From an uncultured Pseudomonadota bacterium (GTDB lineage: Bacteria > Pseudomonadota > Gammaproteobacteria > Steroidobacterales > Steroidobacteraceae): DNA of 62,250 nucleotides. Of the stretch, positions 1 through 62,250 are shown piece by piece (the first letter of the stretch is position 1; each line of letters begins with the position of its first letter). The notes below the pieces were generated by a model that ran no database searches, was not told the origin of the DNA, and saw only the letters and a program-made list of their open reading frames with translations. The stretch is taken from NCBI GenBank assembly GCA_903927005.1, contig CAIYLH010000131.1, forward strand, positions 1 through 62,250, read 5' to 3'. Both the position numbers and the translations under genes were made by a program.

Positions 1-854
<854 letters not shown>

Positions 855-858
<4 letters not shown>

Positions 859-1712
859 GGGTGTCCGCCGGCAGTCTTGGTCGCGCGCTTTAGCTCTGGT
901 GCGCGTGACTCAAGAGCCGCGCGTGCCGCCAGTGTCACGATCGCTAGCAGCGCGAGCAGCGAGGCGACGGCGAAGGCCGCCGTCGCATTGTATTCGTTGT
1001 AGAGAATCTCTACGTGCAGCGGCATGGTGTTGGTGAGGCCGCGGATGTGGCCTGACACGACCGACACTGCGCCAAACTCGCCCATCGCGCGGGCGTTGCA
1101 CAGCAACACGCCGTACAGCAGGCCCCAGCGTATGTTTGGCAGAGTGACGCGTCGGAAGGTCTGCCAGCCCGTCGCGCCGAGCGACAACGCCGTCTCTTCC
1201 TCGTCGCGACCCTGGGCCTGCATGACCGGGATAAGCTCGCGCGCGACAAATGGAAACGTTACGAACACGGTCGCAAGCACGATGCCGGGCACTGCAAAGA
1301 TGACCTTGATGTCATGGGCATACAGCCATTCTCCGAACCAGCCATGAGCACCGAAAAGTAATACGTAGATCAGTCCCGAGATGACCGGCGAGACTGCAAA
1401 TGGCAGGTCAATCAGGGTAATCAGGGCACTCTTGCCGCGAAAATCGTATTTGGTCACGGTCCACGCTGCAACCACGCCGAATACCAGGTTCAGCGGCACT
1501 GCAATTGCAGCGACCGTGAGGGTCAACCAGATCGCTGAGCGCGCAGTAGGGTCGGTCAGGGCGTGCAGGTACGTTGCAAGCCCACGGCTGAAGGCTTGTG
1601 CGAAAACAACGCCGAATGGCAGTAGCAGAAATAGCGCCAGATAGCCGAGTGCGAGAGCCACTAGAGCTGCACGGCCGAATCCCTGATTGCTGCGTGGTTT
1701 GGCGGCGCTCAC
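855..1712 (-). CDS. cysW: Sulfate ABC transporter permease CysW
   Basis: Inner-membrane permease, 285 residues, with about six hydrophobic segments and the ABC permease EAA loop ([16 protein letters not shown], near residue 170) that contacts CysA. The subfamily motif [18 protein letters not shown] is typical of CysW. The start is GTG at 1712, directly after the cysT stop with no spacer, and the stop overlaps cysA. It should pair with CysT as a heterodimeric channel. Length is normal for the family and nothing looks damaged. Confidence 0.95.
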
Positions 1713-2579
1713 TTAAGTGGTCCCCAACAGCCGGCGCTGCGACCAGGCCTGCAGTGCATTGATGCCGAGCAGCAGAAAGAAGGAGATCAACAGCATCACG
1801 ACCGCGATGCCAGTGGCCGCGGCGTATTCGTATTGCTCGAGCTTGGTGACTATTAGCAGCGGCGCGATTTCCGAGCGCATCGGCATGTTGCCGGCGATGA
1901 AGATAACCGAGCCGTATTCGCCTATAGCCCGCGCAAAGGCAAGGGTGAAGCCGGTCAGCAGCGCAGGCCAGACGGCAGGCAGGACGATGCGCAGGAAAAT
2001 CTGCACGCCATTGGCCCCGAGTGTTGCTGCGGCCTGTTCCACCTCGTGGTCCAGATCTTCCAGCACCGGCTGGACCGTGCGCACGACGAACGGTAGCCCG
2101 ATGAACACTAATGCGACGACGATACCCAATGGTGTGTAGGCGACTTTGATGCCCAGTGGCTCCAGAAGCCGTCCCAGCAGGCCGTTAGGTGCATACAGAG
2201 CCGTCAGCGCGATGCCGGCCACTGCGGTGGGCAGTGCGAACGGCAAGTCCACGAGCGCATCGACGAGCCGACGTAGCGGAAACTCGTAGCGAGCCAGCAC
2301 CCATGCGACAAGCAGACCTGCGAAGGTGTTGACCAATGCTGCCGCTGCCGCTGCGCCAAACGATAGCTCTAACGCCGCAACCACGCGTGGCGTGCCTACA
2401 ACCTGCAGGAATCGGTTCCAACCCAGGTCGGCGGTCTTGAGGAAGATGGCCGCGAGCGGGATCAGCACTACGAGCGACAGGTAGAGGATCGTGTAACCCA
2501 GCGACAGGCCGAAGCCGGGCAAGACCCGGCGCGGCTTGCGGGCGGTAAATGGAATCGTCGGTGCGAGGGCAGCCTGCAT
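1713..2579 (-). CDS. cysT: Sulfate ABC transporter permease CysT (CysU)
   Basis: Second permease of the sulfate importer, 288 residues. The EAA-type loop is [17 protein letters not shown], and the signature [17 protein letters not shown] separates CysT from CysW. The hydrophobic segments fit six membrane spans. It sits 7 bases after the periplasmic binding protein gene and abuts cysW. The order binding protein, CysT, CysW, CysA is the classical sulfate operon order. Confidence 0.95.
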
Positions 2580-2586
2580 GCCTGGC

Positions 2587-3603
2587 TTAATAAGCCTCGT
2601 AGATTCGGTCGAAGCTGCCCCCGTCTGCGAAGTGTGCAGCCTGTGCTGCGCGCCAGCCGCCGAAAGCTTGGTCGATCGTCACGAGTTTCACCGTTGGGAA
2701 CTGCCCCGTGTATTTTGCACCTACCGCTACATCGCGCGGGCGAAAGTAGTGCTGTGCCGCGAGCAACTGGCCCTCGGGGGCGTAAAGAAAGCGCAAATAG
2801 GCTTCGGCCACTGCCCGGGTTCCATGTTTGTCGACGAACCGGTCGACGATGGTCACTGGGGGTTCTGCGAGGATGCTCTGGCTCGGGATCACGATCTGGA
2901 ACTTGCCGGCGCCGAGCTCGCGCACGGCGAGCAGTGCCTCGTTTTCCCAGGCGAGCAGCACATCACCGATACCACGTTCGACGAAGGTCATGGTTGACCC
3001 GCGGGCGCCCGAATCAAGTACCGGTACGTTCCGGTAGAGCGCTTTTACGAAGGCCTCTGCCGTGGCGTCCGAGCCGCCTGGCCGGCTTTTTGCCCAGGCC
3101 CAGGCCGCCAGATAGTTCCAACGTGCCCCCCCCGAGGTCTTCGGGTTAGGCGTGATGACCGCGACTCCAGGTTTTATGAGGTCGCCCCAGTCGCGGATGC
3201 CCTTGGGATTGCCGGTACGTACCAGAAAGACGATGGTCGAGGTGTATGGCGTGCTGTTGTACGGCAGCTTCTTTTGCCAGTCGGCCGCGATCAGGTGGCC
3301 CTGGACTGAAAGTGCGTCGACATCGTAGCCAAGGGCGAGTGTGGCGACATCCGCCTCCAGGCCATCAATGATCGCGCGGGCCTGCTTGCCTGAGCCGCCG
3401 TGGCTTTGGTTGATGATCACGGAGCCACCGGTACGGCGCTTCCAGTCGGTTGCGAAGGCGGCGTTGAATGCGTCGTAGAACTCCCGGGTCGGGTCGTAAG
3501 AGACATTTAGGAGAGTGACAGTCTTGCCGGCAGCGACTGCAGCGGTCGTCATCGTCGCGAGCGTCAGTAAAAGGAGAAGGCGACGGAGGGGCAAAAAGGT
3601 CAT
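2587..3603 (-). CDS. sbp: Sulfate-binding periplasmic protein Sbp/CysP
   Basis: Periplasmic receptor delivering sulfate to CysTWA. From the ATG at 3603 the protein starts [18 protein letters not shown], a clear Sec signal peptide with cleavage near AVAAGK. The mature part carries [18 protein letters not shown] and [14 protein letters not shown], the family's ligand-binding signature. A GTG at 3636 would add 11 residues before the signal peptide; I prefer the ATG for the signal peptide shape, although neither has a good ribosome binding site. It is first in the leftward operon, whose promoter must lie in the 640-base gap shared with cysD. Confidence 0.92.
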
Positions 3604-3680
3604 GACAGGATTCCCAGGGATCCGGAAGAAGCGCACAACCTAGGGTAGTGGGCAAAAAGGCAGAATGAACCTTCGGCTAT

Positions 3681-3875
3681 GTGACGATGCGCTTCTGCTC
3701 TGGTTATGCTCGAAAAGCCGCGAATTCGTTCGGTATCGCCACACTGCCGATCTTATCCCTCCTCTTGTCCGCGTGTGGCGGGAAGGCCCTGCCGCCAAAC
3801 TCGCTTGGGCCAGCGCCGGTGCGGCAAAAGTATTGGGTCGTCTCGCGGGCTGCCGGAATAGGCGCCAGCCAATGA
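3681..3875 (+). CDS. Possible small lipoprotein (64 residues)
   Basis: A short frame with two near-adjacent ATGs (3681, 3687). It encodes a basic N-terminus, a hydrophobic stretch and the lipobox-like LLSACGGK (Cys near residue 32), so the mature part would be about 30 residues. The CGGK-A-L-P shape faintly recalls LptM/YifL-type small lipoproteins, but the resemblance is too short to name it. No strong ribosome binding site is visible, and it lies in the region expected to hold the cys promoters. It could be chance. Confidence 0.3.
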   Translation: MTMRFCSGYARKAANSFGIATLPILSLLLSACGGKALPPNSLGPAPVRQKYWVVSRAAGIGASQ

Positions 3876-3962
3876 TCCCGCGCCGTGGCTCGCTGCGCTA
3901 ACCGGCGTCTTTGGCGCTAGTTAAGGCACGCGAGCGCACCGCGTACGTCCGGATTGCAGCTG

Positions 3963-3980
3963 CCCCCCGGCTTTGGGGGG
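3963..3980. repeat. C6/G6 inverted repeat
   Basis: CCCCCC, a six-base loop GGCTTT, then GGGGGG. A very stable GC hairpin in the sbp-cysD gap with no following T-run on either strand, so it is not a classical intrinsic terminator. It could separate divergent transcripts. Confidence 0.5.
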
Positions 3981-4241
3981 GCTACGGGGCACGTAATGGC
4001 GCAGGCTGGGCGGCCTAGTGCCGCTCAAGCGCCCCGTTCCGTGCGGATGGCCGCCGCAGCCTCAGCGCGGAATCGCCGCCAAGGGTGGTCAGGGCGAGCA
4101 GGCCGCCGACCGAGGCCTGTTACGACGTATAGGATAGGCGCGTGCGTGCCGCCGCTGTAGGCCTCAGCCGCCATGCTGGAGTTATGCCAACATACCGTCA
4201 CGTAATAGGCGCCGCGACGCCCGAACAGAAAAAGTGAAGCC

Positions 4242-5162
4242 GTGATCTCCCAGTCCAGCCCAGATCGCCTGACTCACCTGCAGCGCCTCGAGTCGGAGAG
4301 TATCCACATCTTGCGCGAGGTCGTCGCCGAGTGCGAACGGCCCGTCATGCTCTATTCGATTGGCAAGGACAGTGCAGTGATGCTGCATCTGGCCTGTAAG
4401 GCATTCTTCCCGGCGGCGCCGCCGTTCCCGCTGCTGCATGTTGATACCACCTGGAAGTTCCAGGCGATGTACGAGATGCGCGACCGGATGGCGAAGGCGG
4501 CCGGCATGGATCTGTTGGTCCATATCAATCCGGAGGGACTGGCCCGCGGCATCAACCCGATTACGCACGGCTCGCAACTGCACACCGACGTCATGAAGAC
4601 GCAGGGCCTGAGGCAGGCTCTGGACAAGTATGGCTTCGATGCGGCGCTCGGTGGCGCGCGGCGGGATGAGGAAAAGAGCCGCGCCAAGGAGCGGGTGTTC
4701 TCGTTCCGTTCAGCTGCGCACCGCTGGGATCCGAAGAACCAGCGGCCCGAGCTATGGTCGCTGTATAACGCACGCAAATTGCGCGGTGAGAGCATCCGCG
4801 TCTTTCCGCTGTCGAACTGGACGGAACTCGACATCTGGCAGTACATACATGCCGAAAGCATCCCCATTGTGCCGCTTTACCTGGCGGCTGAGCGGCCGGT
4901 GGTGGAGCGTGGTGGCGCACTGGTGATGGTCGATGACGAACGGCTGCCGCTTGCTGAGGGGGAACGACCGCAGTTGCGCCGGATCCGCTTCCGCACGCTC
5001 GGTTGCTACCCGCTGACCGGGGCGATAGAAAGCGATGCCGATACCGTGCCGGCGGTCATACGCGAGATGCTGCTGGCGCGAACCTCCGAGCGCCAGGGAC
5101 GGCTGATCGACCACGATGGCGCCGCTTCGATGGAGCAGAAGAAGCAGGAAGGGTATTTCTAG
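4242..5162 (+). CDS. cysD: Sulfate adenylyltransferase subunit 2 (CysD)
   Basis: Catalytic subunit of ATP sulfurylase: ATP + sulfate to adenosine 5'-phosphosulfate (APS) + pyrophosphate, driven by GTP hydrolysis in CysN. The 306-residue protein has the PP-loop SIGKDS (39-44), the conserved [15 protein letters not shown] segment and the C-terminal KKQEGYF typical of CysD. The GTG start at 4242 fits the family N-terminus ([15 protein letters not shown]). The stop is immediately followed by the GTG of cysNC. With the divergent importer this gives sulfate uptake and activation as one unit. Confidence 0.97.
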
Positions 5163-7106
5163 GTGAGTACCTCCACGCCCCATCCCATTCCCGGAGCGGA
5201 CCGTTCGGAAGCCGACTTCGAGGCCTATCTGCGCGGCCTGGAGCGCAAGGATCTGTTGCGCTTCATTACCTGCGGTTCGGTGGACGACGGCAAGTCGAGC
5301 CTGATTGGCCGACTGCTGTATGAATCGCAGCTGATTTACGAAGATCAGCTTGCCTCGCTCGAGGCGGATTCTCGCAAGGTCGGGACCAGAGGCGCCGAGA
5401 TTGATTTTGCCCTGCTGGTCGACGGACTCGCCGCCGAGCGTGAGCAGGGCATCACGATCGACGTCGCCTACCGGTTCTTTTCCACTGAGCGGCGCAAGTT
5501 CATTGTCGCCGACACCCCCGGTCACGAGCAGTACACGCGCAACATGGTGACTGGCGCGTCTACCGCGGATCTCGCGGTCATCCTGATCGACGCGCGCAAG
5601 GGCGTTCTCACCCAGACGCGTCGCCACAGTTACATCGCGTCCCTGCTGGGTATCCGCAAGGTCGTGCTCGCGGTCAACAAGATGGACCTGGTCGGCTACG
5701 ACCAAGCGACCTTCCAGGCGATTGTGCGTGAATATCGCGAGTTTGGCGCACGCATCGGACTGACTGACATTGTCGCGATTCCGGTGTCGGCGGTTGTCGG
5801 CGATAACGTCATCGAACGCAGCGCTGCCACACCGTGGTACTCGGGCCCTGCGCTGCTGCGCCAGCTGGAGGACGTGGAGATCGACTCTGCGGGTCCCGCC
5901 CGGCCGTTTCGTATGCCGGTGCAGTGGGTCAACCGGCCGCACCAGGATTTTCGTGGTTACGCCGGTCAGGTCGCGAGCGGCACCGTTCGGCCAGGCGATC
6001 GCGTACGCGTGCTGCCGTCGGGTCGGGAGAGCACCGTGCAGCGGGTAGTCAGCGCCGATGGCGACCTGAGCCAGGCTGACGCTGGGCAGTCGGTGACGCT
6101 GGTCCTTGCTACGGAGGTCGACGTCAGTCGCGGCGACGTGCTGTGTGCCTGCGATGCGCCGCTCGAGGTTGCCAGCCAGTTCGAGGCCACCGTTGTCTGG
6201 ATGCACGAGGAGCCGCTGCTGCAGGGTCGCCAGTACCTGCTCAAGGCGGGCACGAGGACCGTCTCGGCTACCATCGCGCCGGTCAAGTACAAGGTCAACG
6301 TCAATACGCTCGATGACGTTCCCGCTGAGCGCCTTGAACTAAACGACATAGGTGTCTGCGAACTGGAGTTCGACCGGCCGATTGCGTTTGCGCCTTACGC
6401 TGAGAATCGAACGCTCGGTGGATTCATCCTGATCGACCGCCTGACCAACAACACGGTTGGCGCGGGGTTGCTGCATTTTGCGCTGCGACGTTCGCAGAAC
6501 ATCCACTGGCAGGCGCTGGATGTCGACCGCAATGTTCGCGCAGCCCAGAAGACGCAGCGCGGCTGTGTTCTCTGGCTGACTGGCCTGTCCGGAGCCGGCA
6601 AGTCGACGATCGCCAACTTGGTCGACAAGCGACTGGTTGCAGCCGGGCGGCACACCTACGTGCTTGACGGCGACAACGTGCGACATGGGCTCAACAAGGA
6701 CCTTGGTTTCACCGCTCAGGACCGCGTAGAGAACATTCGTCGGGTTGCCGAGGTCGCAAAACTGATGGCGGATGCCGGCCTGATCACGCTGGTGTCGTTC
6801 ATTTCGCCTTTCCGCTCCGAACGGCGCATGGCGCGCGAGTTGATGCTGCCGGGTGAGTTTCTGGAGGTCTACGTCGATACGCCGCTGGCGGTCGCCGAGG
6901 CACGCGACCCCAAGGGGCTCTACCGCAAGGCTCGTCGCGGCGAACTGTCGAACTTCACCGGCATCGACTCGCCGTACGAGGCGCCGGAAAACGCCGAGAT
7001 CCGCATCGATACCACCCGGCTTTCGTCTGAGCAGGCGGCGGAGCTGATTGTCGAAACGCTCGATCGGGCCGGGCTTTTGACGCCGCGCGTCGTTGCGACG
7101 CCCTGA
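5163..7106 (+). CDS. cysNC: Bifunctional sulfate adenylyltransferase subunit 1 / APS kinase (CysN-CysC fusion)
   Basis: 647 residues in two parts. The N-terminal GTPase (CysN) has G1 GSVDDGKS (38-45), G3 DTPGH (117-121) and G4 NKMD (172-175), followed by EF-Tu-like beta domains, and activates CysD. The C-terminal APS kinase (CysC) begins near 460 with Walker A GLSGAGKS (474-481), [15 protein letters not shown] and [10 protein letters not shown], and makes PAPS from APS. The fusion is the NodQ/CysNC type known in many proteobacteria. The GTG start directly follows cysD with zero spacing, implying coupling. The transcript should end at the terminator at 7249-7275. Confidence 0.97.
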
Positions 7107-7129
7107 CTTACGTGATCTGTACATGACAG

Positions 7130-7154
7130 CACGCATGAATAAAATTCATGCGTG
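7130..7154. repeat. Perfect 11-bp inverted repeat with AAA loop
   Basis: CACGCATGAAT, AAA, ATTCATGCGTG, 24 bases after the cysNC stop. No T-run follows on the plus strand. It is either a 3' hairpin protecting the cysDNC mRNA or a protein-binding palindrome; the sequence alone does not decide. Confidence 0.7.
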
Positions 7155-7248
7155 GCCTGTGGAGCGTTCGTTTGTCGGGGGCAAGGTGGGCGGCTACAGT
7201 CTCACCCAAGGATGACGCGCAGCGCGCGAATCCAAATAAACCCCCTCG

Positions 7249-7275
7249 GGGCAGGCAAAGCCTGCCCTTTTTTTT
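7249..7275 (+). terminator. Rho-independent terminator after cysNC
   Basis: GGGCAGGC, AAA loop, GCCTGCCC, then eight T residues: an 8-bp perfect GC stem with a full T-tract. It lies 143 bases after cysNC and before the 2OG oxygenase gene. Confidence 0.93.
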
Positions 7276-7320
7276 GCCTCGAATTCCTTTGCTCACACCC
7301 CGGCAGGGGGGAGCCACGAG

Positions 7321-7971
7321 GTGACCGACGAGCGCTTGGGCGATAATGCGCCCATGACTACCCAGACGCTGTTCCCGACCCTCATCTACAAGGCCGCCTT
7401 GGCTCCGAACGGGGCCGCTGCCTTCAATCGGCAACTGCTGCGCGAGGCGGCGCAACTGCGCATCGACGACCCGGCTGGGCGTCGCTGGTCTGAGACGGGC
7501 TACCCTGGGGGCTACACCTCGTATGGGACGGTCAGTCGCATGCAGACGGTCTCGCCGACGTTTGCAGCACTGGAACGCAAGCTCTCCCGCCACGTACGTT
7601 CTTTTGCGCGACGCCTCGATTTCGACCTTGAGGGACGCGAGTTGGTGATGACCGATTGCTGGGTCAACGTAATGCCGCAGGGAGTCGTGCACGGGCTGCA
7701 CCTGCATCCGCTGTCTACCATCAGCGGCACCTATTACGTGCAAGTGCCGAAGGGCGCCCCGGGTCTGAAGTTCGAGGATCCGCGCCTGGACAGGATGATG
7801 GCGGCACCACCGCGTATCTGCGACGCACGCGCGAGCAACCGGCCTTGGATCGTGGTGCCGGCCGTCGCAGGTAACGTGGTGTTGTTCGAAAGCTGGCTGC
7901 GGCACGAGGTGCCGGCCAACCCCATCGTGACCGAGAGGGTCAGCGTTAGCTTTAATTACGCCTGGTTCTGA
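7321..7971 (+). CDS. 2OG-Fe(II) oxygenase-like protein (TIGR02466 type)
   Basis: Small protein of the prolyl-4-hydroxylase-like fold family often annotated as putative 2OG-Fe(II) oxygenase. The core motif HGLHLHPLSTISGTYYV supplies metal ligands, followed later by LRHEVPAN (distal His) and ERVSVSFNYAWF (Arg for 2-oxoglutarate). A GTG at 7321 has a strong ribosome binding site (AGGGGGGAG, 7-base spacing). An ATG at 7354 would remove 11 residues but lacks one, so GTG is preferred. The substrate is unknown. The gene stands alone between the cysNC terminator and the convergent arsC. Confidence 0.8.
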   Translation: MTDERLGDNAPMTTQTLFPTLIYKAALAPNGAAAFNRQLLREAAQLRIDDPAGRRWSETGYPGGYTSYGTVSRMQTVSPTFAALERKLSRHVRSFARRLDFDLEGRELVMTDCWVNVMPQGVVHGLHLHPLSTISGTYYVQVPKGAPGLKFEDPRLDRMMAAPPRICDARASNRPWIVVPAVAGNVVLFESWLRHEVPANPIVTERVSVSFNYAWF

Positions 7972-8001
7972 GGTAACGCCGCTGTACCGGGCGGCCCCGG
8001 T

Positions 8002-8490
8002 TTAGTCCTGCGATATCGCGAGCAATTGCGCCTGCCGTTCGGCGGGGCTGAGCGTGTCCAGCGGCAGCGTCACCAGTTGATCGATGCGCCGACCTAGAGC
8101 GGCGTAGGTGTCGCGAAACGCCTGCGCGCTGTCGGCGTCGCCTTTGACTTTCGCAGGGTCAGGCAGCCCCCAGTGAGTTGTGATCTGCTGCCCGGGCCAC
8201 ACCGGGCAGGCTTCCGCTGCAGCGGCGTCGCACAGTGTAATAACGCAGTCGAACACCGGTGCTGCGGGCCCGTCGAACTCGGCCCAGCTTTTGCTGCGCA
8301 GGCCATCCGTCTCTAGGCCCATCCGCGCAAGCGTGTCTAGCGCGTGCGGGTTCACCGTACCGGTTGGATGGCTGCCGGCGCTGTAGGCCCGAAAACGGCC
8401 GCTGCCGCGGGAGTTGAGGATCGCTTCCGCGAGAATGCTGCGTGCCGAGTTATCGGTGCAGAGGAACAGGACGTGATGGGCAACCGCCAA
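8002..8490 (-). CDS. arsC: ArsC-type arsenate reductase / low-molecular-weight phosphatase
   Basis: 162-residue protein of the LMW protein-tyrosine-phosphatase fold. The P-loop CTDNSARS (C11 to S18, CX5R) is at the N-terminus and the general acid lies in GLPDPAKV. The segment CDAAAAEACPVWPG carries the extra cysteines of thioredoxin-coupled arsenate reductases, so arsenate reduction is more likely than tyrosine phosphatase activity. The start is TTG at 8490 with a GGAG ribosome binding site 9 bases upstream; no ATG occurs before the P-loop. No arsR or arsenite pump is in the window. A decayed ArsN-like fragment lies immediately upstream, suggesting an eroded arsenic module. Confidence 0.82.
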   Translation of the reverse strand: MAVAHHVLFLCTDNSARSILAEAILNSRGSGRFRAYSAGSHPTGTVNPHALDTLARMGLETDGLRSKSWAEFDGPAAPVFDCVITLCDAAAAEACPVWPGQQITTHWGLPDPAKVKGDADSAQAFRDTYAALGRRIDQLVTLPLDTLSPAERQAQLLAISQD

Positions 8491-8514
8491 GTCGGAATTC
8501 TCCAGATCGTCGTT

Positions 8515-8670
8515 TCGAGCAGCGACGTTTTATGCAAATCGCGGGCCCCGGACAGGGCCCTTTGACTTCGGCGCGGGCCTAGATTCCGGCAGGCAGGTTC
8601 CTCCGGGGGGAGCACACGGTAGCCCAACTGGGCAAAGAAAGCCTCGGCTGTTTCCGCCTGGGGGGTTCGC
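8515..8670 (-). pseudogene. Remnant of a GNAT acetyltransferase (ArsN-like) C-terminus
   Basis: On the minus strand one frame reads ETAEAFFAQLGYRVLPPEE, the usual C-terminal beta-bulge region of ArsN-type GNAT enzymes (TAE-FF--GY). A shifted frame then continues PAGI-stop-ARAEVKGPCPGPAICIKR, which resembles the family ending (PA-I-A--EFK-LCPASA-CM). One frameshift and one in-frame TAG therefore interrupt it, and nothing recognisable precedes ETAEAFF. I read it as a 3' fragment of a lost arsN next to arsC. The match is from memory of the family, so confidence is moderate. Confidence 0.45.
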
Positions 8671-8741
8671 CTACTGCGACTTGCCTCCCTGAGGGCCTGC
8701 GATTGCTGCCCCGCCGAGGCCGCTAGCGAACCCGGTGGGTC

Positions 8742-8951
8742 TCAGCGTTCGTCGTCGTGGGGACCTGCTGCGAGTCGGCCCTTGCGCAGCGAGGCGGCGT
8801 GCACCGCAGCCGCCGCGACGCGTAGCTTTGCTGAGCTTGCTTCCGCACGCGCCAGCCGCAGGTAGTCGCCGAGGGCGTGCTGCCATGCTGCGCATGCCTG
8901 AGCGTAGCCACCCTCATCCGCGCCCTTTGGCGTTGTTGGTCCGGGGGTCAT
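8742..8951 (-). CDS. Hypothetical small protein (69 residues)
   Basis: Alanine-rich, predicted helical (AWQHALGDYLRLARAEASSAKLRVAAAAVHAASLRKG), soluble, no signal peptide, no family recognised. Codons look like those of neighbouring genes, with mostly G/C third positions. The ATG at 8951 has only a weak GGA upstream. It lies between the arsN remnant and uup, all on the same strand. It may be real, but the evidence is thin. Confidence 0.35.
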   Translation of the reverse strand: MTPGPTTPKGADEGGYAQACAAWQHALGDYLRLARAEASSAKLRVAAAAVHAASLRKGRLAAGPHDDER

Positions 8952-9034
8952 GGGTCATTCCGTGGCTGCTAACGGGCCGCAGCTTAGGAACTGTTGATGA
9001 CAACCCGGTGACCTTAGAGGATAGGTGAGGCCGT

Positions 9035-10846
9035 TCAGCGGCTCCGGGATGGGCTCGACTGGGCCTCCAGAGCTTCCCAGCGCTCGAGCTTTTCCATCAG
9101 CAGTGTCTCTATCCGTGCGATATGCGCACCGTCTGCGGCGACCCGCTCGGCGTCGGCGTGCGGGTAGTCAGCTGCGGACAGACTGTCGGTTAGCGTGCGT
9201 TGCTCCAGTTCCAGGGCCTCGATCTCGCCAGGGAGCAGGTCCAGTGCGCGCTGGTCCTTGTAGGAAAGTTTGGCCTTGCTGCCCTTGGGTGCGGGTGCGC
9301 TCGCAGCGGTGGATGCCGGCTTCGACGCTTCGTTACGACCCGGACGCTGTGCAAGCCAGTCCGTGTAGCCACCGACGTACTCGTGCCAGCGGCCGTGGCC
9401 GAGCGGCGCGATCGTCTGCGTTACGACGTTATCGACGAAGGCCCGGTCATGACTGACCAAGAGCAGCGTGCCTGGGAAGTCCTGGATTGCCTGCTCAAGC
9501 AGTTCGAGCGACTCGATATCCAGGTCGTTCGTCGGTTCGTCCAGCACGAGCACGTTGGCGGGGCGTGCGAATAGCCGCGCCAGCAACAGGCGGTTGCGCT
9601 CGCCGCCGGAAAGGGCTCGCACCGGAGTGCCCGCTCGCTGGGGTGGGAATAGGAAATCCGCCAGATAGCTGGTGACGTGCTTGCGGTTGCCGTTGATCTC
9701 TATCCAGTCAGACCCGGGGCTCAAGGTTGCTGCCACGCTCTTGTCGAGGTCCAGCTGCTCGCGCATCTGGTCGAAGTAGGCGACCTGCACGTTACTGCCG
9801 AGTCGCGTACTGCCGCTGTCGGGAGCGAGGTCGCCGAGGATCAGCTTGATGAGCGTCGACTTGCCGGCGCCGTTCGGCCCCAGCAGTCCGATGCGGTCAC
9901 CGCGCATCACCGTCATCGACAGGTTGCTAACGACGAGGTTGTCGCCGAAGCGCTTGGTGACATCCTTAAGTTCCGCGACAAGCTTGCCGGAGCGCTCGCG
10001 CGAATCTATGGCCAGTTTGACGTTGCCGATCCGTTCCCGCCGATCCGAGCGTTCAACGCGCAGCGCCTCAAGCCGCTTTACGCGGCCTTCGTCGCGGGTG
10101 CGGCGAGCCTCGACGCCACGGCGTATCCAGACCTCTTCCTGCGCCCAGAACTTGTCGAATTTGCGATTGGCGACGGCTTCCGCCGCGAGTTCTTCGGTCT
10201 TTCGGCCGTTGTAGGCGGCGAAGTTGCCTGGGTAGGAGCGCAGCAAGCCGCGGTCCAGTTCGATGATCCGGGTCGCGACGCGATCGAGAAAATAGCGATC
10301 GTGGGTGACCAGCAGGACGGCGGGACCGTTGAGCAGGAGTTCCTCGAGCCGGCGGATGCCGTCGACGTCAAGGTGGTTGGTAGGCTCGTCCAGCAGTAGC
10401 AGCTCCGGATCCAGCGCCAATGCCAGAGCGAGCGCGCCACGTTTGCGTTCGCCACCAGAAGCACGCTCTGGGGAGACCTCGCCGGACAGCGAGAAGCGCT
10501 CCAGGAATTCGATGAGCCGTGCCTCGATGCGCCAACGCATCCGGTCGTCGTGCATGTCCTCGAGGCCGCCGCGCAGGCGCAGGCTTTCGAGCAGCGTCTC
10601 GGCCGGCGGCAGCACCGGCTCCTGCTCCACGGTCACGATTCTAAGTCCTGACTTCAGGTGCAGGTCGCCGTCCTCGAGCGGCACGCGGCGGGTAAGCACA
10701 CCTAACAGGGACGACTTGCCGGTTCCGTTGCGCCCGATTAGCCCGATCCGTTCGCCGTCGGCGATCGTCAGGTTGGCGCCGTCCAGCAGCGGCGTGAGCC
10801 CGTACGCGAGCTGGCCCTGGACTAGCGTAGCGAGCGTTACGGCCAC
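9035..10846 (-). CDS. uup: ABC-F family ATPase Uup
   Basis: Cytoplasmic tandem ABC ATPase without membrane domains, a ribosome- or DNA-associated factor of the ABC-F group. Both ABC units are complete: Walker A GRNGTGKSS and GPNGAGKST, signatures ASGGERKR and LSGGERNR, Walker B LLLDEPTNHLD and LVLDEPTNDLD. The linker is charged (RRTRDEGRVKRLEALRVER). The lysine- and glutamate-rich C-terminal extension after about residue 530 is the coiled-coil tail seen in Uup. I place the start at GTG 10846 (MAVTLATL) with AAGG upstream; a longer frame to 10921 would overlap the amidohydrolase gene and lacks family similarity. Confidence 0.93.
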   Translation of the reverse strand: MAVTLATLVQGQLAYGLTPLLDGANLTIADGERIGLIGRNGTGKSSLLGVLTRRVPLEDGDLHLKSGLRIVTVEQEPVLPPAETLLESLRLRGGLEDMHDDRMRWRIEARLIEFLERFSLSGEVSPERASGGERKRGALALALALDPELLLLDEPTNHLDVDGIRRLEELLLNGPAVLLVTHDRYFLDRVATRIIELDRGLLRSYPGNFAAYNGRKTEELAAEAVANRKFDKFWAQEEVWIRRGVEARRTRDEGRVKRLEALRVERSDRRERIGNVKLAIDSRERSGKLVAELKDVTKRFGDNLVVSNLSMTVMRGDRIGLLGPNGAGKSTLIKLILGDLAPDSGSTRLGSNVQVAYFDQMREQLDLDKSVAATLSPGSDWIEINGNRKHVTSYLADFLFPPQRAGTPVRALSGGERNRLLLARLFARPANVLVLDEPTNDLDIESLELLEQAIQDFPGTLLLVSHDRAFVDNVVTQTIAPLGHGRWHEYVGGYTDWLAQRPGRNEASKPASTAASAPAPKGSKAKLSYKDQRALDLLPGEIEALELEQRTLTDSLSAADYPHADAERVAADGAHIARIETLLMEKLERWEALEAQSSPSRSR

Positions 10847-10874
10847 TGCAGGGACCTTGTCGTGGCAGGTCGGT

Positions 10875-12185
10875 TCATCGGGCGACCACGGTAGCCGCAC
10901 CATGCTCGCGATAGATGACACCGCCCTTCATGACGAACTGTACGCGAGCAAATGCGGCGGGATCGGCGAGCGGATCGCCGTCGACGGCCACGAGGTCGGC
11001 GTAATGGCCTGACTGGACTGCCCCGATCTGATCCTGTGCGCCGAGCAGGTCGGCAGCTTCGTGCGTGGCGCTAAGCAGCGCGCGCGCAGGGCTCAGGCCG
11101 TTGTCGATCAGCAGCTTAAACTCGAGCAGGTGGTCGCCCTCGCCGATGTCGGTGCCGTAGGCGATGCGTACGCCAGACTTGACCGCCAACGGCAGGTTTC
11201 GCTTTGGCAGCAGGTCGTTGGCGAGTTCCTTCGGCGCTGTGCCTGGAGCGAGCAGATCGGGACGGTCCCGGGCGGTCGCGTAGAAAACGTCGAAGACCGT
11301 CAGGGTGGGTACGAGGAACGTCCCGTGGCTCTTCATCAGGGCGAGCGTTTCGGCGCTGGCGAACGAGCCGTGCTCGATCGAGTCGACGCCGGCACGCACC
11401 GCAGCTTCAATGGCGCCGGCTGGATAGGTGTGCGCAGCGACTTTCATGCCTAGCGAGTGCGCGGTTTCAACGGCGGCACGCATTTCTTCGTCGGTCATGA
11501 GCTGCTGGCGCGGGTCGTCGCCGGTCGAGGCGATGCCACCTGAGGGCATCAGCTTGATCAGGTTTGCGCCACGGCGCCGGTGCTCGCGCACGCGAAGGCG
11601 GGCTTCGGTTGCCGAGTCGACGCGGCCGTTGTCCCAGCCCGGGTGGGACAACGTCGCGTCCAGCCCGCTGCGTGCATCGCCGTGTCCGGCCGTTGGGCCG
11701 AGCGGCTCTAGCGAGACCCAGAGCCGCGGGCCGGTGATCTTGCCTGCATCAATCGCATGCTTGACTGCGACGCTGTCGTTGCCGCCGCCGACGTCGCGTG
11801 CACTGGTAAATCCCTGCTGCAGCATTTGCTGTGCGAATACCGCACCGTCGAAGGCGCGGTCGATGTCGGAGTGTGTGAGCCAGTCTTCGGTCGCGTTGAC
11901 CCGGCTTGGCAGCTTGGCGCCAATATGGATGTGGCAGTCGATGAAACCGGGCAGTACGGTGGCGTGCGTCAGATCGACGATCGCTGCGCCGGCGGGTGTC
12001 ACGTAGCCGTTGCGGACGGCGACGATCGTGTCGTCGTGGATCAGCACCGACACGGCGTGTTGCGGCGTTGCCCCGGTGCCGTCGTACAGAGTGCCGGCGT
12101 GGACGACGACGTCGCCCGCGAGGGCGGTGCCGCCGAGGAATGCGAGCGTCAGGGTGGCGTTTAGGAGAAAGTTAATGCGAGTCAC
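10875..12185 (-). CDS. Secreted amidohydrolase (imidazolonepropionase/prolidase-like)
   Basis: Metal-dependent hydrolase of the amidohydrolase superfamily, 436 residues. GTG start, Sec signal peptide (LLNATLTLAFLGGTALAGD), then the metal motif CHIHIG, a carbamylated-Lys region NLIKLMPSGG, AAHTYPAG, SIEHGS and GTDIGEG (terminal Asp). This pattern matches the Xaa-Pro dipeptidase/imidazolonepropionase-like group of secreted enzymes. Substrates in that group vary (dipeptides, N-acyl amino acids), so I do not assign one. Uup follows 28 bases downstream. Confidence 0.85.
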   Translation of the reverse strand: MTRINFLLNATLTLAFLGGTALAGDVVVHAGTLYDGTGATPQHAVSVLIHDDTIVAVRNGYVTPAGAAIVDLTHATVLPGFIDCHIHIGAKLPSRVNATEDWLTHSDIDRAFDGAVFAQQMLQQGFTSARDVGGGNDSVAVKHAIDAGKITGPRLWVSLEPLGPTAGHGDARSGLDATLSHPGWDNGRVDSATEARLRVREHRRRGANLIKLMPSGGIASTGDDPRQQLMTDEEMRAAVETAHSLGMKVAAHTYPAGAIEAAVRAGVDSIEHGSFASAETLALMKSHGTFLVPTLTVFDVFYATARDRPDLLAPGTAPKELANDLLPKRNLPLAVKSGVRIAYGTDIGEGDHLLEFKLLIDNGLSPARALLSATHEAADLLGAQDQIGAVQSGHYADLVAVDGDPLADPAAFARVQFVMKGGVIYREHGAATVVAR

Positions 12186-12273
12186 GGCGCACTCCAGCAG
12201 ACGGATTTGAGGAATATGCAGGCGCGCAAGCTACCACGTAGCGAGGTCCGCATGGCTGCCGCTGCCGTGTGAG

Positions 12274-12744
12274 TCAAGGCAGGTGCCCCAGTGGTAACCG
12301 GAGCGACTGTTTGAAGGTCTGTAGAGCGAGGCTGGATTTGACGTCGCGGACGCCGGGAATCCTTAGCAGTGAGCGCAATACGATATTGCTCAGCGACTCA
12401 AGGTCAGCCGTCAGCACCTGCAGCATGAAGTCATGGTCGCCCGTGGTGGCGTGGCAGCTGACTACCTCGTCGAGGGCGGCAAGGGCTTCGTTGAAGCGCT
12501 CAATGTTCTCGTCTGTATGTCGTTCCAGTTTTACCTGCACGAAGGCGCGTACGCCGAGGCCGAGCCGCGCCGGGTCGATTTGCGCGGCATAGCCCTGAAT
12601 GATGCCCGCTTCCTCGAGCTGACGAATTCGGCGGGCGCAGGGCGTGGGGGATAAGCCGACCCGTTCCGCCAGCTCGACGACCGGACGGCGGCCGTCCTGC
12701 TGCAGCTCGGCCAGTAGGCGCACATCGACGTTATCGAGTTTCAT
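12274..12744 (-). CDS. Lrp/AsnC family transcriptional regulator (BkdR-like position)
   Basis: 156 residues with an N-terminal winged HTH (DVRLLAELQQDGRRPVVELAERVGLSPTPCARRI across its segments) and a C-terminal RAM ligand domain (CHATTGDHDFMLQVL). It is transcribed divergently from the branched-chain 2-oxoacid dehydrogenase genes with 136 bases between. This is the arrangement of BkdR, an Lrp-type activator of bkd operons that senses branched-chain amino acids. The regulatory role here is inferred from position. Confidence 0.9.
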   Translation of the reverse strand: MKLDNVDVRLLAELQQDGRRPVVELAERVGLSPTPCARRIRQLEEAGIIQGYAAQIDPARLGLGVRAFVQVKLERHTDENIERFNEALAALDEVVSCHATTGDHDFMLQVLTADLESLSNIVLRSLLRIPGVRDVKSSLALQTFKQSLRLPLGHLP

Positions 12745-12880
12745 GGATTAAATCACTATGAAAAGCATCATTATTAGAGAATAGCACCACTAATATTTTT
12801 TATTTAAGGGCATTTTGCTCATTTTCTCTCAAGAATGGCTCTTAGGATGGTGCTCGCGGGGCGGTACCCGTTGGTGACTG
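12745..12880. promoter_or_regulatory. AT-rich divergent control region, lrp / bkd
   Basis: A strikingly AT-rich stretch (roughly 12747-12835, with TTATTAGAGAATA and AATATTTTTTATTT) in an otherwise GC-rich window, between the divergent lrp-type gene and the E1 gene. Lrp-family proteins bind AT-rich DNA, so it is the likely shared promoter and operator. Exact hexamers are not assigned. Confidence 0.6.
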
Positions 12881-14974
12881 ATGAACGCGCTTTCTGCTCT
12901 TCGGTTTGTGCCGGCAGTTGCCCCGCCAGTGGATTGGCAGCGGGTTCTGGCGATCGTGCTGCGCTCCCGTGCGCTTGATGACCTAGAGGAATCGCGCCTG
13001 CTGCCAGCGCGCAAGGTGCTTTATCAATTCAGCGCCCGAGGCCATGACGTCACGCAGGCCTTGCTGGGCCGCTGTCTGACTGGGCCGAGCGATGGTGTGG
13101 CTGTCTATTACCGTTCGCGGCCGTTGGTAATGGCGTTAGGTCTCAGCGTTGAGCAGGCGTTGGCATCGACGATGATGCGTGTTGGCAGCGTCAGTGCAGG
13201 CCGTGACATAGGTGTTGTTTTCAACCTGCCGCAACGCAACGGGCCGTGCGTGTTGCCGGCCTGCGGTGGTGTTGGTACGCAGTACACGCCTGCTGTCGGC
13301 TGGGCTCAGGCGCTGGTCTATCGTGCGAGTGAATTGGGCGACAAGGCCGCGGCGGCCAGTATTGCCGTCGTTCATGGCGGTGAGGCGTCCACTGCCAGCA
13401 GTGGTTTTTGGGCGGCTCTGAATATTGCGACCACGCAGCGCCTGCCGATGTTGTTTTACATTGAGGACAACGGTTACGGGATCTCTGTGCCTGCGGGGTT
13501 GCAGACTCCCGGCGGCAATGTGGCAGCGAATTTGCAGGCCTTCCAGGGACTGACGGTCTACGACGGTGATGGGGCGGATCCGCTGGCCGCCGCGCGGCTG
13601 ATCGCCGCGGCGGTGGAAAAGGTGAGGACGCGTCGTGAGCCGGTGTTACTGCGCCTGACCGTGCCGCGGCTAGCGGGACATTCGGGGCAGGATACGCAGG
13701 CGTACAAGTCCGGCGCTGAAATCGCTCATGAGCGTGAGCGCGACCCACTGCAAGCGCTACAGGAGGCGCTGGTGCCGGCGCAGATGAGCTCCGAGGCATG
13801 GCGACGGCTGGAAGAGGAGGCCTGTTTAGAGGTCGACAACGCCTTGCAGCGTGTAGAGGCGTCTGGCTATCCGGATCCATTGACTGCAACTGAGTATGTA
13901 TATAGCAAGACGGGCCTAGCCGACAGCGTTCAGCATCAGGGGGGGCTGCGGGGGGAGGGAATCTCCCCACGTCCCGGGGTGACTGTGCCGGTATCGGAAG
14001 GCCCACGAATCAACATGGTTGAGGCCATTCGCCGCACGCTCGGCCATGAGCTTGCAGTGAATCCGCGGATGCTGGTGTTCGGTGAGGACGTTGGACGCAA
14101 AGGTGGCGTTCATGCCGCCACGTTGGGATTGCAGGAACGCTTCGGCGTCGAGCGGGTTTTCGATACCAGCTTGTCGGAAGAGGGAATTGTGGGTCGGGCG
14201 GTCGGCATGGCCTTGGCCGGTCTGTTGCCTGTACCGGAGATTCAGTTCCGCAAGTACGCCGATCCGGCCACCGAGCAACTCAACGACTGCGGCACCTTGC
14301 GCTGGCGTACCGCTAATCGCTTCGCTGCACCGATGGTCGTGCGCATGCCGGGGGGGTATTTTAAGTGCGGTGATCCCTGGCACAGCCAGTCAAACGAGGT
14401 GCAGTTTGTACATGCGATAGGCTGGCGAGTTGCGATGCCGTCCAATGCCGAAGATGCCGTTGGCCTGCTGCGTAGTGCGCTGCGCGGCAACGATCCGGTG
14501 ATCTTCTTCGAGCATCGGGCCATGCTCGACGCGGCGTGGGCTCGCCGTCCCTACCCGGGTGACGAGTACCTCGTGCCGTTCGGCGAGGCTCGCGTACTGC
14601 GCAAGGGCGGTACCCTGACCGTCGTATCGTGGGGAGCGATGGTGGAGCGATGCGTACAGGCGGCCCAGGATACCGGCATAGACGCAGAGTTGATCGATCT
14701 AAGGACGTTGGCGCCGTGGGATCGGGACTGCGTGCTCGCGTCCGTACGAAAGACCCGCCGCTGCTTGATTGTGCATGAAGACAACCTGACGGCTGGCTTC
14801 GGCGCCGAGATCGCCGCTGTGCTCGTAAAAGACGCGTTCTTCGATCTGGATGCTCCGGTGGAGCGTCTGGCGATGCCAGACGTGCCGAGTCCGCACAGCC
14901 CAGTGCTGCTGGCAGCGGTGTTGCCGGGAGTCACGGCAATCAGCCGTGCGATGCGCGAACTGGCAGCGGTGTAA
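12881..14974 (+). CDS. bkdA: Fused alpha-beta E1 of a branched-chain 2-oxoacid dehydrogenase
   Basis: Thiamin-diphosphate-dependent E1 that decarboxylates 2-oxoacids and acylates the lipoyl group of E2. The 697-residue chain joins an alpha-like half (about 1-340; FSARGHDVTQALLG, IEDNGYGISVP) to a beta-like half (about 365-697; VFGEDVGRKGGVHAAT, EIQFRKYADPATEQL, VRMPGG). Such fusions are known. The usual GDG of the ThDP/Mg motif reads GEA here (GGEASTASSGFWAALN), while the distal Asn (EDNGYG) is kept. It is followed 4 bases later by E2. No E3 gene is in the window. Branched-chain specificity is inferred from the Lrp-type neighbour. Confidence 0.87.
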   Translation: MNALSALRFVPAVAPPVDWQRVLAIVLRSRALDDLEESRLLPARKVLYQFSARGHDVTQALLGRCLTGPSDGVAVYYRSRPLVMALGLSVEQALASTMMRVGSVSAGRDIGVVFNLPQRNGPCVLPACGGVGTQYTPAVGWAQALVYRASELGDKAAAASIAVVHGGEASTASSGFWAALNIATTQRLPMLFYIEDNGYGISVPAGLQTPGGNVAANLQAFQGLTVYDGDGADPLAAARLIAAAVEKVRTRREPVLLRLTVPRLAGHSGQDTQAYKSGAEIAHERERDPLQALQEALVPAQMSSEAWRRLEEEACLEVDNALQRVEASGYPDPLTATEYVYSKTGLADSVQHQGGLRGEGISPRPGVTVPVSEGPRINMVEAIRRTLGHELAVNPRMLVFGEDVGRKGGVHAATLGLQERFGVERVFDTSLSEEGIVGRAVGMALAGLLPVPEIQFRKYADPATEQLNDCGTLRWRTANRFAAPMVVRMPGGYFKCGDPWHSQSNEVQFVHAIGWRVAMPSNAEDAVGLLRSALRGNDPVIFFEHRAMLDAAWARRPYPGDEYLVPFGEARVLRKGGTLTVVSWGAMVERCVQAAQDTGIDAELIDLRTLAPWDRDCVLASVRKTRRCLIVHEDNLTAGFGAEIAAVLVKDAFFDLDAPVERLAMPDVPSPHSPVLLAAVLPGVTAISRAMRELAAV

Positions 14975-14978
14975 AAAC

Positions 14979-16145
14979 ATGCTGACCGAGCTGCGTGCAC
15001 TTGATCAGCAGGTCGTCGGCACCGGCTCGCTGCTGTTGCGCTGGCTCAAGCAAGTTGGCGCGCCGGTAGGGTTGGACGAACCGTTGCTGGAAATTGAAAC
15101 CGACAAGGTCACGGTGGAAATTTGCTCGCCGATCGCGGGCACACTGCACGAAATATTGAAGGAGCCAGAGTCGTCCGTCGCTACGGGCGATCTGCTCGCA
15201 CGCATCGACTCGAGCGAGGTGAAAGCGCCCGTATCAGCGACTGGCACGAGTGTTGCCCCGTTGCCAGCACAACCGCAGGCCCCACCCCTGCGCACGCGCG
15301 GCCTTAGCCCCGCCGTCCGTCGGTTGCTTTCCGAACATCATCTGGAGCCGGCTGAAGTCAGCGGCACTGGTCTCGGCGGGCGTCTTACTGCAACTGATGT
15401 GGTTGCCTATCTGCGGCAGCGGCCGGTATATGAGGCGCCTGAAGACGAGATGCGATTGGTCCCGCACACGCCGATGCGCCGCCGGATAGCGGCGCACATG
15501 GTAGAGAGCCTCCTGCGCGTCGCGCCCCACGTGACAACCGTCTTTGAGGCAGACCTCGGCGCGGTGCTTAAGCATCGCGAGCGGCATCGTGCCGACTTCG
15601 AGCGGCGTGGCGTGCCATTGACGCTGACGGCGTACTTTGCCTGTGCATGCGTCGACGCCATACGCGCCGTGCCTGAAGTGAATGCGCGGTGGACCGACAC
15701 CGCGACCGAGATTTACAGGAGCCTGCATCTGGGAATCGCAATGGCGCTGGCAGAGCGCGGCCTGCTGGTGCCCGTTGTACGCGACGTAGATATGCTTACG
15801 CTGAGTGAATTCGCGGCGCGCTTAGCCGCGCTCACGGCAAGAGCTCGCGGCGGCAAGCTTGTGCCGTCAGACGTGCAGGGAGGGACGTTTACGATCTCGA
15901 ATCATGGCGTCAGCGGCAGTCTTGTCGCAGCCCCGATCGTCATTCACCAACCGCAGGCCGCGATCCTCGGCATTGGTCGGGTCCAAAAGCGCGTTGTCGT
16001 GATAGAGCATGAGGGCGTGGATTCGATAGCGATCCGGCCGCGTTGCTACGTTTCGCTGACAATTGACCACCGCGTTCTCGATGGCGAGAGGGCGAACCTC
16101 TTTCTCGCTACGCTGGTCAAACGCCTTGAGAGCTGGTCCGATTGA
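14979..16145 (+). CDS. bkdB: Dihydrolipoyl acyltransferase E2 of the 2-oxoacid dehydrogenase
   Basis: 388 residues. One lipoyl domain at 1-75 with lipoyl-Lys K43 in EIETDKVTVEI, a Pro/Ala linker, a peripheral subunit-binding domain (LSPAVRRLLSEHHLEP, about 110-145), then the acyltransferase core ending in DHRVLDGE (H364, D368 catalytic). The ATG at 14979 gives the correct lipoyl-domain start. It transfers the acyl group made by the fused E1 to CoA. Confidence 0.92.
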   Translation: MLTELRALDQQVVGTGSLLLRWLKQVGAPVGLDEPLLEIETDKVTVEICSPIAGTLHEILKEPESSVATGDLLARIDSSEVKAPVSATGTSVAPLPAQPQAPPLRTRGLSPAVRRLLSEHHLEPAEVSGTGLGGRLTATDVVAYLRQRPVYEAPEDEMRLVPHTPMRRRIAAHMVESLLRVAPHVTTVFEADLGAVLKHRERHRADFERRGVPLTLTAYFACACVDAIRAVPEVNARWTDTATEIYRSLHLGIAMALAERGLLVPVVRDVDMLTLSEFAARLAALTARARGGKLVPSDVQGGTFTISNHGVSGSLVAAPIVIHQPQAAILGIGRVQKRVVVIEHEGVDSIAIRPRCYVSLTIDHRVLDGERANLFLATLVKRLESWSD

Positions 16146-16229
16146 CGGGGGATGGCGCCGCGCTGCGCGCAGCGCCATCATGTAACGTCGGCATGGGTGC
16201 CGGTTGGGCGAGCGTAGGGGAGGTTTACC

Positions 16230-16667
16230 GTGAGAACCGATGGCGCAGCGGGCGAGGGTCGCTGCACGCCTGATTCCGCTGATCCCGCGTCGCGTGCGCT
16301 CAGCATCCGCATTGACCTGCTCGGCCCTGGCACCTGTACCGCACGGATGGTGGTGCGCGCCGACATGCTCAATGCGCAGGCGACATGTCATGGCGGCATG
16401 CTTTTTATGCTGGCCGACAGTGCGGTAGGCCACGCCAGTAATTTTGCCGATGGACCGGCAGTGGCCGCAGGGGCCTCGATCGAGTATCTCGCACCTGCTT
16501 ACGCGGGCGACGAATTGACAGCAACTGCGTCTTCCCGCTGGCAGGAGGGACGCGGTGCCGTTTACGATGTGCTGGTCAGCAATCAGGCTGGCCAACTGAT
16601 AGCGATGCTTCGCTGTCGCTCACGTCGTGTGGGCGAGCGCGGATTCGCGTCCCCGGATCGACCATGA
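16230..16667 (+). CDS. PaaI-type hotdog thioesterase
   Basis: 145 residues with the hotdog signature [20 protein letters not shown], matching PaaI-like acyl-CoA thioesterases. The GTG start is preceded by AGGGGAGG at good spacing. Its stop overlaps the thiolase ATG (ATGA). In phenylacetate degradation PaaI rescues CoA from dead-end intermediates, but no paa oxygenase or ring-opening genes are here, so the substrate is open. Confidence 0.87.
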
Positions 16668-17869
16668 CTGACGCTTATATTTGCGATGCCGTCCGCACCC
16701 CCATCGGCCGTTATGGCGGTGCGCTCGCCGCGCTGCGGGTTGACGACCTGGCCGCAGCACCGATACGGGCGTTGATGGCACGTAATGCCGCTGTCGACTG
16801 GACTTGTGTTGACGACGTCGTGTTTGGCTGCGCAAACCAAGCCGGCGAGGACAATCGCAACGTGGCGCGGACGGCCCTGCTGCTGGCGGGTCTGCCGACC
16901 GCAGTGCCCGGCGTGACCCTCAATCGCCTGTGTGGTTCCGGGCTCGACGCCCTCGCGACCGCCGCGCGGATGATCCGCACCGGCGAGGCAGATCTCGTCG
17001 TCGCTGGCGGTGTCGAGGGGATGAGCCGCGCCCCGTTCGTCATCGGCAAGGGCGATGTGCCATTTGCGCGCGATGTGCAGATGTACGATACGACCATGGG
17101 CTGGCGCTTCGTCAACCCGTTGCTGAAAAAGCAGTACGGCGTCGAATCAATGCCGGAAACGGCTGAGAATGTTGCGGCCGAGCACGGCGTCTCGCGGCTC
17201 GACCAGGACGCCTTTGCGCTGCGTAGTCAGCAACGAGCGCTGCTGGCGCAGGCGGATGGGACTTTCGCCGCTGAGATCGTCCCGGTCACGATCCCGGTGC
17301 GCCGTGGAGATCCCGTAATCGTGGAGCGTGATGAGCATCCGCGCTCCACCTCCGCTGAAGCGTTGGCCCGTCTGCCAGCCGCGTTCCGTGTTGGCGGCAC
17401 CATCACCGCGGGCAATGCCTCTGGTATCAACGATGGCGCCTGTGCGTTACTCGTAGCGAGCGAGGCGGCGATTCTGCGCCATGGCCTGACGCCGCGGGCG
17501 CGGGTCGTCGGCGCTGCAGTGGCTGGTGTTGAGCCTAGGGTCATGGGGGTAGGTCCGGTGCCGGCAACGCACAAGCTGCTTGCCCGACTCGGCCTGTCGG
17601 TCGGGGAGCTGGATGTGATCGAGGTCAATGAGGCGTTTGCCGCCCAGGCCCTGGCTGTGCTGCGTGGGCTCGGCATTCCCGACGATGCGGCCAACGTCAA
17701 CCGCCACGGTGGCGCGATTGCACTCGGGCACCCGCTGGGCATGAGCGGCGCCCGTCTGGCAACGACCTCCACCTACCAGCTGCAGCGCACCGGCGGCCGC
17801 TACGCGCTATGTACGATGTGCATTGGAGTGGGTCAGGGCATTGCGCTGGTGCTCGAGAGGGTTGGCTGA
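16664..17869 (+). CDS. Thiolase, 3-oxoadipyl-CoA type (PcaF/PaaJ-like)
   Basis: 401 residues. Nucleophile C90 in NRLCGSG, H356 in [16 protein letters not shown] and C386 in [10 protein letters not shown] complete the thiolase active site. Features such as [10 protein letters not shown] and SGINDGA match beta-ketoadipyl-CoA thiolases (3-oxoadipyl-CoA + CoA to succinyl-CoA + acetyl-CoA). General acetyl-CoA acyltransferase activity cannot be excluded. It is coupled to the thioesterase and downstream of the bkd genes. Confidence 0.88.
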
Positions 17870-17999
17870 TCAGGGGACGTTGACTACACAGCGCCCGCCC
17901 GTCTAACGTGCCTGCCTCGCCGTACCGTGGCATTTCCCTATTGGTTGGCGCTGTGCGCCCCGTCCGGGCCGGTGGTGCGCGCAAGAGGATACGTTGCAG

Positions 18000-18539
18000 A
18001 TGGATCCAGCTCTCGGCACTCTGATCGACGCCGCCAACGCCTTGTTGCTCGGGCAGGCGGCCCTGCACAAGTTGCGCTCGCCTGCGAGGTTTGCTGCGAC
18101 ATTCGAGGCCTACCGGATCCTGCCGCGGCTATTTGCGCGTGTTGCTGGCTACGTGGTGCCGTCACTCGAACTGGCAGTGGCGCTGGCGTTGCTGCTACCG
18201 ATGACTCGCACAGCGGCCGCCGCCGCCGGCGTTGTGTTACTGCTCACCTATGCGCTGGCGATCGGCGTCAATCTTGCGCGCCGGCGTATCGATTTGGATT
18301 GTGGCTGTGCCGGGCCTGCCGATCGGCGGCCGATCGCCATGTGGATGGTGTGGCGTAACCTGTTTCTCGCGCTGCTGCTGGGGAGCACGCTGTTGCCATG
18401 GTCGGAGCGTTCGTTGACGGGCACTGACGCCGTTACGATCGTTGGCGGACTGCTGGCCGCGACGTTTTTATACGCAGCGCTCGATCGTTTGCTGGGTCAG
18501 GTAATGCCGCGCACCGCGGCGTTACGGAGAGGTCTATGA
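18000..18539 (+). CDS. mauE: MauE-like membrane protein (TTQ amine dehydrogenase maturation)
   Basis: Integral membrane protein with four to five hydrophobic segments of the DoxX/MauE fold and the cysteine motif LDCGCAG (about residue 100) typical of MauE. MauE and MauD are needed for disulfide formation and stability of the TTQ-bearing small subunit of amine dehydrogenases. ATG at 18000 or TTG at 17994 could start it, with AGAGG upstream of both. Its stop overlaps the mauD ATG. The structural genes aauB-aauA are about 16 kb away in this window. Confidence 0.8.
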   Translation: MDPALGTLIDAANALLLGQAALHKLRSPARFAATFEAYRILPRLFARVAGYVVPSLELAVALALLLPMTRTAAAAAGVVLLLTYALAIGVNLARRRIDLDCGCAGPADRRPIAMWMVWRNLFLALLLGSTLLPWSERSLTGTDAVTIVGGLLAATFLYAALDRLLGQVMPRTAALRRGL

Positions 18540-19135
18540 ATCCGCTGCTGCTGTCGAATCTCGTGCTGTGGGCCGTCGTAATTGCGCTCTGCCTTGTCGT
18601 GCTGGCGCTGCTGCGCCAGGTCGGCGTGCTGCATGAGCGGATCGCCCCTGTTGGCGCATTGATGCTCGCCAAGGGACTGAAGATCGGCGAGCTTGCGCCG
18701 TCAGTCCCGGTTGCCGATCTCGAGGGTCGGTCGGTATCGATTGGTGGCGAGCGCGCTGATGGCCGTACGCAGTTGCTGATGTTCGTCTCGCCGACCTGCC
18801 CCGTGTGCAAGGTGCTCCTGCCGGTGCTGAAGTCGAGCAGGAAGTCAGAACAGTCCTGGCTCGACATTGTGCTGGCGAGCGATGGTGATTTTGTCGAACA
18901 ATCGGCTTTCGTGCGCGAGCAGGGCCTGGAAATGTTTCCGTACGTACTCTCGGCGCCATTGGGAATCAGTTTCCAGGTCAGTCGTCTGCCATATGCGGTG
19001 CTGATCGACGAGCAGGGCGTACTGCGTGCGCGTGGTCTGATCAACTCTCGCGAGCATTTGGAGAGTCTGTTCGAGGCGAAGCGCCTTGGCGTCGCGTCGA
19101 TTCAGGATTACCTGGAAGCAGGCCTGTCTGCCTGA
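18536..19135 (+). CDS. mauD: MauD-like thioredoxin-fold protein (TTQ amine dehydrogenase maturation)
   Basis: 199 residues: an N-terminal membrane anchor (LVLWAVVIALCLVVLALL) and a periplasmic thioredoxin domain with CPVC (88-91) in VSPTCPVCK and a cis-Pro region SRLPYAV. This matches MauD, the partner of MauE in disulfide handling of the small subunit, which carries many cystines. It is translationally coupled to mauE. No other mau gene lies next to it. Confidence 0.85.
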   Translation: MNPLLLSNLVLWAVVIALCLVVLALLRQVGVLHERIAPVGALMLAKGLKIGELAPSVPVADLEGRSVSIGGERADGRTQLLMFVSPTCPVCKVLLPVLKSSRKSEQSWLDIVLASDGDFVEQSAFVREQGLEMFPYVLSAPLGISFQVSRLPYAVLIDEQGVLRARGLINSREHLESLFEAKRLGVASIQDYLEAGLSA

Positions 19136-19254
19136 CGCGCTTGCTGCCTTGGAGCCGTATAGCGAAAGTGTGACGCAGGTCACGCGGTTTTGGCGTCTGT
19201 GGCGCCTCGGCGACGGTCGGCGTGATTGCGGCGGCAGCTCGACCAGCGCATATT
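19136..19254. other. Spacer between mauD and the riboswitch
   Basis: No gene seen. It should contain the promoter of the riboswitch-led transcript; no convincing hexamers were identified. Confidence 0.4.
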
Positions 19255-19346
19255 CATCTCTGACAAAGGCAAACCCGTCGAAAGGCGGGGACGCAAAGCC
19301 ACCGGTCGTCGGGACGTAAGTCCAACGATAGCGGGGTTGCTCCACC
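19255..19346 (+). promoter_or_regulatory. Cyclic-di-GMP-I riboswitch (GEMM-I) aptamer
   Basis: The sequence carries the conserved parts of the class I c-di-GMP aptamer in order: AAAGGCAAACC, a stem closed by the GAAA tetraloop (19280-19283), GGGGACGCAAAGCC, a second hairpin with GTAA loop (GGAC-GTAA-GTCC), and GATAGCGGGGTTGCT. Stem P2 (ACCCGTC/GGCGGGG) and the tetraloop-receptor region resemble the Vc2 reference RNA. The aptamer lies 117 bases before the ATG of the SPOR-like gene, on the same strand, so this gene should respond to c-di-GMP. Confidence 0.9.
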
Positions 19347-19348
19347 GG

Positions 19349-19364
19349 TCGGCGCATGCGCCGA
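19349..19364. repeat. 16-bp perfect palindrome after the aptamer
   Basis: TCGGCGCATGCGCCGA, immediately 3' of the GEMM-I aptamer. It could fold as a compact hairpin or extend the closing stem region of the riboswitch. Confidence 0.6.
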
Positions 19365-19408
19365 GCGGAACGATGCAGACGGGCCGGGGGGTTCGCGCTG
19401 CGCGTAAA

Positions 19409-19460
19409 GCAATTCCCCGACGATCCGTGCCGTGCGGCGAGGTCAATCCGGGGGGATTGC
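19409..19460 (+). promoter_or_regulatory. Candidate riboswitch expression platform masking the ribosome binding site
   Basis: GCAATTCCCC (19409-19418) can pair with GGGGGGATTGC (19450-19460), which contains the Shine-Dalgarno of the gene starting at 19463. An upstream G-run (19385-19391) could compete for the same C-run. That gives two mutually exclusive folds, as expected of a translational switch. This is inferred from complementarity only. Confidence 0.5.
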
Positions 19461-19462
19461 AG

Positions 19463-20293
19463 ATGAGCAGCAGGGAAAAATCTTCAAGCGTCAACAGCGA
19501 CGGGGAACCGTTGCTCGCGATTACGCTGATTGCCTCCAACCTACCGATTCCGATGCCGACGCTCAGCGATGAACAGTTGCGTGGTCTGGCGTTGTTCAAA
19601 TCGCGCCGCGTGGAAGATGGCCGCGAGAGGTTTCGGCTCCATTTGGGTTACTTCGTCAGCTACGCCGACGCCGAGCGAGTGCTTGCGGTCGTGCGTCCGG
19701 CCTACCCGCGGGCGATGGTTGCCGCCGTGCCGCAGGACAGTATGGGGTCGCTCGACAATACGGCTATAACCCGCTTCAGTATTTTACAGCCCGCGCTGCA
19801 AGAACAGGCGGTGCCTGCACCGACGCCGATCGTAGCGGCACTGCCTATGACCGCACCTAGCCAGTCGGCTGCTCCCGCGGTCAGCCTGGCGGCATCATTC
19901 GTGCGACCGCCAGTACAGCGCTTTTCTGTGCAGCTTGCGTTCAGTCGCGAGCCAATCGACATTTCGAAGTTGCCACAGCTGGCGATCTATGACGGCTACC
20001 TGCTGTACGCCATTGAGACCGAGTCTGGTGGCCGCCGGCTGTACGGGATCCGGCTCGGATTCTACGACGACGCGTTGTCGGCGCGACTGGTGGCGCAGTA
20101 CGTCCGCTCGGACTTCAAGGAAGTGGCGATCGTGCCGGTTAGCGAGCGAGAGGTTGCGCGCGCTACTACTGCGAAGGTGCGCCTGCCTGCGTCTCGTGTC
20201 GTGAGAAGCGCCATCTCGGCACTGCCGCTGTGGCCTCGCTCGGCGCTGACCGTGGCTTTCGACCCAGGATCACACCTGTCGCTGGCGCCCTGA
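19463..20293 (+). CDS. Protein with two SPOR-like repeats, under c-di-GMP riboswitch control
   Basis: About 276 residues from the ATG at 19463 (GGGGGGA ribosome binding site). Two similar modules are visible. The first is near residues 20-100 (RERFRLHLGYFVSYADAERVL then YPRAMVAAV); the second, near 165-250, has RLYGIRLGFYDDALSARLV then DFKEVAIVPV. Each has the R-x-x-LG-F/Y pattern with a trailing Val strand typical of SPOR (peptidoglycan-binding) domains. A Pro/Ala-rich linker joins them. No signal peptide or membrane span is obvious, so location is unclear. Function is unknown; the riboswitch ties it to c-di-GMP physiology such as motility, adhesion or envelope change. Confidence 0.8.
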   Translation: MSSREKSSSVNSDGEPLLAITLIASNLPIPMPTLSDEQLRGLALFKSRRVEDGRERFRLHLGYFVSYADAERVLAVVRPAYPRAMVAAVPQDSMGSLDNTAITRFSILQPALQEQAVPAPTPIVAALPMTAPSQSAAPAVSLAASFVRPPVQRFSVQLAFSREPIDISKLPQLAIYDGYLLYAIETESGGRRLYGIRLGFYDDALSARLVAQYVRSDFKEVAIVPVSEREVARATTAKVRLPASRVVRSAISALPLWPRSALTVAFDPGSHLSLAP

Positions 20294-20303
20294 GGGCGCC
20301 AGC
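20281..20303. terminator. Bidirectional hairpin whose loop is the stop codon
   Basis: GCTGGCGCCC, TGA, GGGCGCCAGC: a perfect 10-bp stem whose three-base loop is the stop codon of the SPOR-like gene. It ends 6 bases before the stop of the convergent gene. No T-run follows, so termination efficiency is uncertain. Confidence 0.65.
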
Positions 20304-20309
20304 CGGCGC

Positions 20310-20747
20310 TCAGTGGAAAGCGAACGGTACCAGGTCGTCCGCTGGTGAATTCGTCTGTTCGCAGATTGTCTTAAGACGCTTGTGCGCCTCGGTTGCGTCT
20401 AGTTCGTGCAGAACGGCGCCGGGTAGCTCGTTGGCGGGGAGGCCCGAGCTGTTGACGACATCCGCTTGCTGCATGTAGCTGGTTATCGCGTCCGTTACCT
20501 CGGCGACGACCTCCGCGTCATTCGACGGCACGTAGACGTACATGAGAAACCGATGTTCCTCCGGGCGATAATAGACGACCGCTGACGCCTGCGCCTCGAC
20601 ATGGTCCAGTACCGCGTAAAGGCCAGTGTCGAAATCCGCACCCGGGTCGCCGGCCCACGGAATGCCGCGGGTTGCGATCTCTTCGACACAGCCGGAGAGC
20701 GTCGGTGAGTTTGCGTCTGATGCAATGGCCGCGATTGGAGTGTTCAT
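20310..20747 (-). CDS. Hypothetical protein, 145 residues
   Basis: Acidic soluble protein with no signal peptide or membrane segment. Mixed alpha/beta character (SAVVYYRPEEHRFLMYVYVPS, then a helix DAEVVAEVTDAITSYMQQA). I do not recognise a family. Codon use matches its neighbours. Convergent with the SPOR-like gene; the ribosome binding site before the ATG is weak. Confidence 0.65.
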   Translation of the reverse strand: MNTPIAAIASDANSPTLSGCVEEIATRGIPWAGDPGADFDTGLYAVLDHVEAQASAVVYYRPEEHRFLMYVYVPSNDAEVVAEVTDAITSYMQQADVVNSSGLPANELPGAVLHELDATEAHKRLKTICEQTNSPADDLVPFAFH

Positions 20748-21134
20748 GGCTACATGCTAGGACTCAGATGCAGGCCGTGCACTCCGTCGAACACCGAACG
20801 TTATCTAAGAAAATGTCCGAACGGAGGGGGAAACCAAGGTGGTAGTTAGCACCACGGGACAACGCGCCGGCCATTCAGGGGCACGCGCTTGTCCTGAACT
20901 TGCGCCCCCCGGTGCAGCATCGCCGCTGCCAGTACGCTGGCAAGGCAGCTTCGAAGCCGCTGCGGATTTGCACAGTGTTCAAGGCCCGTATCAGCGGTGC
21001 GCTGCGCTTCTGGCGCGTACCTGCCTCGCGATAAAGGCCATCGACAGACTGAGCCTGAGGCGTTGCATTATGTCTGCAAGAACTTAAGTCACGCCGCTGC
21101 GGCTAGAGCGGCCTTGTACAGCCGATGCCAGGCT

Positions 21135-21169
21135 GCTTGAACCCGCCGAGCGCTTTGCCCGCTTCAAGC
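21135..21169. repeat. Inverted repeat GCTTGAA / TTCAAGC
   Basis: GCTTGAA at 21135-21141 and TTCAAGC at 21163-21169, able to form a hairpin with a 21-base loop. It is followed 15 bases later by another, longer inverted repeat. Confidence 0.55.
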
Positions 21170-21184
21170 CGTGAGCTGGGTATG

Positions 21185-21252
21185 CCGGTGATCCTCCGGT
21201 GTGTCAGAGGGCACCGCGCCGGTAGAGCAAAGATCACGGTCGGGATCACCGG
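21185..21252. repeat. 10-bp inverted repeat enclosing an inner hairpin
   Basis: CCGGTGATCC (21185-21194) pairs perfectly with GGATCACCGG (21243-21252). Inside, CGGTG (21197-21201) pairs with CACCG (21212-21216). This nested arrangement is what a folded RNA element or a compound protein site would show. Confidence 0.6.
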
Positions 21253-21411
21253 AATATAAGCGACCCCTGCAGCGGGACCCAATTGAGGCCAAAGGCGAGC
21301 GAATCCCTAACGGCAGCTGGTGCAAAGTCAGCGATGGGTCGGGGCGGTACGCTGCGGCGAGCTTGTGGCGGAGCCCTACCGACGGCGCGGTGCCGCCGCG
21401 CCGCGGGGCCG

Positions 21412-21417
21412 TATAAT
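21412..21417 (+). promoter_or_regulatory. Candidate -10 box TATAAT
   Basis: A perfect TATAAT 41 bases before the SDR ATG in a GC-rich context. No good -35 hexamer lies at 16-18 bases, so an activator or a weak promoter would be needed. Confidence 0.45.
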
Positions 21418-21458
21418 CCGTCGCTCCGCTAGCCGAAGCATTAACCGAGCTCAGTCCC

Positions 21459-22217
21459 ATGACCGTCAGACCACCCCGCCTTGCGCTGGTTACCGGAGCA
21501 GGCAGCTCGACCGGCATTGGTTACGCGACCGCAGAGCTGCTCGGCCGCAATGGCTATCGTGTCGCGGTCGCCGCGACCGGTCCCCGCATCCATGAGCGCG
21601 TGGCGGCGCTGCGGGCTCAGGGCATCGAGGCTTCAGGCTGGGTCTGCGACCTGACCGACCCGGCGGCGGTCGCTTTGCTGACGTCTTCACTGGGGCCGGT
21701 GGACGTCCTGGTTAACAATGCCGGCATGGCGATCGAGGGCATCGTCGACGCCCAGCGGCCGTTGGTTGAGATGTCGCTGGAGCTGTGGAACCAGATTGTG
21801 CAGCGCAACCTGACGACTGCTTTCCTCGCCACCCGCGCCTGCCTGCCCGCCATGATCGCGGCGGGCTTTGGTCGGATAGTGAATATTTCATCGACGACCG
21901 GCGCCGTTGCCGGCGTCGCGGGCGACAGCGCGTACGCCGCGGCGAAGGCCGCGATGCTAGGCATGACCCGCTCGCTGTGCCTGGAGGTTGCAACGGCCGG
22001 CATTACCGTCAATGCCGTGGCGCCCGGTTGGATAGCGACGGGCTCCCAGACTGAGGCTGAACGACGGGCCGGCATTGCAACGCCGTTGGGACGCTCCGGA
22101 CGGGCGGACGAGGTGGCTGCTGCGATCGCCTTCTTGTGCAGCGACGCGTCCTCCTACGTGACCGGTCAGTTGCTGGTCGTTGATGGTGGCAACAGCGTCG
22201 TGGAGAGCCGGGCATGA
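21459..22217 (+). CDS. Short-chain dehydrogenase/reductase (FabG-like)
   Basis: 252 residues, classical SDR: NAD(P) motif TGAGSSTGIG (12-21), NNAG, a catalytic Ser in NISSTTG and YAAAK (Tyr, Lys). The C-terminal GQLLVVDGGNS is typical of FabG-like oxidoreductases. Its stop overlaps the next SDR's ATG, so the two are co-translated and may act in one pathway. The substrate is unknown. Confidence 0.88.
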   Translation: MTVRPPRLALVTGAGSSTGIGYATAELLGRNGYRVAVAATGPRIHERVAALRAQGIEASGWVCDLTDPAAVALLTSSLGPVDVLVNNAGMAIEGIVDAQRPLVEMSLELWNQIVQRNLTTAFLATRACLPAMIAAGFGRIVNISSTTGAVAGVAGDSAYAAAKAAMLGMTRSLCLEVATAGITVNAVAPGWIATGSQTEAERRAGIATPLGRSGRADEVAAAIAFLCSDASSYVTGQLLVVDGGNSVVESRA

Positions 22218-22981
22218 GTGCGCCACAGCGTGTGGTGTTGGTCACCGGGGCGGCCGGCGGTATCGGCGCTGCCGTCGCGCGCAGGTTCCGCGCTTCCGGT
22301 TGGCGCGTTCTGCTCACCGACCGCAGCGAGGTGGCGCTAGCGCCGGTCGCGGCCAGCCTCGATGCAGTGCCGTTTCACATCGCGGACATTCGCACGCCTG
22401 CGGCGTGCCGGGAGGCGGTGGCGTGGGCGTTGACGACGGCGGGCAGGCTCGATGCGCTGATCAACGTCGCCGGCGTCTGGCGCGAGGGGCCGACCGAGCA
22501 GACCCTCGAGGAGGATTTCGATCTGGTCTTCGATGTGAATGTGAAGGGGCTGTACTTCATGTCGGCGGCAGCGATTCCAGCGCTGACGGTAACCAGTGGG
22601 CTGATCGTCAACCTGTCGAGCGACGCCGGCTTGCAGGGCAATACGGGTGCGGCGCTGTACTGCGCCTCCAAGGGTGCCGTTAGCTTGTTCACCAAGGCGC
22701 TGGCGCTGGAGCTCGCGCCAGCGGGCGTGCGGGTCAACGCGGTTTGCCCAGGCGATGTAGCAAGCCCAATGCTCGCTTTTCAGGCCGAGACCTACGGCGG
22801 CGGAGACCCGGCAGGCTATTACGCGCGTCTGCTGGCTGGCTACCCGCAGGGCCCGGGCCGTGCGCGCTTCATTACGCCGGACGAAGTTGCTTCGCTGATT
22901 GAGTATCTGGCACGCCCCGAGGCGGCGCCGATCACCGGCGCTGCGCTGTCGATCGACTTCGGCTATGCAGCCGGCAAGTGA
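22214..22981 (+). CDS. Short-chain dehydrogenase/reductase
   Basis: 255 residues, classical SDR with TGAAGGIG, NVAG in place of the usual NNAG, a catalytic Ser in NLSSDAG and YCASK. Overlaps the upstream SDR by four bases (ATGA), and its stop overlaps the possible GTG start of the transpeptidase gene. Probably one transcript with the neighbouring SDR; substrate unknown. Confidence 0.87.
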   Translation: MSAPQRVVLVTGAAGGIGAAVARRFRASGWRVLLTDRSEVALAPVAASLDAVPFHIADIRTPAACREAVAWALTTAGRLDALINVAGVWREGPTEQTLEEDFDLVFDVNVKGLYFMSAAAIPALTVTSGLIVNLSSDAGLQGNTGAALYCASKGAVSLFTKALALELAPAGVRVNAVCPGDVASPMLAFQAETYGGGDPAGYYARLLAGYPQGPGRARFITPDEVASLIEYLARPEAAPITGAALSIDFGYAAGK

Positions 22982-22992
22982 GTGATATCGCC

Positions 22993-24687
22993 ATGCAATG
23001 TCAGGTCAAGGTAGTGGTGTTCCAGTCGATCGTGCGCCAGCGACTGACCGCATGGTTATTCGCCGTCTCGATGCTGTTCTGCGCGAGTGTTGCCAGTGCA
23101 ACGCCGGCAGCGGTCGCGGCGCCTGATCGTTATGGCGCTGACGCGGCCGAGGAGGTGCTACGAGCCGGTGGCAACGCCGTTGACGCTGCGGTCGCGACTG
23201 CGTTCGCGCTGGCAGTGACCTACCCCGACGCGGGCAACCTTGGCGGCGGCGGCTTTGCGACGCTTTACGTCGGTGGCAAGCCATACTTTCTTGACTACCG
23301 AGAGCGTGCCCCGACGCGCGCCACGGCTGAAATGTACCTCGACGCTGGTGGTGAGGTGATCGCGGAGGCGAGTACGGTTGGTGCGCGCGCCGCGGCGGTC
23401 CCTGGGACGGTCATGGGACTGTGGCGGATGCATCGCCGCTTCGGCCGGCTGCCGTGGCGGCGTGACCTCGCACCGGCGCTACGTTTCGCTAAGGACGGGT
23501 ATACGGTCAGTGAGCTACAGGCGGGTCGATCCAGGTCCAGGGCCAAGGAACTCGCGGGACGGACGAACTTCACCGATTATTTCCGCCTGCAGGCCGGCCA
23601 GCAGCTGCGCCAGCCGGAGCTCGGCGCGACGCTCGCGCGCATCGCGCGCGAGGGCCCCAACGGCTTTTATCGTGGGCGTACCGCGGCGCTGATAGTCGCC
23701 GAGATGCGCCGGCAGGGCGGGCTGATCGACGCCAAGGACCTCGCCAGTTATCGCGCCGTCTGGCGAGAGCCGCTGGTTGCCAAGTGGGCCGAGTATTCAC
23801 TCGTCACCACGCCGCCACCGAGTTCCGGTGGCATTGCGTTAATCCAGCTGCTGAAGATGCGGCAGGCCGCAGCGCCGATGTTTGCCGGGGTCGCCCTCAA
23901 TTCGCCGCAGTATGTCCACCTTCTTGCCGAGCTCGAGAAGCGTGTCTTCGCCGATCGTGCGGAATACCTCGGAGATCCCGACTACACCTCCGTGCCGGTA
24001 GCGAGCTTGATCGACGAGAGCTACCTTCGGGAACGCGCCCACGCGATCAGCGCAGACGCGCCATCACCGACCAACGCGGTGGGCGCGGGGATCAATGCGC
24101 ATCACCAGACGACGCATTTCTCGATTGTCGATCGGTGGGGGAACGCGGTCTCTAACACCTACACGCTCAACGATGATTTTGGCAGCGGTGCCGTGGTGCG
24201 CGGCGCTGGATTTGTCCTGAACAACGAAATGGACGATTTTTCGGTGAAGTCTGGCGCGCCAAATATTTTTGGCGTTGTCGGTGGAGATGCCAACGCTATC
24301 GCTCCTGGCAAGCGGCCCTTGTCGTCCATGACTCCGTCGCTGCTCCTGCGAGATGGGCGTGTCGAGCTGGTGATAGGCACGCCCGGCGGCTCGCGCATCT
24401 TCACGTCGGTGTTCCAGGTCATCAGCAACTGGCACGACTTTGGCCTGTCGCTGACCGATGCCGTCGCAGCTGCGCGTGTGCACCATCAACTGTTGCCGTC
24501 GCAGCTGATCTTTCAGGAACCGTATGCGCAGCTTGATGCGGGAACCGTGACTGCGCTGCGCCGGCGCGGCTACAGCTTCGAGCAGCAGGACTACAACGGC
24601 GACATCGAGGCGATCCTCGTGAGCGGTGACGAGGTGACGGCCGTGGCTGACCCCCGCGGTGTCGGCGTCGCGAGGGTCATCCGCTGA
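22993..24687 (+). CDS. ggt: Gamma-glutamyltranspeptidase
   Basis: Periplasmic N-terminal-nucleophile hydrolase that cleaves glutathione and other gamma-glutamyl amides and self-cleaves into two subunits. The N-terminus is a signal peptide (LTAWLFAVSMLFCASVASA). GGNAVDAAVATAFALAV and GGGGFATLY are family signatures. The nucleophile is the first Thr of TTHFSIVD, preceded by the autoprocessing site, followed by NTYTLNDDFGSG. RPLSSMTPSLL and GTPGGSRI complete the glutamate site. ATG at 22993 is chosen; a GTG at 22978 overlaps the SDR stop and is possible. Confidence 0.9.
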   Translation: MQCQVKVVVFQSIVRQRLTAWLFAVSMLFCASVASATPAAVAAPDRYGADAAEEVLRAGGNAVDAAVATAFALAVTYPDAGNLGGGGFATLYVGGKPYFLDYRERAPTRATAEMYLDAGGEVIAEASTVGARAAAVPGTVMGLWRMHRRFGRLPWRRDLAPALRFAKDGYTVSELQAGRSRSRAKELAGRTNFTDYFRLQAGQQLRQPELGATLARIAREGPNGFYRGRTAALIVAEMRRQGGLIDAKDLASYRAVWREPLVAKWAEYSLVTTPPPSSGGIALIQLLKMRQAAAPMFAGVALNSPQYVHLLAELEKRVFADRAEYLGDPDYTSVPVASLIDESYLRERAHAISADAPSPTNAVGAGINAHHQTTHFSIVDRWGNAVSNTYTLNDDFGSGAVVRGAGFVLNNEMDDFSVKSGAPNIFGVVGGDANAIAPGKRPLSSMTPSLLLRDGRVELVIGTPGGSRIFTSVFQVISNWHDFGLSLTDAVAAARVHHQLLPSQLIFQEPYAQLDAGTVTALRRRGYSFEQQDYNGDIEAILVSGDEVTAVADPRGVGVARVIR

Positions 24688-24717
24688 GTCCTTCATCGCC
24701 ACAGCCGGAGAACAGCC

Positions 24718-24969
24718 ATGCAGATCGCAGTCGACATCAGTCTCTATCCGCTCAACGGCGAATACGTTCCGCCTATCAAGGACTTCATCGAGCGTATCTC
24801 TCGCCACCCCGGGATCACGCTCGAATACAACTCCCTCAGTACCCAGCTTCGCGGTGAGTTCGACGTAGTGATGGACGCGCTGCGCAGCGAAGTGCGAGGA
24901 ACCTTCGCAGGCCCCGACCGCGCAGTGTTCGTGATGAAGATGATTGGCGGCGCCGAAGCGCCGCGCTAG
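24718..24969 (+). CDS. Thiamine-binding/YkoF-type small protein (PF01910 family)
   Basis: 83 residues. VDISLYPLNGEYVPPIKDFI, YNSLSTQLRGEFDVVMDAL match the MTH1187/YkoF-like fold, a small ferredoxin-like protein that binds thiamine or hydroxymethylpyrimidine in some members. It follows ggt by 30 bases with a good ribosome binding site (GGAGA) before the ATG. The role here is not deducible. Confidence 0.8.
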   Translation: MQIAVDISLYPLNGEYVPPIKDFIERISRHPGITLEYNSLSTQLRGEFDVVMDALRSEVRGTFAGPDRAVFVMKMIGGAEAPR

Positions 24970-25034
24970 GCTACTTGGCGTCCGGGTGCGACCGCATCCT
25001 TGCGGACGCACCCCTATTTCTGCACGTCGTCAGC

Positions 25035-25436
25035 TCACTTGTGGTCTGACTTTTCAGCCGCGGCCACTGCCGCACGGACCTGAACCATTGCGTTGTTGAA
25101 CGCCTGTTTGTCGCACGCCGGCTGGCCCACTGCGGGCGTCATCAGCGGATACAGCTTGTCGATCTCCTTGCACGCGGCCTTGGCGGCGTCGGAGACGCGC
25201 TGCTCGAGGGCCTTTGCGCCAGCGTGCGTGCCGATGTTGATGTCCTTGTAGGACACCCGATGCGTGACCGAGATGACGTCGATCGGCGCACCGACGGTCG
25301 TGCGTTCGTTCGTGCGCTCCACGCGGGGTGCCTCGACGATGATTTCGGTGGTGGTTTGCGCGACGGCCGCCGCACTGGTTAGCACGAGTCCCGCGGCAAG
25401 CAGCGACAGCGAAATTCCTGAAACCTTGGTTTTCAT
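25035..25436 (-). CDS. UrcA family secreted protein
   Basis: 133 residues: Sec signal peptide (LSLLAAGLVLTSAAAVAQ), then HRVSYKDINIGTHAGAKALEQRVSDAAKAAC, the UrcA family pattern (V-Y-DL-L-----A--L--RI--AA--vC) with paired cysteines. UrcA proteins are periplasmic and of unknown function, found mainly in alphaproteobacteria and some gammaproteobacteria. AGGAGA lies 6 bases before the ATG. Single-gene transcript. Confidence 0.85.
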   Translation of the reverse strand: MKTKVSGISLSLLAAGLVLTSAAAVAQTTTEIIVEAPRVERTNERTTVGAPIDVISVTHRVSYKDINIGTHAGAKALEQRVSDAAKAACKEIDKLYPLMTPAVGQPACDKQAFNNAMVQVRAAVAAAEKSDHK

Positions 25437-25840
25437 CGCAGATCTCCTGACAGTTCTACATACACGACAATCGACGAAGCGCCTGATTCATGCCGTGCAA
25501 CTGCGCGGCCTGATGCCGATGAACTATCGTGTTTTTGCAGGAGTGTTGAAATCCGGAGTAGCTGCACTAGTGATGCGCGTAGCGAAGCTGGTGCCGCCCT
25601 GCATTTCGCAAGTGCTTGCTGCCTGAATCAGAAAATGATCCCTAATTCCGTCCCTGCAGGCGAGGCGTGGCGACTGTTCTTTCCGTCGTCAGGGCAGTAG
25701 ATCCCGTGGCGATTATTTGGAAGCGGTGCGCATCGCGACTCAAGCGGCAGTCTCTTCTTCTGGCGCCCCGCGCGGACCCCCTTGCATTTCGCATAAGGGG
25801 ATCGGCATCGTCCGGCTGATCGATGGGTGCCTGCGTCGAA
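25437..25840. other. Intergenic region, 404 bases
   Basis: Lies between the start of the urcA-type gene and the stop of the DUF2461 gene, both leftward. It must hold the urcA promoter near its left end. Only very short frames are present and I see no repeat or RNA signature. Confidence 0.4.
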
Positions 25841-26572
25841 TCAAAACTCGAGGTCGAGAGAGGCTGACAGCCAGTCGAGCATTGGCCGCATCAGCTTATA
25901 GCGGCGTACCAGCAACTTCACCAGTGCCGGGTCGAACAGTTCCTGCTGCGGTACTTCTGCGCTTGCGATGAAGTCCTTGCGCTTGAGGTCCTCAAGCAAC
26001 TCGTGTGCTGGGTCATAGCCGCGTGGCGGGCGTACTAGCGACTCACCGCTGAGGTGGAAGACCTTCAGGAATGCCTTGTCCCGCGTGGCGGTCTTCCAGC
26101 TGCGCGGGTTGTCCACGACAAAGTCGCGCAGGCGCTTGAGTGTGGGTGGTTGCGGGTGCCAGATTCCGCCGCCGGTGAATGACCCGGTGGGCGCCAGGTG
26201 CAGGTATAGCCCAGGCGCGTCGAGCCGACCCAGTGCCGCCGAACCACCGACGCCGCGTGCGGTCGCACGGGTTGCCGCGTGATAGAAGCTCATGCCGACG
26301 TGGGTCTTATAGGGGCTCTTGTCGCTCGCGTAGCGTGTATCGCGATTGATACGGAACAGCGAGCCGCCGACGGTGCGGGGGTTGGCGATGAGAAAGGGGC
26401 TGATCGCGCGCAGCGGTTCGGCCAGATCCGCAATCAGTCGCAGCGCTGGCGCGCGGACAGTGGTCTCGTACTCGTCCTTGTGTGCGTGGAACCACTCGCG
26501 CTGGTTGTTGCGCCCAAGCGCACGCAGAAAGCGGAAGGTAGCGGGCGTGAAGTAGGGTAGACGAGCGGCCAT
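25841..26572 (-). CDS. DUF2461 / TIGR02453 family protein
   Basis: About 243 residues starting MAARLPYFTPATFRFLRAL. Family features: NNQREWFHAHKDEYE, RINRDTRYASDKSPYKTHVG and YLHLAPTGSFTGGGIWHP. The family is widespread and uncharacterised, with no known catalytic activity. The ATG at 26572 has GGAG at 5-base spacing. An upstream ATG at 26599 lacks a ribosome binding site and is less likely. Confidence 0.85.
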   Translation of the reverse strand: MAARLPYFTPATFRFLRALGRNNQREWFHAHKDEYETTVRAPALRLIADLAEPLRAISPFLIANPRTVGGSLFRINRDTRYASDKSPYKTHVGMSFYHAATRATARGVGGSAALGRLDAPGLYLHLAPTGSFTGGGIWHPQPPTLKRLRDFVVDNPRSWKTATRDKAFLKVFHLSGESLVRPPRGYDPAHELLEDLKRKDFIASAEVPQQELFDPALVKLLVRRYKLMRPMLDWLSASLDLEF

Positions 26573-26640
26573 GGGGACTCCGTGCGGACCAGACGCCATT
26601 GTCGGTCCGCACGCTCAGGGACGCCAGCCCGACACGCCGC

Positions 26641-28221
26641 TCAGACGCGAGGCCAGCGCTCATTCCCAGACCGCATCATCTGCGTGGGCAGTCGAATGTC
26701 GTAGCGGCCGCGCACCAGTGCGTCGACGTCGCCGGCAAGATGGTCCGGGTAGTGACTGCCCATGATCTCGCGGACGCGGGTCTTGGCGATTGTCATGAGG
26801 TCCGGCGAGCCGCGGTACTCCCACTCGGACAGCGAGGTACGGTCGCCTACCTTCGGATAGAGGTACTCCGTTTCCATTAGCGACAGCGTCTGCGGCGCGC
26901 CCAGGTAGTGGGCCGGTCCCATTACGGTGCGTTCGATGACGTCATACGAAAGCGTTTCGTCGTTGACCTCAATGCCGCGCAATGAGCGTTGGATGGCGCC
27001 AATCAGGTCGTTGTCCATGAGCATCGACTCGAGCGAGCAGCCCATCAGACTGCCCATCATGCCGGCGGACTCGCAGATCATGTTGACGCCGGACAGCGCA
27101 CTCATCGCAATGGTCATGCCTTTTTCGTAGCCAGCCTGATAGTCGGGTCGCTTGGCGTCCGTCATGCCGGCGGCCGAGATGCCTGGCAGTTGAAAGTGCC
27201 GCGCGATCTGTGCCGCGGCCGCCTGCAGCACAGCTTCCTCGCCGCCGCCGCCGGTGAAGGCACCGGTGCGCAGATCGGCGACAAAGGTCCATGGGCCGAA
27301 GTCGACCGGACCGCCCGGGTTGATGAGGTTGACCAGTACGACGATGGCAAGCGCTTCGGCGGTGCTCTGCACAAGTGCTCCGGCCAGCGCGGCGGGCGCG
27401 GTGGCGCCGGCTTGCGGTGCGGTGCAGGCGGAGATCGGCAGGCCGCGCCGCGCGGCCTCGCAAAGCACGCCAGAGGTGTCGGGACCAAAGCGCAGCGGCG
27501 AGACGACCGGGCACACGCCGATCGCCGCGAAGGGCCGCTTACGGAAGGCACCCGGCGCGCCGAGTATCGAGTCCCACAGGTCCTCCACATCCCCGACCGT
27601 TGATGCTTCGGCGAGCGAAATGCTGAATGGTTTGGTGGTTGCCGCGGCACCAGCGTAGGCAATGTTTAGCGAGTGCAGGCGCGGGTCTTCGCAGATGTCG
27701 GTGGCGACCACCTGCTGGCCGCAGAAGTCGATGTGCTCCAGGAAGTCGCCCATGCGGAAGAAGTCGTACAGGTCGAGCAGTGTCGATGGCCGGTAGGAGC
27801 CGGTGTCCGGGTCGACGAAGCGGACCGCTTCGCCGGAGGTGGCGAAGTAAACCCGGTTGCCGCCCGAGCGGATCGTGCGCTGCTCATCGCGGCCGTGGTA
27901 GACGATCTCACGCGCGGCGTTGGCGATCAGATCCTCGACCAGCGAGCGCGGAAAGCACAGCCGACCGTTGCCATTGAGGTGAGCTCCCTTGGCGAGCGCG
28001 TAGTCGAGGATTTCGTCAGTGACGGCGCTGAAGCCGATGTTCGCCAGTACGTCGAGGGCCGTATCTGCGATGCGCTGTACGTCGCTGGCGCTCAGCGGCT
28101 GGTAGGTGCCGCCGGGCAGTCCCGGGTGAACGGCGGCCGACCGCCGCGTGGAGCGCCGTTCAGCGAGCCGGGATCCGCGCGTGCGTCCACCGCGTCCAGT
28201 GGAGGTTCCTGCGGTCGTCAT
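26641..28221 (-). CDS. MttB-like trimethylamine/quaternary amine methyltransferase (non-pyrrolysine)
   Basis: 526 residues of the trimethylamine:corrinoid methyltransferase superfamily (MttB/MtgB). Visible: a basic N-terminus, GSYRPSTLLDLYDFFRMGDFLEHIDFCGQQ, DVEDLWDSILGAPGAF, NMICESAGMMGSLMGCS and C-terminal LMTIAKTRVREIMGSHYPDHL. There is no in-frame amber codon, so it belongs to the non-pyrrolysine branch, whose studied members demethylate glycine betaine, proline betaine or carnitine. GAGGA precedes the ATG. It is divergent from a BetI-like regulator with a palindrome between. No corrinoid protein or reactivase gene is in the window. Confidence 0.85.
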   Translation of the reverse strand: MTTAGTSTGRGGRTRGSRLAERRSTRRSAAVHPGLPGGTYQPLSASDVQRIADTALDVLANIGFSAVTDEILDYALAKGAHLNGNGRLCFPRSLVEDLIANAAREIVYHGRDEQRTIRSGGNRVYFATSGEAVRFVDPDTGSYRPSTLLDLYDFFRMGDFLEHIDFCGQQVVATDICEDPRLHSLNIAYAGAAATTKPFSISLAEASTVGDVEDLWDSILGAPGAFRKRPFAAIGVCPVVSPLRFGPDTSGVLCEAARRGLPISACTAPQAGATAPAALAGALVQSTAEALAIVVLVNLINPGGPVDFGPWTFVADLRTGAFTGGGGEEAVLQAAAAQIARHFQLPGISAAGMTDAKRPDYQAGYEKGMTIAMSALSGVNMICESAGMMGSLMGCSLESMLMDNDLIGAIQRSLRGIEVNDETLSYDVIERTVMGPAHYLGAPQTLSLMETEYLYPKVGDRTSLSEWEYRGSPDLMTIAKTRVREIMGSHYPDHLAGDVDALVRGRYDIRLPTQMMRSGNERWPRV

Positions 28222-28296
28222 GGTCTCGTCCTCGCTGCCCGGCTGTTTTAGCCCGAGCAGATTGACCCTTGGGGGAGGGGGACGTCAAGGAAATTT

Positions 28297-28314
28297 TGAA
28301 TGAACATTCATTCA
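28297..28314. promoter_or_regulatory. Perfect palindromic operator between the MttB-like gene and the TetR gene
   Basis: TGAATGAA, CA, TTCATTCA: two perfect 8-bp half sites in the 152-base divergent gap, 75 bases from the methyltransferase start and 60 from the regulator start. This is the usual layout for a TetR-family operator controlling both genes. Confidence 0.75.
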
Positions 28315-28373
28315 GAGAGTGTGTACAACCTATTAATTAATGTATGATTGTTATAAATACAGTGGGAGTTTAA

Positions 28374-29045
28374 ATGCAACCGTCGCTAACCTCCTCAACC
28401 TCCCTCGCCACCTCCGACGCACGCCTACAGCGGCGAGTGCGGCGTGAGGAGCAGCTGATCGAGGCCGCGCTCGAGTGCATCGGCACGCTCGGCCTGCGGG
28501 ACACGACCGTGCAGGATGTTGCTGCACGCGCAGAGATGGCCGCCGGCTCGATCAGCCAGTATTTCGATAGCAAGGAACACCTTTTCACCGCAGTGCTGCG
28601 CACGTTGTCGGAGGAGTTTGAGGCGACCTGGCGGGCGCGTCTGCCAGCGGCGGGGGACGATGCTGCGATTCGGCTGCGGTCTTTCGTCGATTGTTATTTC
28701 GACTCGTCTATCTGCCAGCGTAAGAAGGTCGCCGTCTGGTTCGCGTTCTGGGGAGAAGTAAAGGCTCGCCCGCAGTATCGTGACGTCTGCGCCGGCTACG
28801 ATCAGGTTCACGATCGCATGCTCGAGGAGTTGTGCGGCGCGCTCGATCCCGAGGGTGGCGCGGCGCTCGATGCCCGCAGTGCGGCCAAGCTGATTGCCTC
28901 TGCCTGTCATGGCCTGTGGCTGGAGCTGCTGACCGGTACCGACGGCCTGCGCCGACCGCAACTGGCTGTGCTGGCGCGGGCGCAGTTGGCCGCGCTGTAT
29001 CCCCGTCACGCGGCCCAGTTCACAGCGAACGAGCACGGCGTCTGA
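28374..29045 (+). CDS. TetR family regulator, BetI-like
   Basis: 223 residues. N-terminal HTH (TVQDVAARAEMAAGSISQYFDSKEHLF) and a C-terminal domain with KVAVWFAFWGEVKARPQYRDVC, which resembles the BetI C-terminal domain (choline-responsive repressor of betaine synthesis). GGGAG lies 5 bases before the ATG, and an AT-rich promoter region with TATAAA lies just upstream. It probably represses itself and the divergent MttB-like gene through the 28297-28314 palindrome. The effector is likely a quaternary amine (inference). Confidence 0.87.
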   Translation: MQPSLTSSTSLATSDARLQRRVRREEQLIEAALECIGTLGLRDTTVQDVAARAEMAAGSISQYFDSKEHLFTAVLRTLSEEFEATWRARLPAAGDDAAIRLRSFVDCYFDSSICQRKKVAVWFAFWGEVKARPQYRDVCAGYDQVHDRMLEELCGALDPEGGAALDARSAAKLIASACHGLWLELLTGTDGLRRPQLAVLARAQLAALYPRHAAQFTANEHGV

Positions 29046-29084
29046 CGCCGCAACGCTAAATGGTGCCGCCGCCCGGGGCGCCTG

Positions 29085-29108
29085 CACTCAGGGTGATAGC
29101 CCTGAGTG
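29085..29108. terminator. 9-bp hairpin between convergent genes
   Basis: CACTCAGGG, loop TGATAG, CCCTGAGTG. Located between the ends of the TetR gene and the convergent hydrolase gene. There is no T-run, so it may act as a factor-dependent or bidirectional stop. Confidence 0.55.
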
Positions 29109-29190
29109 ATTGCAGCGCGTGTAGGACGTTGGCAACGTCCGTAGTGCAGGAACCGGCTACCCCACGGCGAGGCTGCCGTTGCGTGTGCCG

Positions 29191-30135
29191 CTAGTGCTCT
29201 GCACGCAGGAAGGCCTGCAGGACGCCAGCGAATGCCAGCGGTTCTTCCCAGAATGGGTTGTGGCCGAGCTCTGCAAAGATCTTTACCTCGGCGGTCGGCA
29301 AGGCCTTGATCAGCGAGCAGCGGTCCTTGTCGACGAAGATAGGGTCCTTGCCGCCCCAGATCAGCAGCGTCGGCGCCTTGATCCAGGGCAGCGTGCCCTG
29401 CAGGTCGTTGCCACTTAGGCCCTGCTGCAGCACGGCGAGCCAGACTTTGGCCGGAATCCGCGCCGAGTCGATGCGCTGGCGGCGAAGAAAGTCCGCATCC
29501 ACGGGCGTCGGCGACGACCACCACTCGAGCATCCACGGCGATTCCGGATCAATGGGGTCTTTGAGCTTGACGATCTCGCTGGCGAAGTCCATCGGCTTGG
29601 TATCGCCCGCCGGGCAGGCGGCGTGTGGGCCACCGGTGGAGGACACGAGCACGAGTCGGTGGGTTCGCTCCGGCCAGTATTCCGCGAATGTCTGCGCGAT
29701 GAGGCTGCCGAGCGAATGGCCGACGATGTCTGCATCCCTGATGTCGAGGCGGTCCAGCAGCAGGCGTATGTCATAGGCGAAATCGATACGCGTGTAGCAG
29801 CATTCGGGCTTGCTCGACAACCCGTGGCCGCGAATGTCGACGAGGATGGTCCGGATCGACTTGTCCAGGTAAGGCAGCAGCGGCACCCAGTCACGGGCAT
29901 TGTCGGTGTAGCCATGGATCAGAACGACCGGCCGTCCGGTGCGCGGGCCAATGTCGACATAGCCCAGCGTGATGCCGTTCGGTAGCTGCACGGTCTGCTT
30001 AGAGCGGTCGAACTCATCGAGGTTGATCTTCGGCGGGGCCATCGCCGCGCTGGTCAGCGTTGGGGACAGCCCGGTCATGACGCAGAGCAGTAGGCTAAGT
30101 AGCGGGAACCCGAAGAGGTGGCCGAGCTTGCGCAT
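29191..30135 (-). CDS. Exported alpha/beta hydrolase
   Basis: 314 residues. Hydrophobic N-terminus (LFGFPLLSLLLCVMTGLSP) consistent with a signal peptide, then the alpha/beta hydrolase fold: oxyanion VLIHGYTDN, nucleophile elbow GHSLGS, acid in WGGKDPIF, base in ELGHNPFWEEP. Ester, lactone or epoxide substrates are all possible for this family. Monocistronic. Confidence 0.85.
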   Translation of the reverse strand: MRKLGHLFGFPLLSLLLCVMTGLSPTLTSAAMAPPKINLDEFDRSKQTVQLPNGITLGYVDIGPRTGRPVVLIHGYTDNARDWVPLLPYLDKSIRTILVDIRGHGLSSKPECCYTRIDFAYDIRLLLDRLDIRDADIVGHSLGSLIAQTFAEYWPERTHRLVLVSSTGGPHAACPAGDTKPMDFASEIVKLKDPIDPESPWMLEWWSSPTPVDADFLRRQRIDSARIPAKVWLAVLQQGLSGNDLQGTLPWIKAPTLLIWGGKDPIFVDKDRCSLIKALPTAEVKIFAELGHNPFWEEPLAFAGVLQAFLRAEH

Positions 30136-30369
30136 GTGAGCTTCCGTGACTAGTCCGTGGACGGAAGTTTACTCCCAAGTCGATGGATCGGATTGCACCG
30201 ATGCAATGCTGCGCCGGAGCGGTCTGCGCACCTTTGGTGGCAACACAGCGCATGCTGATCCGCAGCCAGGATCAATCGCTACCCGCTGCGGCGTCATTGA
30301 CCGAGGCAGGTCGGCGTACGATATGCACTAACCGACCGCGCCTGTGCGCTTTCAGAGGTCTGTGTTGCT

Positions 30370-32112
30370 ATGGATGACGGTCTGCTCAGTTCCCAGGATC
30401 TGGAGTTCCTCCTCCACGAGTGGCTAGGCGGCTCGCGGCCTGCGTCAGCAGATGGTTCGCGCGAAGCGACGCAAGCGGTGCTGGAACTTGGGGAACGCGT
30501 CGCCCGCGATTGGTTCCTTCCTCACTACAAGGACGCTGATCGCACTGAGCCTTCGCTCGACGCCGCCGGTGTGCATGTGCTGCCCGCAGTGCGTGATGCG
30601 CTGCGCCAGTACGCCGACGTTGGTTTGTTCTCGGCTGGCTTTGACGTGGGCCTGGGCGGCATGGGGCTGCCATATCTCGTGCAGTCAGCGCTCTTCGCTC
30701 AGTTCGCCGCGGCGAACATCGCGACTGCCGGCTACGTAATGCTAACCGTCGCTAACGCCCGGCTGCTCGCCACGTTTGGCAGCGCAGAGCAGGTTGAGGC
30801 ATTCGCCCGTCCGCAGATCGAGGGCCGATGGTTCGGCACGATGTGCCTGTCGGAACCGCAGGCGGGTTCCAGTCTCGCTGACATCCGGACTCGTGCGGAG
30901 GCTGATGGCGATGACGCCCTCGGCGCGCGCTATCGGCTGACGGGCAACAAGATGTGGATCTCTGCCGGTGACCACGATGTTACGCCGAACATCGTGCACC
31001 TCGTCCTTGCCAAGGTGCCCGGTCAGGACGGCGTGCTGGTCGAGGGTAGCGGGGGAATTTCGTTGTTCATCGTCCCCAAGATCCTGCCCGATGGGATGCG
31101 CAACGACGTCACTGTTGCGGGCCTTAATCACAAGATGGGCTACCGCGGCACGGCCAACACATTGCTGAATTTCGGCGAGCGGGACGGAGCGATAGGGTGG
31201 CGCATTGGCGAGCTCGGTCAGGGGTTGCCGCAAATGTTCCAGATGATGAATGAGGCGCGCATCGGCGTCGGCCTCGGCGCCGCGATGCTCGCCTATCGCG
31301 GCTACCGTACGGCGCTCAGCTATGCGCGGGAGCGTCGCCAGGGACGCGCGCCCGGGGTCCGTGGCGGTGCGCCGCAGCCGCTGGTCGAACACGCGGACGT
31401 GCGCCGCATGTTGCTCGAGCAAAAAGCCTACGCAGAGGGCGCCGTTGCACTGTGCCTGTACTGTGCGCAACTCGTCGACGAGGTGGACAACGCCGACTCC
31501 CACTCCCTGCTCGCATTGCTGACGCCGGTAGCGAAGACCTGGCCGTCAGAGTTCGGACTGGCGGCGAACGATGGTGCGATTCAGGTTCATGGTGGCTACG
31601 GCTACACCCGTGACTACGACGTTGAACAGCTCTACCGGGATAACCGTCTCAATGCGATTCACGAGGGCACAACCGGCATCCAGGCGCTGGACCTGCTCGG
31701 CCGCAAGATCCTGCGTGATAGGGGTCATGGTCTGGCAATTGCGGGCACCCGGATTGGCCGCGCCTGCGATCGCGCCACAGCCTCAGCGGAGCTTGCGGGC
31801 TTTGCGCAGGCGCTGCGAGCTGCGTGGGCGCAGCTTCAGGATACGGTCCGCACGCTGCAAGCGGCCCCAGGCGCCTCGGCATTTGATAATGCGACGCTAT
31901 TTCTGCGGGCGTTCGGGCACGTGGTGGTTGCGTGGCTGTGGCTGGAACAGGCATTGGTGGCAGAGGCGCGTCGCGGCCGGCCGTACTACGACGGCAAGCT
32001 GCGGGCGTGCCGTTTTTTCTTTGAATGCGAGCTGCCTAGGGTGCCGCAATGGCTGGCGTTTGTGTCCTCGGGCAGTGACGTTTGGGCCGGCGCGGATCCG
32101 GAGACGCTCTAG
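30370..32112 (+). CDS. Acyl-CoA dehydrogenase, DmdC-like
   Basis: 580 residues, longer than ordinary acyl-CoA dehydrogenases because of a C-terminal extension (about 460-580) of the type seen in DmdC (3-methylmercaptopropionyl-CoA dehydrogenase). FAD-binding signature MCLSEPQAGSSLADI; the catalytic base region YRDNRLNAIHEGTTGIQALDL; HGGYGYTRDY. The family also contains general medium-chain enzymes, so a sulfur substrate is not certain. No dmdB or dmdD is nearby. Confidence 0.85.
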   Translation: MDDGLLSSQDLEFLLHEWLGGSRPASADGSREATQAVLELGERVARDWFLPHYKDADRTEPSLDAAGVHVLPAVRDALRQYADVGLFSAGFDVGLGGMGLPYLVQSALFAQFAAANIATAGYVMLTVANARLLATFGSAEQVEAFARPQIEGRWFGTMCLSEPQAGSSLADIRTRAEADGDDALGARYRLTGNKMWISAGDHDVTPNIVHLVLAKVPGQDGVLVEGSGGISLFIVPKILPDGMRNDVTVAGLNHKMGYRGTANTLLNFGERDGAIGWRIGELGQGLPQMFQMMNEARIGVGLGAAMLAYRGYRTALSYARERRQGRAPGVRGGAPQPLVEHADVRRMLLEQKAYAEGAVALCLYCAQLVDEVDNADSHSLLALLTPVAKTWPSEFGLAANDGAIQVHGGYGYTRDYDVEQLYRDNRLNAIHEGTTGIQALDLLGRKILRDRGHGLAIAGTRIGRACDRATASAELAGFAQALRAAWAQLQDTVRTLQAAPGASAFDNATLFLRAFGHVVVAWLWLEQALVAEARRGRPYYDGKLRACRFFFECELPRVPQWLAFVSSGSDVWAGADPETL

Positions 32113-32187
32113 CGGGTAGGCGGGCGGCCTTGAGCGGGCTGCGGCGACGGCGTACGGTAGGGCGTCATTTACAAACGGGTTGCCGCC

Positions 32188-32613
32188 TTGAGCTTCACCT
32201 CAGACAAGCCCCTGCCGAAAATCGCGACTCTCGGCCTCGTCATGGCGGGGCTCGGACTTGTAGGCATGACTGCCGGCGACCTGCCGGGTATCGCCGAGCA
32301 GCTTGCCGCACCGCGCTGGCTGATGGGCGTGCTGGGCGGCGCGTTGTGTGGCAGCGGTTGGCAGGCAGGTCGCATTGCGACCTCAGCGGCCAGCCTGCGG
32401 CGTGCGCCGCAGTGGGTTGAGCTCATCGCGTTCGGCGTCGCGGGCATCGTGCTTGCGCGCCTTAGCGACCTTACGCGGGATTCCGCTGGCGCTGCACTTA
32501 TTACGGGTACAGCGCTCAATTCTGCCGCCCGGGTGCTGTTCGGCATTGGGATTGGCATCATCATCGGCTGGGTGGCATACGAAGGCTCACGCGGCCGCTC
32601 CGGTCGCGGCTGA
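32188..32613 (+). CDS. Hypothetical small membrane protein
   Basis: About 141 residues from a TTG, or 123 from the ATG at 32242. Three or four hydrophobic, Gly/Ala-rich segments (LGLVMAGLGLVGMTAG, WVELIAFGVAGIVLA, LFGIGIGIIIGWVAYEG) and a basic C-terminus. No family recognised. It lies 75 bases after the acyl-CoA dehydrogenase gene. Confidence 0.6.
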   Translation: MSFTSDKPLPKIATLGLVMAGLGLVGMTAGDLPGIAEQLAAPRWLMGVLGGALCGSGWQAGRIATSAASLRRAPQWVELIAFGVAGIVLARLSDLTRDSAGAALITGTALNSAARVLFGIGIGIIIGWVAYEGSRGRSGRG

Positions 32614-32626
32614 CAGGCCTGAATGT

Positions 32627-33919
32627 CTAGGAGCCTAGGCTGTCCTGCAGGCGGCCGAACGCGATCCGTGCCGCGACGCCGATGCGCCAGAAGCGATGAA
32701 ATGGGATTGGCTTGATCGGCATGACCGGTAGCGCGAGTTCCGCTAGCGGCGTCCCCGTGGCGGCTGCTGCAAGTTCGGCACCCATCGTCGTGGCGAGCGC
32801 CACGCCGCGTCCGCTGTAACCCAGCGCGACCAGCACGTTCGGCGCCGGCGCGTGCAGGCGGGGATAGAAGTCAGGCGTTAGCGCGAATTGGCCGTTCCAG
32901 CCGTGCGTCCAGCGCTGACCGGCGATGGCCGGCCACAGTTCCTCGGCATAGCGGATCAGGTGACGGAAGTCCTGTGGACCACTCGGCTCGTGTTGTCTGC
33001 CGCGGCCACCCATCAGCAAGCGGTTGGCGCGGTCGCGCCGGTAGTAGACGGTGACGTTGCCGCTTTCGTAGAGAACCTCACCCGCCGGCAGGATCGTATG
33101 CGCGATCGCCTCCGGCAGTGGCTCGGTGGCCACGATCGAGCTGTAAACCGGGATGAAGCTTTGCGCAAGTCTCGGCCACAGGTGATCGCTGTAGCCATCG
33201 GTCGCAAGCACCAGGGTATTGGCGCGTAGCGCGCCACCGGCGGTAATGACCCTCCAGCCGCCGCCGTCCCGCTCAAGACGTGTCGCCCGTGTGTCGCCGT
33301 GGAGTACGGCGCCGCGCGCGAGCGCGGCTGCCGCCAGACCCCTGGCGAAGGACAGTGGGTTGAGTGCGCCGCCGCGCGGGTCGCGGGTGGCGGCCACGTA
33401 GCGGGTGGTGCCGGTTGCTGCCGCGACGCCGGCCGCATCCAGCAGCTCAATTTCAACGCCCCGTTCGCGCCACTGCCGGACGTGCGTCTCCAGGGCGCGG
33501 CGTCCGCCGTGGCGGTAGGCGGCACGCAAGGTCCCGCCGCGTTGCGCTTCGCAGTCGATTCGATAGCGTTCGATGAGCGAAAACAGGTAGTCAGGGGCCC
33601 CGCCGGAGAGCTGGACTAGCCGCGGGCCATGCACTGGCCCGAGCGCCCGTTCGACCTCGTCCGGCTCATGCTTGAGTCCTGCGTTGACCTGGCCGCCGTT
33701 ACGTCCTGCCGCGCCCCAACCGAGCTCACCGGCCTCTACTAGGGCAACCTCCTTGCCGCGTTCTGCCAGATGCAGCGCGGTGGAAAGGCCCGTGTAGCCG
33801 CCGCCGACGATGGCAACCTCGACACGTCGGTCGCCAGCCAGCGGCCGGGAGGGCACGGCGGCGGCGGCAGTCGTCGCGTACAGGTCCCCGGGCCGGTCCA
33901 GGCGAAGCCTGTCATTCAT
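32627..33919 (-). CDS. FAD-dependent amine/amino-acid oxidase (DAO family, PuuB/glycine-oxidase-like)
   Basis: 430 residues from the ATG at 33919. N-terminal FAD motif VAIVGGGYTGLSTALHLAERG, then WGAAGRNGGQVN, characteristic of gamma-glutamylputrescine oxidase and related secondary-amine or amino-acid oxidases. C-terminal VALGYSGRGVALATTMG is the flavin-binding end. ATG overlaps the MFS stop (ATGA), so it is co-expressed with that transporter, which may import its substrate. A longer in-frame extension to 33982 is unlikely because it runs into the MFS gene. Confidence 0.85.
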   Translation of the reverse strand: MNDRLRLDRPGDLYATTAAAAVPSRPLAGDRRVEVAIVGGGYTGLSTALHLAERGKEVALVEAGELGWGAAGRNGGQVNAGLKHEPDEVERALGPVHGPRLVQLSGGAPDYLFSLIERYRIDCEAQRGGTLRAAYRHGGRRALETHVRQWRERGVEIELLDAAGVAAATGTTRYVAATRDPRGGALNPLSFARGLAAAALARGAVLHGDTRATRLERDGGGWRVITAGGALRANTLVLATDGYSDHLWPRLAQSFIPVYSSIVATEPLPEAIAHTILPAGEVLYESGNVTVYYRRDRANRLLMGGRGRQHEPSGPQDFRHLIRYAEELWPAIAGQRWTHGWNGQFALTPDFYPRLHAPAPNVLVALGYSGRGVALATTMGAELAAAATGTPLAELALPVMPIKPIPFHRFWRIGVAARIAFGRLQDSLGS

Positions 33920-35199
33920 CGACGGTGAGATCCCGGCGCGCGAGCCGCGATGATCGACAGTACGGTGGCGACGGCGGCGCAACCGGCGAGTAGCGCGAGC
34001 GTCTGCTTGTAGTCACCCGTCTGGTCATAGACCCAGCCGGCCGCAAACGGTGCCGTTGTCAGCGTCATGAGCTGGATGCAATACCAGGTGCTGTAGACGA
34101 AATCGACGCCAATGTCCGGGAAACGCCTGCGCAGCATCGCCACGAAGAAGATGTCGGAGCCGCCTACCGTGAAGCCGAAGCAGACCGCGTAGATGACCAG
34201 GACACCGATGGAGGAGGTGCCGTTCGCGCTCATCAGCGCCAGCGCCCCGGCGAGCAGCAAGCCATTGACCAGCACCGCCACGCGCAGCAGCGGCGAACGG
34301 TCGAGGATCCAGCCGGTGATCAGTCCGCCGATCGCGGCGCAACCGCCAAGCGCGCTGAGTACGAGCCCGGCAGTCGCTCGCGAATGACCCGATTCCTCGA
34401 CGATCGCCGCCGTGTGCGCGAACAGGCCGCCGTAGGTGGTGTAGAAGCACAGCGTCGCGACAGCGACGAGCCAGTACACCGGCGAGCTGAGTAGCGTGCG
34501 TAGCGAGCCTGCGGCTGTTACAGGCGCTTTCGACGCGGCGGCCGCTGGTGCGGCGTCAGCCGCTGGCAGCGGGTCGCCGTCGAGGCCAAGACCCAGCGCG
34601 GCGGGGGAGCGTATGCGCTGGGCCCACACGACCGGACCGAGCGCAAGCGCAATGAGCGCGACGCCGAGCGAGACGCACGCCGTGCGCCAGCCCTCGGTCT
34701 CGATGATCCAGGCAGTGACCGGCGCGAGCGCCATGCCGCCGACGTGCCAGCCAGCCCAGGCGACGCCTAGTGCGAAGCCGAAGCGCCGCGAGAACCAGTA
34801 CGAGATCGTCACCGGGATGCTGACGGCCCACATCACCTTGCCAAAGCCCATCACCACCCGTAGTGCATACATAGGCCAGAACGTGGAAACGGTCGCCACC
34901 AGAGTCACGCACAGTGCCTCGACGATGATGCCGGCCAGTAGCAGGCGGGTAACGCCAAAACGCTTGATAGCGAAGCCGCCAAAAAGCAGCAGCGGGGCGC
35001 TTAGCCAGAAGGCCGACACCAGGCCCCCGGTTGCCTGGCGGGTCCAGTGGAACTCGACCGTGAGGGGTTCGACCAGCAGCGTGAAGCAGTACAGACCCCC
35101 CCCGTAGACGAAGAACCCTGACGCGAACAGCGCTGCAAGGACAATCCAGCCGTGGTAGATCCCGCGGGGCGGTGCTACCGGGGTATTTGAGGGGGTCAT
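33916..35199 (-). CDS. MFS transporter (OFA/monocarboxylate-like)
   Basis: About 427 residues from the ATG at 35199; 12 hydrophobic segments and a central cytoplasmic Ala/Pro-rich loop. YHGWIVLAALFASGFFVYGG and GLVSAFWLSAPLLLF resemble the oxalate/formate and monocarboxylate-like MFS group. It is coupled to the downstream FAD oxidase and divergent from aauB with about 110 bases between. The substrate is probably an organic anion or zwitterion (inference). Confidence 0.82.
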   Translation of the reverse strand: MTPSNTPVAPPRGIYHGWIVLAALFASGFFVYGGGLYCFTLLVEPLTVEFHWTRQATGGLVSAFWLSAPLLLFGGFAIKRFGVTRLLLAGIIVEALCVTLVATVSTFWPMYALRVVMGFGKVMWAVSIPVTISYWFSRRFGFALGVAWAGWHVGGMALAPVTAWIIETEGWRTACVSLGVALIALALGPVVWAQRIRSPAALGLGLDGDPLPAADAAPAAAASKAPVTAAGSLRTLLSSPVYWLVAVATLCFYTTYGGLFAHTAAIVEESGHSRATAGLVLSALGGCAAIGGLITGWILDRSPLLRVAVLVNGLLLAGALALMSANGTSSIGVLVIYAVCFGFTVGGSDIFFVAMLRRRFPDIGVDFVYSTWYCIQLMTLTTAPFAAGWVYDQTGDYKQTLALLAGCAAVATVLSIIAARAPGSHRR

Positions 35200-35311
35200 G
35201 TCCGGCCGAGTATCGCGTGCCGGTCCCTTGCCGTCTATTGGGTGTAGGCGGACTACTGCCGGCCGGCTTCCCCTGTGGCACACTAGACCCCAACGAATGG
35301 GGGGATCCTTC

Positions 35312-36472
35312 ATGAGGTTGACGTGGCCAGGCGCGTGCGCTGCGCTGTTGATGGCGGTCGCTGGTACGGCGATGGCCGGAGCGTTGCCGCCGCCGATAGC
35401 GGCTGAACACCTGTCGGTCGAGCAGCTGCCCGCGCGCTCGCCGCACTGGGCTTACCTGTTCGACTTCGCCTTCAATAACGAGACAGACGGCCGCGTCTAC
35501 CTCTACGACGGCGACAAGCACCGGATGCTTGGCCAGTTCGAGGTCGGTTACTACCCGAACATGGCGATCTCGCCTGACCACAAGACCACTGCGGTCGCGA
35601 CGACCTACTGGTCGCGTGGCGGGCATGGCACGCGCACTGACGTGCTCGAGTTTGAGGACAATCCCTCGTTGACCTTGCGCGGCGAGATTGTGTTGTCGTC
35701 AAAGAAGGCTCAGTCCGGTGCGGTGGGTAGCTACAACCTCTCCTACAGTGCCGATGGCCGTTTTCTGTATGTGACCAACCTCACGCCGGCTGCCTCTTTC
35801 TCGATCATCGACGTGGCGAAAAACAAGGCCGTCGGCGAGATCGACACCGATGCGTGCGTGATGGTGATGCCCTCCGCGCAGCGGCGGGTGTCGTCACTGT
35901 GCGAGAACGGCCGCTTGCTGAGCGTCACGCACGACGACAATGGCAAGGAAACCGCGCGCAGCGTTTCCAAGCCGTTCTTTGACGTCGACAAGGACCCGAT
36001 CTTCGTCCAGAGCGTCGGCACGCCCACGGGCGTGGTGCACGTCTCCTTCCTCGGCGATGTCTACGAGATTGACCTCAGTGGCGCCGAGCCGCGTTTCGTC
36101 GAGCCATGGGCGATGGTTGGACCGAAGGAGCGTGGCCAGTGGCGCCCGGGCGGTCAGCAGGTCGTGGCCTACCAGCCGCAGTCCGGGCGCTTGTATGTGC
36201 CGATGCATCATGGCGGTGAGGGCACCCATAAGGTGGGTGGCAACCAGATCTGGGTCTTTGACACGAAGACCCATCGCCGCATCGCACGTTGGCCGGTCGA
36301 TGTCGCCAAGTACGGTGGTGTGTTCTCGGTCCTCGCGACCCAGGACGATCATCCGTTGCTGTTCGCGGCAACAGAGAATTCCTCGCTGTTGGTCATCGAC
36401 GCGATGACCGGCAAGCTCCTGCACGCAGAAGCCAAACTGGGGCAGACACTGTGGTCAATGATGAACCCGTAA
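35312..36472 (+). CDS. aauB: Aromatic amine dehydrogenase large (beta-propeller) subunit AauB
   Basis: 386 residues with signal peptide (CAALLMAVAGTAMAG) and a seven-bladed propeller of the MADH/AADH heavy-chain family. Segments such as KDPIFV, YVPMHHGGEGTHK and IWVFDTKTHRRIARWP match the aromatic amine dehydrogenase heavy chain more closely than the methylamine enzyme. It is periplasmic and pairs with the TTQ-bearing AauA to oxidise primary amines to aldehyde and ammonia. GGGGGAT lies 6 bases upstream of the ATG. Unlike the aauBEDA order, AauA follows directly with no E and D genes between. Confidence 0.88.
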   Translation: MRLTWPGACAALLMAVAGTAMAGALPPPIAAEHLSVEQLPARSPHWAYLFDFAFNNETDGRVYLYDGDKHRMLGQFEVGYYPNMAISPDHKTTAVATTYWSRGGHGTRTDVLEFEDNPSLTLRGEIVLSSKKAQSGAVGSYNLSYSADGRFLYVTNLTPAASFSIIDVAKNKAVGEIDTDACVMVMPSAQRRVSSLCENGRLLSVTHDDNGKETARSVSKPFFDVDKDPIFVQSVGTPTGVVHVSFLGDVYEIDLSGAEPRFVEPWAMVGPKERGQWRPGGQQVVAYQPQSGRLYVPMHHGGEGTHKVGGNQIWVFDTKTHRRIARWPVDVAKYGGVFSVLATQDDHPLLFAATENSSLLVIDAMTGKLLHAEAKLGQTLWSMMNP

Positions 36473-36474
36473 CG

Positions 36475-37032
36475 ATGCAGCAGCGGCTGGATCGGTTGGT
36501 TGAGCTCGCCTCGCGTGGGCTCGCTCGGCGCACCTCCCGTCGTGGCTTTCTCGGTGCCTTCGGCATGGTCCTAACGGGCACGGCGCTGCTGCCGCTGCTG
36601 CCGGTCAGTCGTGGCGCGCGCGCTGACGCGGCCGAGGCTGCGGCGCCTGCCAATGCGGCGACTGGCTCAAAGGGGCCGTCCAAGGCGGCCTCCGACCCGA
36701 ACGCGTGCGAGTACTGGAAGTACTGCGCAATCGACGGTTTTCTCTGTTCCTGCTGTGGCGGTACGTCGTCCACTTGTCCGCCGGGGACGCAGCCCTCGCC
36801 GATCACCTGGATCGGCACCTGCCACAATCCGGTGGACGGGCGTGACTACATCGTTTCGTACAACGACTGCTGCGGCAAGACCAGTTGTGGCAGCTGCATG
36901 TGCAATCGCAACGAGGGCGAGAAGCCGATGTACCGGCTATCCCTCAATAATGACGTCAACTGGTGCATGGCCAACGACAACCCGAACTATCACTGTTCGG
37001 TCTCGGTCATCCTGGGCGTCGCGAACAAGTAA
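36475..37032 (+). CDS. aauA: TTQ-containing amine dehydrogenase small subunit AauA
   Basis: 185 residues from the ATG at 36475. Tat-type leader SRRGFLG (21-27), then the cystine-rich catalytic domain (about 75-185). The two tryptophans that form tryptophan tryptophylquinone are present: W112 in ITWIGTC and W163 in DVNWCMAN. The aspartates used in cofactor making and catalysis are D87 (AIDGF) and D131 (YNDCCG). The cysteine pattern matches MADH/AADH light chains. A GTG at 36451 overlapping aauB is an alternative start. TTQ maturation normally also needs MauG or an equivalent, not seen in this window. Confidence 0.92.
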   Translation: MQQRLDRLVELASRGLARRTSRRGFLGAFGMVLTGTALLPLLPVSRGARADAAEAAAPANAATGSKGPSKAASDPNACEYWKYCAIDGFLCSCCGGTSSTCPPGTQPSPITWIGTCHNPVDGRDYIVSYNDCCGKTSCGSCMCNRNEGEKPMYRLSLNNDVNWCMANDNPNYHCSVSVILGVANK

Positions 37033-37505
37033 TGCGCCGGCTGCTCGCGCTTGCGATCCTCTCGACGGCCCCGGCCGGCGTCTGGGCGGACGAGCCGTTG
37101 CGGTATGAGGACGGCGCGGCAACCTTCAAGGCGAATTGCGCCGTCTGCCATCGCCCGAATGGCGCCGGCACCGCCGGGCTTGCTCCGCCGGTCACCGTCT
37201 ATCCGCCGCGTTTCGTGGCGACGGCTGAAGGGCGCCGCCAGCTCGTGCTGACGTCTTTGTACGGCATGTATGGCGAAATTTCCGTCGAGGATCGTCGTTA
37301 CAATTTCAAAATGCCGGAGTTCTCGCGCCTGGATGACGCGACGCTCGCAGCGACGCTGAATCATGTTGTATTCGATCTTGGGCGTGCGCCGGCCGAAGCG
37401 AAGCCGATCGAAGCGGCAGAAATCGCGGCGGAACGAACTATCGCCGTCGATGGTGCAGAGGTGCGCGCGCACCGGGAATCCGTCATCGGGAGACTGCCGC
37501 AGTGA
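37032..37505 (+). CDS. Periplasmic c-type cytochrome (mono-haem)
   Basis: 157 residues: signal peptide (LLALAILSTAPAGVWA), haem motif CAVCH (36-40), candidate axial Met in YNFKMPEF (M94). One base overlaps the aauA stop (TAATG), so it is coupled to the amine dehydrogenase and is a likely electron acceptor in place of a blue copper protein. Stop overlaps the next cytochrome (GTGA). Confidence 0.85.
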   Translation: MRRLLALAILSTAPAGVWADEPLRYEDGAATFKANCAVCHRPNGAGTAGLAPPVTVYPPRFVATAEGRRQLVLTSLYGMYGEISVEDRRYNFKMPEFSRLDDATLAATLNHVVFDLGRAPAEAKPIEAAEIAAERTIAVDGAEVRAHRESVIGRLPQ

Positions 37506-37957
37506 AACTATCTCCGCGCTTCCTGACCTTGTTGATTCTAGTGCTCTCGGCGCTGCCGGTTGCGGCGCTGGAGCGACCGGAGTCAAAGGATGTAGCGCAG
37601 AACTACTTGCTTTTCTGCGGTGGTTGCCACGGCGATGCCGGCCGTGGCGTGCCGCACAAGGTGCCTGTGTTGAATGGCAGCATGGGCCGCTACCTGAAGG
37701 TTGACGGTGGCCGTGAGTTCCTGATGCGCGTGCCGGGAGTCGCAAACTCTCAGCTGTCCGACGGCGCACTAACCGCTGTGATAAATCTCTGCATCGACAA
37801 GTTTGCAGATGGCGGCCGCGGCACTGATTTCAAGCCCTACACGGTGGCGGAAGTTACCGCTGCCCGTCGCCATCCGCTGTTGTCGGTATCGCGTACGCGT
37901 CGCGAGCTGCTGCTGAAGGCCGGTGTCAGCGAAGCCGAGATTACCGAGAACTACTGA
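37502..37957 (+). CDS. Periplasmic c-type cytochrome (mono-haem), second
   Basis: 151 residues: signal peptide (LTLLILVLSALPVAA), haem motif CGGCH (39-43), and a Met-containing segment LMRVPGVANSQLSD that may give the axial ligand. GTG start overlapping the upstream cytochrome. The tandem pair suggests a two-step electron relay from the TTQ enzyme. Confidence 0.83.
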   Translation: MKLSPRFLTLLILVLSALPVAALERPESKDVAQNYLLFCGGCHGDAGRGVPHKVPVLNGSMGRYLKVDGGREFLMRVPGVANSQLSDGALTAVINLCIDKFADGGRGTDFKPYTVAEVTAARRHPLLSVSRTRRELLLKAGVSEAEITENY

Positions 37958-38006
37958 TAGCACCGGCGAGGGCCCTGCGGCCATTCGCGTCGACTAGGGA
38001 CTGCCG

Positions 38007-40100
38007 ATGGCCACCGTAAGCCACTTCCGTGCCTGCCCGCTTTGCGAGGCGATCTGTGGACTTGAGATAACGCACGAAGCGGGGCGGCTCACGGCAATCC
38101 GTGGCGACAAGGCCGACCCATTCAGTCGCGGTCACGTCTGCCCCAAGGGCAACGCGCTGATCGACCTCGAAGCCGACCCGGACCGGCTGCGCCAGCCGCT
38201 ACGGCGGCGCGGCAGCGATTGGGAGGAAATGCCGTGGGATGAGGCGCTGCAGGAAGCGGGTGAGCGCCTGGCAGCGGTCCAGCGGGCTCATGGCGCTGAT
38301 TCGGTTGCTGCCTACCTTGGTAACCCTAACGTCCATCATTTTGGGCACTCGGCGTACGTTCCGGCATTGCTACGGCAGCTGCGTACCCGCAACGTCTATT
38401 CGGCCTCGTCCGTCGACCAATGGCCCCACCAGCTGGTCGCGTGGGCGATGTACGGCCATCAGTTCCTGATCCCGCTGCCCGACGTGGATCGCACTGACTG
38501 GATGCTGATGCTGGGGGCCAACCCGGTAGCGTCGAACGGTAGCTTGATGACAGCACCGGGCATCGCCCGACGCCTGGAGCAGTTGGTCAAGCGCGGTCGT
38601 CTGGTCGTGGTCGACCCGCGTCTTAGCGAGACTGCGCAAATCGCCTCCGAACACGTGCCCATCCAGCCGGGAACCGACGTTTGGTTCCTGCTCGGCCTGC
38701 TCACCGCCCTGCGCCAGGCGGGACCGGCGCGTACTGCGCTTTACGAGGGGCGGTTCAGTGGCTTCGAGCAGGCGCTTGCAGCGACTGACGGCGTGACCGT
38801 CGTGGCGGCTGCAGGGCGCTGTGGTGTACCGGCAGAGGTTATCGAGCGGCTCGCGCTAGAGCTGTATGCGGCCCGGCGCGCTAGCATCTATGGCCGCATG
38901 GGCTTGTCGACCCAAGAACACGGCTCGTTGTGCCAGTGGCTACTGCAGTTGCTCAGCCTCTATACCGGCAATCTCGATCGCGAAGGCGGCTCGCTGCCGT
39001 GTGAGCCGGCCCTGCCGATGACCGGTCCAGGCACTGCGCGCGGACATCGCGCGCGCTTCAGCAGCCGCGTGCGCGGCCTGCCGGAGTTCGCCGGCGAACT
39101 GCCGGTAGCTGCGCTTGCTGAGGAAATCGCCACCCCAGGAGCGGGCCAGATCCGCGGATTGTTTACCTGTGCCGGCAATCCGGTACTGTCGACGCCGGCT
39201 GGTGCGCGCCTCGACGCGCTGCTTGCCGGGCTTGATTACTACGTCGCCGTGGACATCTATGTAAACGAGACCACTCGTCATGCGCACCTGATCCTGCCAC
39301 CCGCGTCGCCGCTGACCCAGTTTCACTACGATGCGGTGTTTAACGCACTCGCGGTACGCCGGGTTGCCCGTCTGAACACGCCTCTGCGGCCGATGGCTGT
39401 CACTGAGCGTGCCGATTGGCAGATCATTAACGGCCTGTGTGCGAGCCATGCTGCGGCGCAAGGCCAAGCCTTTACCGCATTGGCGGAACCACGGGTGATG
39501 ATAGCCGCTGCGCTCGCGCGCGGCCCCGACCGGCTGTCGATGGAAATGCTGGAGAGTGCCCCGCACGGACTGGACCTTGGACCGCTAGTGCCTTCGTTGT
39601 TACGACGGCTGCAGACCGACAGCGGCCAGATTGAGTGCGCGCCATCGTTCCTGATGGCGGCGCTTGCGCAACTGCGAGCGAGTCCGGCTATCGATGCTCC
39701 AGACGGTGAACTGCTGCTGATTGGCCGGCGCCATGTCCGTAGCAACAACTCCTGGATGCACAACGCGCCGCGTCTGGTGAAGGGCAAGCCCCGCCACCAG
39801 CTCGAGGTGCACCCCAGCGATCTGGTGGCGCGGTGCATCGCCGACGGAACCCGGGCACGTCTGCGTTCGAGCGTGGGGTCGATCGAGGTTGATGTGCAGG
39901 CAACGGAGGCCGTGCGCCCCGGCGTCGTCTGTCTGCCGCATGGGTACGGTCACGGCGGCGCGGGGGTACGGCTGGCGCGTGCCAGTCGTGTCGAGGGCGC
40001 CAGCTACAATGACCTTACCGATCCGTTGCGTGTGGACGGGCCGAGTGGCACGGCGGCCGTCAATGGCACACCGGTCTTCCTGGAGCGTCTGCAGCCCTGA
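38007..40100 (+). CDS. Molybdopterin oxidoreductase (4Fe-4S, bis-MGD family)
   Basis: 697 residues. N-terminal 4Fe-4S site C10, C13, C17 and C45 (CPLCEAICGLE, HVCPKG), then the molybdopterin domains and a C-terminal dinucleotide-binding domain (LEVHPSDL, ARLRSSVGSI, YNDLTDPLRVDGPSG). No Tat leader, so it is probably cytoplasmic, which makes direct reduction of the upstream periplasmic cytochromes unlikely. The family includes formate dehydrogenases and other oxidoreductases; the substrate cannot be read from sequence. It lies 49 bases after the cytochrome. Confidence 0.85.
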   Translation: MATVSHFRACPLCEAICGLEITHEAGRLTAIRGDKADPFSRGHVCPKGNALIDLEADPDRLRQPLRRRGSDWEEMPWDEALQEAGERLAAVQRAHGADSVAAYLGNPNVHHFGHSAYVPALLRQLRTRNVYSASSVDQWPHQLVAWAMYGHQFLIPLPDVDRTDWMLMLGANPVASNGSLMTAPGIARRLEQLVKRGRLVVVDPRLSETAQIASEHVPIQPGTDVWFLLGLLTALRQAGPARTALYEGRFSGFEQALAATDGVTVVAAAGRCGVPAEVIERLALELYAARRASIYGRMGLSTQEHGSLCQWLLQLLSLYTGNLDREGGSLPCEPALPMTGPGTARGHRARFSSRVRGLPEFAGELPVAALAEEIATPGAGQIRGLFTCAGNPVLSTPAGARLDALLAGLDYYVAVDIYVNETTRHAHLILPPASPLTQFHYDAVFNALAVRRVARLNTPLRPMAVTERADWQIINGLCASHAAAQGQAFTALAEPRVMIAAALARGPDRLSMEMLESAPHGLDLGPLVPSLLRRLQTDSGQIECAPSFLMAALAQLRASPAIDAPDGELLLIGRRHVRSNNSWMHNAPRLVKGKPRHQLEVHPSDLVARCIADGTRARLRSSVGSIEVDVQATEAVRPGVVCLPHGYGHGGAGVRLARASRVEGASYNDLTDPLRVDGPSGTAAVNGTPVFLERLQP

Positions 40101-40108
40101 GGGGACTG

Positions 40109-41293
40109 TCAGCCACTGACCACGAGCTTGACGAAGCGGGCAATCTCTTCGGTTGTGTTGTAGTAGTGCACAGAGGCGCGGACCGCACCCTGTAGCCGCC
40201 GCAGGTGAGGGTCCAGCGGCGCGGCGTCGGGAACCGTAACCGATACGTTGGCCCCTGCGGCACGCAGCCTGGCGGCCGTTGCCGGGGCTTGTTCGTCGGC
40301 CAGCGTGAACGTGACGATGCCGCTCTTAGCCGCGCCGCGGTCGTGGACCGTAACGCGCTGTTCAGCGCGCAGTGCGTCGCGCAGTGATGCGGCAAGCGAG
40401 ACGATTCGCGTCGAGACGGTATCTACCCCCAGGCTTAGCAGGTAGCGGACCGCTGCGCGCAGTCCGAGGCGACCTGCCACGTAGCTCTCCCATGTCTCGA
40501 AGCGACGCGCGTCGCTGCGCAGTTCGAAGCTGGCCGAAGGCAGTGCGCGCGCAGCGTGCATATCGATGAACGGTGGATCTAGCATCTGCAGCAGCGACTG
40601 CTCCACGTACAGGAAGCCAGTGCCCCGCGGGCCGCGCAGGAACTTGCGACCGGTGCCAGAGAGAACGTGGCAGCCGATTTTCTTGACGTCCAGCGGCAGT
40701 TGCCCCGCCGACTGACATGCGTCGAGGACATATATCAGTCCGTGCTCTCGCGCAATCCGGCCAACTTCAGCCGCCGGGTTGATCAGTCCATTGTGGGTCG
40801 GGGCGTGTGTCAGCGCGATTACCCGTGATTCGCTCGAGATTGCCCGTCGCAGCGCCTCGACGTCGATTTGTCCGTGTGCGTCGGATGGCACTACATCGAT
40901 GCCGACGTCCAGTCGCTTCGCCAACTGCAGCAGAGCGAGGTAGTTGGAGGCGTATTCGGAGTCGTGCGTCAGGATGCGATCACCAGCTCGCAATGGCAGG
41001 GCGTAGAACGCCATGTCCCATGCCCGCGTTGCGTTTTCGACGTAGGCGATCTCGCCACGATCACAGTTGAGCAGTTCGGCGAAGGCGTCGTAGAAGTCAT
41101 TAATGGCGGGCTGCGCGACCGTCTCGGCCTCATAACCGCCAATGCGTCGCTCGAGGTCAAGATGCGAAAATATAGCGTCGGAAACTGCGTTAGGCATCAG
41201 CGCCGCGCCGGCGTTGTTGAAATGGATCAGCCGCGCCGAGGCCGGAGTATCGGCGCGTACCTGCGCCAGATCAAAGGTGCCATGGTTACGCAT
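40109..41293 (-). CDS. Class V PLP aminotransferase/lyase
   Basis: 394 residues of the NifS-like class V fold. Cofactor Lys in SGTGRKFLRGPRGTG, Asp in YVLDACQSAGQ, His in LTHAPTHNGLINP; N-terminal FNNAGAALMP. Resembles isopenicillin-N-epimerase-like or C-S lyase proteins such as EgtE more than IscS, with no catalytic Cys loop visible. Its start overlaps the stop of the upstream secreted protein by one base. Function not assigned. Confidence 0.85.
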   Translation of the reverse strand: MRNHGTFDLAQVRADTPASARLIHFNNAGAALMPNAVSDAIFSHLDLERRIGGYEAETVAQPAINDFYDAFAELLNCDRGEIAYVENATRAWDMAFYALPLRAGDRILTHDSEYASNYLALLQLAKRLDVGIDVVPSDAHGQIDVEALRRAISSESRVIALTHAPTHNGLINPAAEVGRIAREHGLIYVLDACQSAGQLPLDVKKIGCHVLSGTGRKFLRGPRGTGFLYVEQSLLQMLDPPFIDMHAARALPSASFELRSDARRFETWESYVAGRLGLRAAVRYLLSLGVDTVSTRIVSLAASLRDALRAEQRVTVHDRGAAKSGIVTFTLADEQAPATAARLRAAGANVSVTVPDAAPLDPHLRRLQGAVRASVHYYNTTEEIARFVKLVVSG

Positions 41294-41751
41294 CAGTGGG
41301 TGGCCGTTCGCGGTCGCAATCTATCGCTCCAGTAGTCGCGCTCAGCAAAAAACGCGGCCGCCGCGTGAGCGCGGGGGATCGTCACGGCTGCGCCCTGGCC
41401 TGCCTGTGTGACGGCTTTGCGCAGCTTGCCGGCAGCCGATAGCAGATAGGCGTTGGTCACGCCACTGTCCTCCTCTACGTTCAACATCAGTATCTCGTGG
41501 CGATGAGAAATGCTGACGCAGAATCGGTGGGTGATGTGGCCGGTTTGGGCGACAAGTTCGTGTACAGGAGTCGCCGACTCGTCATTCGACAGTCCCAGTG
41601 GCACTGACAATATGGCCGGCAGTAGTGCGTCGGAGCCGGTCGCGAGTGCCTCGTCGATGACGCTGGTCAACGTCGCCGGCGTTGCCGCGGCCGCAGGTTG
41701 CGCCGGTGCCAGCGCGGCGACTGAGAGCAGTAGGAGTGCAAGTCGGTACAC
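41293..41751 (-). CDS. Secreted hypothetical protein
   Basis: 152 residues from the GTG at 41751 (GGAG upstream). Signal peptide YRLALLLLSVAALAPAQPAAA. The mature part is a small alpha/beta protein (RFCVSISHRHEILMLNVEEDSG). No family recognised. It sits between an SDR and the class V enzyme, all three leftward with tiny gaps or overlap, so probably one operon. Confidence 0.7.
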   Translation of the reverse strand: MYRLALLLLSVAALAPAQPAAAATPATLTSVIDEALATGSDALLPAILSVPLGLSNDESATPVHELVAQTGHITHRFCVSISHRHEILMLNVEEDSGVTNAYLLSAAGKLRKAVTQAGQGAAVTIPRAHAAAAFFAERDYWSDRLRPRTATH

Positions 41752-41776
41752 GGGGGGTCTCCGTCGGGATGCGCTG

Positions 41777-42562
41777 TCAGGACCGCAGGTAGCTGGCGCC
41801 GTTGACGTCGATGATGCCACCGGTCATGGCCGCCGGGGCGTCAAGCGCGCAATAGACTGCTGCGTGGGCCAGCTCGTCCGGCCGGCTCAGACGTCCGAGT
41901 GGATGTTGGGCGCGAATTCCGTCGCCGTCCGGCCCGGCGAGCGTTGCGGTCGCCATATCGGTCTCGACCCATCCCGGCGCTAGGCAGTAAACATAGACGC
42001 CGACGGGTGCGAGTGCGCGTGCGAGGGACTGACTCAGCGCGTTGAGGCCCGCTTTGCTGGCCGCATACGCCGGCGCGTCGGGCTCGCCACGGAACGCTCC
42101 GCGCGAGGAGATGTTCACGATTCGCCCGCGACCGAAGCCGCTCCCGTGCCGTTCGGCGCGCAGCGCCATTGCCTGCGCTGCCAGCAGCGATAGGTGAGCT
42201 GGTCCGTGCAGGTTGGTGTCGAGCGTGAGTCGCCAGGCTTGCAGCCAGTCGTGCGCGGTGCAGGCCAGCGGAGGATGGTTCAGGTAAATGCCCGCGTTGT
42301 TCACAAGGATGTCGACGGCGCCGAAGGTGCCTACAACCTCCTCCCACAGGCGTGTAGTCGCTGCAACATCCGCAAGGTCTGCGGCGAAAGTTGCGTGCCC
42401 GCTACCTGCAAGCTGGGACAGCGTCGCCTCTGCCGCGGACTGGTTGGAGTTGCAGTGGACAGCGATGCGCACGCCTCGCGCTGCCAGTTGACGGGCGATT
42501 TCGGCGCCGATGCCGCGTGATGCGCCGGTGACGAGGGCGACCGGACGGGAGTCGACAGACAT
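41777..42562 (-). CDS. Short-chain dehydrogenase/reductase
   Basis: 261 residues from the ATG at 42562 (GAGGA upstream). TGASRGIG, NNAG, a Ser in NISSRGAFRG and YAASK; C-terminal GGIIDVNGA. Resembles 3-oxoacyl-ACP reductase-like proteins. Leads a leftward group of three genes and is divergent from the transporter-tmpAB operon. Confidence 0.87.
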   Translation of the reverse strand: MSVDSRPVALVTGASRGIGAEIARQLAARGVRIAVHCNSNQSAAEATLSQLAGSGHATFAADLADVAATTRLWEEVVGTFGAVDILVNNAGIYLNHPPLACTAHDWLQAWRLTLDTNLHGPAHLSLLAAQAMALRAERHGSGFGRGRIVNISSRGAFRGEPDAPAYAASKAGLNALSQSLARALAPVGVYVYCLAPGWVETDMATATLAGPDGDGIRAQHPLGRLSRPDELAHAAVYCALDAPAAMTGGIIDVNGASYLRS

Positions 42563-42699
42563 CGGAGAAATCCTCGCGGAAGCACAGGAAGCCAAGCCTA
42601 TCATCGGTACGCGCCTGCCCGTGCCTGGATCCGTCCGGTCATGGCTCTCGTGCTAGGCTCGGTCGGGCGCAGTGATTGTCCTCAGGCGGAGAGTGGCGG

Positions 42700-44037
42700 A
42701 TGTCGTTGAGTCAGGAGCCGGAGGCCAGACCTATGGGCGTGCTCCTGTGGCGCCAGGTTGCCACCGTGTCGCTGCTGTTCTGTGGGTACGCGGCATATTA
42801 TTTCTGCCGCGCGGACTTTTCCGTTGCGATGCCGCTGCTGGTCGAGGACCTTGGCCGTCGCGGCGTCCCGCACGCAGAGGCAGTCGTTCGCCTGGGCGAA
42901 GTGTACTCGTTGGGTGTGCTTGCGTATGCGCTAGGGAAGCTTTTCCTGTGCGGTCTGGGCGATATGTGGGGAGGTCGCCGCAGTTTCCTGATTGGGCTGG
43001 GTGGAGCGGCTGCGTTCACGATGCTCTTCGCCTCCGGCGGTTCGCTGCCGATCTTCACGATTGCCTGGATAGGAAATCGTCTGACCCAGTCGATCGGCTG
43101 GGCCGGATTGCTGAAGGTCTGCTCGCGCTGGTTCCACTTCTCCCATCACGGCGCTGTCATTGGCATCCTGAGCCTGAGTTACTTCGCGGGCGACGTGGTT
43201 GCCCGCCAGTGCATGGGGCTGTTGATCGGTCTGGGCTACGACTGGCAGACGTTGTTTCGTTTCGCTGCCCTCGCGGCGGGTCTGATCTTCGTTGCGAATT
43301 ACCTCTTCTTGCGTAATTCCCGGGCCGAGCTTGGCTTTGCCGAAGCTGAGGCTAACCCTCTGAATCTTTATGCCGACGCTGATGCTGCGCCGCTGCGCTT
43401 GCGTACGCTGCTGTTGCCACTGCTGCGCAGTCGTGCGTTCCTGCTTGTCTGCCTCCTCTCGTTCGGCTGTACGGTCGTACGCGAGACGTTCAATATCTGG
43501 ACGCCTGTTTACCTGCGCGATGCGGTGGGTTACGACCCGGCGCATGCGGCTAGTCTTAGTGCGGTTTTTCCCGCGCTGGGCTTTGTGTCGGTGCTGGCTG
43601 CCGGCTTCGTTGGGGACCGCTGCGGGCCCAATGGCCGTCCGCTGCTGCTGCTCGGCGGGCTGGCGGCAACTGCTGCCTCCTTGCTTGGGTTGATGCTGCT
43701 GCGCCTGGATCTCGTCCCGCCCTGGGCCGCTGTCGTGCTGGTGGGTGTGGTGGCGTTCTGCCTGCTCGGCCCCTATTCGTATCTCGGTGGAGCTTTCGCG
43801 CTGGATTTTGGAGGCCACCGCGCCGGTGCGGTCGCCTCTGGAGTCATCGACGGCGTCGGTTACCTTGGTGGGGCACTCGCGGGTGACAGCGTCGCACGAA
43901 TCTCGGTTGCCTTTGGCTGGCGTGGAGTATTCGTCGTGCTTGCCTCGGTAGCCGCGGCCTCAGCAATTGCGGCTGCTGCGCTGTTCGCCCACCAGCGTCG
44001 GGTGCTCAGGACTGTTCGAGGGAAGCGTGATGATTAA
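42700..44037 (+). CDS. MFS transporter of the organophosphate:phosphate antiporter (OPA) type
   Basis: 445 residues with 12 hydrophobic segments. YAAYYFCRADFSVAMP near the N-terminus, and the helix pattern around GKLFLCGLGDMWGGRRSFL, match the GlpT/UhpT-like OPA family, which exchanges phosphorylated solutes for phosphate. GGAG precedes the ATG at 42700. Overlaps the dioxygenase gene by 8 bases, so it probably imports the substrate of that enzyme pair; an organophosphonate would fit the family (inference). Confidence 0.83.
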   Translation: MSLSQEPEARPMGVLLWRQVATVSLLFCGYAAYYFCRADFSVAMPLLVEDLGRRGVPHAEAVVRLGEVYSLGVLAYALGKLFLCGLGDMWGGRRSFLIGLGGAAAFTMLFASGGSLPIFTIAWIGNRLTQSIGWAGLLKVCSRWFHFSHHGAVIGILSLSYFAGDVVARQCMGLLIGLGYDWQTLFRFAALAAGLIFVANYLFLRNSRAELGFAEAEANPLNLYADADAAPLRLRTLLLPLLRSRAFLLVCLLSFGCTVVRETFNIWTPVYLRDAVGYDPAHAASLSAVFPALGFVSVLAAGFVGDRCGPNGRPLLLLGGLAATAASLLGLMLLRLDLVPPWAAVVLVGVVAFCLLGPYSYLGGAFALDFGGHRAGAVASGVIDGVGYLGGALAGDSVARISVAFGWRGVFVVLASVAAASAIAAAALFAHQRRVLRTVRGKRDD

Positions 44038-45160
44038 TACCCCGATCGATGTGAGCACGACAGCGGATGAGATGGTGGTTGCATGGTCCGACGGAACAAG
44101 ATCAGTGCACGCGAGTCTGTGGCTGCGCGATAACCGGCCGGAAGATCGCGATGCGCACAGTGGCCAGCGGCTAGTCGACATTGCCGATCTGCCCACGGCT
44201 CCGCGACTTGCGGGAGCAAAGATCGTGGCCGGCCGGATTGAGGTTGGCTGGCAGGACGGCACGCCCGTAACCGCCTATGACTCCGCCTGGCTGCAAGGGC
44301 AGTTACACGACGCCGCCGATGCGCGACCGGAGTTGCGGCCACGCCATTGGCTGGAGGGCTCGACCATTGATGGCAGGGGTGAGTTCGCGTGGTCGACGTT
44401 CGCTGAATTGCGCAGTAACGACGCGCTTCGTCTGCGCTGGCTGACGCGCCTGATCGAGGATGGCATTGGATTCATTTCGGCGGTGCCGTGCGTTGAAGGC
44501 GCGATACTCGAGGCATCCGCGCTCATCGGCCGCGTCGCCGAGACCAACTACGGGGTGTTGTTTGACGTGCGCTCGGTGGCGAAGCCGGAAAATCTTGCCT
44601 ATTCAGATTTCGGGCTCGGACTGCATACCGACAATCCGTATCGGGACCCGGTTCCTGGTTTCCAGGTGCTGCATGCGCTGGTCTCTACCCCTGATGGTGG
44701 TGACAGTTTGTTCGGCGATGGGTTTGCGCTGGCTGACTACCTGCGGGTAACTGAGCCGGCGGCGTTCGAGCTGCTGTCGAGGACGCAGGTGCCATTTCTC
44801 TACCAGTCCGCGGAAGCGGAGCTCTATTCGGAGAAGCCGCTGATCCAGGTCGACGCGGCTGGGCGGTTACGCGCTGTTCACTACAACAACCGTTCTATCG
44901 CGCCGTTGCATATGGTGCCCGACCAGCTTCTCGCTTTTTACGCTGCGTATCGACGCTTCGCACAACTGCTGCGTGAGACGCGCTTCCAGGTGCGCCTGAA
45001 GCTAGGCGACGGGGATCTTGTCGTGTTCGACAATCGTCGCACGCTGCATGGCAGGACGGCGTTTTCCTCTGAGCGCCATCCACGCCATTTGCAGGGCTGT
45101 TACCTGACGCGTGACAGCGTGCTCAGTCGGGCAGGACTCTTGCGTCGGGGTGTGCGATGA
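44030..45160 (+). CDS. tmpA: TmpA-like 2OG-Fe(II) dioxygenase (gamma-butyrobetaine hydroxylase family)
   Basis: 376 residues: an N-terminal DUF971/GBBH-type domain (WLRDNRPEDRD) and a TauD-like catalytic domain with H199 and D201 in GLHTDN and distal H340 in TLHGRTAF, then Arg for 2-oxoglutarate. The Zn-ligand cysteines of eukaryotic GBBH after WLRDN are absent. It is directly coupled (ATGA) to a PhnZ-like oxygenase. PhnY, the usual PhnZ partner, is a smaller phytanoyl-CoA-like enzyme, so this pair matches TmpA/TmpB better. TmpA hydroxylates 2-(trimethylamino)ethylphosphonate. The ATG at 44030 has GAGGGAAG upstream. Confidence 0.7.
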   Translation: MINTPIDVSTTADEMVVAWSDGTRSVHASLWLRDNRPEDRDAHSGQRLVDIADLPTAPRLAGAKIVAGRIEVGWQDGTPVTAYDSAWLQGQLHDAADARPELRPRHWLEGSTIDGRGEFAWSTFAELRSNDALRLRWLTRLIEDGIGFISAVPCVEGAILEASALIGRVAETNYGVLFDVRSVAKPENLAYSDFGLGLHTDNPYRDPVPGFQVLHALVSTPDGGDSLFGDGFALADYLRVTEPAAFELLSRTQVPFLYQSAEAELYSEKPLIQVDAAGRLRAVHYNNRSIAPLHMVPDQLLAFYAAYRRFAQLLRETRFQVRLKLGDGDLVVFDNRRTLHGRTAFSSERHPRHLQGCYLTRDSVLSRAGLLRRGVR

Positions 45161-45702
45161 GCGTCTTTGAGGAATTGGCCGCGCTCTATGCTGGCCGCGC
45201 ACTCGGCTCTTACTTCGGTGAGCAGGTGTCGATGCTTGAGCACGGCCTGCAGGCCGCCTGGTTTGCGACCCAGGACGCGGCGGCGCCGACCCTGGTCATC
45301 GCCGCGTTGCTGCACGACGTCGGTCATTTGGTGGAGGATGTCCCTGCTGACCTCGAAGATTGGCAGATGGATGCCCATCACGAGAACGTCGGTGCGTTAT
45401 GGCTGTCGCGGCATTTCGGCCGTGAGGTGACCGAGCCTGTTGCACTTCACGTTGCCGCCAAGCGTTATCTGTGCGCGACGGATGCGACCTACTACGCCCG
45501 TCTCAGCGCCGCCTCGGTCGTTACACTCGGGCTGCAGGGCGGTCCTATGAGTGGCGCCGAGGTTGCTGCTTTTGAGCGCAATCCGCACTATCGCGACGCC
45601 GTTCGCCTGCGTCAGTGGGACGATCAGGGCAAGCTGGCTGGTTTTTCGGCGCCGGGGTTCGAGGTCTATCGCCCCGTGATCGAGGCGGCGCTGCGCCGCT
45701 AA
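45157..45702 (+). CDS. tmpB: TmpB/PhnZ-like HD-domain mixed-valent di-iron oxygenase
   Basis: 181 residues. Residues line up with PhnZ at a near-constant offset: Y19 and E22 (Y24, E27 in PhnZ), H29, H53-D54, H75, H98 and K102, and a C-terminal Asp in WDDQGK. The HD ligands and the Y-x-x-E pair that mark C-P bond-cleaving oxygenases are therefore intact. These enzymes cleave 1-hydroxyphosphonates oxidatively to a carboxylate and phosphate; TmpB yields glycine betaine. Coupled by ATGA to the dioxygenase. PhnZ itself (2-aminoethylphosphonate) remains an alternative. Confidence 0.8.
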   Translation: MSVFEELAALYAGRALGSYFGEQVSMLEHGLQAAWFATQDAAAPTLVIAALLHDVGHLVEDVPADLEDWQMDAHHENVGALWLSRHFGREVTEPVALHVAAKRYLCATDATYYARLSAASVVTLGLQGGPMSGAEVAAFERNPHYRDAVRLRQWDDQGKLAGFSAPGFEVYRPVIEAALRR

Positions 45703-45858
45703 AGGCGGTCGGGTCGGGGCTGTCCCGGCGCGGCGGTAAGGATTAGCTGCGAGGTTCCCTGCGCGGACCGCGGCTTCCGCCCAGCAGGCGTCGGTCGGTA
45801 ACGGACGTTACAGTTCCCCAAAAAGCCGTTCCGGCGCTCTTGCGCGGGCCGCGCCAGT

Positions 45859-46926
45859 TCAGGCGGTGGGCGGCGTATCGCCGCCTGGGGCGGTCCTCCG
45901 GCCGGTTGCCCGACGGCCGGTCGAGCCGGGTGCGGCGCCGGATGCGCGGTCCATCAGGCCCTGTAGCTGAGCTCGTGCGCCATTGGAGATGGTCCCTAGC
46001 CTGGACTCGATCGCCGCCGCGTCCGGTCTTTCACCGCGCGTGTGTCGCTGCAGGGCCGCGCGCATCACTCGCAGGTGCTCGGCGGTCGTGCCGCAGCAAC
46101 CGCCTATGATCCGCGCGCCGGCGTCGAATGCCATGCATGCGTAGGTGGCCATCAGTTCCGGCGTGCCGTTGTATTGGATCGCGCCATTTACGTACTGGGG
46201 AATGCCGCAGTTCGCCTTGGCGACCAGCACGGCGGAGGGATCGGAGGCGGTAGCGAGGTTGAGGATAGAGGCAACCATTTCGGACGGGCCGACGCCGCAG
46301 TTACTGCCACAGGCGAGCAGCGCGTGGCTGCGGTGAATCGCGGCCAGTTCGCTGGGCATCAGCGACATCATCGTGCGCCCGTTGGTATCGAAGCTCAGCG
46401 TGCTGACCACGGGCAGGCCACTGCTGCGGGCACCTTCGATCGCAGCTTCGACCTCTTCACGGGATGACATTGTCTCGATCCAGAGCACGTCAGCGCCGCC
46501 CTCGGCGAGCGCGGCTGCCTGTTCGGCGAACGCCTCGCGGGCCGCATCAGCCGATAGGGGGCCAATGGGCTCCAGAATTTCGCCCGTCGGACCAATGCTG
46601 CCTGCCACCACCACCTCGCGGCCGCTCGCATCTGCGGCGGCACGGGCGATCCGTGCAGCGCTGACGTTCAGCTCGCGAATGCGTGTCTCGGCGTTGTGCA
46701 GCTTGAGCCGGTAGCGCGTGCCGCCAAAGCTGTTGGTGAGGATGATGTCCGCGCCCGCATCGACGAAGCTGGTGTGCAACGCGAGAATGCGATCGGGGTG
46801 GGAGATGTTCCAAAGCTCCGGCGCCTCGCCGGATACCAGGCCCATGTTGAAAAGGTTGCTGCCGGTGGCGCCATCGGCGAGTAGCCAGGGCCGCTGGGCT
46901 AGAAGGGTGGAGAGCCTGTCGGACAT
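45859..46926 (-). CDS. bmt: Betaine-homocysteine S-methyltransferase-like enzyme
   Basis: Homocysteine S-methyltransferase domain with LADGATGSNLFNMGL, TNSFGGTRYRL and Zn ligands in GSNCGVGP and GGCCGTT. It resembles bacterial Bmt, which methylates homocysteine from glycine betaine; S-methylmethionine-type enzymes are the alternative. Length 355 with a Pro/Gly/Ala-rich tail. The second of two ATGs (46926) has GAGG at 5-base spacing. It lies convergent with tmpB, 156 bases away, and would consume the betaine TmpAB makes (inference). Confidence 0.83.
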   Translation of the reverse strand: MSDRLSTLLAQRPWLLADGATGSNLFNMGLVSGEAPELWNISHPDRILALHTSFVDAGADIILTNSFGGTRYRLKLHNAETRIRELNVSAARIARAAADASGREVVVAGSIGPTGEILEPIGPLSADAAREAFAEQAAALAEGGADVLWIETMSSREEVEAAIEGARSSGLPVVSTLSFDTNGRTMMSLMPSELAAIHRSHALLACGSNCGVGPSEMVASILNLATASDPSAVLVAKANCGIPQYVNGAIQYNGTPELMATYACMAFDAGARIIGGCCGTTAEHLRVMRAALQRHTRGERPDAAAIESRLGTISNGARAQLQGLMDRASGAAPGSTGRRATGRRTAPGGDTPPTA

Positions 46927-46950
46927 CATGACCTCAACGACCAGAGAGGG

Positions 46951-46970
46951 CCCGGAAGTGAGCGTCCGGG
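46951..46970. repeat. Hairpin in the bmt leader
   Basis: CCCGGA, AGTGAGCG, TCCGGG, about 24 bases before the bmt start codon. Could affect mRNA stability or translation. It does not match a known SAM or SAH riboswitch as far as I can see. Confidence 0.5.
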
Positions 46971-47041
46971 TGTAAGGAGGACGATCCTAACGCGAAAACG
47001 GCGCCGGTGTCGCAGCGCAGCAAATGACAGCTGGCAGTGGC

Positions 47042-48430
47042 TCATCGGGTGCGGCGGTCCTGTACCACCAGGTGCCGGGCGAGTGCTTCGGCATGACCCC
47101 GTAGCTCGGCTGCTGCAGTGGCCTCCCAGTGCATGGAGCGCAGCATGGGGCCGACGTAGTAGAGGCGGCGCTCGGTCTGGCCGCGGCTGCCGATCACGAC
47201 GCCGTAAGGTCCGGTTCTTAGGCCCAGTCCGAGTTCGTCGGCAGCCAGTGTGCCGCGCGCCGCCAGGGTGCACAGCAGCGGGTCGGCGGATCTGCGAACG
47301 TCGTAGTCCGGCCCCGTACAGTTGGCTATTTCGCTGACTCGCAGCGTCAGGGCGATGCTTTGGCGCCGCGGTCGCCACTGCACGTTGAGCTCTCCGCTCG
47401 AGGAGGACTCGACGTTAACTATGCGCCCGGCATGGAGTCGCAGTTGGCCGCTTGCGTGCAGCGCCTCGATCCGCGCTCGTACGGCGCCAGGCAGCCGGTG
47501 CCGATGGATGTCCCAGTAGCTGCGGACGTGGCGCAGGAACCGGCGGCGTTCGGTCAGCGGTAGTGCACGCCAGATCGATGGTGCCGCGTGCCTGACGGTG
47601 GCTATTGCGGTGCGCCAGTCGCCGCCTAGGCGCTGCAGTTCGCGCACCAGCTTGCGCGTGTCGGCCATGAGCCTGCGCACCGAGGTAGCGGTTGCGAGGC
47701 GCCTGCCCCCTAGTGCGACTGGCGTGCGTTGGAAGGAGGTCTGTTCCGGTGGGATTAGGCCGTGGCGGGAGACTACGTAAATACGCCGTTGTGGGGTTTT
47801 GGCCAGGGTCGCGCAGACGACGTCTGCCATCGTCAGCCCGCTGCCGATGATTAATAGCGGCTTCGAGGAGTCGGCTCCTTCCAGAGGCGTCCAGGGATCG
47901 GGACGGACGCCGACCATTGCCGTGAGCGTCCCGTCGCGGCAGGGATTCGCCGCGGGGGGGTTGCCAAGGGCGAGCACGACGTCGTCGGCCGGCATCTGTG
48001 TGCCGTCGGAAAATTTAACCGCCAGTCCGTGGTCGGTGATGACGTCGACGACAGTGTCGCGGCGCAGGGCGAGCTCGACGTTCGCGCGGGAGCGAGCCGC
48101 CGCATTGCGTAGTAGCTCGTCGAGGTAGTCGCCATAGAGTTCACGCGGCAGGAAGTCCTCGGCGCGGACGCTCGGATAGTGCTGTTGCGCATAGCGCAGG
48201 AACTCGTCCGGATCGCTGCTGGTCGCCGACATGGCCGATGCGGGGACGTTGAGCACGTAAGGATAGTCGCGAGCAGCGTAGGCGACTCCGCGAGCAACGG
48301 CGGTGCCGCGCTCGACCAGCACCACGCGCAGTGGCCGCGCTGCCGCTTCACGCAGCAGGTTTATTGCTACGAGGGTGCCGCAGTATCCAGCCCCTACGAT
48401 GACGATTGTCCGCTGGCTTTCGCCGATCAT
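47042..48430 (-). CDS. FAD/NAD(P)-binding protein, YdhS/COG4529-like
   Basis: About 462 residues from the ATG at 48430 (AAGGA upstream); a longer reading to 48490 is possible. N-terminal IVIVGAGYCGTLVAINLL, VARGVAYAARDYPYVLNVPA and LIIGSGLTMADVV match the FAD-NAD(P)-binding family of YdhS. Members are poorly characterised. C-terminal RRLYYVGPMLRSMHWEATAAAEL is typical. Single gene, divergent from the next operon. Confidence 0.85.
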   Translation of the reverse strand: MIGESQRTIVIVGAGYCGTLVAINLLREAAARPLRVVLVERGTAVARGVAYAARDYPYVLNVPASAMSATSSDPDEFLRYAQQHYPSVRAEDFLPRELYGDYLDELLRNAAARSRANVELALRRDTVVDVITDHGLAVKFSDGTQMPADDVVLALGNPPAANPCRDGTLTAMVGVRPDPWTPLEGADSSKPLLIIGSGLTMADVVCATLAKTPQRRIYVVSRHGLIPPEQTSFQRTPVALGGRRLATATSVRRLMADTRKLVRELQRLGGDWRTAIATVRHAAPSIWRALPLTERRRFLRHVRSYWDIHRHRLPGAVRARIEALHASGQLRLHAGRIVNVESSSSGELNVQWRPRRQSIALTLRVSEIANCTGPDYDVRRSADPLLCTLAARGTLAADELGLGLRTGPYGVVIGSRGQTERRLYYVGPMLRSMHWEATAAAELRGHAEALARHLVVQDRRTR

Positions 48431-48616
48431 TAGTCTGGTCCTTGCCCGGTCATGCCACTCAATCTGCATGCTACCGGAGACCGATGACAAATGAGTGCGC
48501 TCCGGCGCGCGCTTATTGTGGCTGCCACCGACAGCCTCTAAAGTGCGGGTAGGCTGAGCCGTCTGTCGTCAAGCGGTGCCGCCGGCTCCGGCCGGCGGGG
48601 GGACTGAGGATTCGTC

Positions 48617-48877
48617 ATGCTGCAATGGTGGGTGGAATTCATAGGCTGGATCGGCGCCTTGCTGATCCTGCTGTCCTACGGCCTGCTGACGCTGAAGCGG
48701 ATGCGGACGGACTCTGCTGCCTACCAGTGGATGAACCTGGTCGGCGCGGTCAGCCTGATTGTCAACGGCGCCTGGAATGGCGCCCTGCCGTCGGCTTTTC
48801 TGAACGTAGTCTGGCTTGCTATCGCCGGCTATTCGCTGCTGCAGGCACGACTTACACGGACCAAGAGGCTTCCATGA
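48617..48877 (+). CDS. Small membrane protein, CBU_0592-like
   Basis: 86 residues with three hydrophobic segments: FIGWIGALLILLSYGLLTL, AYQWMNLVGAVSLIVNG and FLNVVWLAIAGYSLL. Matches the CBU_0592-like family of short membrane proteins of unknown role. GAGGA precedes the ATG. Overlaps the GST start by four bases. Confidence 0.82.
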   Translation: MLQWWVEFIGWIGALLILLSYGLLTLKRMRTDSAAYQWMNLVGAVSLIVNGAWNGALPSAFLNVVWLAIAGYSLLQARLTRTKRLP

Positions 48878-49485
48878 TCGAAGTGCATCACCTGAACGCG
48901 TCCCGCTCCCGCCGCATTACTTGGATGCTGGAGGAGCTGGGCCTGCCGTACGACGTGGTGACCTACCAGCGGGATCCGGTAACCAATCTTGCGCCGCCGT
49001 CGCTAAAGGCCATTCACCCGCTCGGCAAGGCGCCAGTACTGCGCGATCGTGGCAAGGTTTTCATCGAGTCCGGCGCGATCATTGATTACCTGCTGCGCCA
49101 GTATGGGGCGGGTCGGTTCATGCCCGCGCCCGATGCCGTCGAATACGACCGCTACGTGGAACTGCTGCATTATGCGGAAGGCTCGGCGATGCTGCCTTTG
49201 CTGCTGAAGCTTTACGTTGGTCGTCTCGGTGAGGCAGGTGCGCCGCTGCATCCCAGGATCGAGGGTGAGATCCAGAATCACTTGGGGTGGCTAGATAGCG
49301 AGCTGGCTGGGCGCGATTACTTCGTGGGCAGCGGCCTGACCGGTGCCGACGTGCAACTGTCGTTTGTGGCGCAGATTGCGGCCCGGTTTGCCGGACGCGA
49401 GGCCTTTCCTAACCTGACCGCCTTCGCCGACCGGATCGAGGCGCGTCCAGCCTACCAACGCGCCATGGCTCGTAGCGGGGCCTGA
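48874..49485 (+). CDS. Glutathione S-transferase
   Basis: 203 residues. Thioredoxin-like N-domain with LNASRSRRITWMLEELGLPY, HPLGKAPVL (cis-Pro) and ESGAIIDYLL, then the all-helical domain with ADVQLSFVAQ. ATG at 48874 with AGAGG upstream, coupled to the small membrane protein. The GSH substrate partner is unknown. Confidence 0.9.
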   Translation: MIEVHHLNASRSRRITWMLEELGLPYDVVTYQRDPVTNLAPPSLKAIHPLGKAPVLRDRGKVFIESGAIIDYLLRQYGAGRFMPAPDAVEYDRYVELLHYAEGSAMLPLLLKLYVGRLGEAGAPLHPRIEGEIQNHLGWLDSELAGRDYFVGSGLTGADVQLSFVAQIAARFAGREAFPNLTAFADRIEARPAYQRAMARSGA

Positions 49486-49499
49486 GGCGGACTCAACGC

Positions 49500-49538
49500 C
49501 GAGTGATCGGTGCCGTACGAAACGGCACCGATCACTCG
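49500..49538. terminator. Perfect 17-bp hairpin between convergent genes
   Basis: Arms at 49500-49516 and 49522-49538 are exact reverse complements, with the loop ACGAA. It begins 14 bases after the GST stop and ends 3 bases before the stop of the convergent hydrolase. It is probably a bidirectional transcription stop, though no long T-run follows. Confidence 0.75.
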
Positions 49539-49541
49539 TGC

Positions 49542-50864
49542 TTATCTGGCGCTCGCAGTCCGCGACGGCTCGCGGTGGAGCATCTCCAGGTTCGTCGAGA
49601 AATTTCGCTGGAAGCCCTTCCAGACGGTAATGCCGTTGGCGGCCGTGCTGCGCACGTCGAACAGCGTCACCAGTTCTGACGGCCACTGTCCTTCGTTCGA
49701 GTCCGGTACGGCGACGTTTAGGTAGCTGGCTTTGCTTTCGTCATCGCGGAGGTAGCGATCGAGGAACGCAGTGATCATGTGCAGGTTGATGGCGATGATC
49801 CGTTCCTTGCGCCAGACCGGATCCTCGAACCAGCTGAGGTCCCACAGCGTCGAGCGCATCGAGTCGGGCGCGGAGTTCAGTCCTATCGCATGACCGCCGC
49901 CGCGGTAGGTGAGCAGGTAACGAGAAGCGTTGGTCGCTGAATCGAAGAATGCACGCGCGCCGGTCGTATAGTCGACGGTGTGGTCCCGGTCGCCGGCGAT
50001 CAGCAGCAGTGGAGCGTGGATGCCGGTGAGGCCGTCCTTGCCCCAGACGGCGAGCGTCCCACCGCCGGCAGGGGCCAGCGCCACGACGGCCCGAAGGTTC
50101 TGCACCACGATGGCATGCTGTAGCGCTCCACCGCGGGCGTACGGCAGCATCGCGCCGCCGGGGACGTGCTTTGCCGGACCGTCCGGGTCGAGGATCGCAC
50201 CTGCCGAGGTGAGCACGCCGTAGCCGCCCATCGAATAGCCGATCAGCGCCGTGCGGGCCGGATCCACGAGGCCCTCGGCGGCTAACGACGCCTGCAGGCT
50301 TTTCGCCACAAATGCGATGTCTAAAGGCCGGCGTAGCAGGGGGGCGGCGAAGCGTGTGCGGTCGCCAATGGTCGGGTCTTCGTGCCGAATCGCCGCGACC
50401 ACATAGCCTTTGGAGGCCAGATTCTCTGTCAGCCAGCTCAAGGCCACCGTGACGTTCGAGTAGCCATGCGACACGATCACCAGCGGATGTTGGCCTGGTG
50501 CGGCGGCTGCCCCGCGAACTGCAATTCCGGGGATCGTGAACTTGGCCGGTGGCGCCGCGCCTTCCGAAGGCAACTCGCCCGTATAGGTCTCAGCCTTTGC
50601 CCCGCTCTTGGCCTGTGCCGGGTACCAGATATCAACGGTCAGCCGGCGATCACGCATCGGGACGCTGTTCGTCGTGGGGTCGAAGGCGAGTACGTCAGGC
50701 TGGCTGGCATTGACCAACGTGAGGGTGCGCACGCCGACGGCCGAGTCCCCTAAGCGCGCGAGTTCCGGGGCATCGATGGCCGGTCGGCTGGGGGGCTCGC
50801 CTGCCATTGCCGCGGCAGCAGCTAGGCCAGTTAACAGCAGGACCAGGTGTCGGGTGATTCTCAT
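49542..50864 (-). CDS. Exported alpha/beta hydrolase, PAF-acetylhydrolase/dienelactone-like
   Basis: 440 residues from the ATG at 50864. Signal peptide (LVLLLTGLAAAAAMAG); LTVDIWYPAQAK and HPLVIVSHGYSN typical of PAF-acetylhydrolase-like proteins; nucleophile GYSMGG; acid in AGDRDHTV; base in GGGHAIG. A Gly-rich insertion (about 230-290) lies between the nucleophile and acid. Substrate unknown. The psiE-like gene lies upstream with a 44-base gap. Confidence 0.82.
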   Translation of the reverse strand: MRITRHLVLLLTGLAAAAAMAGEPPSRPAIDAPELARLGDSAVGVRTLTLVNASQPDVLAFDPTTNSVPMRDRRLTVDIWYPAQAKSGAKAETYTGELPSEGAAPPAKFTIPGIAVRGAAAAPGQHPLVIVSHGYSNVTVALSWLTENLASKGYVVAAIRHEDPTIGDRTRFAAPLLRRPLDIAFVAKSLQASLAAEGLVDPARTALIGYSMGGYGVLTSAGAILDPDGPAKHVPGGAMLPYARGGALQHAIVVQNLRAVVALAPAGGGTLAVWGKDGLTGIHAPLLLIAGDRDHTVDYTTGARAFFDSATNASRYLLTYRGGGHAIGLNSAPDSMRSTLWDLSWFEDPVWRKERIIAINLHMITAFLDRYLRDDESKASYLNVAVPDSNEGQWPSELVTLFDVRSTAANGITVWKGFQRNFSTNLEMLHREPSRTASAR

Positions 50865-50908
50865 GACGGGCGTCTCCGCGGGCGGCAGTCGGGCAGAAAA
50901 AAGAAGCA

Positions 50909-51319
50909 TTATTTGGCGCTGTGCTCGTTATTGCGCCGAATCAGATGGTAAGCGCCCGCTAACGACATAACGATCGCGGCAATGCCGATCAGCGACAGGC
51001 CATCCATGCTGTGGGGCTCCAGCAGAATGACCTTGCGGGTGATTGCCACCAGCCCCACCAACAGGATGACTTCGACGTGGATCTTGCGGTCGATCATGTA
51101 GGCCTTGATGGTTTCAAGCAGCTCGACCCCGATCAGGACCAGCAGGAATGCGCTGAACAACTCGACCAGCTGCGAGACGCCTACGCGGAATACGGGGGGC
51201 GCCATGATGCTCTGGTAGGTGAGCCAGCCGAGGTCGACCGTCGTCAGCAGTACGACGAGCGCCATCATCACCAGCAGTGAGGCGTTAATGCAGTTCTCGA
51301 ACCAGGCCAATAAGCGCAT
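50909..51319 (-). CDS. psiE: PsiE family membrane protein
   Basis: 136 residues from the ATG at 51319, the usual PsiE length. Four hydrophobic segments; LVELFSAFLLVLIGVELLETIKAY and VEVILLVGLVAITRKVI are family signatures. PsiE is a phosphate-starvation-inducible inner-membrane protein of unknown activity. A GTG at 51364 would add 15 residues. No Pho box was identified. Confidence 0.82.
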   Translation of the reverse strand: MRLLAWFENCINASLLVMMALVVLLTTVDLGWLTYQSIMAPPVFRVGVSQLVELFSAFLLVLIGVELLETIKAYMIDRKIHVEVILLVGLVAITRKVILLEPHSMDGLSLIGIAAIVMSLAGAYHLIRRNNEHSAK

Positions 51320-51649
51320 CGCAGGATCTCGACGTTGAGCGAAGCGGAGAGGGTAGACAGACACGGTGGCTGTCGTCCAGTGGCAGATCTGTCCGGGCCC
51401 TTTTTTGCGTAACTGCAGCCAGACAAAGGGGGGGAAGGCGGGCTGCTGCTGCCGCCGCGAGTATATTTTCGAATTTCCCGCCTCCTGGCCCGCGGGCCTG
51501 AGCTGGGGCCCGTCTTAAAGCCAAGGCGCCCGTTAGCTGTGCGGAGACCTCCGGCTCGGGCGGCCGGCGCCAGCGGGAGAGACTCGCGCGCGAGCTTGCG
51601 ATGCCGCAAACTACCCACCGTCCACAGCCTCCTCCGTCGGCTCGCATTG
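51320..51649. other. Intergenic region, 330 bases
   Basis: Divergent gap between psiE and the phosphoesterase-like gene. GC-rich with G- and C-runs; I see no clear promoter hexamers, RNA element or further gene. Confidence 0.4.
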
Positions 51650-52210
51650 ATGCCAAACGCCTACACTCGTCTGTTGTTGCAACTGCTGGCTATGTTGCTT
51701 GCGGTCGCGCCGTCATTTTCGGCTTGGTCGGCGACCGCATGGACTTTTGCTGTGTCTGGCGATTCGCGGAATTGCGGCAATGTGGTGATGCCCGCCATCG
51801 GCGCCGCCGTGCACGCCAATGGCGACCGGTTCTACTGGAATCTCGGGGACCTGCAATGGACTCGCGGCATGGATGAGGACTACTGGCGCGATCCTCGTCA
51901 CGGTGGCGTCGTGCTGCCCGGCTGGATTGTCGGCACGGCGGGTGCTGTGCGCTATCCGCTGCCTCTGGACGTAACCCCCGGTCCGGATGCGCGCAGCCAT
52001 GTTTATGGCACCCTGACCGGACGCGTCGATGGTGCGGGCGAGGTGGCGTTCCGATTCCACGAACTGGACGAGGTTGCCTTGCAGCGTTCTCGGTCGGCGG
52101 ACTATGAAGCGGCCGATGTCGCGTTCTGCTTCGCTGAGAACCCGCCTCTTGAACGGCTGGGGTCCTCACCGCCAGCACCGTCGTGCCTGGCGCACGACCA
52201 CGAGAATTAG
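51650..52210 (+). CDS. Internally deleted metallophosphoesterase-like protein
   Basis: 186 residues. Signal peptide (LLLQLLAMLLAVAPSFSA), then the N-terminal metallophosphoesterase motif VSGDSRNCGNVVMPAI and WNLGDLQW. At GMDEDYW it jumps directly to the family's C-terminal segment (HGGVVLPGWIVGTAGAVRYPLP, VYGTLTGRV). Intact relatives, as I recall them, carry about 200 residues between these points, including the GNHE and distal His metal motifs. The frame remains open, so the gene looks like an in-frame deletion product without a working active site. Confidence 0.55.
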   Translation: MPNAYTRLLLQLLAMLLAVAPSFSAWSATAWTFAVSGDSRNCGNVVMPAIGAAVHANGDRFYWNLGDLQWTRGMDEDYWRDPRHGGVVLPGWIVGTAGAVRYPLPLDVTPGPDARSHVYGTLTGRVDGAGEVAFRFHELDEVALQRSRSADYEAADVAFCFAENPPLERLGSSPPAPSCLAHDHEN

Positions 52211-52286
52211 GCCTGATGTCGCGTGGCTGCGGCCTCATGACGTCAGGCATACGCGCCGACCAACCCATCGCTGGAGGATCAAAAAG

Positions 52287-52655
52287 ATGATTGGCTACGT
52301 CACCCTTGGAACGAACGACATGGACCGCGCGGCGGCCTTCTACGACGTGCTGATGACGGAATTCGGCTGTAAGCGCGCATGGGAGACCGACCGGTTCATC
52401 GCCTGGAGCGCCGATGAAAAGGGCCAGTTGCTGCTGGTTATCAAGCCCTTCAATGGCGAGCCTGCAACCGTTGGTAACGGCACGATGGTCTCGCTTGCCG
52501 CCACTTCCAAGGCGCAGGTCGAGAGGGTTCACGCGCTCGCGCTGGAACTCGGCGGCAAGGATGAGGGCGCAGTGGGGCCGCGTGGCGATAACTTCTACGC
52601 AGGCTATTTCCGCGACCTCGATGGACATAAATTGGCGGTTTACTTCATGGGCTGA
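52287..52655 (+). CDS. VOC (glyoxalase/bleomycin resistance-like) protein
   Basis: 122 residues. GYVTLGTNDMDRAAAFYDVLMTEFG, then NGTMVSLAA and DNFYAGYFRDLDGHKLAVYF, the standard VOC fold with one beta-alpha-beta-beta-beta pair. GGAGGAT precedes the ATG. Function in this group is usually unassigned. Followed by a strong terminator. Confidence 0.88.
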   Translation: MIGYVTLGTNDMDRAAAFYDVLMTEFGCKRAWETDRFIAWSADEKGQLLLVIKPFNGEPATVGNGTMVSLAATSKAQVERVHALALELGGKDEGAVGPRGDNFYAGYFRDLDGHKLAVYFMG

Positions 52656-52661
52656 GGTCGG

Positions 52662-52690
52662 ATCCCGCGGGTCTCCGCCGGGATTTTTTT
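52662..52690 (+). terminator. Rho-independent terminator after the VOC gene
   Basis: ATCCCGCGG, GTCT loop, CCG-C-CGGGAT, with one bulged base, running into seven T residues. Seven bases after the VOC stop. Confidence 0.85.
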
Positions 52691-52772
52691 CGCCCCGGTC
52701 TTGTCGGGTACTACGGCGGTCGGTCCTCGACCGCCGCGGGAAGAGAATATTTCAAGCAGTTAGGTGCTAGCT

Positions 52773-53351
52773 ATGAAGATGCAACTTGCAGCGATTTGTG
52801 TAGGCGTACTGTCGGCCATGCAACTGTCCGCTGCGCCAGTGACGTACAACCTCGACCCCAGTCATACCTACCCCAACTTCTCAGCCGACCACATGGGTGG
52901 TCTATCGGTCTGGCGGGGAAAATTTCGTAAGTCCAGTGGCAAGGTGGTGCTCGACCGCGAGGCGAAGACGGGTTCCGTCTCGATCACGATTGATGCCGCT
53001 TCGATCGATTTCGGCTTCGAAAAGATGGACGAGCACGCCCGGTCGGCCGATATGTTCGATGTGGAGAAGTTTCCGACAGCGACCTACGAGGGCGCTCTCG
53101 GAGGTTTCAAGGATGGCTCGCCGACCGAGGTGCAGGGCAATCTGACGTTGCACGGTGTAACCAAGCCCGTGAAGCTCGTGATTCGCTCGTTCCTGTGCAA
53201 GCTGAATCCGATGTCGAAGAAGGAGGTTTGCGGCGCTGACGCGGCGGCCACTTTCAGTCGCGCCGATTTTGGCATCAGCTATGGTCAAGCGTACGGATTC
53301 AATCAGACGGTTACGCTCGACATTCAGGTCGAGGGTGTTCGCGCCGATTGA
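52773..53351 (+). CDS. yceI: YceI family periplasmic protein
   Basis: 192 residues from the ATG at 52773. Signal peptide (LAAICVGVLSAMQLSA), then YNLDPSHTYPNFSADHMGG, KSSGKVVLDREAKTGSV and LTLHGVTKPVKL, the YceI lipocalin-like beta-barrel that binds polyisoprenoids. An upstream GTG at 52764 is possible. Monocistronic between a terminator and the convergent panE-like gene. Confidence 0.9.
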   Translation: MKMQLAAICVGVLSAMQLSAAPVTYNLDPSHTYPNFSADHMGGLSVWRGKFRKSSGKVVLDREAKTGSVSITIDAASIDFGFEKMDEHARSADMFDVEKFPTATYEGALGGFKDGSPTEVQGNLTLHGVTKPVKLVIRSFLCKLNPMSKKEVCGADAAATFSRADFGISYGQAYGFNQTVTLDIQVEGVRAD

Positions 53352-53405
53352 TCGGCAGGCTGACGATTCGGTATTGCCGGGTCGTCAGCCGCTGTCCGGG
53401 ATGAC

Positions 53406-54383
53406 CTACGGGTAGAGCCCGTGCGTGCGTCCAAACAGCCGCGCGAGGCCGAACAGGGCGTCGATCGTCGGCGTCTTAACGCCGACGCGCTGGCCGATTT
53501 CCCGTACTGATCCGATGAGCGCGTCGAGTTCCAGAGTACGCCCGGCCTGTGCATCCTGCAGCATTGAGGTCCTAAACGCCCCAAGCTTGCTGGTGATTGC
53601 CATTCTGTCGGCGGGCGTCTGATCGATCGGGCAGCCGATGCGCGTGCCGATCATGCCGGCCTCCCGCATCGCCTGTGCGCAGAACTCCCGCACGAGGTCG
53701 TCATCCAGAACGCGGTCCATCGTCGCCCCGGTGAGGGCGGAGACGGGGTTCGCCGTCATGTTGCCCCACAGCTTGTACCAGACGTCGTAGTGGATTTGGC
53801 TTGAGCAGGTGAGTTCGAACCCAGCCCGGCTGAACAGCGCCGCCAGGCGGCTCACCCGCTCCGACTCGCCCCCGTCGGGTTCGCCGACGATCAGCCCGCG
53901 CCCCATCTTGTGTTCGACAAGCCCCGGCTCTGGGGTTGACGTGCTGACGTGAACCACACAGCCGACGATCTGGGCAAGCGGCAGCACGCGAGCGATGGCG
54001 CCCCCTGGGTCTACCGACTCCAAGGGGCGTCCACGCAGTGACGGCAGCGACTCACTGAACCACCACGGCACCCCATTGAGGGCGGGCAGAATGATCGTGT
54101 CTGGACCGATCAGAGGGGCAAGCGACGCCGCAAGGGGCGGTAACGATTGCCCCTTTACCGCGATTACGACGAGGTCCTGGATGCCCAGTGCCGCGGGGTC
54201 ATCTGACGCAATGGCGGGCGCCTGCAGTGCCATCCCGTCCTGGTGCAGACGCCAGCCGTGGGTGCGCAGCGCAGCAAGCGTCGCGCCGCGCGCCAGTGCG
54301 CTGATGCGTATGCCCTCGGTAATGGCAAGGCGGGTGCCGAGGAAGCCGCCGATCGCGCCGGCGCCGACAATGCAGATCTTCAT
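53406..54383 (-). CDS. panE: 2-dehydropantoate 2-reductase (ketopantoate reductase)
   Basis: 325 residues. N-terminal NADPH motif ICIVGAGAIGGFLGTRLA, VIAVKGQSL, LNGVPWW, and catalytic Lys in YKLWGNMTANPVSALT; C-terminal SMLQDAQAGRTLELDALIG. Reduces ketopantoate to pantoate for coenzyme A, although many PanE/ApbA relatives act on other 2-keto acids. Lies downstream of the Bcr/CflA-type transporter on the same strand. Confidence 0.88.
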   Translation of the reverse strand: MKICIVGAGAIGGFLGTRLAITEGIRISALARGATLAALRTHGWRLHQDGMALQAPAIASDDPAALGIQDLVVIAVKGQSLPPLAASLAPLIGPDTIILPALNGVPWWFSESLPSLRGRPLESVDPGGAIARVLPLAQIVGCVVHVSTSTPEPGLVEHKMGRGLIVGEPDGGESERVSRLAALFSRAGFELTCSSQIHYDVWYKLWGNMTANPVSALTGATMDRVLDDDLVREFCAQAMREAGMIGTRIGCPIDQTPADRMAITSKLGAFRTSMLQDAQAGRTLELDALIGSVREIGQRVGVKTPTIDALFGLARLFGRTHGLYP

Positions 54384-54452
54384 GGTTCGCTGGCATCCGG
54401 CGGGCTGTCGATTACACGATGATAAGCGTAATCCCCCACATGCAGTACCCGC

Positions 54453-55709
54453 CTAGGAGCGGGTGTGGACGTCGCCGTGCATGAATTGATTGCGAAACAG
54501 CTGCATGCGTTCCGCTGCCAGTACGCAGGCGAACGCGATCAGGCCGCAGCACAGAGCGCCGAGCGGTAGAAACAGCAGTGAGCCCGACCACTGGTGACCG
54601 ATCAGCGAGGCCACCGAGGCGCCACCGATCGTCGAGATCACGCCCTGCAGAGATGCCGCGCTGCCCGCGATCGACCCCATGGGCTGCATCGCGATCGCGC
54701 CGAAATTCGAGACCGCAAGACCAAAGCACGCCATGGTCAGTGATTGCATCACCGTGAAAATGATTAGCGTGTCATGGCCGGTGAATGCGATGAGTGCGTG
54801 GGTTGCTGTGATGAGAAGAAAGCAGATCAATGCGGTATGTGAAATTACGTGCATGCCGAGTCGTTCGACCAGTCGGGAATTCGCGAATGACGCCACGGCC
54901 ATGGTGCCCGCACACGCGGCGAACGCCCCTGCCATCAGCTGCGGTGCGTGAAATGCCCCGGTGAAGATCTGCGGCAGGGTGCTGACGAAGGCGAGCAGTG
55001 AGCCGAACATGGCGGTCATCGCGAGCGTATAGAGTATTGAGGTCGGCTCGCTGACGACGAACCGGGCAGCAGTGACCAGATGCGCCAGACTCAACGGGTG
55101 GCGTCGCTCCGGCGGCAGTGTTTCCGGCAGACGCAGCGCGATCCATGCGGCCACGCAGGCTGCGTACAGGGCGAGGAAGCCGAAGATGCCGCGCCAGCTG
55201 ACGACGGTCAGCAGCAGCTGGCCGACACTCGGGGCGATGATTGGTACCAGCAGAAAGACGATGAAGATCGTCGACATGACCCGCGCCATGGTCGGTCCGC
55301 TGTAGATGTCACGGACGATGGAACGAGAGACGACGCTGCCGGCGGCTACGGCGGCGCCCTGCGCGAGTCTCGCCACCAGAAGCAGGTGCAGGTTTGGCGC
55401 TAGGCTCGCCACCAGCGAGAGCGTGATGTACAGAGCAAGTCCCGACAGCAATATCGGGCGCCGGCCGAAGCGGTCCGACAGCGGTCCATAGACAAGCTGA
55501 CCGGCGCCGGTCCCCAGTACGAACAGCGTGATGATCCACTGCAGGCGGTTTTCTTCGGTGACTCCAAACTCCTGGCCGATCAGCGGCAGGGCGGGCAGCA
55601 TCGCGTCGATTGCCATCGCGTGCAGTGACATGGTCGAGGCCATCATTGCGACGAACACGCCGAATGCCGGCACGGAGCGTGTGGTGTGGCTGATGGGAAT
55701 GGGACTCAT
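54453..55709 (-). CDS. Bcr/CflA family drug efflux MFS transporter
   Basis: 418 residues, 12 hydrophobic segments. Signature AIDAMLPALPLIGQEFG near the N-terminus, GPLSDRFGRRPILLSGLALY (loop 2-3) and GSVVSRSIVRDIYSG are typical of Bcr/CflA drug:proton antiporters. C-terminal SNFGAIAMQPMGSIAGSAASLQG also fits. Substrate specificity is unknown. Confidence 0.9.
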   Translation of the reverse strand: MSPIPISHTTRSVPAFGVFVAMMASTMSLHAMAIDAMLPALPLIGQEFGVTEENRLQWIITLFVLGTGAGQLVYGPLSDRFGRRPILLSGLALYITLSLVASLAPNLHLLLVARLAQGAAVAAGSVVSRSIVRDIYSGPTMARVMSTIFIVFLLVPIIAPSVGQLLLTVVSWRGIFGFLALYAACVAAWIALRLPETLPPERRHPLSLAHLVTAARFVVSEPTSILYTLAMTAMFGSLLAFVSTLPQIFTGAFHAPQLMAGAFAACAGTMAVASFANSRLVERLGMHVISHTALICFLLITATHALIAFTGHDTLIIFTVMQSLTMACFGLAVSNFGAIAMQPMGSIAGSAASLQGVISTIGGASVASLIGHQWSGSLLFLPLGALCCGLIAFACVLAAERMQLFRNQFMHGDVHTRS

Positions 55710-55828
55710 CGGGACGACCGAGGCTTGGGGCGGGGCAGTCTACTGGATCGGTGCGGCCAACCGACGGCGCGTTATGCTTGGCCTGAACCGCCAGCCTGCC
55801 TGGGAGGGTGGCAATTGAGGGATTTCAG

Positions 55829-56527
55829 ATGAGCAAGCCACCCGAACAACCGGCGTCGTCGGTGCGATGCGCCTCCCCGCCGTGCTTTACCGACGTACTG
55901 GACCGGCAAGGGGGAGTCGAGGCGGATCCGGTGCAGGCCCAGGATGTCGCGCGCTGGCGCAAGGGCGAGCGCGAGCGCCTGCTCTCGTTGCGTATGGCGC
56001 TGCCGCCGGATGAGCGGGAGTGGCTAAGTGCCGAGATTGGCCGTCAGCTCGATCTGCTATTGGCCGATCTCGAGCGGCCGGTCGTGAGCGTCTACTGGCC
56101 GATCCGTGCGGAGCCTGACCTGCGCGGGTGGATGGCGTCAGCGCATGCGCGTGGCATCCGCTTGGCGCTGCCGGTGGTTGTTGCGCCGTCGGCCCCACTG
56201 GAATTTCGCCATTGGCAGCCGGGTTGCCAGATGGAACATGGCGTGTGGCGTATCCCCCAACCGGCCGCGCGCGTTCTGGTCACGCCGACGGTGTCGATTG
56301 CGCCGTTGGTAGGCTATGACCGGGGCTGTTATCGGCTTGGCTACGGCGGCGGATTCTTTGACCGCACTCTCGGCCACCTGCTGCCGCAGCCGATGGCGGT
56401 AGGTGTCGGATACGCGGCGCTGGCCATAGCGACGATCTTCCCGCAGCCGGTCGATATTCCGATGGACTGGATCCTGACCGGAGCCGTGCCCCCTGTGCGG
56501 CGTGTTGCGGCGCACCATTCCTGCTGA
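55829..56527 (+). CDS. 5-formyltetrahydrofolate cyclo-ligase family protein
   Basis: 232 residues. ATP-dependent conversion of 5-formyl-THF to methenyl-THF. RKGERERLLSLR near the N-terminus supplies substrate contacts, and PLVGYDRGCYRLGYGGGFFDRTL is the hallmark ATP/Mg loop. ATG at 55829 is chosen; an in-frame TTG 15 bases upstream is possible. Its presence near methyl-transfer genes fits one-carbon turnover, but the enzyme is general. Confidence 0.87.
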   Translation: MSKPPEQPASSVRCASPPCFTDVLDRQGGVEADPVQAQDVARWRKGERERLLSLRMALPPDEREWLSAEIGRQLDLLLADLERPVVSVYWPIRAEPDLRGWMASAHARGIRLALPVVVAPSAPLEFRHWQPGCQMEHGVWRIPQPAARVLVTPTVSIAPLVGYDRGCYRLGYGGGFFDRTLGHLLPQPMAVGVGYAALAIATIFPQPVDIPMDWILTGAVPPVRRVAAHHSC

Positions 56528-56598
56528 TCACCGGCGCGGCGCTCTGGCGCCTAGTTTGTGACCGTCTTCACGGGCTAAATCTGCAAAATCTGTAAATA

Positions 56599-56615
56599 TG
56601 GCATCCGTAGTTGCA
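56599..56615 (+). promoter_or_regulatory. Sigma-54-like promoter candidate before pilin
   Basis: TGGCAT and TTGCA elements resemble the -24/-12 sites used by many pilA promoters. The distance between the GG and GC doublets is 11 instead of the usual 10 bases, so it may be non-functional or chance. Confidence 0.3.
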
Positions 56616-56676
56616 CCGCCGCGCCTTTTGGTCGCGGGTGTTAACTGGCTCCTAAAGCTTCCGGCGAGGGCAACCG

Positions 56677-57162
56677 ATGGGTAAGCAGACGCAACGCGGA
56701 TTTACGCTGATTGAACTGATGATCGTCGTGGCGATTATCGGGATTCTGGCGGCAATCGCGATTCCTTCCTACCAGCAGTATTCCACCCGCGCGATGGTGT
56801 CCGAAGGGCTGATGCTGGCCACGGGCGCCGAGACCTCGGTCTCCGAGCGCTATACGAACACGGGCTCGTTTCCAGACACCAACGCCGATGCCGGCCTCGC
56901 GGCATCTATCAATGGCAACTATGTCTCGTCCGTCCAGGTGACGACGGGTGGTGTCATTGTGATCACCTACGGCAACAACCTCGTTGGCGTCGCCGGGTCG
57001 ACTCTTGCGATGACGCCGTTCGTCAACGCCAATGGCGACGTGATCTGGCAATGCGGTAGTAGTTCAATGGCGCCTGGATTGGCGATGTCCGCCAGCGCGT
57101 CACCGCCGGCCAACGGCGGAACGTTGCAGAGCAAGTTCCGACCGAACAGCTGTACTGCCTGA
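56677..57162 (+). CDS. pilA: Type IV pilin (PilA-like)
   Basis: 161 residues. Short basic leader KQTQRG, prepilin peptidase site G|FTLIE with E5, hydrophobic N-terminal helix ([19 protein letters not shown]), a variable beta-rich body, and two C-terminal cysteines (WQCGSS, PNSC) likely forming the D-loop disulfide. Major pilin of type IV pili, used for twitching and DNA uptake. No other pil genes nearby. Confidence 0.93.
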
Positions 57163-57178
57163 CCCCGCCGATAGCGCT

Positions 57179-59212
57179 TTAGACCACGAGACGGTCACGC
57201 CTGAGTCCGCCGTCGCCGCGCGCACTACCGAGTTCGCGCCCGGCACGATGTCCCGCATAGACCGCGTTGGCGATCAGTGCTGGCTGCAGGCAATCTCCGA
57301 TAGCCTCAATTGAAGGGCCCGCATCCTGCGGGTCCTCGCCCACCAGTTCGCGATAGAGTCCTTCCTCAGGCTCGCGCGAGGTCACCAGTACCACCGCGTC
57401 GGCATCACGTATCCGCGTTGCGCCTGAGAACACGCAGGCCAGCGTCAGGCGATACTCGTCAAAAGCCTCGACGGACGTGTTGGCGATGATTTCCACGCCA
57501 CTCGCCAGTAATTGCGCTTGGGTCGCTTCCTGCTCGCCGGTGTAATGACTCCACGCTCCAGCCCGCCCCTCTGGCGTCACGTAGGTGACAGTGCGTCCGA
57601 GGCGCGCTAGCAGCAGCGCCAGTACTGGCCCCATGTAGTAGTTGTCGTCGTCGAATACGACGACGCGCCCCTCAGGACGGGCGCCTGCCATCAGGTCATC
57701 GGGGGAGTAGACGTTTGCGGTGTCGAGCCTGGAGATGCCTCTGACCAGAGTTCTGCCGCTGCCGTCACGACGCCAGCGGGCGCCGGTGGCGATCAGGATG
57801 TGGTCCGCGCCGAACTCGCGTACATCGTTAGCGTTCAGCTGGTTGCCGAGATAGAGCGAGACATTTGCCATCTGTCCGATCTGACCCAGGCGGTAGTCCC
57901 GCACGCGACTCCATTCGGCGAGACCGGGGAGCTGGCTTTCTAGCGTCACCCGCCCACCGGCGCGTTCCGCGCCGTCGGCGAGCGCAACCGTGAAGCCGCG
58001 ACGGCCGAGCGTCATCGCAGCTTCCAAGCCCGCGGGGCCTGCGCCGACGATCAGAACGGAGCCGCCGTCCGACGGTGGAACGCGTTCCGGATGCCAGCCG
58101 CTGCGCCATTCCTCACCCATCGTTGGATTCTGCGTGCAGCGTAGCGGCGAGCCGCGGAAGTTATGCGCATAGCAGACGTTGCAGCCGATGCACTCGCGAA
58201 TGTCTTCCGGCCGTCCCTCGCGGATTTTGGTTGGCAGGAACGGATCGGCGATAGACGGCCGCGCCGCACCGATGAAATCAAGCACGCCGGTGCGTAGTTG
58301 GCGAAGCATGGTGTCCGGCGACGTAAAGCGCCCAACGCTAACGACAGGCTTGCCGGTGACGCGCCGGGCGTGCGCGACCTTTGCCTCGAGTGCGCCTTCC
58401 TGCACGAATCGTGAGGTCGCCATTTCCTCGCCGTAATAGTCGGCGACGACGAGATCCCACAGGTCGGGGAGCGGGCCTAGGCTCGCCAATGCATCGCTTG
58501 CCTCGTCGCCGCTGAGATGTTCATCGCCATGTCCATCTACCGAGAAGCGCACGGCTATTGCGCAGCGATCGCCCACTGCGTCGCGTGTCTCCTCGATCAA
58601 CTCTCGTGTGAGCCGCATGCGGTTCTCTAGAGACCCGCCGTATTCGTCGCTGCGATCGTTGAGCGCTCGCGAGAAAAATTCCGAAAGCAGGTAGCCGTGT
58701 GTAGGGTAGACGTAGACGATGTCGAAAGCGGCGTCGCGGGCGCGCAGCGCCGCCGCCCGGTGCCAGCGCCGAAATTCACGTATGTCACGCCGATCCATGC
58801 GGCGCGATTGCACCGGTTCCGTGCGGTTTGGCATGGAGCGGACGCCCAGCGACGGCAGCCGTGAAGCAAGGTTCGAGACGAAGCTGCCGCCGTGCCAGAG
58901 CTCCACGCCAGCCAGTGCGCCACCCGCGTGCACTGCATCAGTCATCAGCGTTAGGTTGCGGACGTCGCCCTCGTCCCACAGTGATGCGAATGGATGGGGG
59001 TGATCGTCCGAGCTCGGATGGATCGAGCAGTACTCGGTGCAGACAACGCCCCATCCGCCCTGCGCCTTCATGCCGCGCATGGCAGCCAGCGTCTGTGGTA
59101 GCGCATGGCCCATGCCGGTGCAGTGAGGCACCTGGTAGAAGCGGTTCGGTGCCGTTACCGGTCCGATGCGCATGGGCTCGAACAGGGGATCGAAGCGGGG
59201 ATCTCGAGCCAT
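57179..59212 (-). CDS. Trimethylamine dehydrogenase-family iron-sulfur flavoprotein
   Basis: 677 residues with the full TMADH layout: an FMN barrel, a 4Fe-4S site (CIGCNVC and a fourth Cys 12 residues later) and a C-terminal ADP/FAD-binding module (VLIVGAGPAGLEAA). C31 (FYQVPHC) is the TMADH cysteinyl-FMN Cys; Y61, H172 and R222 also match TMADH positions. By hand alignment the aromatic-bowl W264 is Tyr here (Y260) and D267 is Glu (E263), so the substrate may not be trimethylamine. It could be dimethylamine, or an N-methyl amino acid as in proline-betaine degradation. Divergent from the second MttB-like gene. Confidence 0.87.
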   Translation of the reverse strand: MARDPRFDPLFEPMRIGPVTAPNRFYQVPHCTGMGHALPQTLAAMRGMKAQGGWGVVCTEYCSIHPSSDDHPHPFASLWDEGDVRNLTLMTDAVHAGGALAGVELWHGGSFVSNLASRLPSLGVRSMPNRTEPVQSRRMDRRDIREFRRWHRAAALRARDAAFDIVYVYPTHGYLLSEFFSRALNDRSDEYGGSLENRMRLTRELIEETRDAVGDRCAIAVRFSVDGHGDEHLSGDEASDALASLGPLPDLWDLVVADYYGEEMATSRFVQEGALEAKVAHARRVTGKPVVSVGRFTSPDTMLRQLRTGVLDFIGAARPSIADPFLPTKIREGRPEDIRECIGCNVCYAHNFRGSPLRCTQNPTMGEEWRSGWHPERVPPSDGGSVLIVGAGPAGLEAAMTLGRRGFTVALADGAERAGGRVTLESQLPGLAEWSRVRDYRLGQIGQMANVSLYLGNQLNANDVREFGADHILIATGARWRRDGSGRTLVRGISRLDTANVYSPDDLMAGARPEGRVVVFDDDNYYMGPVLALLLARLGRTVTYVTPEGRAGAWSHYTGEQEATQAQLLASGVEIIANTSVEAFDEYRLTLACVFSGATRIRDADAVVLVTSREPEEGLYRELVGEDPQDAGPSIEAIGDCLQPALIANAVYAGHRAGRELGSARGDGGLRRDRLVV

Positions 59213-59360
59213 TGCTATCTCGCTTTATACAGCTATGCCGCCGGTACGTAGCGCGCGTATGCTCGCGAGTCTAAAGCAATCGCCACCGGCTGGGCGATCA
59301 CGCACAGGGAAGGGGGGCGATTTGGAGCGCAAGGAACGTGTAGGCCATAGGCCGAAGGCT

Positions 59361-60836
59361 ATGGCGGCGCCGCAGGCGCCAGTCGCCATTCCCGCGCATG
59401 ATTTCGCAACGCGACCGTACGAGCCGTTGGTCGGCGATACCATCGATGTGCTGATCGAATCAGCCCTGGAGCTGCTGGCGGAGTCCGGTGTAGCGTTCGA
59501 GGTGGGCTCCGCAGCAGTGCATTATCTACGCGCTGGAGGCTGCGAGATTTCTGCAGACGGTGTCGTTCGCATGGATCGCGCGTTGGTGCGCAGTGCGCTC
59601 GCCTCGACCGCGAAACGTGTTCGTCTCTGGAACCGGCCTGGTGATCGATATATTGAGATCGACTGCCACCACACCTGGTTCATGCCCGGCATGACCTGTA
59701 TCAAGGTCTATGACCTTGAGACCGGTGAGCCTCGCAACAGTACGGCTGCGGATCTCGCCGCTATCACGCGACTGTCGGACGCGCTGCCAAACATTGACGG
59801 CGTGTGTATCGCTTGCAAGAACGTGGAGCGGGCAGATATCCACGGCGAGATCGAAGAATTTTCAATCATGGCGGCCAACACGACCAAGCCGCTTGAGTAC
59901 TTGTGCGAGCACCCCGCCTCGCTTGAGGTCGTGATAGAGATGGCCGCGGCGATTCGTGGCGGTGCGGCCCAGCTGCGCGAGAAGCCATATTTCCTGCAGC
60001 TCGTGACCCCGATGCCGCTTAACTATCACGCCGCGCACTCCGACCAGATCATCGCAGCAGCGCTGGCGGGCGTTCCGGTCAGCGTCGGCACCCTGCCGAT
60101 CGGTGGTGCCTCGACGCCCATCACGACGGCTGGCTGCATGGTGAACAGTCTTGCGACCGACTTTGCGGCGATGGTGCTCGCGCAACTGGTCGTGCCTGGT
60201 GCGTTCTGTATCGGCAGCTCTGACGTGTGTTTCATGGAGCCGGCAACGGGTGGGATCGGCAATGTGGCGCAGACGGCCCTTGCCGACATGGTGATGTGCC
60301 AGGTCCGCCGTCGCCTGGGACTGCCGTCGTTTACCGGCGCGGTGGGCTACTCGTCCGCCCGGCGCTTCAATCAGGATGCTGTGGCTGAGATTTCGTTCGG
60401 ATTGATGCAGGCGTTCTATAGCCGGCCAGCGACGCTGGATTATCTGGGCTCACTCGATCAGGGCCTGACGTTCTCGATGCATGCGCTCGTTCTCGGCGAC
60501 GACATCGCTGGGCTGCTGCGCACGCTTTGGGAGGGGGTGCAGATCGACGCCGATACGCTGGCGTTGTCACTTGCAAAGGAAGTCGGGCCGCGTGGCAACT
60601 ACCTCGCGCATCGCCATACGGTCAGTCATTGCCGGGAGAAGCTCTGGCCCAGTCGCTATTTCGGTGCGCGCCTTCCACTGAGTTCTGACGACCGCCCAGA
60701 TCAGGATCTGGTCGAGCGGATCGATGCCGACATGCGCGCGATGCTCGCAAATCACGTCCCGCAGCCGCTAGAGCCGACGGTGGCCCGAGCGCTCGCGGAC
60801 ATCCGCGAGCGTTTTTTCGCAAGTTATAAGGACTGA
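59361..60836 (+). CDS. MttB-like methyltransferase, second copy (non-pyrrolysine)
   Basis: About 491 residues from the ATG at 59361; a TTG at 59322 with AAGGGGGG upstream is a good alternative start. Corrinoid-methyltransferase superfamily features: FMPGMTCIKVYDLETGEPR, TTKPLEYLCEHPASLEVVIEMA, PMPLNYHAAHSDQIIAAALAG and VGTLPIGGASTPIT, and a C-terminal helix RALADIRERFFASYKD. No in-frame amber, so non-pyrrolysine. It is distinct from the copy at 26.6 kb, not a recent duplicate. Divergent from the TMADH-like gene with about 150 bases between. No corrinoid partner nearby. Confidence 0.82.
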   Translation: MAAPQAPVAIPAHDFATRPYEPLVGDTIDVLIESALELLAESGVAFEVGSAAVHYLRAGGCEISADGVVRMDRALVRSALASTAKRVRLWNRPGDRYIEIDCHHTWFMPGMTCIKVYDLETGEPRNSTAADLAAITRLSDALPNIDGVCIACKNVERADIHGEIEEFSIMAANTTKPLEYLCEHPASLEVVIEMAAAIRGGAAQLREKPYFLQLVTPMPLNYHAAHSDQIIAAALAGVPVSVGTLPIGGASTPITTAGCMVNSLATDFAAMVLAQLVVPGAFCIGSSDVCFMEPATGGIGNVAQTALADMVMCQVRRRLGLPSFTGAVGYSSARRFNQDAVAEISFGLMQAFYSRPATLDYLGSLDQGLTFSMHALVLGDDIAGLLRTLWEGVQIDADTLALSLAKEVGPRGNYLAHRHTVSHCREKLWPSRYFGARLPLSSDDRPDQDLVERIDADMRAMLANHVPQPLEPTVARALADIRERFFASYKD

Positions 60837-60840
60837 GGGC

Positions 60841-61869
60841 TCAGCCGCCTTCGAATCCCGTCAGTACGTTAACGACGTTGACGCCGATGTCGGCGACTGC
60901 GTAGCCGCCTTCGAGCACAAATAGGGTCGGCAGACCTAGCTTGCCGATCATCTGGCCGTAGCTGGTGAAGTCGGCCGAGCGCAGTTTGAAGAAGCTGATC
61001 GGATCAGCTTCGTAGGTGTCTACGCCTAGGGAAACCACTAGCGCATCCGCAGCGAAGTTCTGGATGTGCGACAGCCCGATCTGCATCGCCGCTGACCACG
61101 CAGCGAATGGGGTGCCGCTGGGTAGTGGCAGATTCAGATTGAATCCCGCACCACGGCCAGTGCCGATCTCATCTGCGTAGCCGGAGAAGTACGGGAACGC
61201 CTCGCGCGGATCGCCGTGCAGTGAGACGAAGAGCACGTCGTCTCGTTCGTAGAAGATGTCTTGCGTGCCGTTGCCGTGGTGGAAGTCGACATCCAGCATT
61301 GCTACGCGTGTGGCGCCGCGATCACGCAGCGACTGCGCTGCAATGGCGGCGTTGTTGAGAAAGCAGTACCCACCATAAAGGTCGTGCGCTGCATGGTGAC
61401 CGGGAGGGCGGCACAGCGCGAACGCACCGCGGCTCCCGTCAGCGAGGAGCCCGGCCGCCGTCAGCGCAACGTCGGCCGCCGCTTGCGCGGCCTCCCAGGT
61501 TCCTGGCCCAATCGAGGTTTCACCGGCCATGGCGTAATAGCCGAGCTGGCCGGTGATCGATTCCGGCCGGCGCTGCGCCATGCGCCGTGCGGGCCAGCAG
61601 TCCGGAATCGCTTCGCCGCGGTTGCCTGCCGCTGACCAGTCTTTCCATGCGCGGCCTAGAAACTCGACAAAGCCGGCATCGTGCACGCGCAGCACCGGCG
61701 CAAGTCCGTGGCGCTGCGGAGCTATCACCCCGCCAAGTGCCACTGACTTGACCCGATCGAGAACGAACTGGGCGCGCTCGGGGCACTCGTGCGGCGGCAC
61801 CAGCAGGCCGCCGTGCAGCTCGGTGCGTACGTTGCGTAGCAGGTGGTCGTCCGTATACACCGTGATCAC
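60841..61869 (-). CDS. Acetylpolyamine amidohydrolase-like (class II HDAC fold)
   Basis: 342 residues. LCRPPGHHAAHDLYGGYCFLNNAA supplies the catalytic His pair, DVDFHHGNGTQDIFY the Zn Asp and His, and VSLGVDTYEADP a second Zn Asp; LEGGYAVADIG ends the active site. This pattern matches bacterial AphA/ApaH, which deacetylate acetylated polyamines. Convergent with the MttB-like gene, 4 bases apart. Confidence 0.87.
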   Translation of the reverse strand: MITVYTDDHLLRNVRTELHGGLLVPPHECPERAQFVLDRVKSVALGGVIAPQRHGLAPVLRVHDAGFVEFLGRAWKDWSAAGNRGEAIPDCWPARRMAQRRPESITGQLGYYAMAGETSIGPGTWEAAQAAADVALTAAGLLADGSRGAFALCRPPGHHAAHDLYGGYCFLNNAAIAAQSLRDRGATRVAMLDVDFHHGNGTQDIFYERDDVLFVSLHGDPREAFPYFSGYADEIGTGRGAGFNLNLPLPSGTPFAAWSAAMQIGLSHIQNFAADALVVSLGVDTYEADPISFFKLRSADFTSYGQMIGKLGLPTLFVLEGGYAVADIGVNVVNVLTGFEGG

Positions 61870-61884
61870 GTGACGCTCCCAAGC

Positions 61885-62250
61885 CTAGTGATGGCGAACA
61901 GTGATTATCAGATAAGCCGTGCGACCCGGTGAGGGCTCGTAGAAGCGGCTATTGGTTTCGTTGACGATCACGGTGCCGATATAACGACGATCGAATAGGT
62001 TATCGAGTCGCGCGGTCTCGGTGAGCGTCCAGCGGCCCAGGTCTTGGGTGAGTCCCAAGCGCAGATTGGTGGTCCAGTAGCCAGCCGCGACCGCCGTGTT
62101 GCGATCGTCCGCATAGATCTTGCTGCGGCCGATGGTTTCTGCCGTTGCGGATACGCCGGCTCCTATCGACCGCCAGGTAAGGCCGGCATACAGTGCATTT
62201 TCGGGTACCGCCGGCAGGTGGCTACCGGCCGGGACTGGCAGTGGTACGCA
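61885..62250 (-). CDS. TonB-dependent receptor, C-terminal part (runs off the right edge)
   Basis: Minus-strand frame open from the window edge to TAG at 61885-61887. It reads in part TETARLDNLFDRRYIGTVIVNETNSRFYEPSPGRTAYLIITV, given here as separate short segments: LDNLFDRRYIGTV then FYEPSPGRTAYL. The LDNLFD-RY and FYEP-PGR motifs are the classic end of a TonB-dependent outer-membrane beta-barrel; the chain finishes RHH rather than the common terminal Phe. The plug domain and N-terminus are outside the window, so the substrate is unknown. Confidence 0.88.
   Translation of the reverse strand, partial: CVPLPVPAGSHLPAVPENALYAGLTWRSIGAGVSATAETIGRSKIYADDRNTAVAAGYWTTNLRLGLTQDLGRWTLTETARLDNLFDRRYIGTVIVNETNSRFYEPSPGRTAYLIITVRHH

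Follow-up and report, generated by a model that had tools for sequence, protein, structure and literature searches.

The locus studied here raises the question of whether an uncultured Steroidobacteraceae bacterium can import a trimethylated phosphonate, break it down to glycine betaine and pass methyl groups on to methionine. Such a route had been proposed in the initial annotation of the window (the whole 62,250-nt stretch of contig CAIYLH010000131.1 analysed here), with an OPA-type transporter, TmpA- and TmpB-like oxygenases and a betaine-homocysteine methyltransferase (Bmt) as its parts. According to part of PMC10590968, TmpA/TmpB was, as of 2023, the only described route of trimethyl-AEP breakdown. 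Judging from sequence comparisons, we estimate at roughly 60% the probability that the OPA1, TmpA-type and TmpB-type genes form an operon through which 2-(trimethylammonio)ethylphosphonate (TMAEP), or a compound very close to it, is used, with the betaine going onward through MtgBCDE. The predicted TmpA/TmpB-type pair for trimethylated aminoethylphosphonate is thus retained from the proposed route; Bmt as the direct enzyme is not.

The described arrangement of three overlapping plus-strand genes followed by a convergent PF02574 gene was confirmed by the open reading frame coordinates and the named motifs (Table 1). The OPA gene overlaps tmpA by 8 nt and tmpA overlaps tmpB by 4 nt (ATGA), while the gap between tmpB and the PF02574 gene is 156 nt. 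Profile E-values of 3.6e-104 (TmpA), 3.2e-61 (Phn-HD), 1.8e-41 (PgtP) and 2.5e-142 (NF005718), together with the same gene order in relatives, argue that this gene set is not a product of chance. Among 22 related loci (L029-L050), the SDR gene adjoins OPA1 in 8 and the class-V PLP gene accompanies SDR-OPA1-TmpAB in 5; in L050 the sequence starts inside tmpA, and tmpB was not found downstream. In a survey of 80 tmpA/tmpB loci (L059-L138; 36 of the window's clade and 44 others) tmpB adjoins tmpA in 79, and L126 has tmpA without tmpB. In 4 of these loci tmpAB is preceded by homologues of phnW-phnA-phnY, directly in L106, L108 and L130 and with an intervening LysR-like gene in L105, and a DMGDH-like gene is close to tmpAB in L110. 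HAD and DAACS genes adjoin tmpAB in L039, L044, L071 and L079, an association for which we have no explanation.

Table 1. Genes of the locus, in window coordinates.
Feature	Position	Strand	Remarks
Class-V PLP enzyme, in the divergent cluster of the SDR gene	40109..41293	-	PF00266 7.4e-54
SDR-family oxidoreductase, divergent from the OPA gene	41777..42604	-	PF00106 3.1e-46
OPA-type MFS permease ('OPA1' clade)	42700..44037	+	445 aa; ATG at 42700, stop ends 44037
TmpA-like Fe(II)/2OG dioxygenase	44030..45160	+	376 aa
TmpB/PhnZ-type HD-domain oxygenase	45157..45702	+	181 aa
PF02574 homocysteine S-methyltransferase, annotated Bmt	45859..46929	-	356 aa; most likely MtgE

In profile searches the dioxygenase reached 348.5 bits with the TmpA family NF049936, under its curated cut-off of 400 (the L035 relative scored 341.6), and 300.6 bits with the GBBH family TIGR02409 (cut-off 414.75). 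A PDB search gave 229.7 bits for Leisingera caerulea TmpA (6npb) vs. 137.2 for human BBOX, and TmpA chains took Foldseek ranks 1-3 with the fold model (pLDDT 91.5). In the tree, an 81-row branch with SH-aLRT 85 holds the window protein and reference TmpA, with BBOX and more distant paralogues outside, so the protein groups with TmpA and not with other GBBH enzymes. The metal motif H199-x-D201 ... H340 is present, as is an aromatic cage (Y174/F178/Y191/Y358) at positions which we take to be those of the trimethylammonium cage of TmpA. The enzyme also carries N188, N287 and R288; an excerpt of PMC9296572 gives N187/N287/R288 as phosphonate residues of TmpA, with R288 as phosphonate ligand. Human BBOX has Ala at the R288 position, yet R288 occurs in 4/8 more distant paralogues and is therefore not diagnostic alone. 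Nor is the pocket fixed among relatives (L059-L138), since N287 is replaced by Ser in 15/82 rows and Y191 by Phe in 25 and by Asn in 3. Compared with L. caerulea TmpA, which shares the metal ligands, the cage and the N187/N287/R288 set, the window enzyme is only about 35% identical and sits in a separate 36-row branch. By profile, PDB, tree, fold and the N188/N287/R288 residues, we class it as a predicted divergent TmpA-type enzyme rather than a GBBH, TmpA-like yet outside the curated equivalog NF049936. TmpA copies on plasmids were found in 40 records, each of <60% identity.

The HD protein remained under every cut-off: 206.0 bits with TIGR03276 (Phn-HD; 214.6), 191.4 with NF049941 (TmpB; 300) and 160.3 with NF052439 (PhnZ1; 300). 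L. caerulea TmpB (6npa), likewise an HD oxygenase that adjoins a GBBH-type 2OG dioxygenase, with the same YxxE loop and metal ligands, is about 40% identical and scored 132.5 bits in the PDB search vs. 115.4 for PhnZ (4mlm). Y19-x-x-E22 is present, and H29, H53-D54, H75, H98 and D155, presumably the iron ligands, are invariant. The YxxE and HD motifs are TmpB/PhnZ-type features in the part of PMC8177086 that describes them. In the tree the protein did not join PhnZ, and path lengths were 1.82 to TmpB vs. 2.03 to PhnZ, but the node with reference TmpB had a support of only 55. By score, then, the protein appears closer to TmpB than to PhnZ, with its position in the tree loosely fixed.

It is unlikely that the pair acts mainly on a different phosphonate, such as 2-AEP, mono- or dimethyl-AEP or another quaternary phosphonate. 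The scores below the TmpA and TmpB cut-offs, the dioxygenase's own branch, the Ser at N287 in some relatives and an OPA1 copy beside the 2-AEP enzymes PhnWAY in genome G080 would all fit this, but the aromatic cage and N188/N287/R288 match TmpA, and for 2-AEP contig C124 of the host encodes homologues of PhnW, PhnA and PhnY in any case. MttB-family genes, located 1.3-2.4 kb from tmpA in 3/36 clade loci (L076, L080, L085), hint further at a quaternary amine as the product.

The permease scored 142.5 bits with TIGR00881 (named PgtP), under the cut-off of 407.75, and matched PF07690 at 2.1e-34. Its PDB sequence neighbours are SLC37A4 and GlpT, and the best Foldseek hits of its fold model (pLDDT 86.6) are human G6PT/SLC37A4, with GlpT at rank 15. 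GlpT residues R45, R269, K80, Y38, Y42, Y76, W138 and Y393 are kept, and H165, N162 and E299 are changed to Y, S and P. With the MFS fold and both arginines that we take to be phosphate ligands in GlpT (R45, R269), the protein is assigned by sequence and model as an OPA-type MFS transporter. OPA1 adjoins tmpAB in 30/36 clade loci vs. 0/44 other loci. An OPA permease as partner distinguishes the window's TmpA/TmpB pair from that of L. caerulea. Among 12 high-scoring tmpA genes of the same phylum (L143-L154), no OPA permease was seen within about 1.5 kb.

OPA proteins generally transport sugar phosphates and glycerol 3-phosphate, and the structural neighbours of OPA1 are glucose-6-phosphate transporters. 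It could accordingly carry another organophosphate (e.g. phosphocholine or glycerol 3-phosphate), or 2-AEP alone, and lie near tmpAB by chance. We find this distinctly improbable, as the OPA1 clade was present in 19/148 genomes (23 with the tmpA clade and 125 without) and all 19 have the tmpA clade; the genomes are related, so Fisher p-values of this co-occurrence were not counted as evidence, and OPA1 was not found in four of the 23 (G074, G085, G087, and G046, where a contig end cuts the locus). The OPA1 copy in G080 (L246; 58% identity), moreover, closes a phnW-phnA-phnY operon, a Hymenobacter plasmid carries a 38% identical homologue next to a gene annotated as Phn-HD oxygenase, and a 49% identical one accompanies tmpAB in an Acidobacteriota MAG.

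The linkage of OPA1 with tmpAB thus lends partial support, at the level of sequence, to the idea that the permease imports a trimethylated phosphonate. The novelty claimed for such a transporter has to be narrowed: AepP of Pseudomonas putida BIRD-1, as described in an excerpt of PMC8316502, is a GlpT-related OPA permease for 2-AEP uptake sited among phosphonate-degrading genes, although no importer for a trimethylated phosphonate was found in print among open-licence PMC papers. AepP was compared not through its own sequence but through three OPA proteins near phnW (L219-L221), found among 20 phnW regions and taken as AepP orthologues by synteny alone, which share 25-28% identity with OPA1 and have K/Q/E at GlpT positions 46/80/299 vs. 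A/K/P in OPA1 of the window. A search of plasmids returned OPA proteins of ≤36% identity only.

The product of the gene annotated Bmt scored 474.1 bits with NF005718, over the cut-off of 338, but its best PDB match was Thermotoga maritima MetH, with BHMT far lower. It shares with human BHMT the PF02574 fold and the equivalents of Asp26, Trp44, Phe76 and Glu159. Tyr77 and Tyr160 of human BHMT, presumably its betaine-binding residues, have given way to Gly and Thr both here and in L031, L045, L046 and L047; in the window protein this is as in T. maritima MetH. The host genome holds one strong match to the homocysteine part of MetH, namely this protein; searches of it turned up neither MetE nor a full-length MetH, absences that are not certain at 97.4% completeness. 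Elsewhere it has MtgC- (210.8, under the NCBIfam cut-off of 370), MtgD-, RamA-, DMGDH-, MttB-like and DUF1638-type genes. Given the Gly/Thr replacements, the lack of a MetE or full MetH match and the presence of these genes, the protein is most likely MtgE, which handles homocysteine as one module of the cobalamin-dependent MtgBCDE system (excerpts of PMC12478193 and PMC5764234), and betaine-to-methionine conversion may proceed via MtgB and MtgC. MtgBCDE of Ruegeria pomeroyi and the split methionine synthase of Phaeobacter inhibens have, as here, separate homocysteine (PF02574), corrinoid, pterin, DUF1638 and RamA-like genes, with full MetH and MetE not found; unlike there, the homocysteine module adjoins tmpB and the remaining modules lie on contig C47.

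That this protein is instead a single-enzyme betaine-homocysteine methyltransferase fed by TmpB's betaine, as the initial annotation had it, is very unlikely. The family name and score, the retained Trp44 and Glu159 equivalents and its place next to tmpB here and in L045, L046 and L047 would suit such an enzyme, but the replaced tyrosines and the MetH-like PDB ranking do not, and the S. meliloti-type homologue, described as lacking the betaine-binding residues, was reassigned as MtgE (a part of PMC12478193). The position beside tmpB may itself be chance, since an MtgE-type gene was present in 18/125 genomes without the tmpA clade, was not found in 3/23 with it, and directly adjoins tmpB in just 3/22 relatives (L045-L047).

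We see a very slim chance that in some relatives imported 2-AEP is trimethylated by a phosphoethanolamine-N-methyltransferase-like enzyme, so that the operon yields glycine betaine from 2-AEP. A gene for such an enzyme (best PDB match a plant phosphoethanolamine N-methyltransferase, 1.1e-28) directly follows tmpB in 3/36 clade loci (L075, L081, L089), occurs in 18/23 tmpA-clade genomes vs. 5/125 others and has a 65% homologue in the window's genome, at C59. Yet this host copy sits with sarcosine-oxidase-like, class-V PLP and DAO genes, the methyltransferase adjoins tmpAB in 0/14 further relatives' loci, where the neighbours are class-V PLP (9), DAO (6) and sarcosine-oxidase (5) genes, and the price would be three SAM per betaine. 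Finally, a gamma-butyrobetaine or other GBBH-family hydroxylase wrongly taken for TmpA is rejected, even with 300.6 bits for TIGR02409, as the profile, PDB and Foldseek ranks, the tree, R288 in place of the BBOX Ala and the 79/80 linkage with tmpB all favour TmpA.

According to the preferred TMAEP route, the OPA1 permease would import TMAEP, the TmpA-type enzyme would hydroxylate it at C1 with 2-oxoglutarate and O2, and the TmpB-type diiron enzyme would cleave the C-P bond to give glycine betaine and inorganic phosphate. MttB-family (MtgB-like) proteins would then demethylate glycine betaine onto the MtgC-like corrinoid protein, from which the methyl group could pass to tetrahydrofolate via the MtgD-like protein or to homocysteine via the neighbouring MtgE, giving methionine. 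Dimethylglycine and sarcosine would go to the DMGDH-like and sarcosine-oxidase-like enzymes.

Since it was never seen without this tmpA among the 148 genomes and recurs in a phnWAY operon, the OPA1 clade offers a ready candidate for the TMAEP importer. The Bmt annotation can mislead the drawing of pathways, as equal gene content may stand for another mechanism, corrinoid methyl transfer; the MtgE reading shifts the question to whether phosphonate-derived betaine feeds the methionine and folate pools. PHO-box matches in the window numbered 13 vs. 13.6 expected, with none in the gap before the operon (42605-42699). The phosphate supply foreseen in the initial annotation is no more than a possible outcome: GlpT exchanges its substrate for Pi, and an OPA protein acting likewise would bring no net phosphorus gain. 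We tentatively propose, as a doubtful but possible extension, that OPA1 is a TMAEP:phosphate antiporter, in which the phosphate cut off by TmpB drives the next phosphonate in. If so, the operon would be a harvester of betaine, nitrogen and methyl groups without net phosphorus, the bacteria would release phosphate to their surroundings rather than scavenge phosphorus, and phosphonate breakdown would be joined to one-carbon metabolism via the cobalamin-dependent MtgBCDE system.

The permease, dioxygenase and HD-protein genes of the operon overlap by 8 and 4 nt and therefore look like a single transcript. Our analyses give good support to a new variant of the TmpA/TmpB phosphonate system with its own permease clade (OPA1), and the reading of the fourth gene ('Bmt') is corrected. 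The host genome comprises 3.99 Mb in 139 contigs (97.4% complete), the window being contig C131. Judged by tmpA, the host is closest to MAGs labelled Proteobacteria or Gammaproteobacteria, with one labelled Steroidobacteraceae, and for some of them a peat habitat is suggested by the isolate name (palsa, fen, bog). On the other side of the operon start lies a cluster with a molybdopterin oxidoreductase-like gene (recognised by eye), a class-V PLP enzyme, a small protein and an SDR, kept in some relatives of the same genus.

Coordinates of the features discussed (L, homologous loci; C59, a further contig of the host genome)
Feature	Source	Position	Strand
OPA1 permease	window	42700-44037	+
TmpA-like dioxygenase	window	44030-45160	+
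TmpB-like HD protein	window	45157-45702	+
'Bmt'/MtgE-like gene	window	45859-46929	-
MttB-family (trimethylamine/quaternary-amine methyltransferase)	window	26719-28185	-
MttB-family (trimethylamine/quaternary-amine methyltransferase)	window	59352-60803	+
Oxidoreductase/PLP enzyme/SDR cluster	window	38007-42604	
tmpA without tmpB partner	L126	1796-2887	
tmpA without tmpB partner	L050	29-943	
PhyH-type dioxygenase	L042	4716-5597	
TmpB-HAD fusion	L039	5667-6905	
TmpB-HAD fusion	L044	5897-7138	
OPA homologue and Phn-HD oxygenase (Hymenobacter plasmid)	L140	4962-7138	
Phosphoethanolamine-N-methyltransferase-like	L040	8436-9239	
Phosphoethanolamine-N-methyltransferase-like	L043	1017-1820	
Phosphoethanolamine-N-methyltransferase-like	L048	8503-9336	
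Phosphoethanolamine-N-methyltransferase-like	C59	31394-32173	

The window dioxygenase missed the cut-offs of both the TmpA model (348.5 bits, cut-off 400) and the gamma-butyrobetaine hydroxylase (GBBH) model (300.6 bits, cut-off 414.75). TmpA (6npb) was the top match of a PDB sequence search, with 229.7 bits vs. 137.2 for the human GBBH member BBOX, and Foldseek with the AlphaFold2 model (pLDDT 91.5) placed TmpA chains at ranks 1-3 and BBOX next. The phosphonate-binding residues of TmpA, N187, N287 and R288 (PMC9296572), are all present in the alignment as N188, N287 and R288, the last being replaced by Ala in BBOX. Across the 82 rows of L059-L138, the best 80 loci of the matches listed, R288 is kept in 82/82, N188 in 80/82 and N287 in 65/82, with Ser at this position in 15/82. 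As Arg at 288 also occurs in 4 of 8 distant paralogues in relatives (L051-L058), 7 of which have Asp for N188, R288 alone is not diagnostic. A 92-row tree places the window protein in a 36-row branch (99), the tmpA clade, nested in an 81-row branch (SH-aLRT 85) that holds the reference TmpA and excludes BBOX, the 8 paralogues and two further distant rows, which bears out the TmpA-like assignment of the initial annotation. The locus sampling is biased to TmpA-like proteins, because TmpA-clade peptides were the scan queries and the best 80 of the matches listed were kept.

The HD protein carries Y19-x-x-E22 and the HD ligands, features of TmpB/PhnZ-type HD oxygenases (PMC8177086). It scored below the cut-offs of TIGR03276 (206.0 bits, cut-off 214.6), TmpB (191.4, 300) and PhnZ1 (160.3, 300), and its PDB search gave 132.5 bits for TmpB vs. 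115.4 for PhnZ. A 115-row tree groups it with 34 TmpB-like rows of kin (96). Its path is shorter to TmpB (1.82) than to PhnZ (2.03), but the node shared with TmpB has a support of 55, and the proposed TmpB identity is thus tentative.

Among the best 80 tmpA loci of the matches listed, which come from records titled as Pseudomonadota, Acidobacteriota, Actinomycetota and Chloroflexota, tmpA adjoins tmpB in 79, the exception being L126; L104 has the reversed order, tmpB before tmpA. A second tmpA without partner was seen in L050, which begins within the gene at a contig end. Downstream of tmpAB, L100 (Kitasatospora) has a gene recognised by eye as GntR-like, together with an ABC transporter whose binding protein belongs to PF13343, the family of AepX as well, and such clusters occur in up to 8 actinobacterial loci among L100-L138. 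TmpB with a fused C-terminal HAD hydrolase domain was observed in two clusters that include a dicarboxylate-type symporter and a different OPA type; L071 and L079 are similar. The PhyH-type dioxygenase of L042, divergent from OPA1-tmpA-tmpB, has a weak likeness to methylphosphonate hydroxylase.

Within the best 80 loci of the matches listed, OPA1 adjoins tmpAB in 30 of 36 tmpA-clade loci (L059-L093 and L095) and in 0/44 others; L088, counted in this clade, was passed over in the labels of the 92-row tree. In 28 of the 30, OPA1 precedes tmpA; in L074 it follows tmpB, and in L079 it follows tmpB with a HAD domain in between. L092 begins within tmpA. For 148 genomes including the window's, a set sharing some contigs with the 80 loci, OPA1 was found in 19, each also with the tmpA clade, and was missing from 4 of 23 tmpA-clade genomes: G074 and G087 (other OPA type downstream), G085 (no OPA) and G046 (contig end). 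A second OPA1 of genome G080 (locus L246), 58% identical to the window's, is the last gene after PhnW (569.7 bits, cut-off 296), PhnA (612.2, 407.6) and phosphonoacetaldehyde dehydrogenase (845.2, 635.7). The host has PhnW (466 bits, cut-off 360.8), PhnA and PhnY homologues on contig C124, 77-81% identical to those of L246, and therefore tmpAB is not its sole phosphonate route. Homologues of these three genes (phnW 50-52%, phnA 64-67% and phnY 67-69% identical to L246) directly precede tmpAB in L106, L108 and L130, and in L105 a LysR-like gene intervenes. On the Hymenobacter plasmid, a 38%-identical OPA homologue adjoins an annotated Phn-HD oxygenase gene; SusC/SusD genes were seen beside the homologue, and a Na/Pi symporter and PhoX nearby.

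Compared with E. coli GlpT, R45 and R269, which we take to be phosphate-binding arginines, are kept in 28/28 aligned rows; OPA1 rows keep K80 and have Tyr for H165 and Pro for E299. AepP, an OPA-family permease required by P. putida for growth on 2-aminoethylphosphonate as nitrogen source (PMC8316502), means that an OPA phosphonate permease is already known. For the trimethylated phosphonate, we found no OPA permease in open-licence PMC papers. OPA1 is 25-28% identical to three OPA proteins encoded near phnW, which by their synteny served as AepP stand-ins.

The fourth gene is named betaine-homocysteine methyltransferase (BHMT) by NF005718 (474.1 bits, cut-off 338), in line with the initial annotation. 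Direct methylation by betaine is made unlikely by its residues, by its top PDB match, T. maritima MetH, and by a split-MetH gene set on contig C47. Relative to human BHMT (PDB chain 1umy), in which Tyr77 and Tyr160 bind betaine, it has Gly for Tyr77 and Thr for Tyr160, the same as MetH, and retains Asp26, Trp44, Phe76 and Glu159. The 97.4% complete host genome gave no match for MetE and, with the MetH model, no full MetH; corrinoid and pterin pieces fell on C47, the homocysteine part on the 'Bmt' gene and weak pieces on C59. On C47, a DMGDH-like gene is followed in turn by genes for an AraC/DJ-1 regulator (presumably GbdR-like), a corrinoid protein nearest MtgC (210.8 bits, below the cut-off of 370), a DUF1638 protein, a pair of MTHFR-type proteins, a protein that binds pterin, a RACo/RamA-like activator and, last, an MttB-family member. 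Together with 'Bmt', these genes resemble the split methionine synthase of Phaeobacter (PMC5764234) and the MtgBCDE system of Ruegeria, and S. meliloti 'Bmt' has been reassigned as MtgE (both PMC12478193). The window's 'Bmt' is most likely an MtgE too. MtgE occurs in 20/23 tmpA-clade genomes vs. 18/125 others. Its tie to tmpAB is loose: it adjoins tmpB directly in 3 of 22 relatives, while another two (L031, L032) have it at a distance of up to about 5 kb, and in a further three (G001, G005 and G008) the two share a contig but are 8-11 kb apart.

The MttB family has 10 matches in the host genome, two of them within the window, and a member lies 1.3-2.4 kb from tmpA in L076, L080 and L085. In L110, tmpA-tmpB is accompanied by two small genes that look AroQ-like by eye, by a homocysteine-methyltransferase-like gene that lacks Tyr77 and Tyr160 of BHMT, and by a DMGDH-like gene. 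A phosphoethanolamine-N-methyltransferase-like gene was observed right after tmpB in three loci. The host copy is beside sarcosine-oxidase-like, class-V PLP and DAO genes, and in 14 other relatives' loci a class-V PLP gene is nearby in 9/14 and tmpAB in 0/14.

We propose that 2-(trimethylammonio)ethylphosphonate would be imported by OPA1, hydroxylated by the TmpA-type enzyme and cleaved at the C-P bond by the TmpB-type enzyme to glycine betaine and phosphate. An MtgB-like protein may then pass a methyl group from glycine betaine to MtgC, and from there to folate or, via MtgE, to homocysteine. The MtgE route, if true, would mean that methionine is made through cobalamin, which changes the initial scheme in kind. 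The TmpA/TmpB pathway as such has been described; its permease and its link to corrinoid methyl transfer can be tested and are new within the literature searched (open-licence PMC papers). If, in the boldest reading, OPA1 works like GlpT, one phosphate would be exchanged out per phosphonate entering, and the operon would then supply carbon, nitrogen and methyl groups in the form of betaine but no phosphorus.
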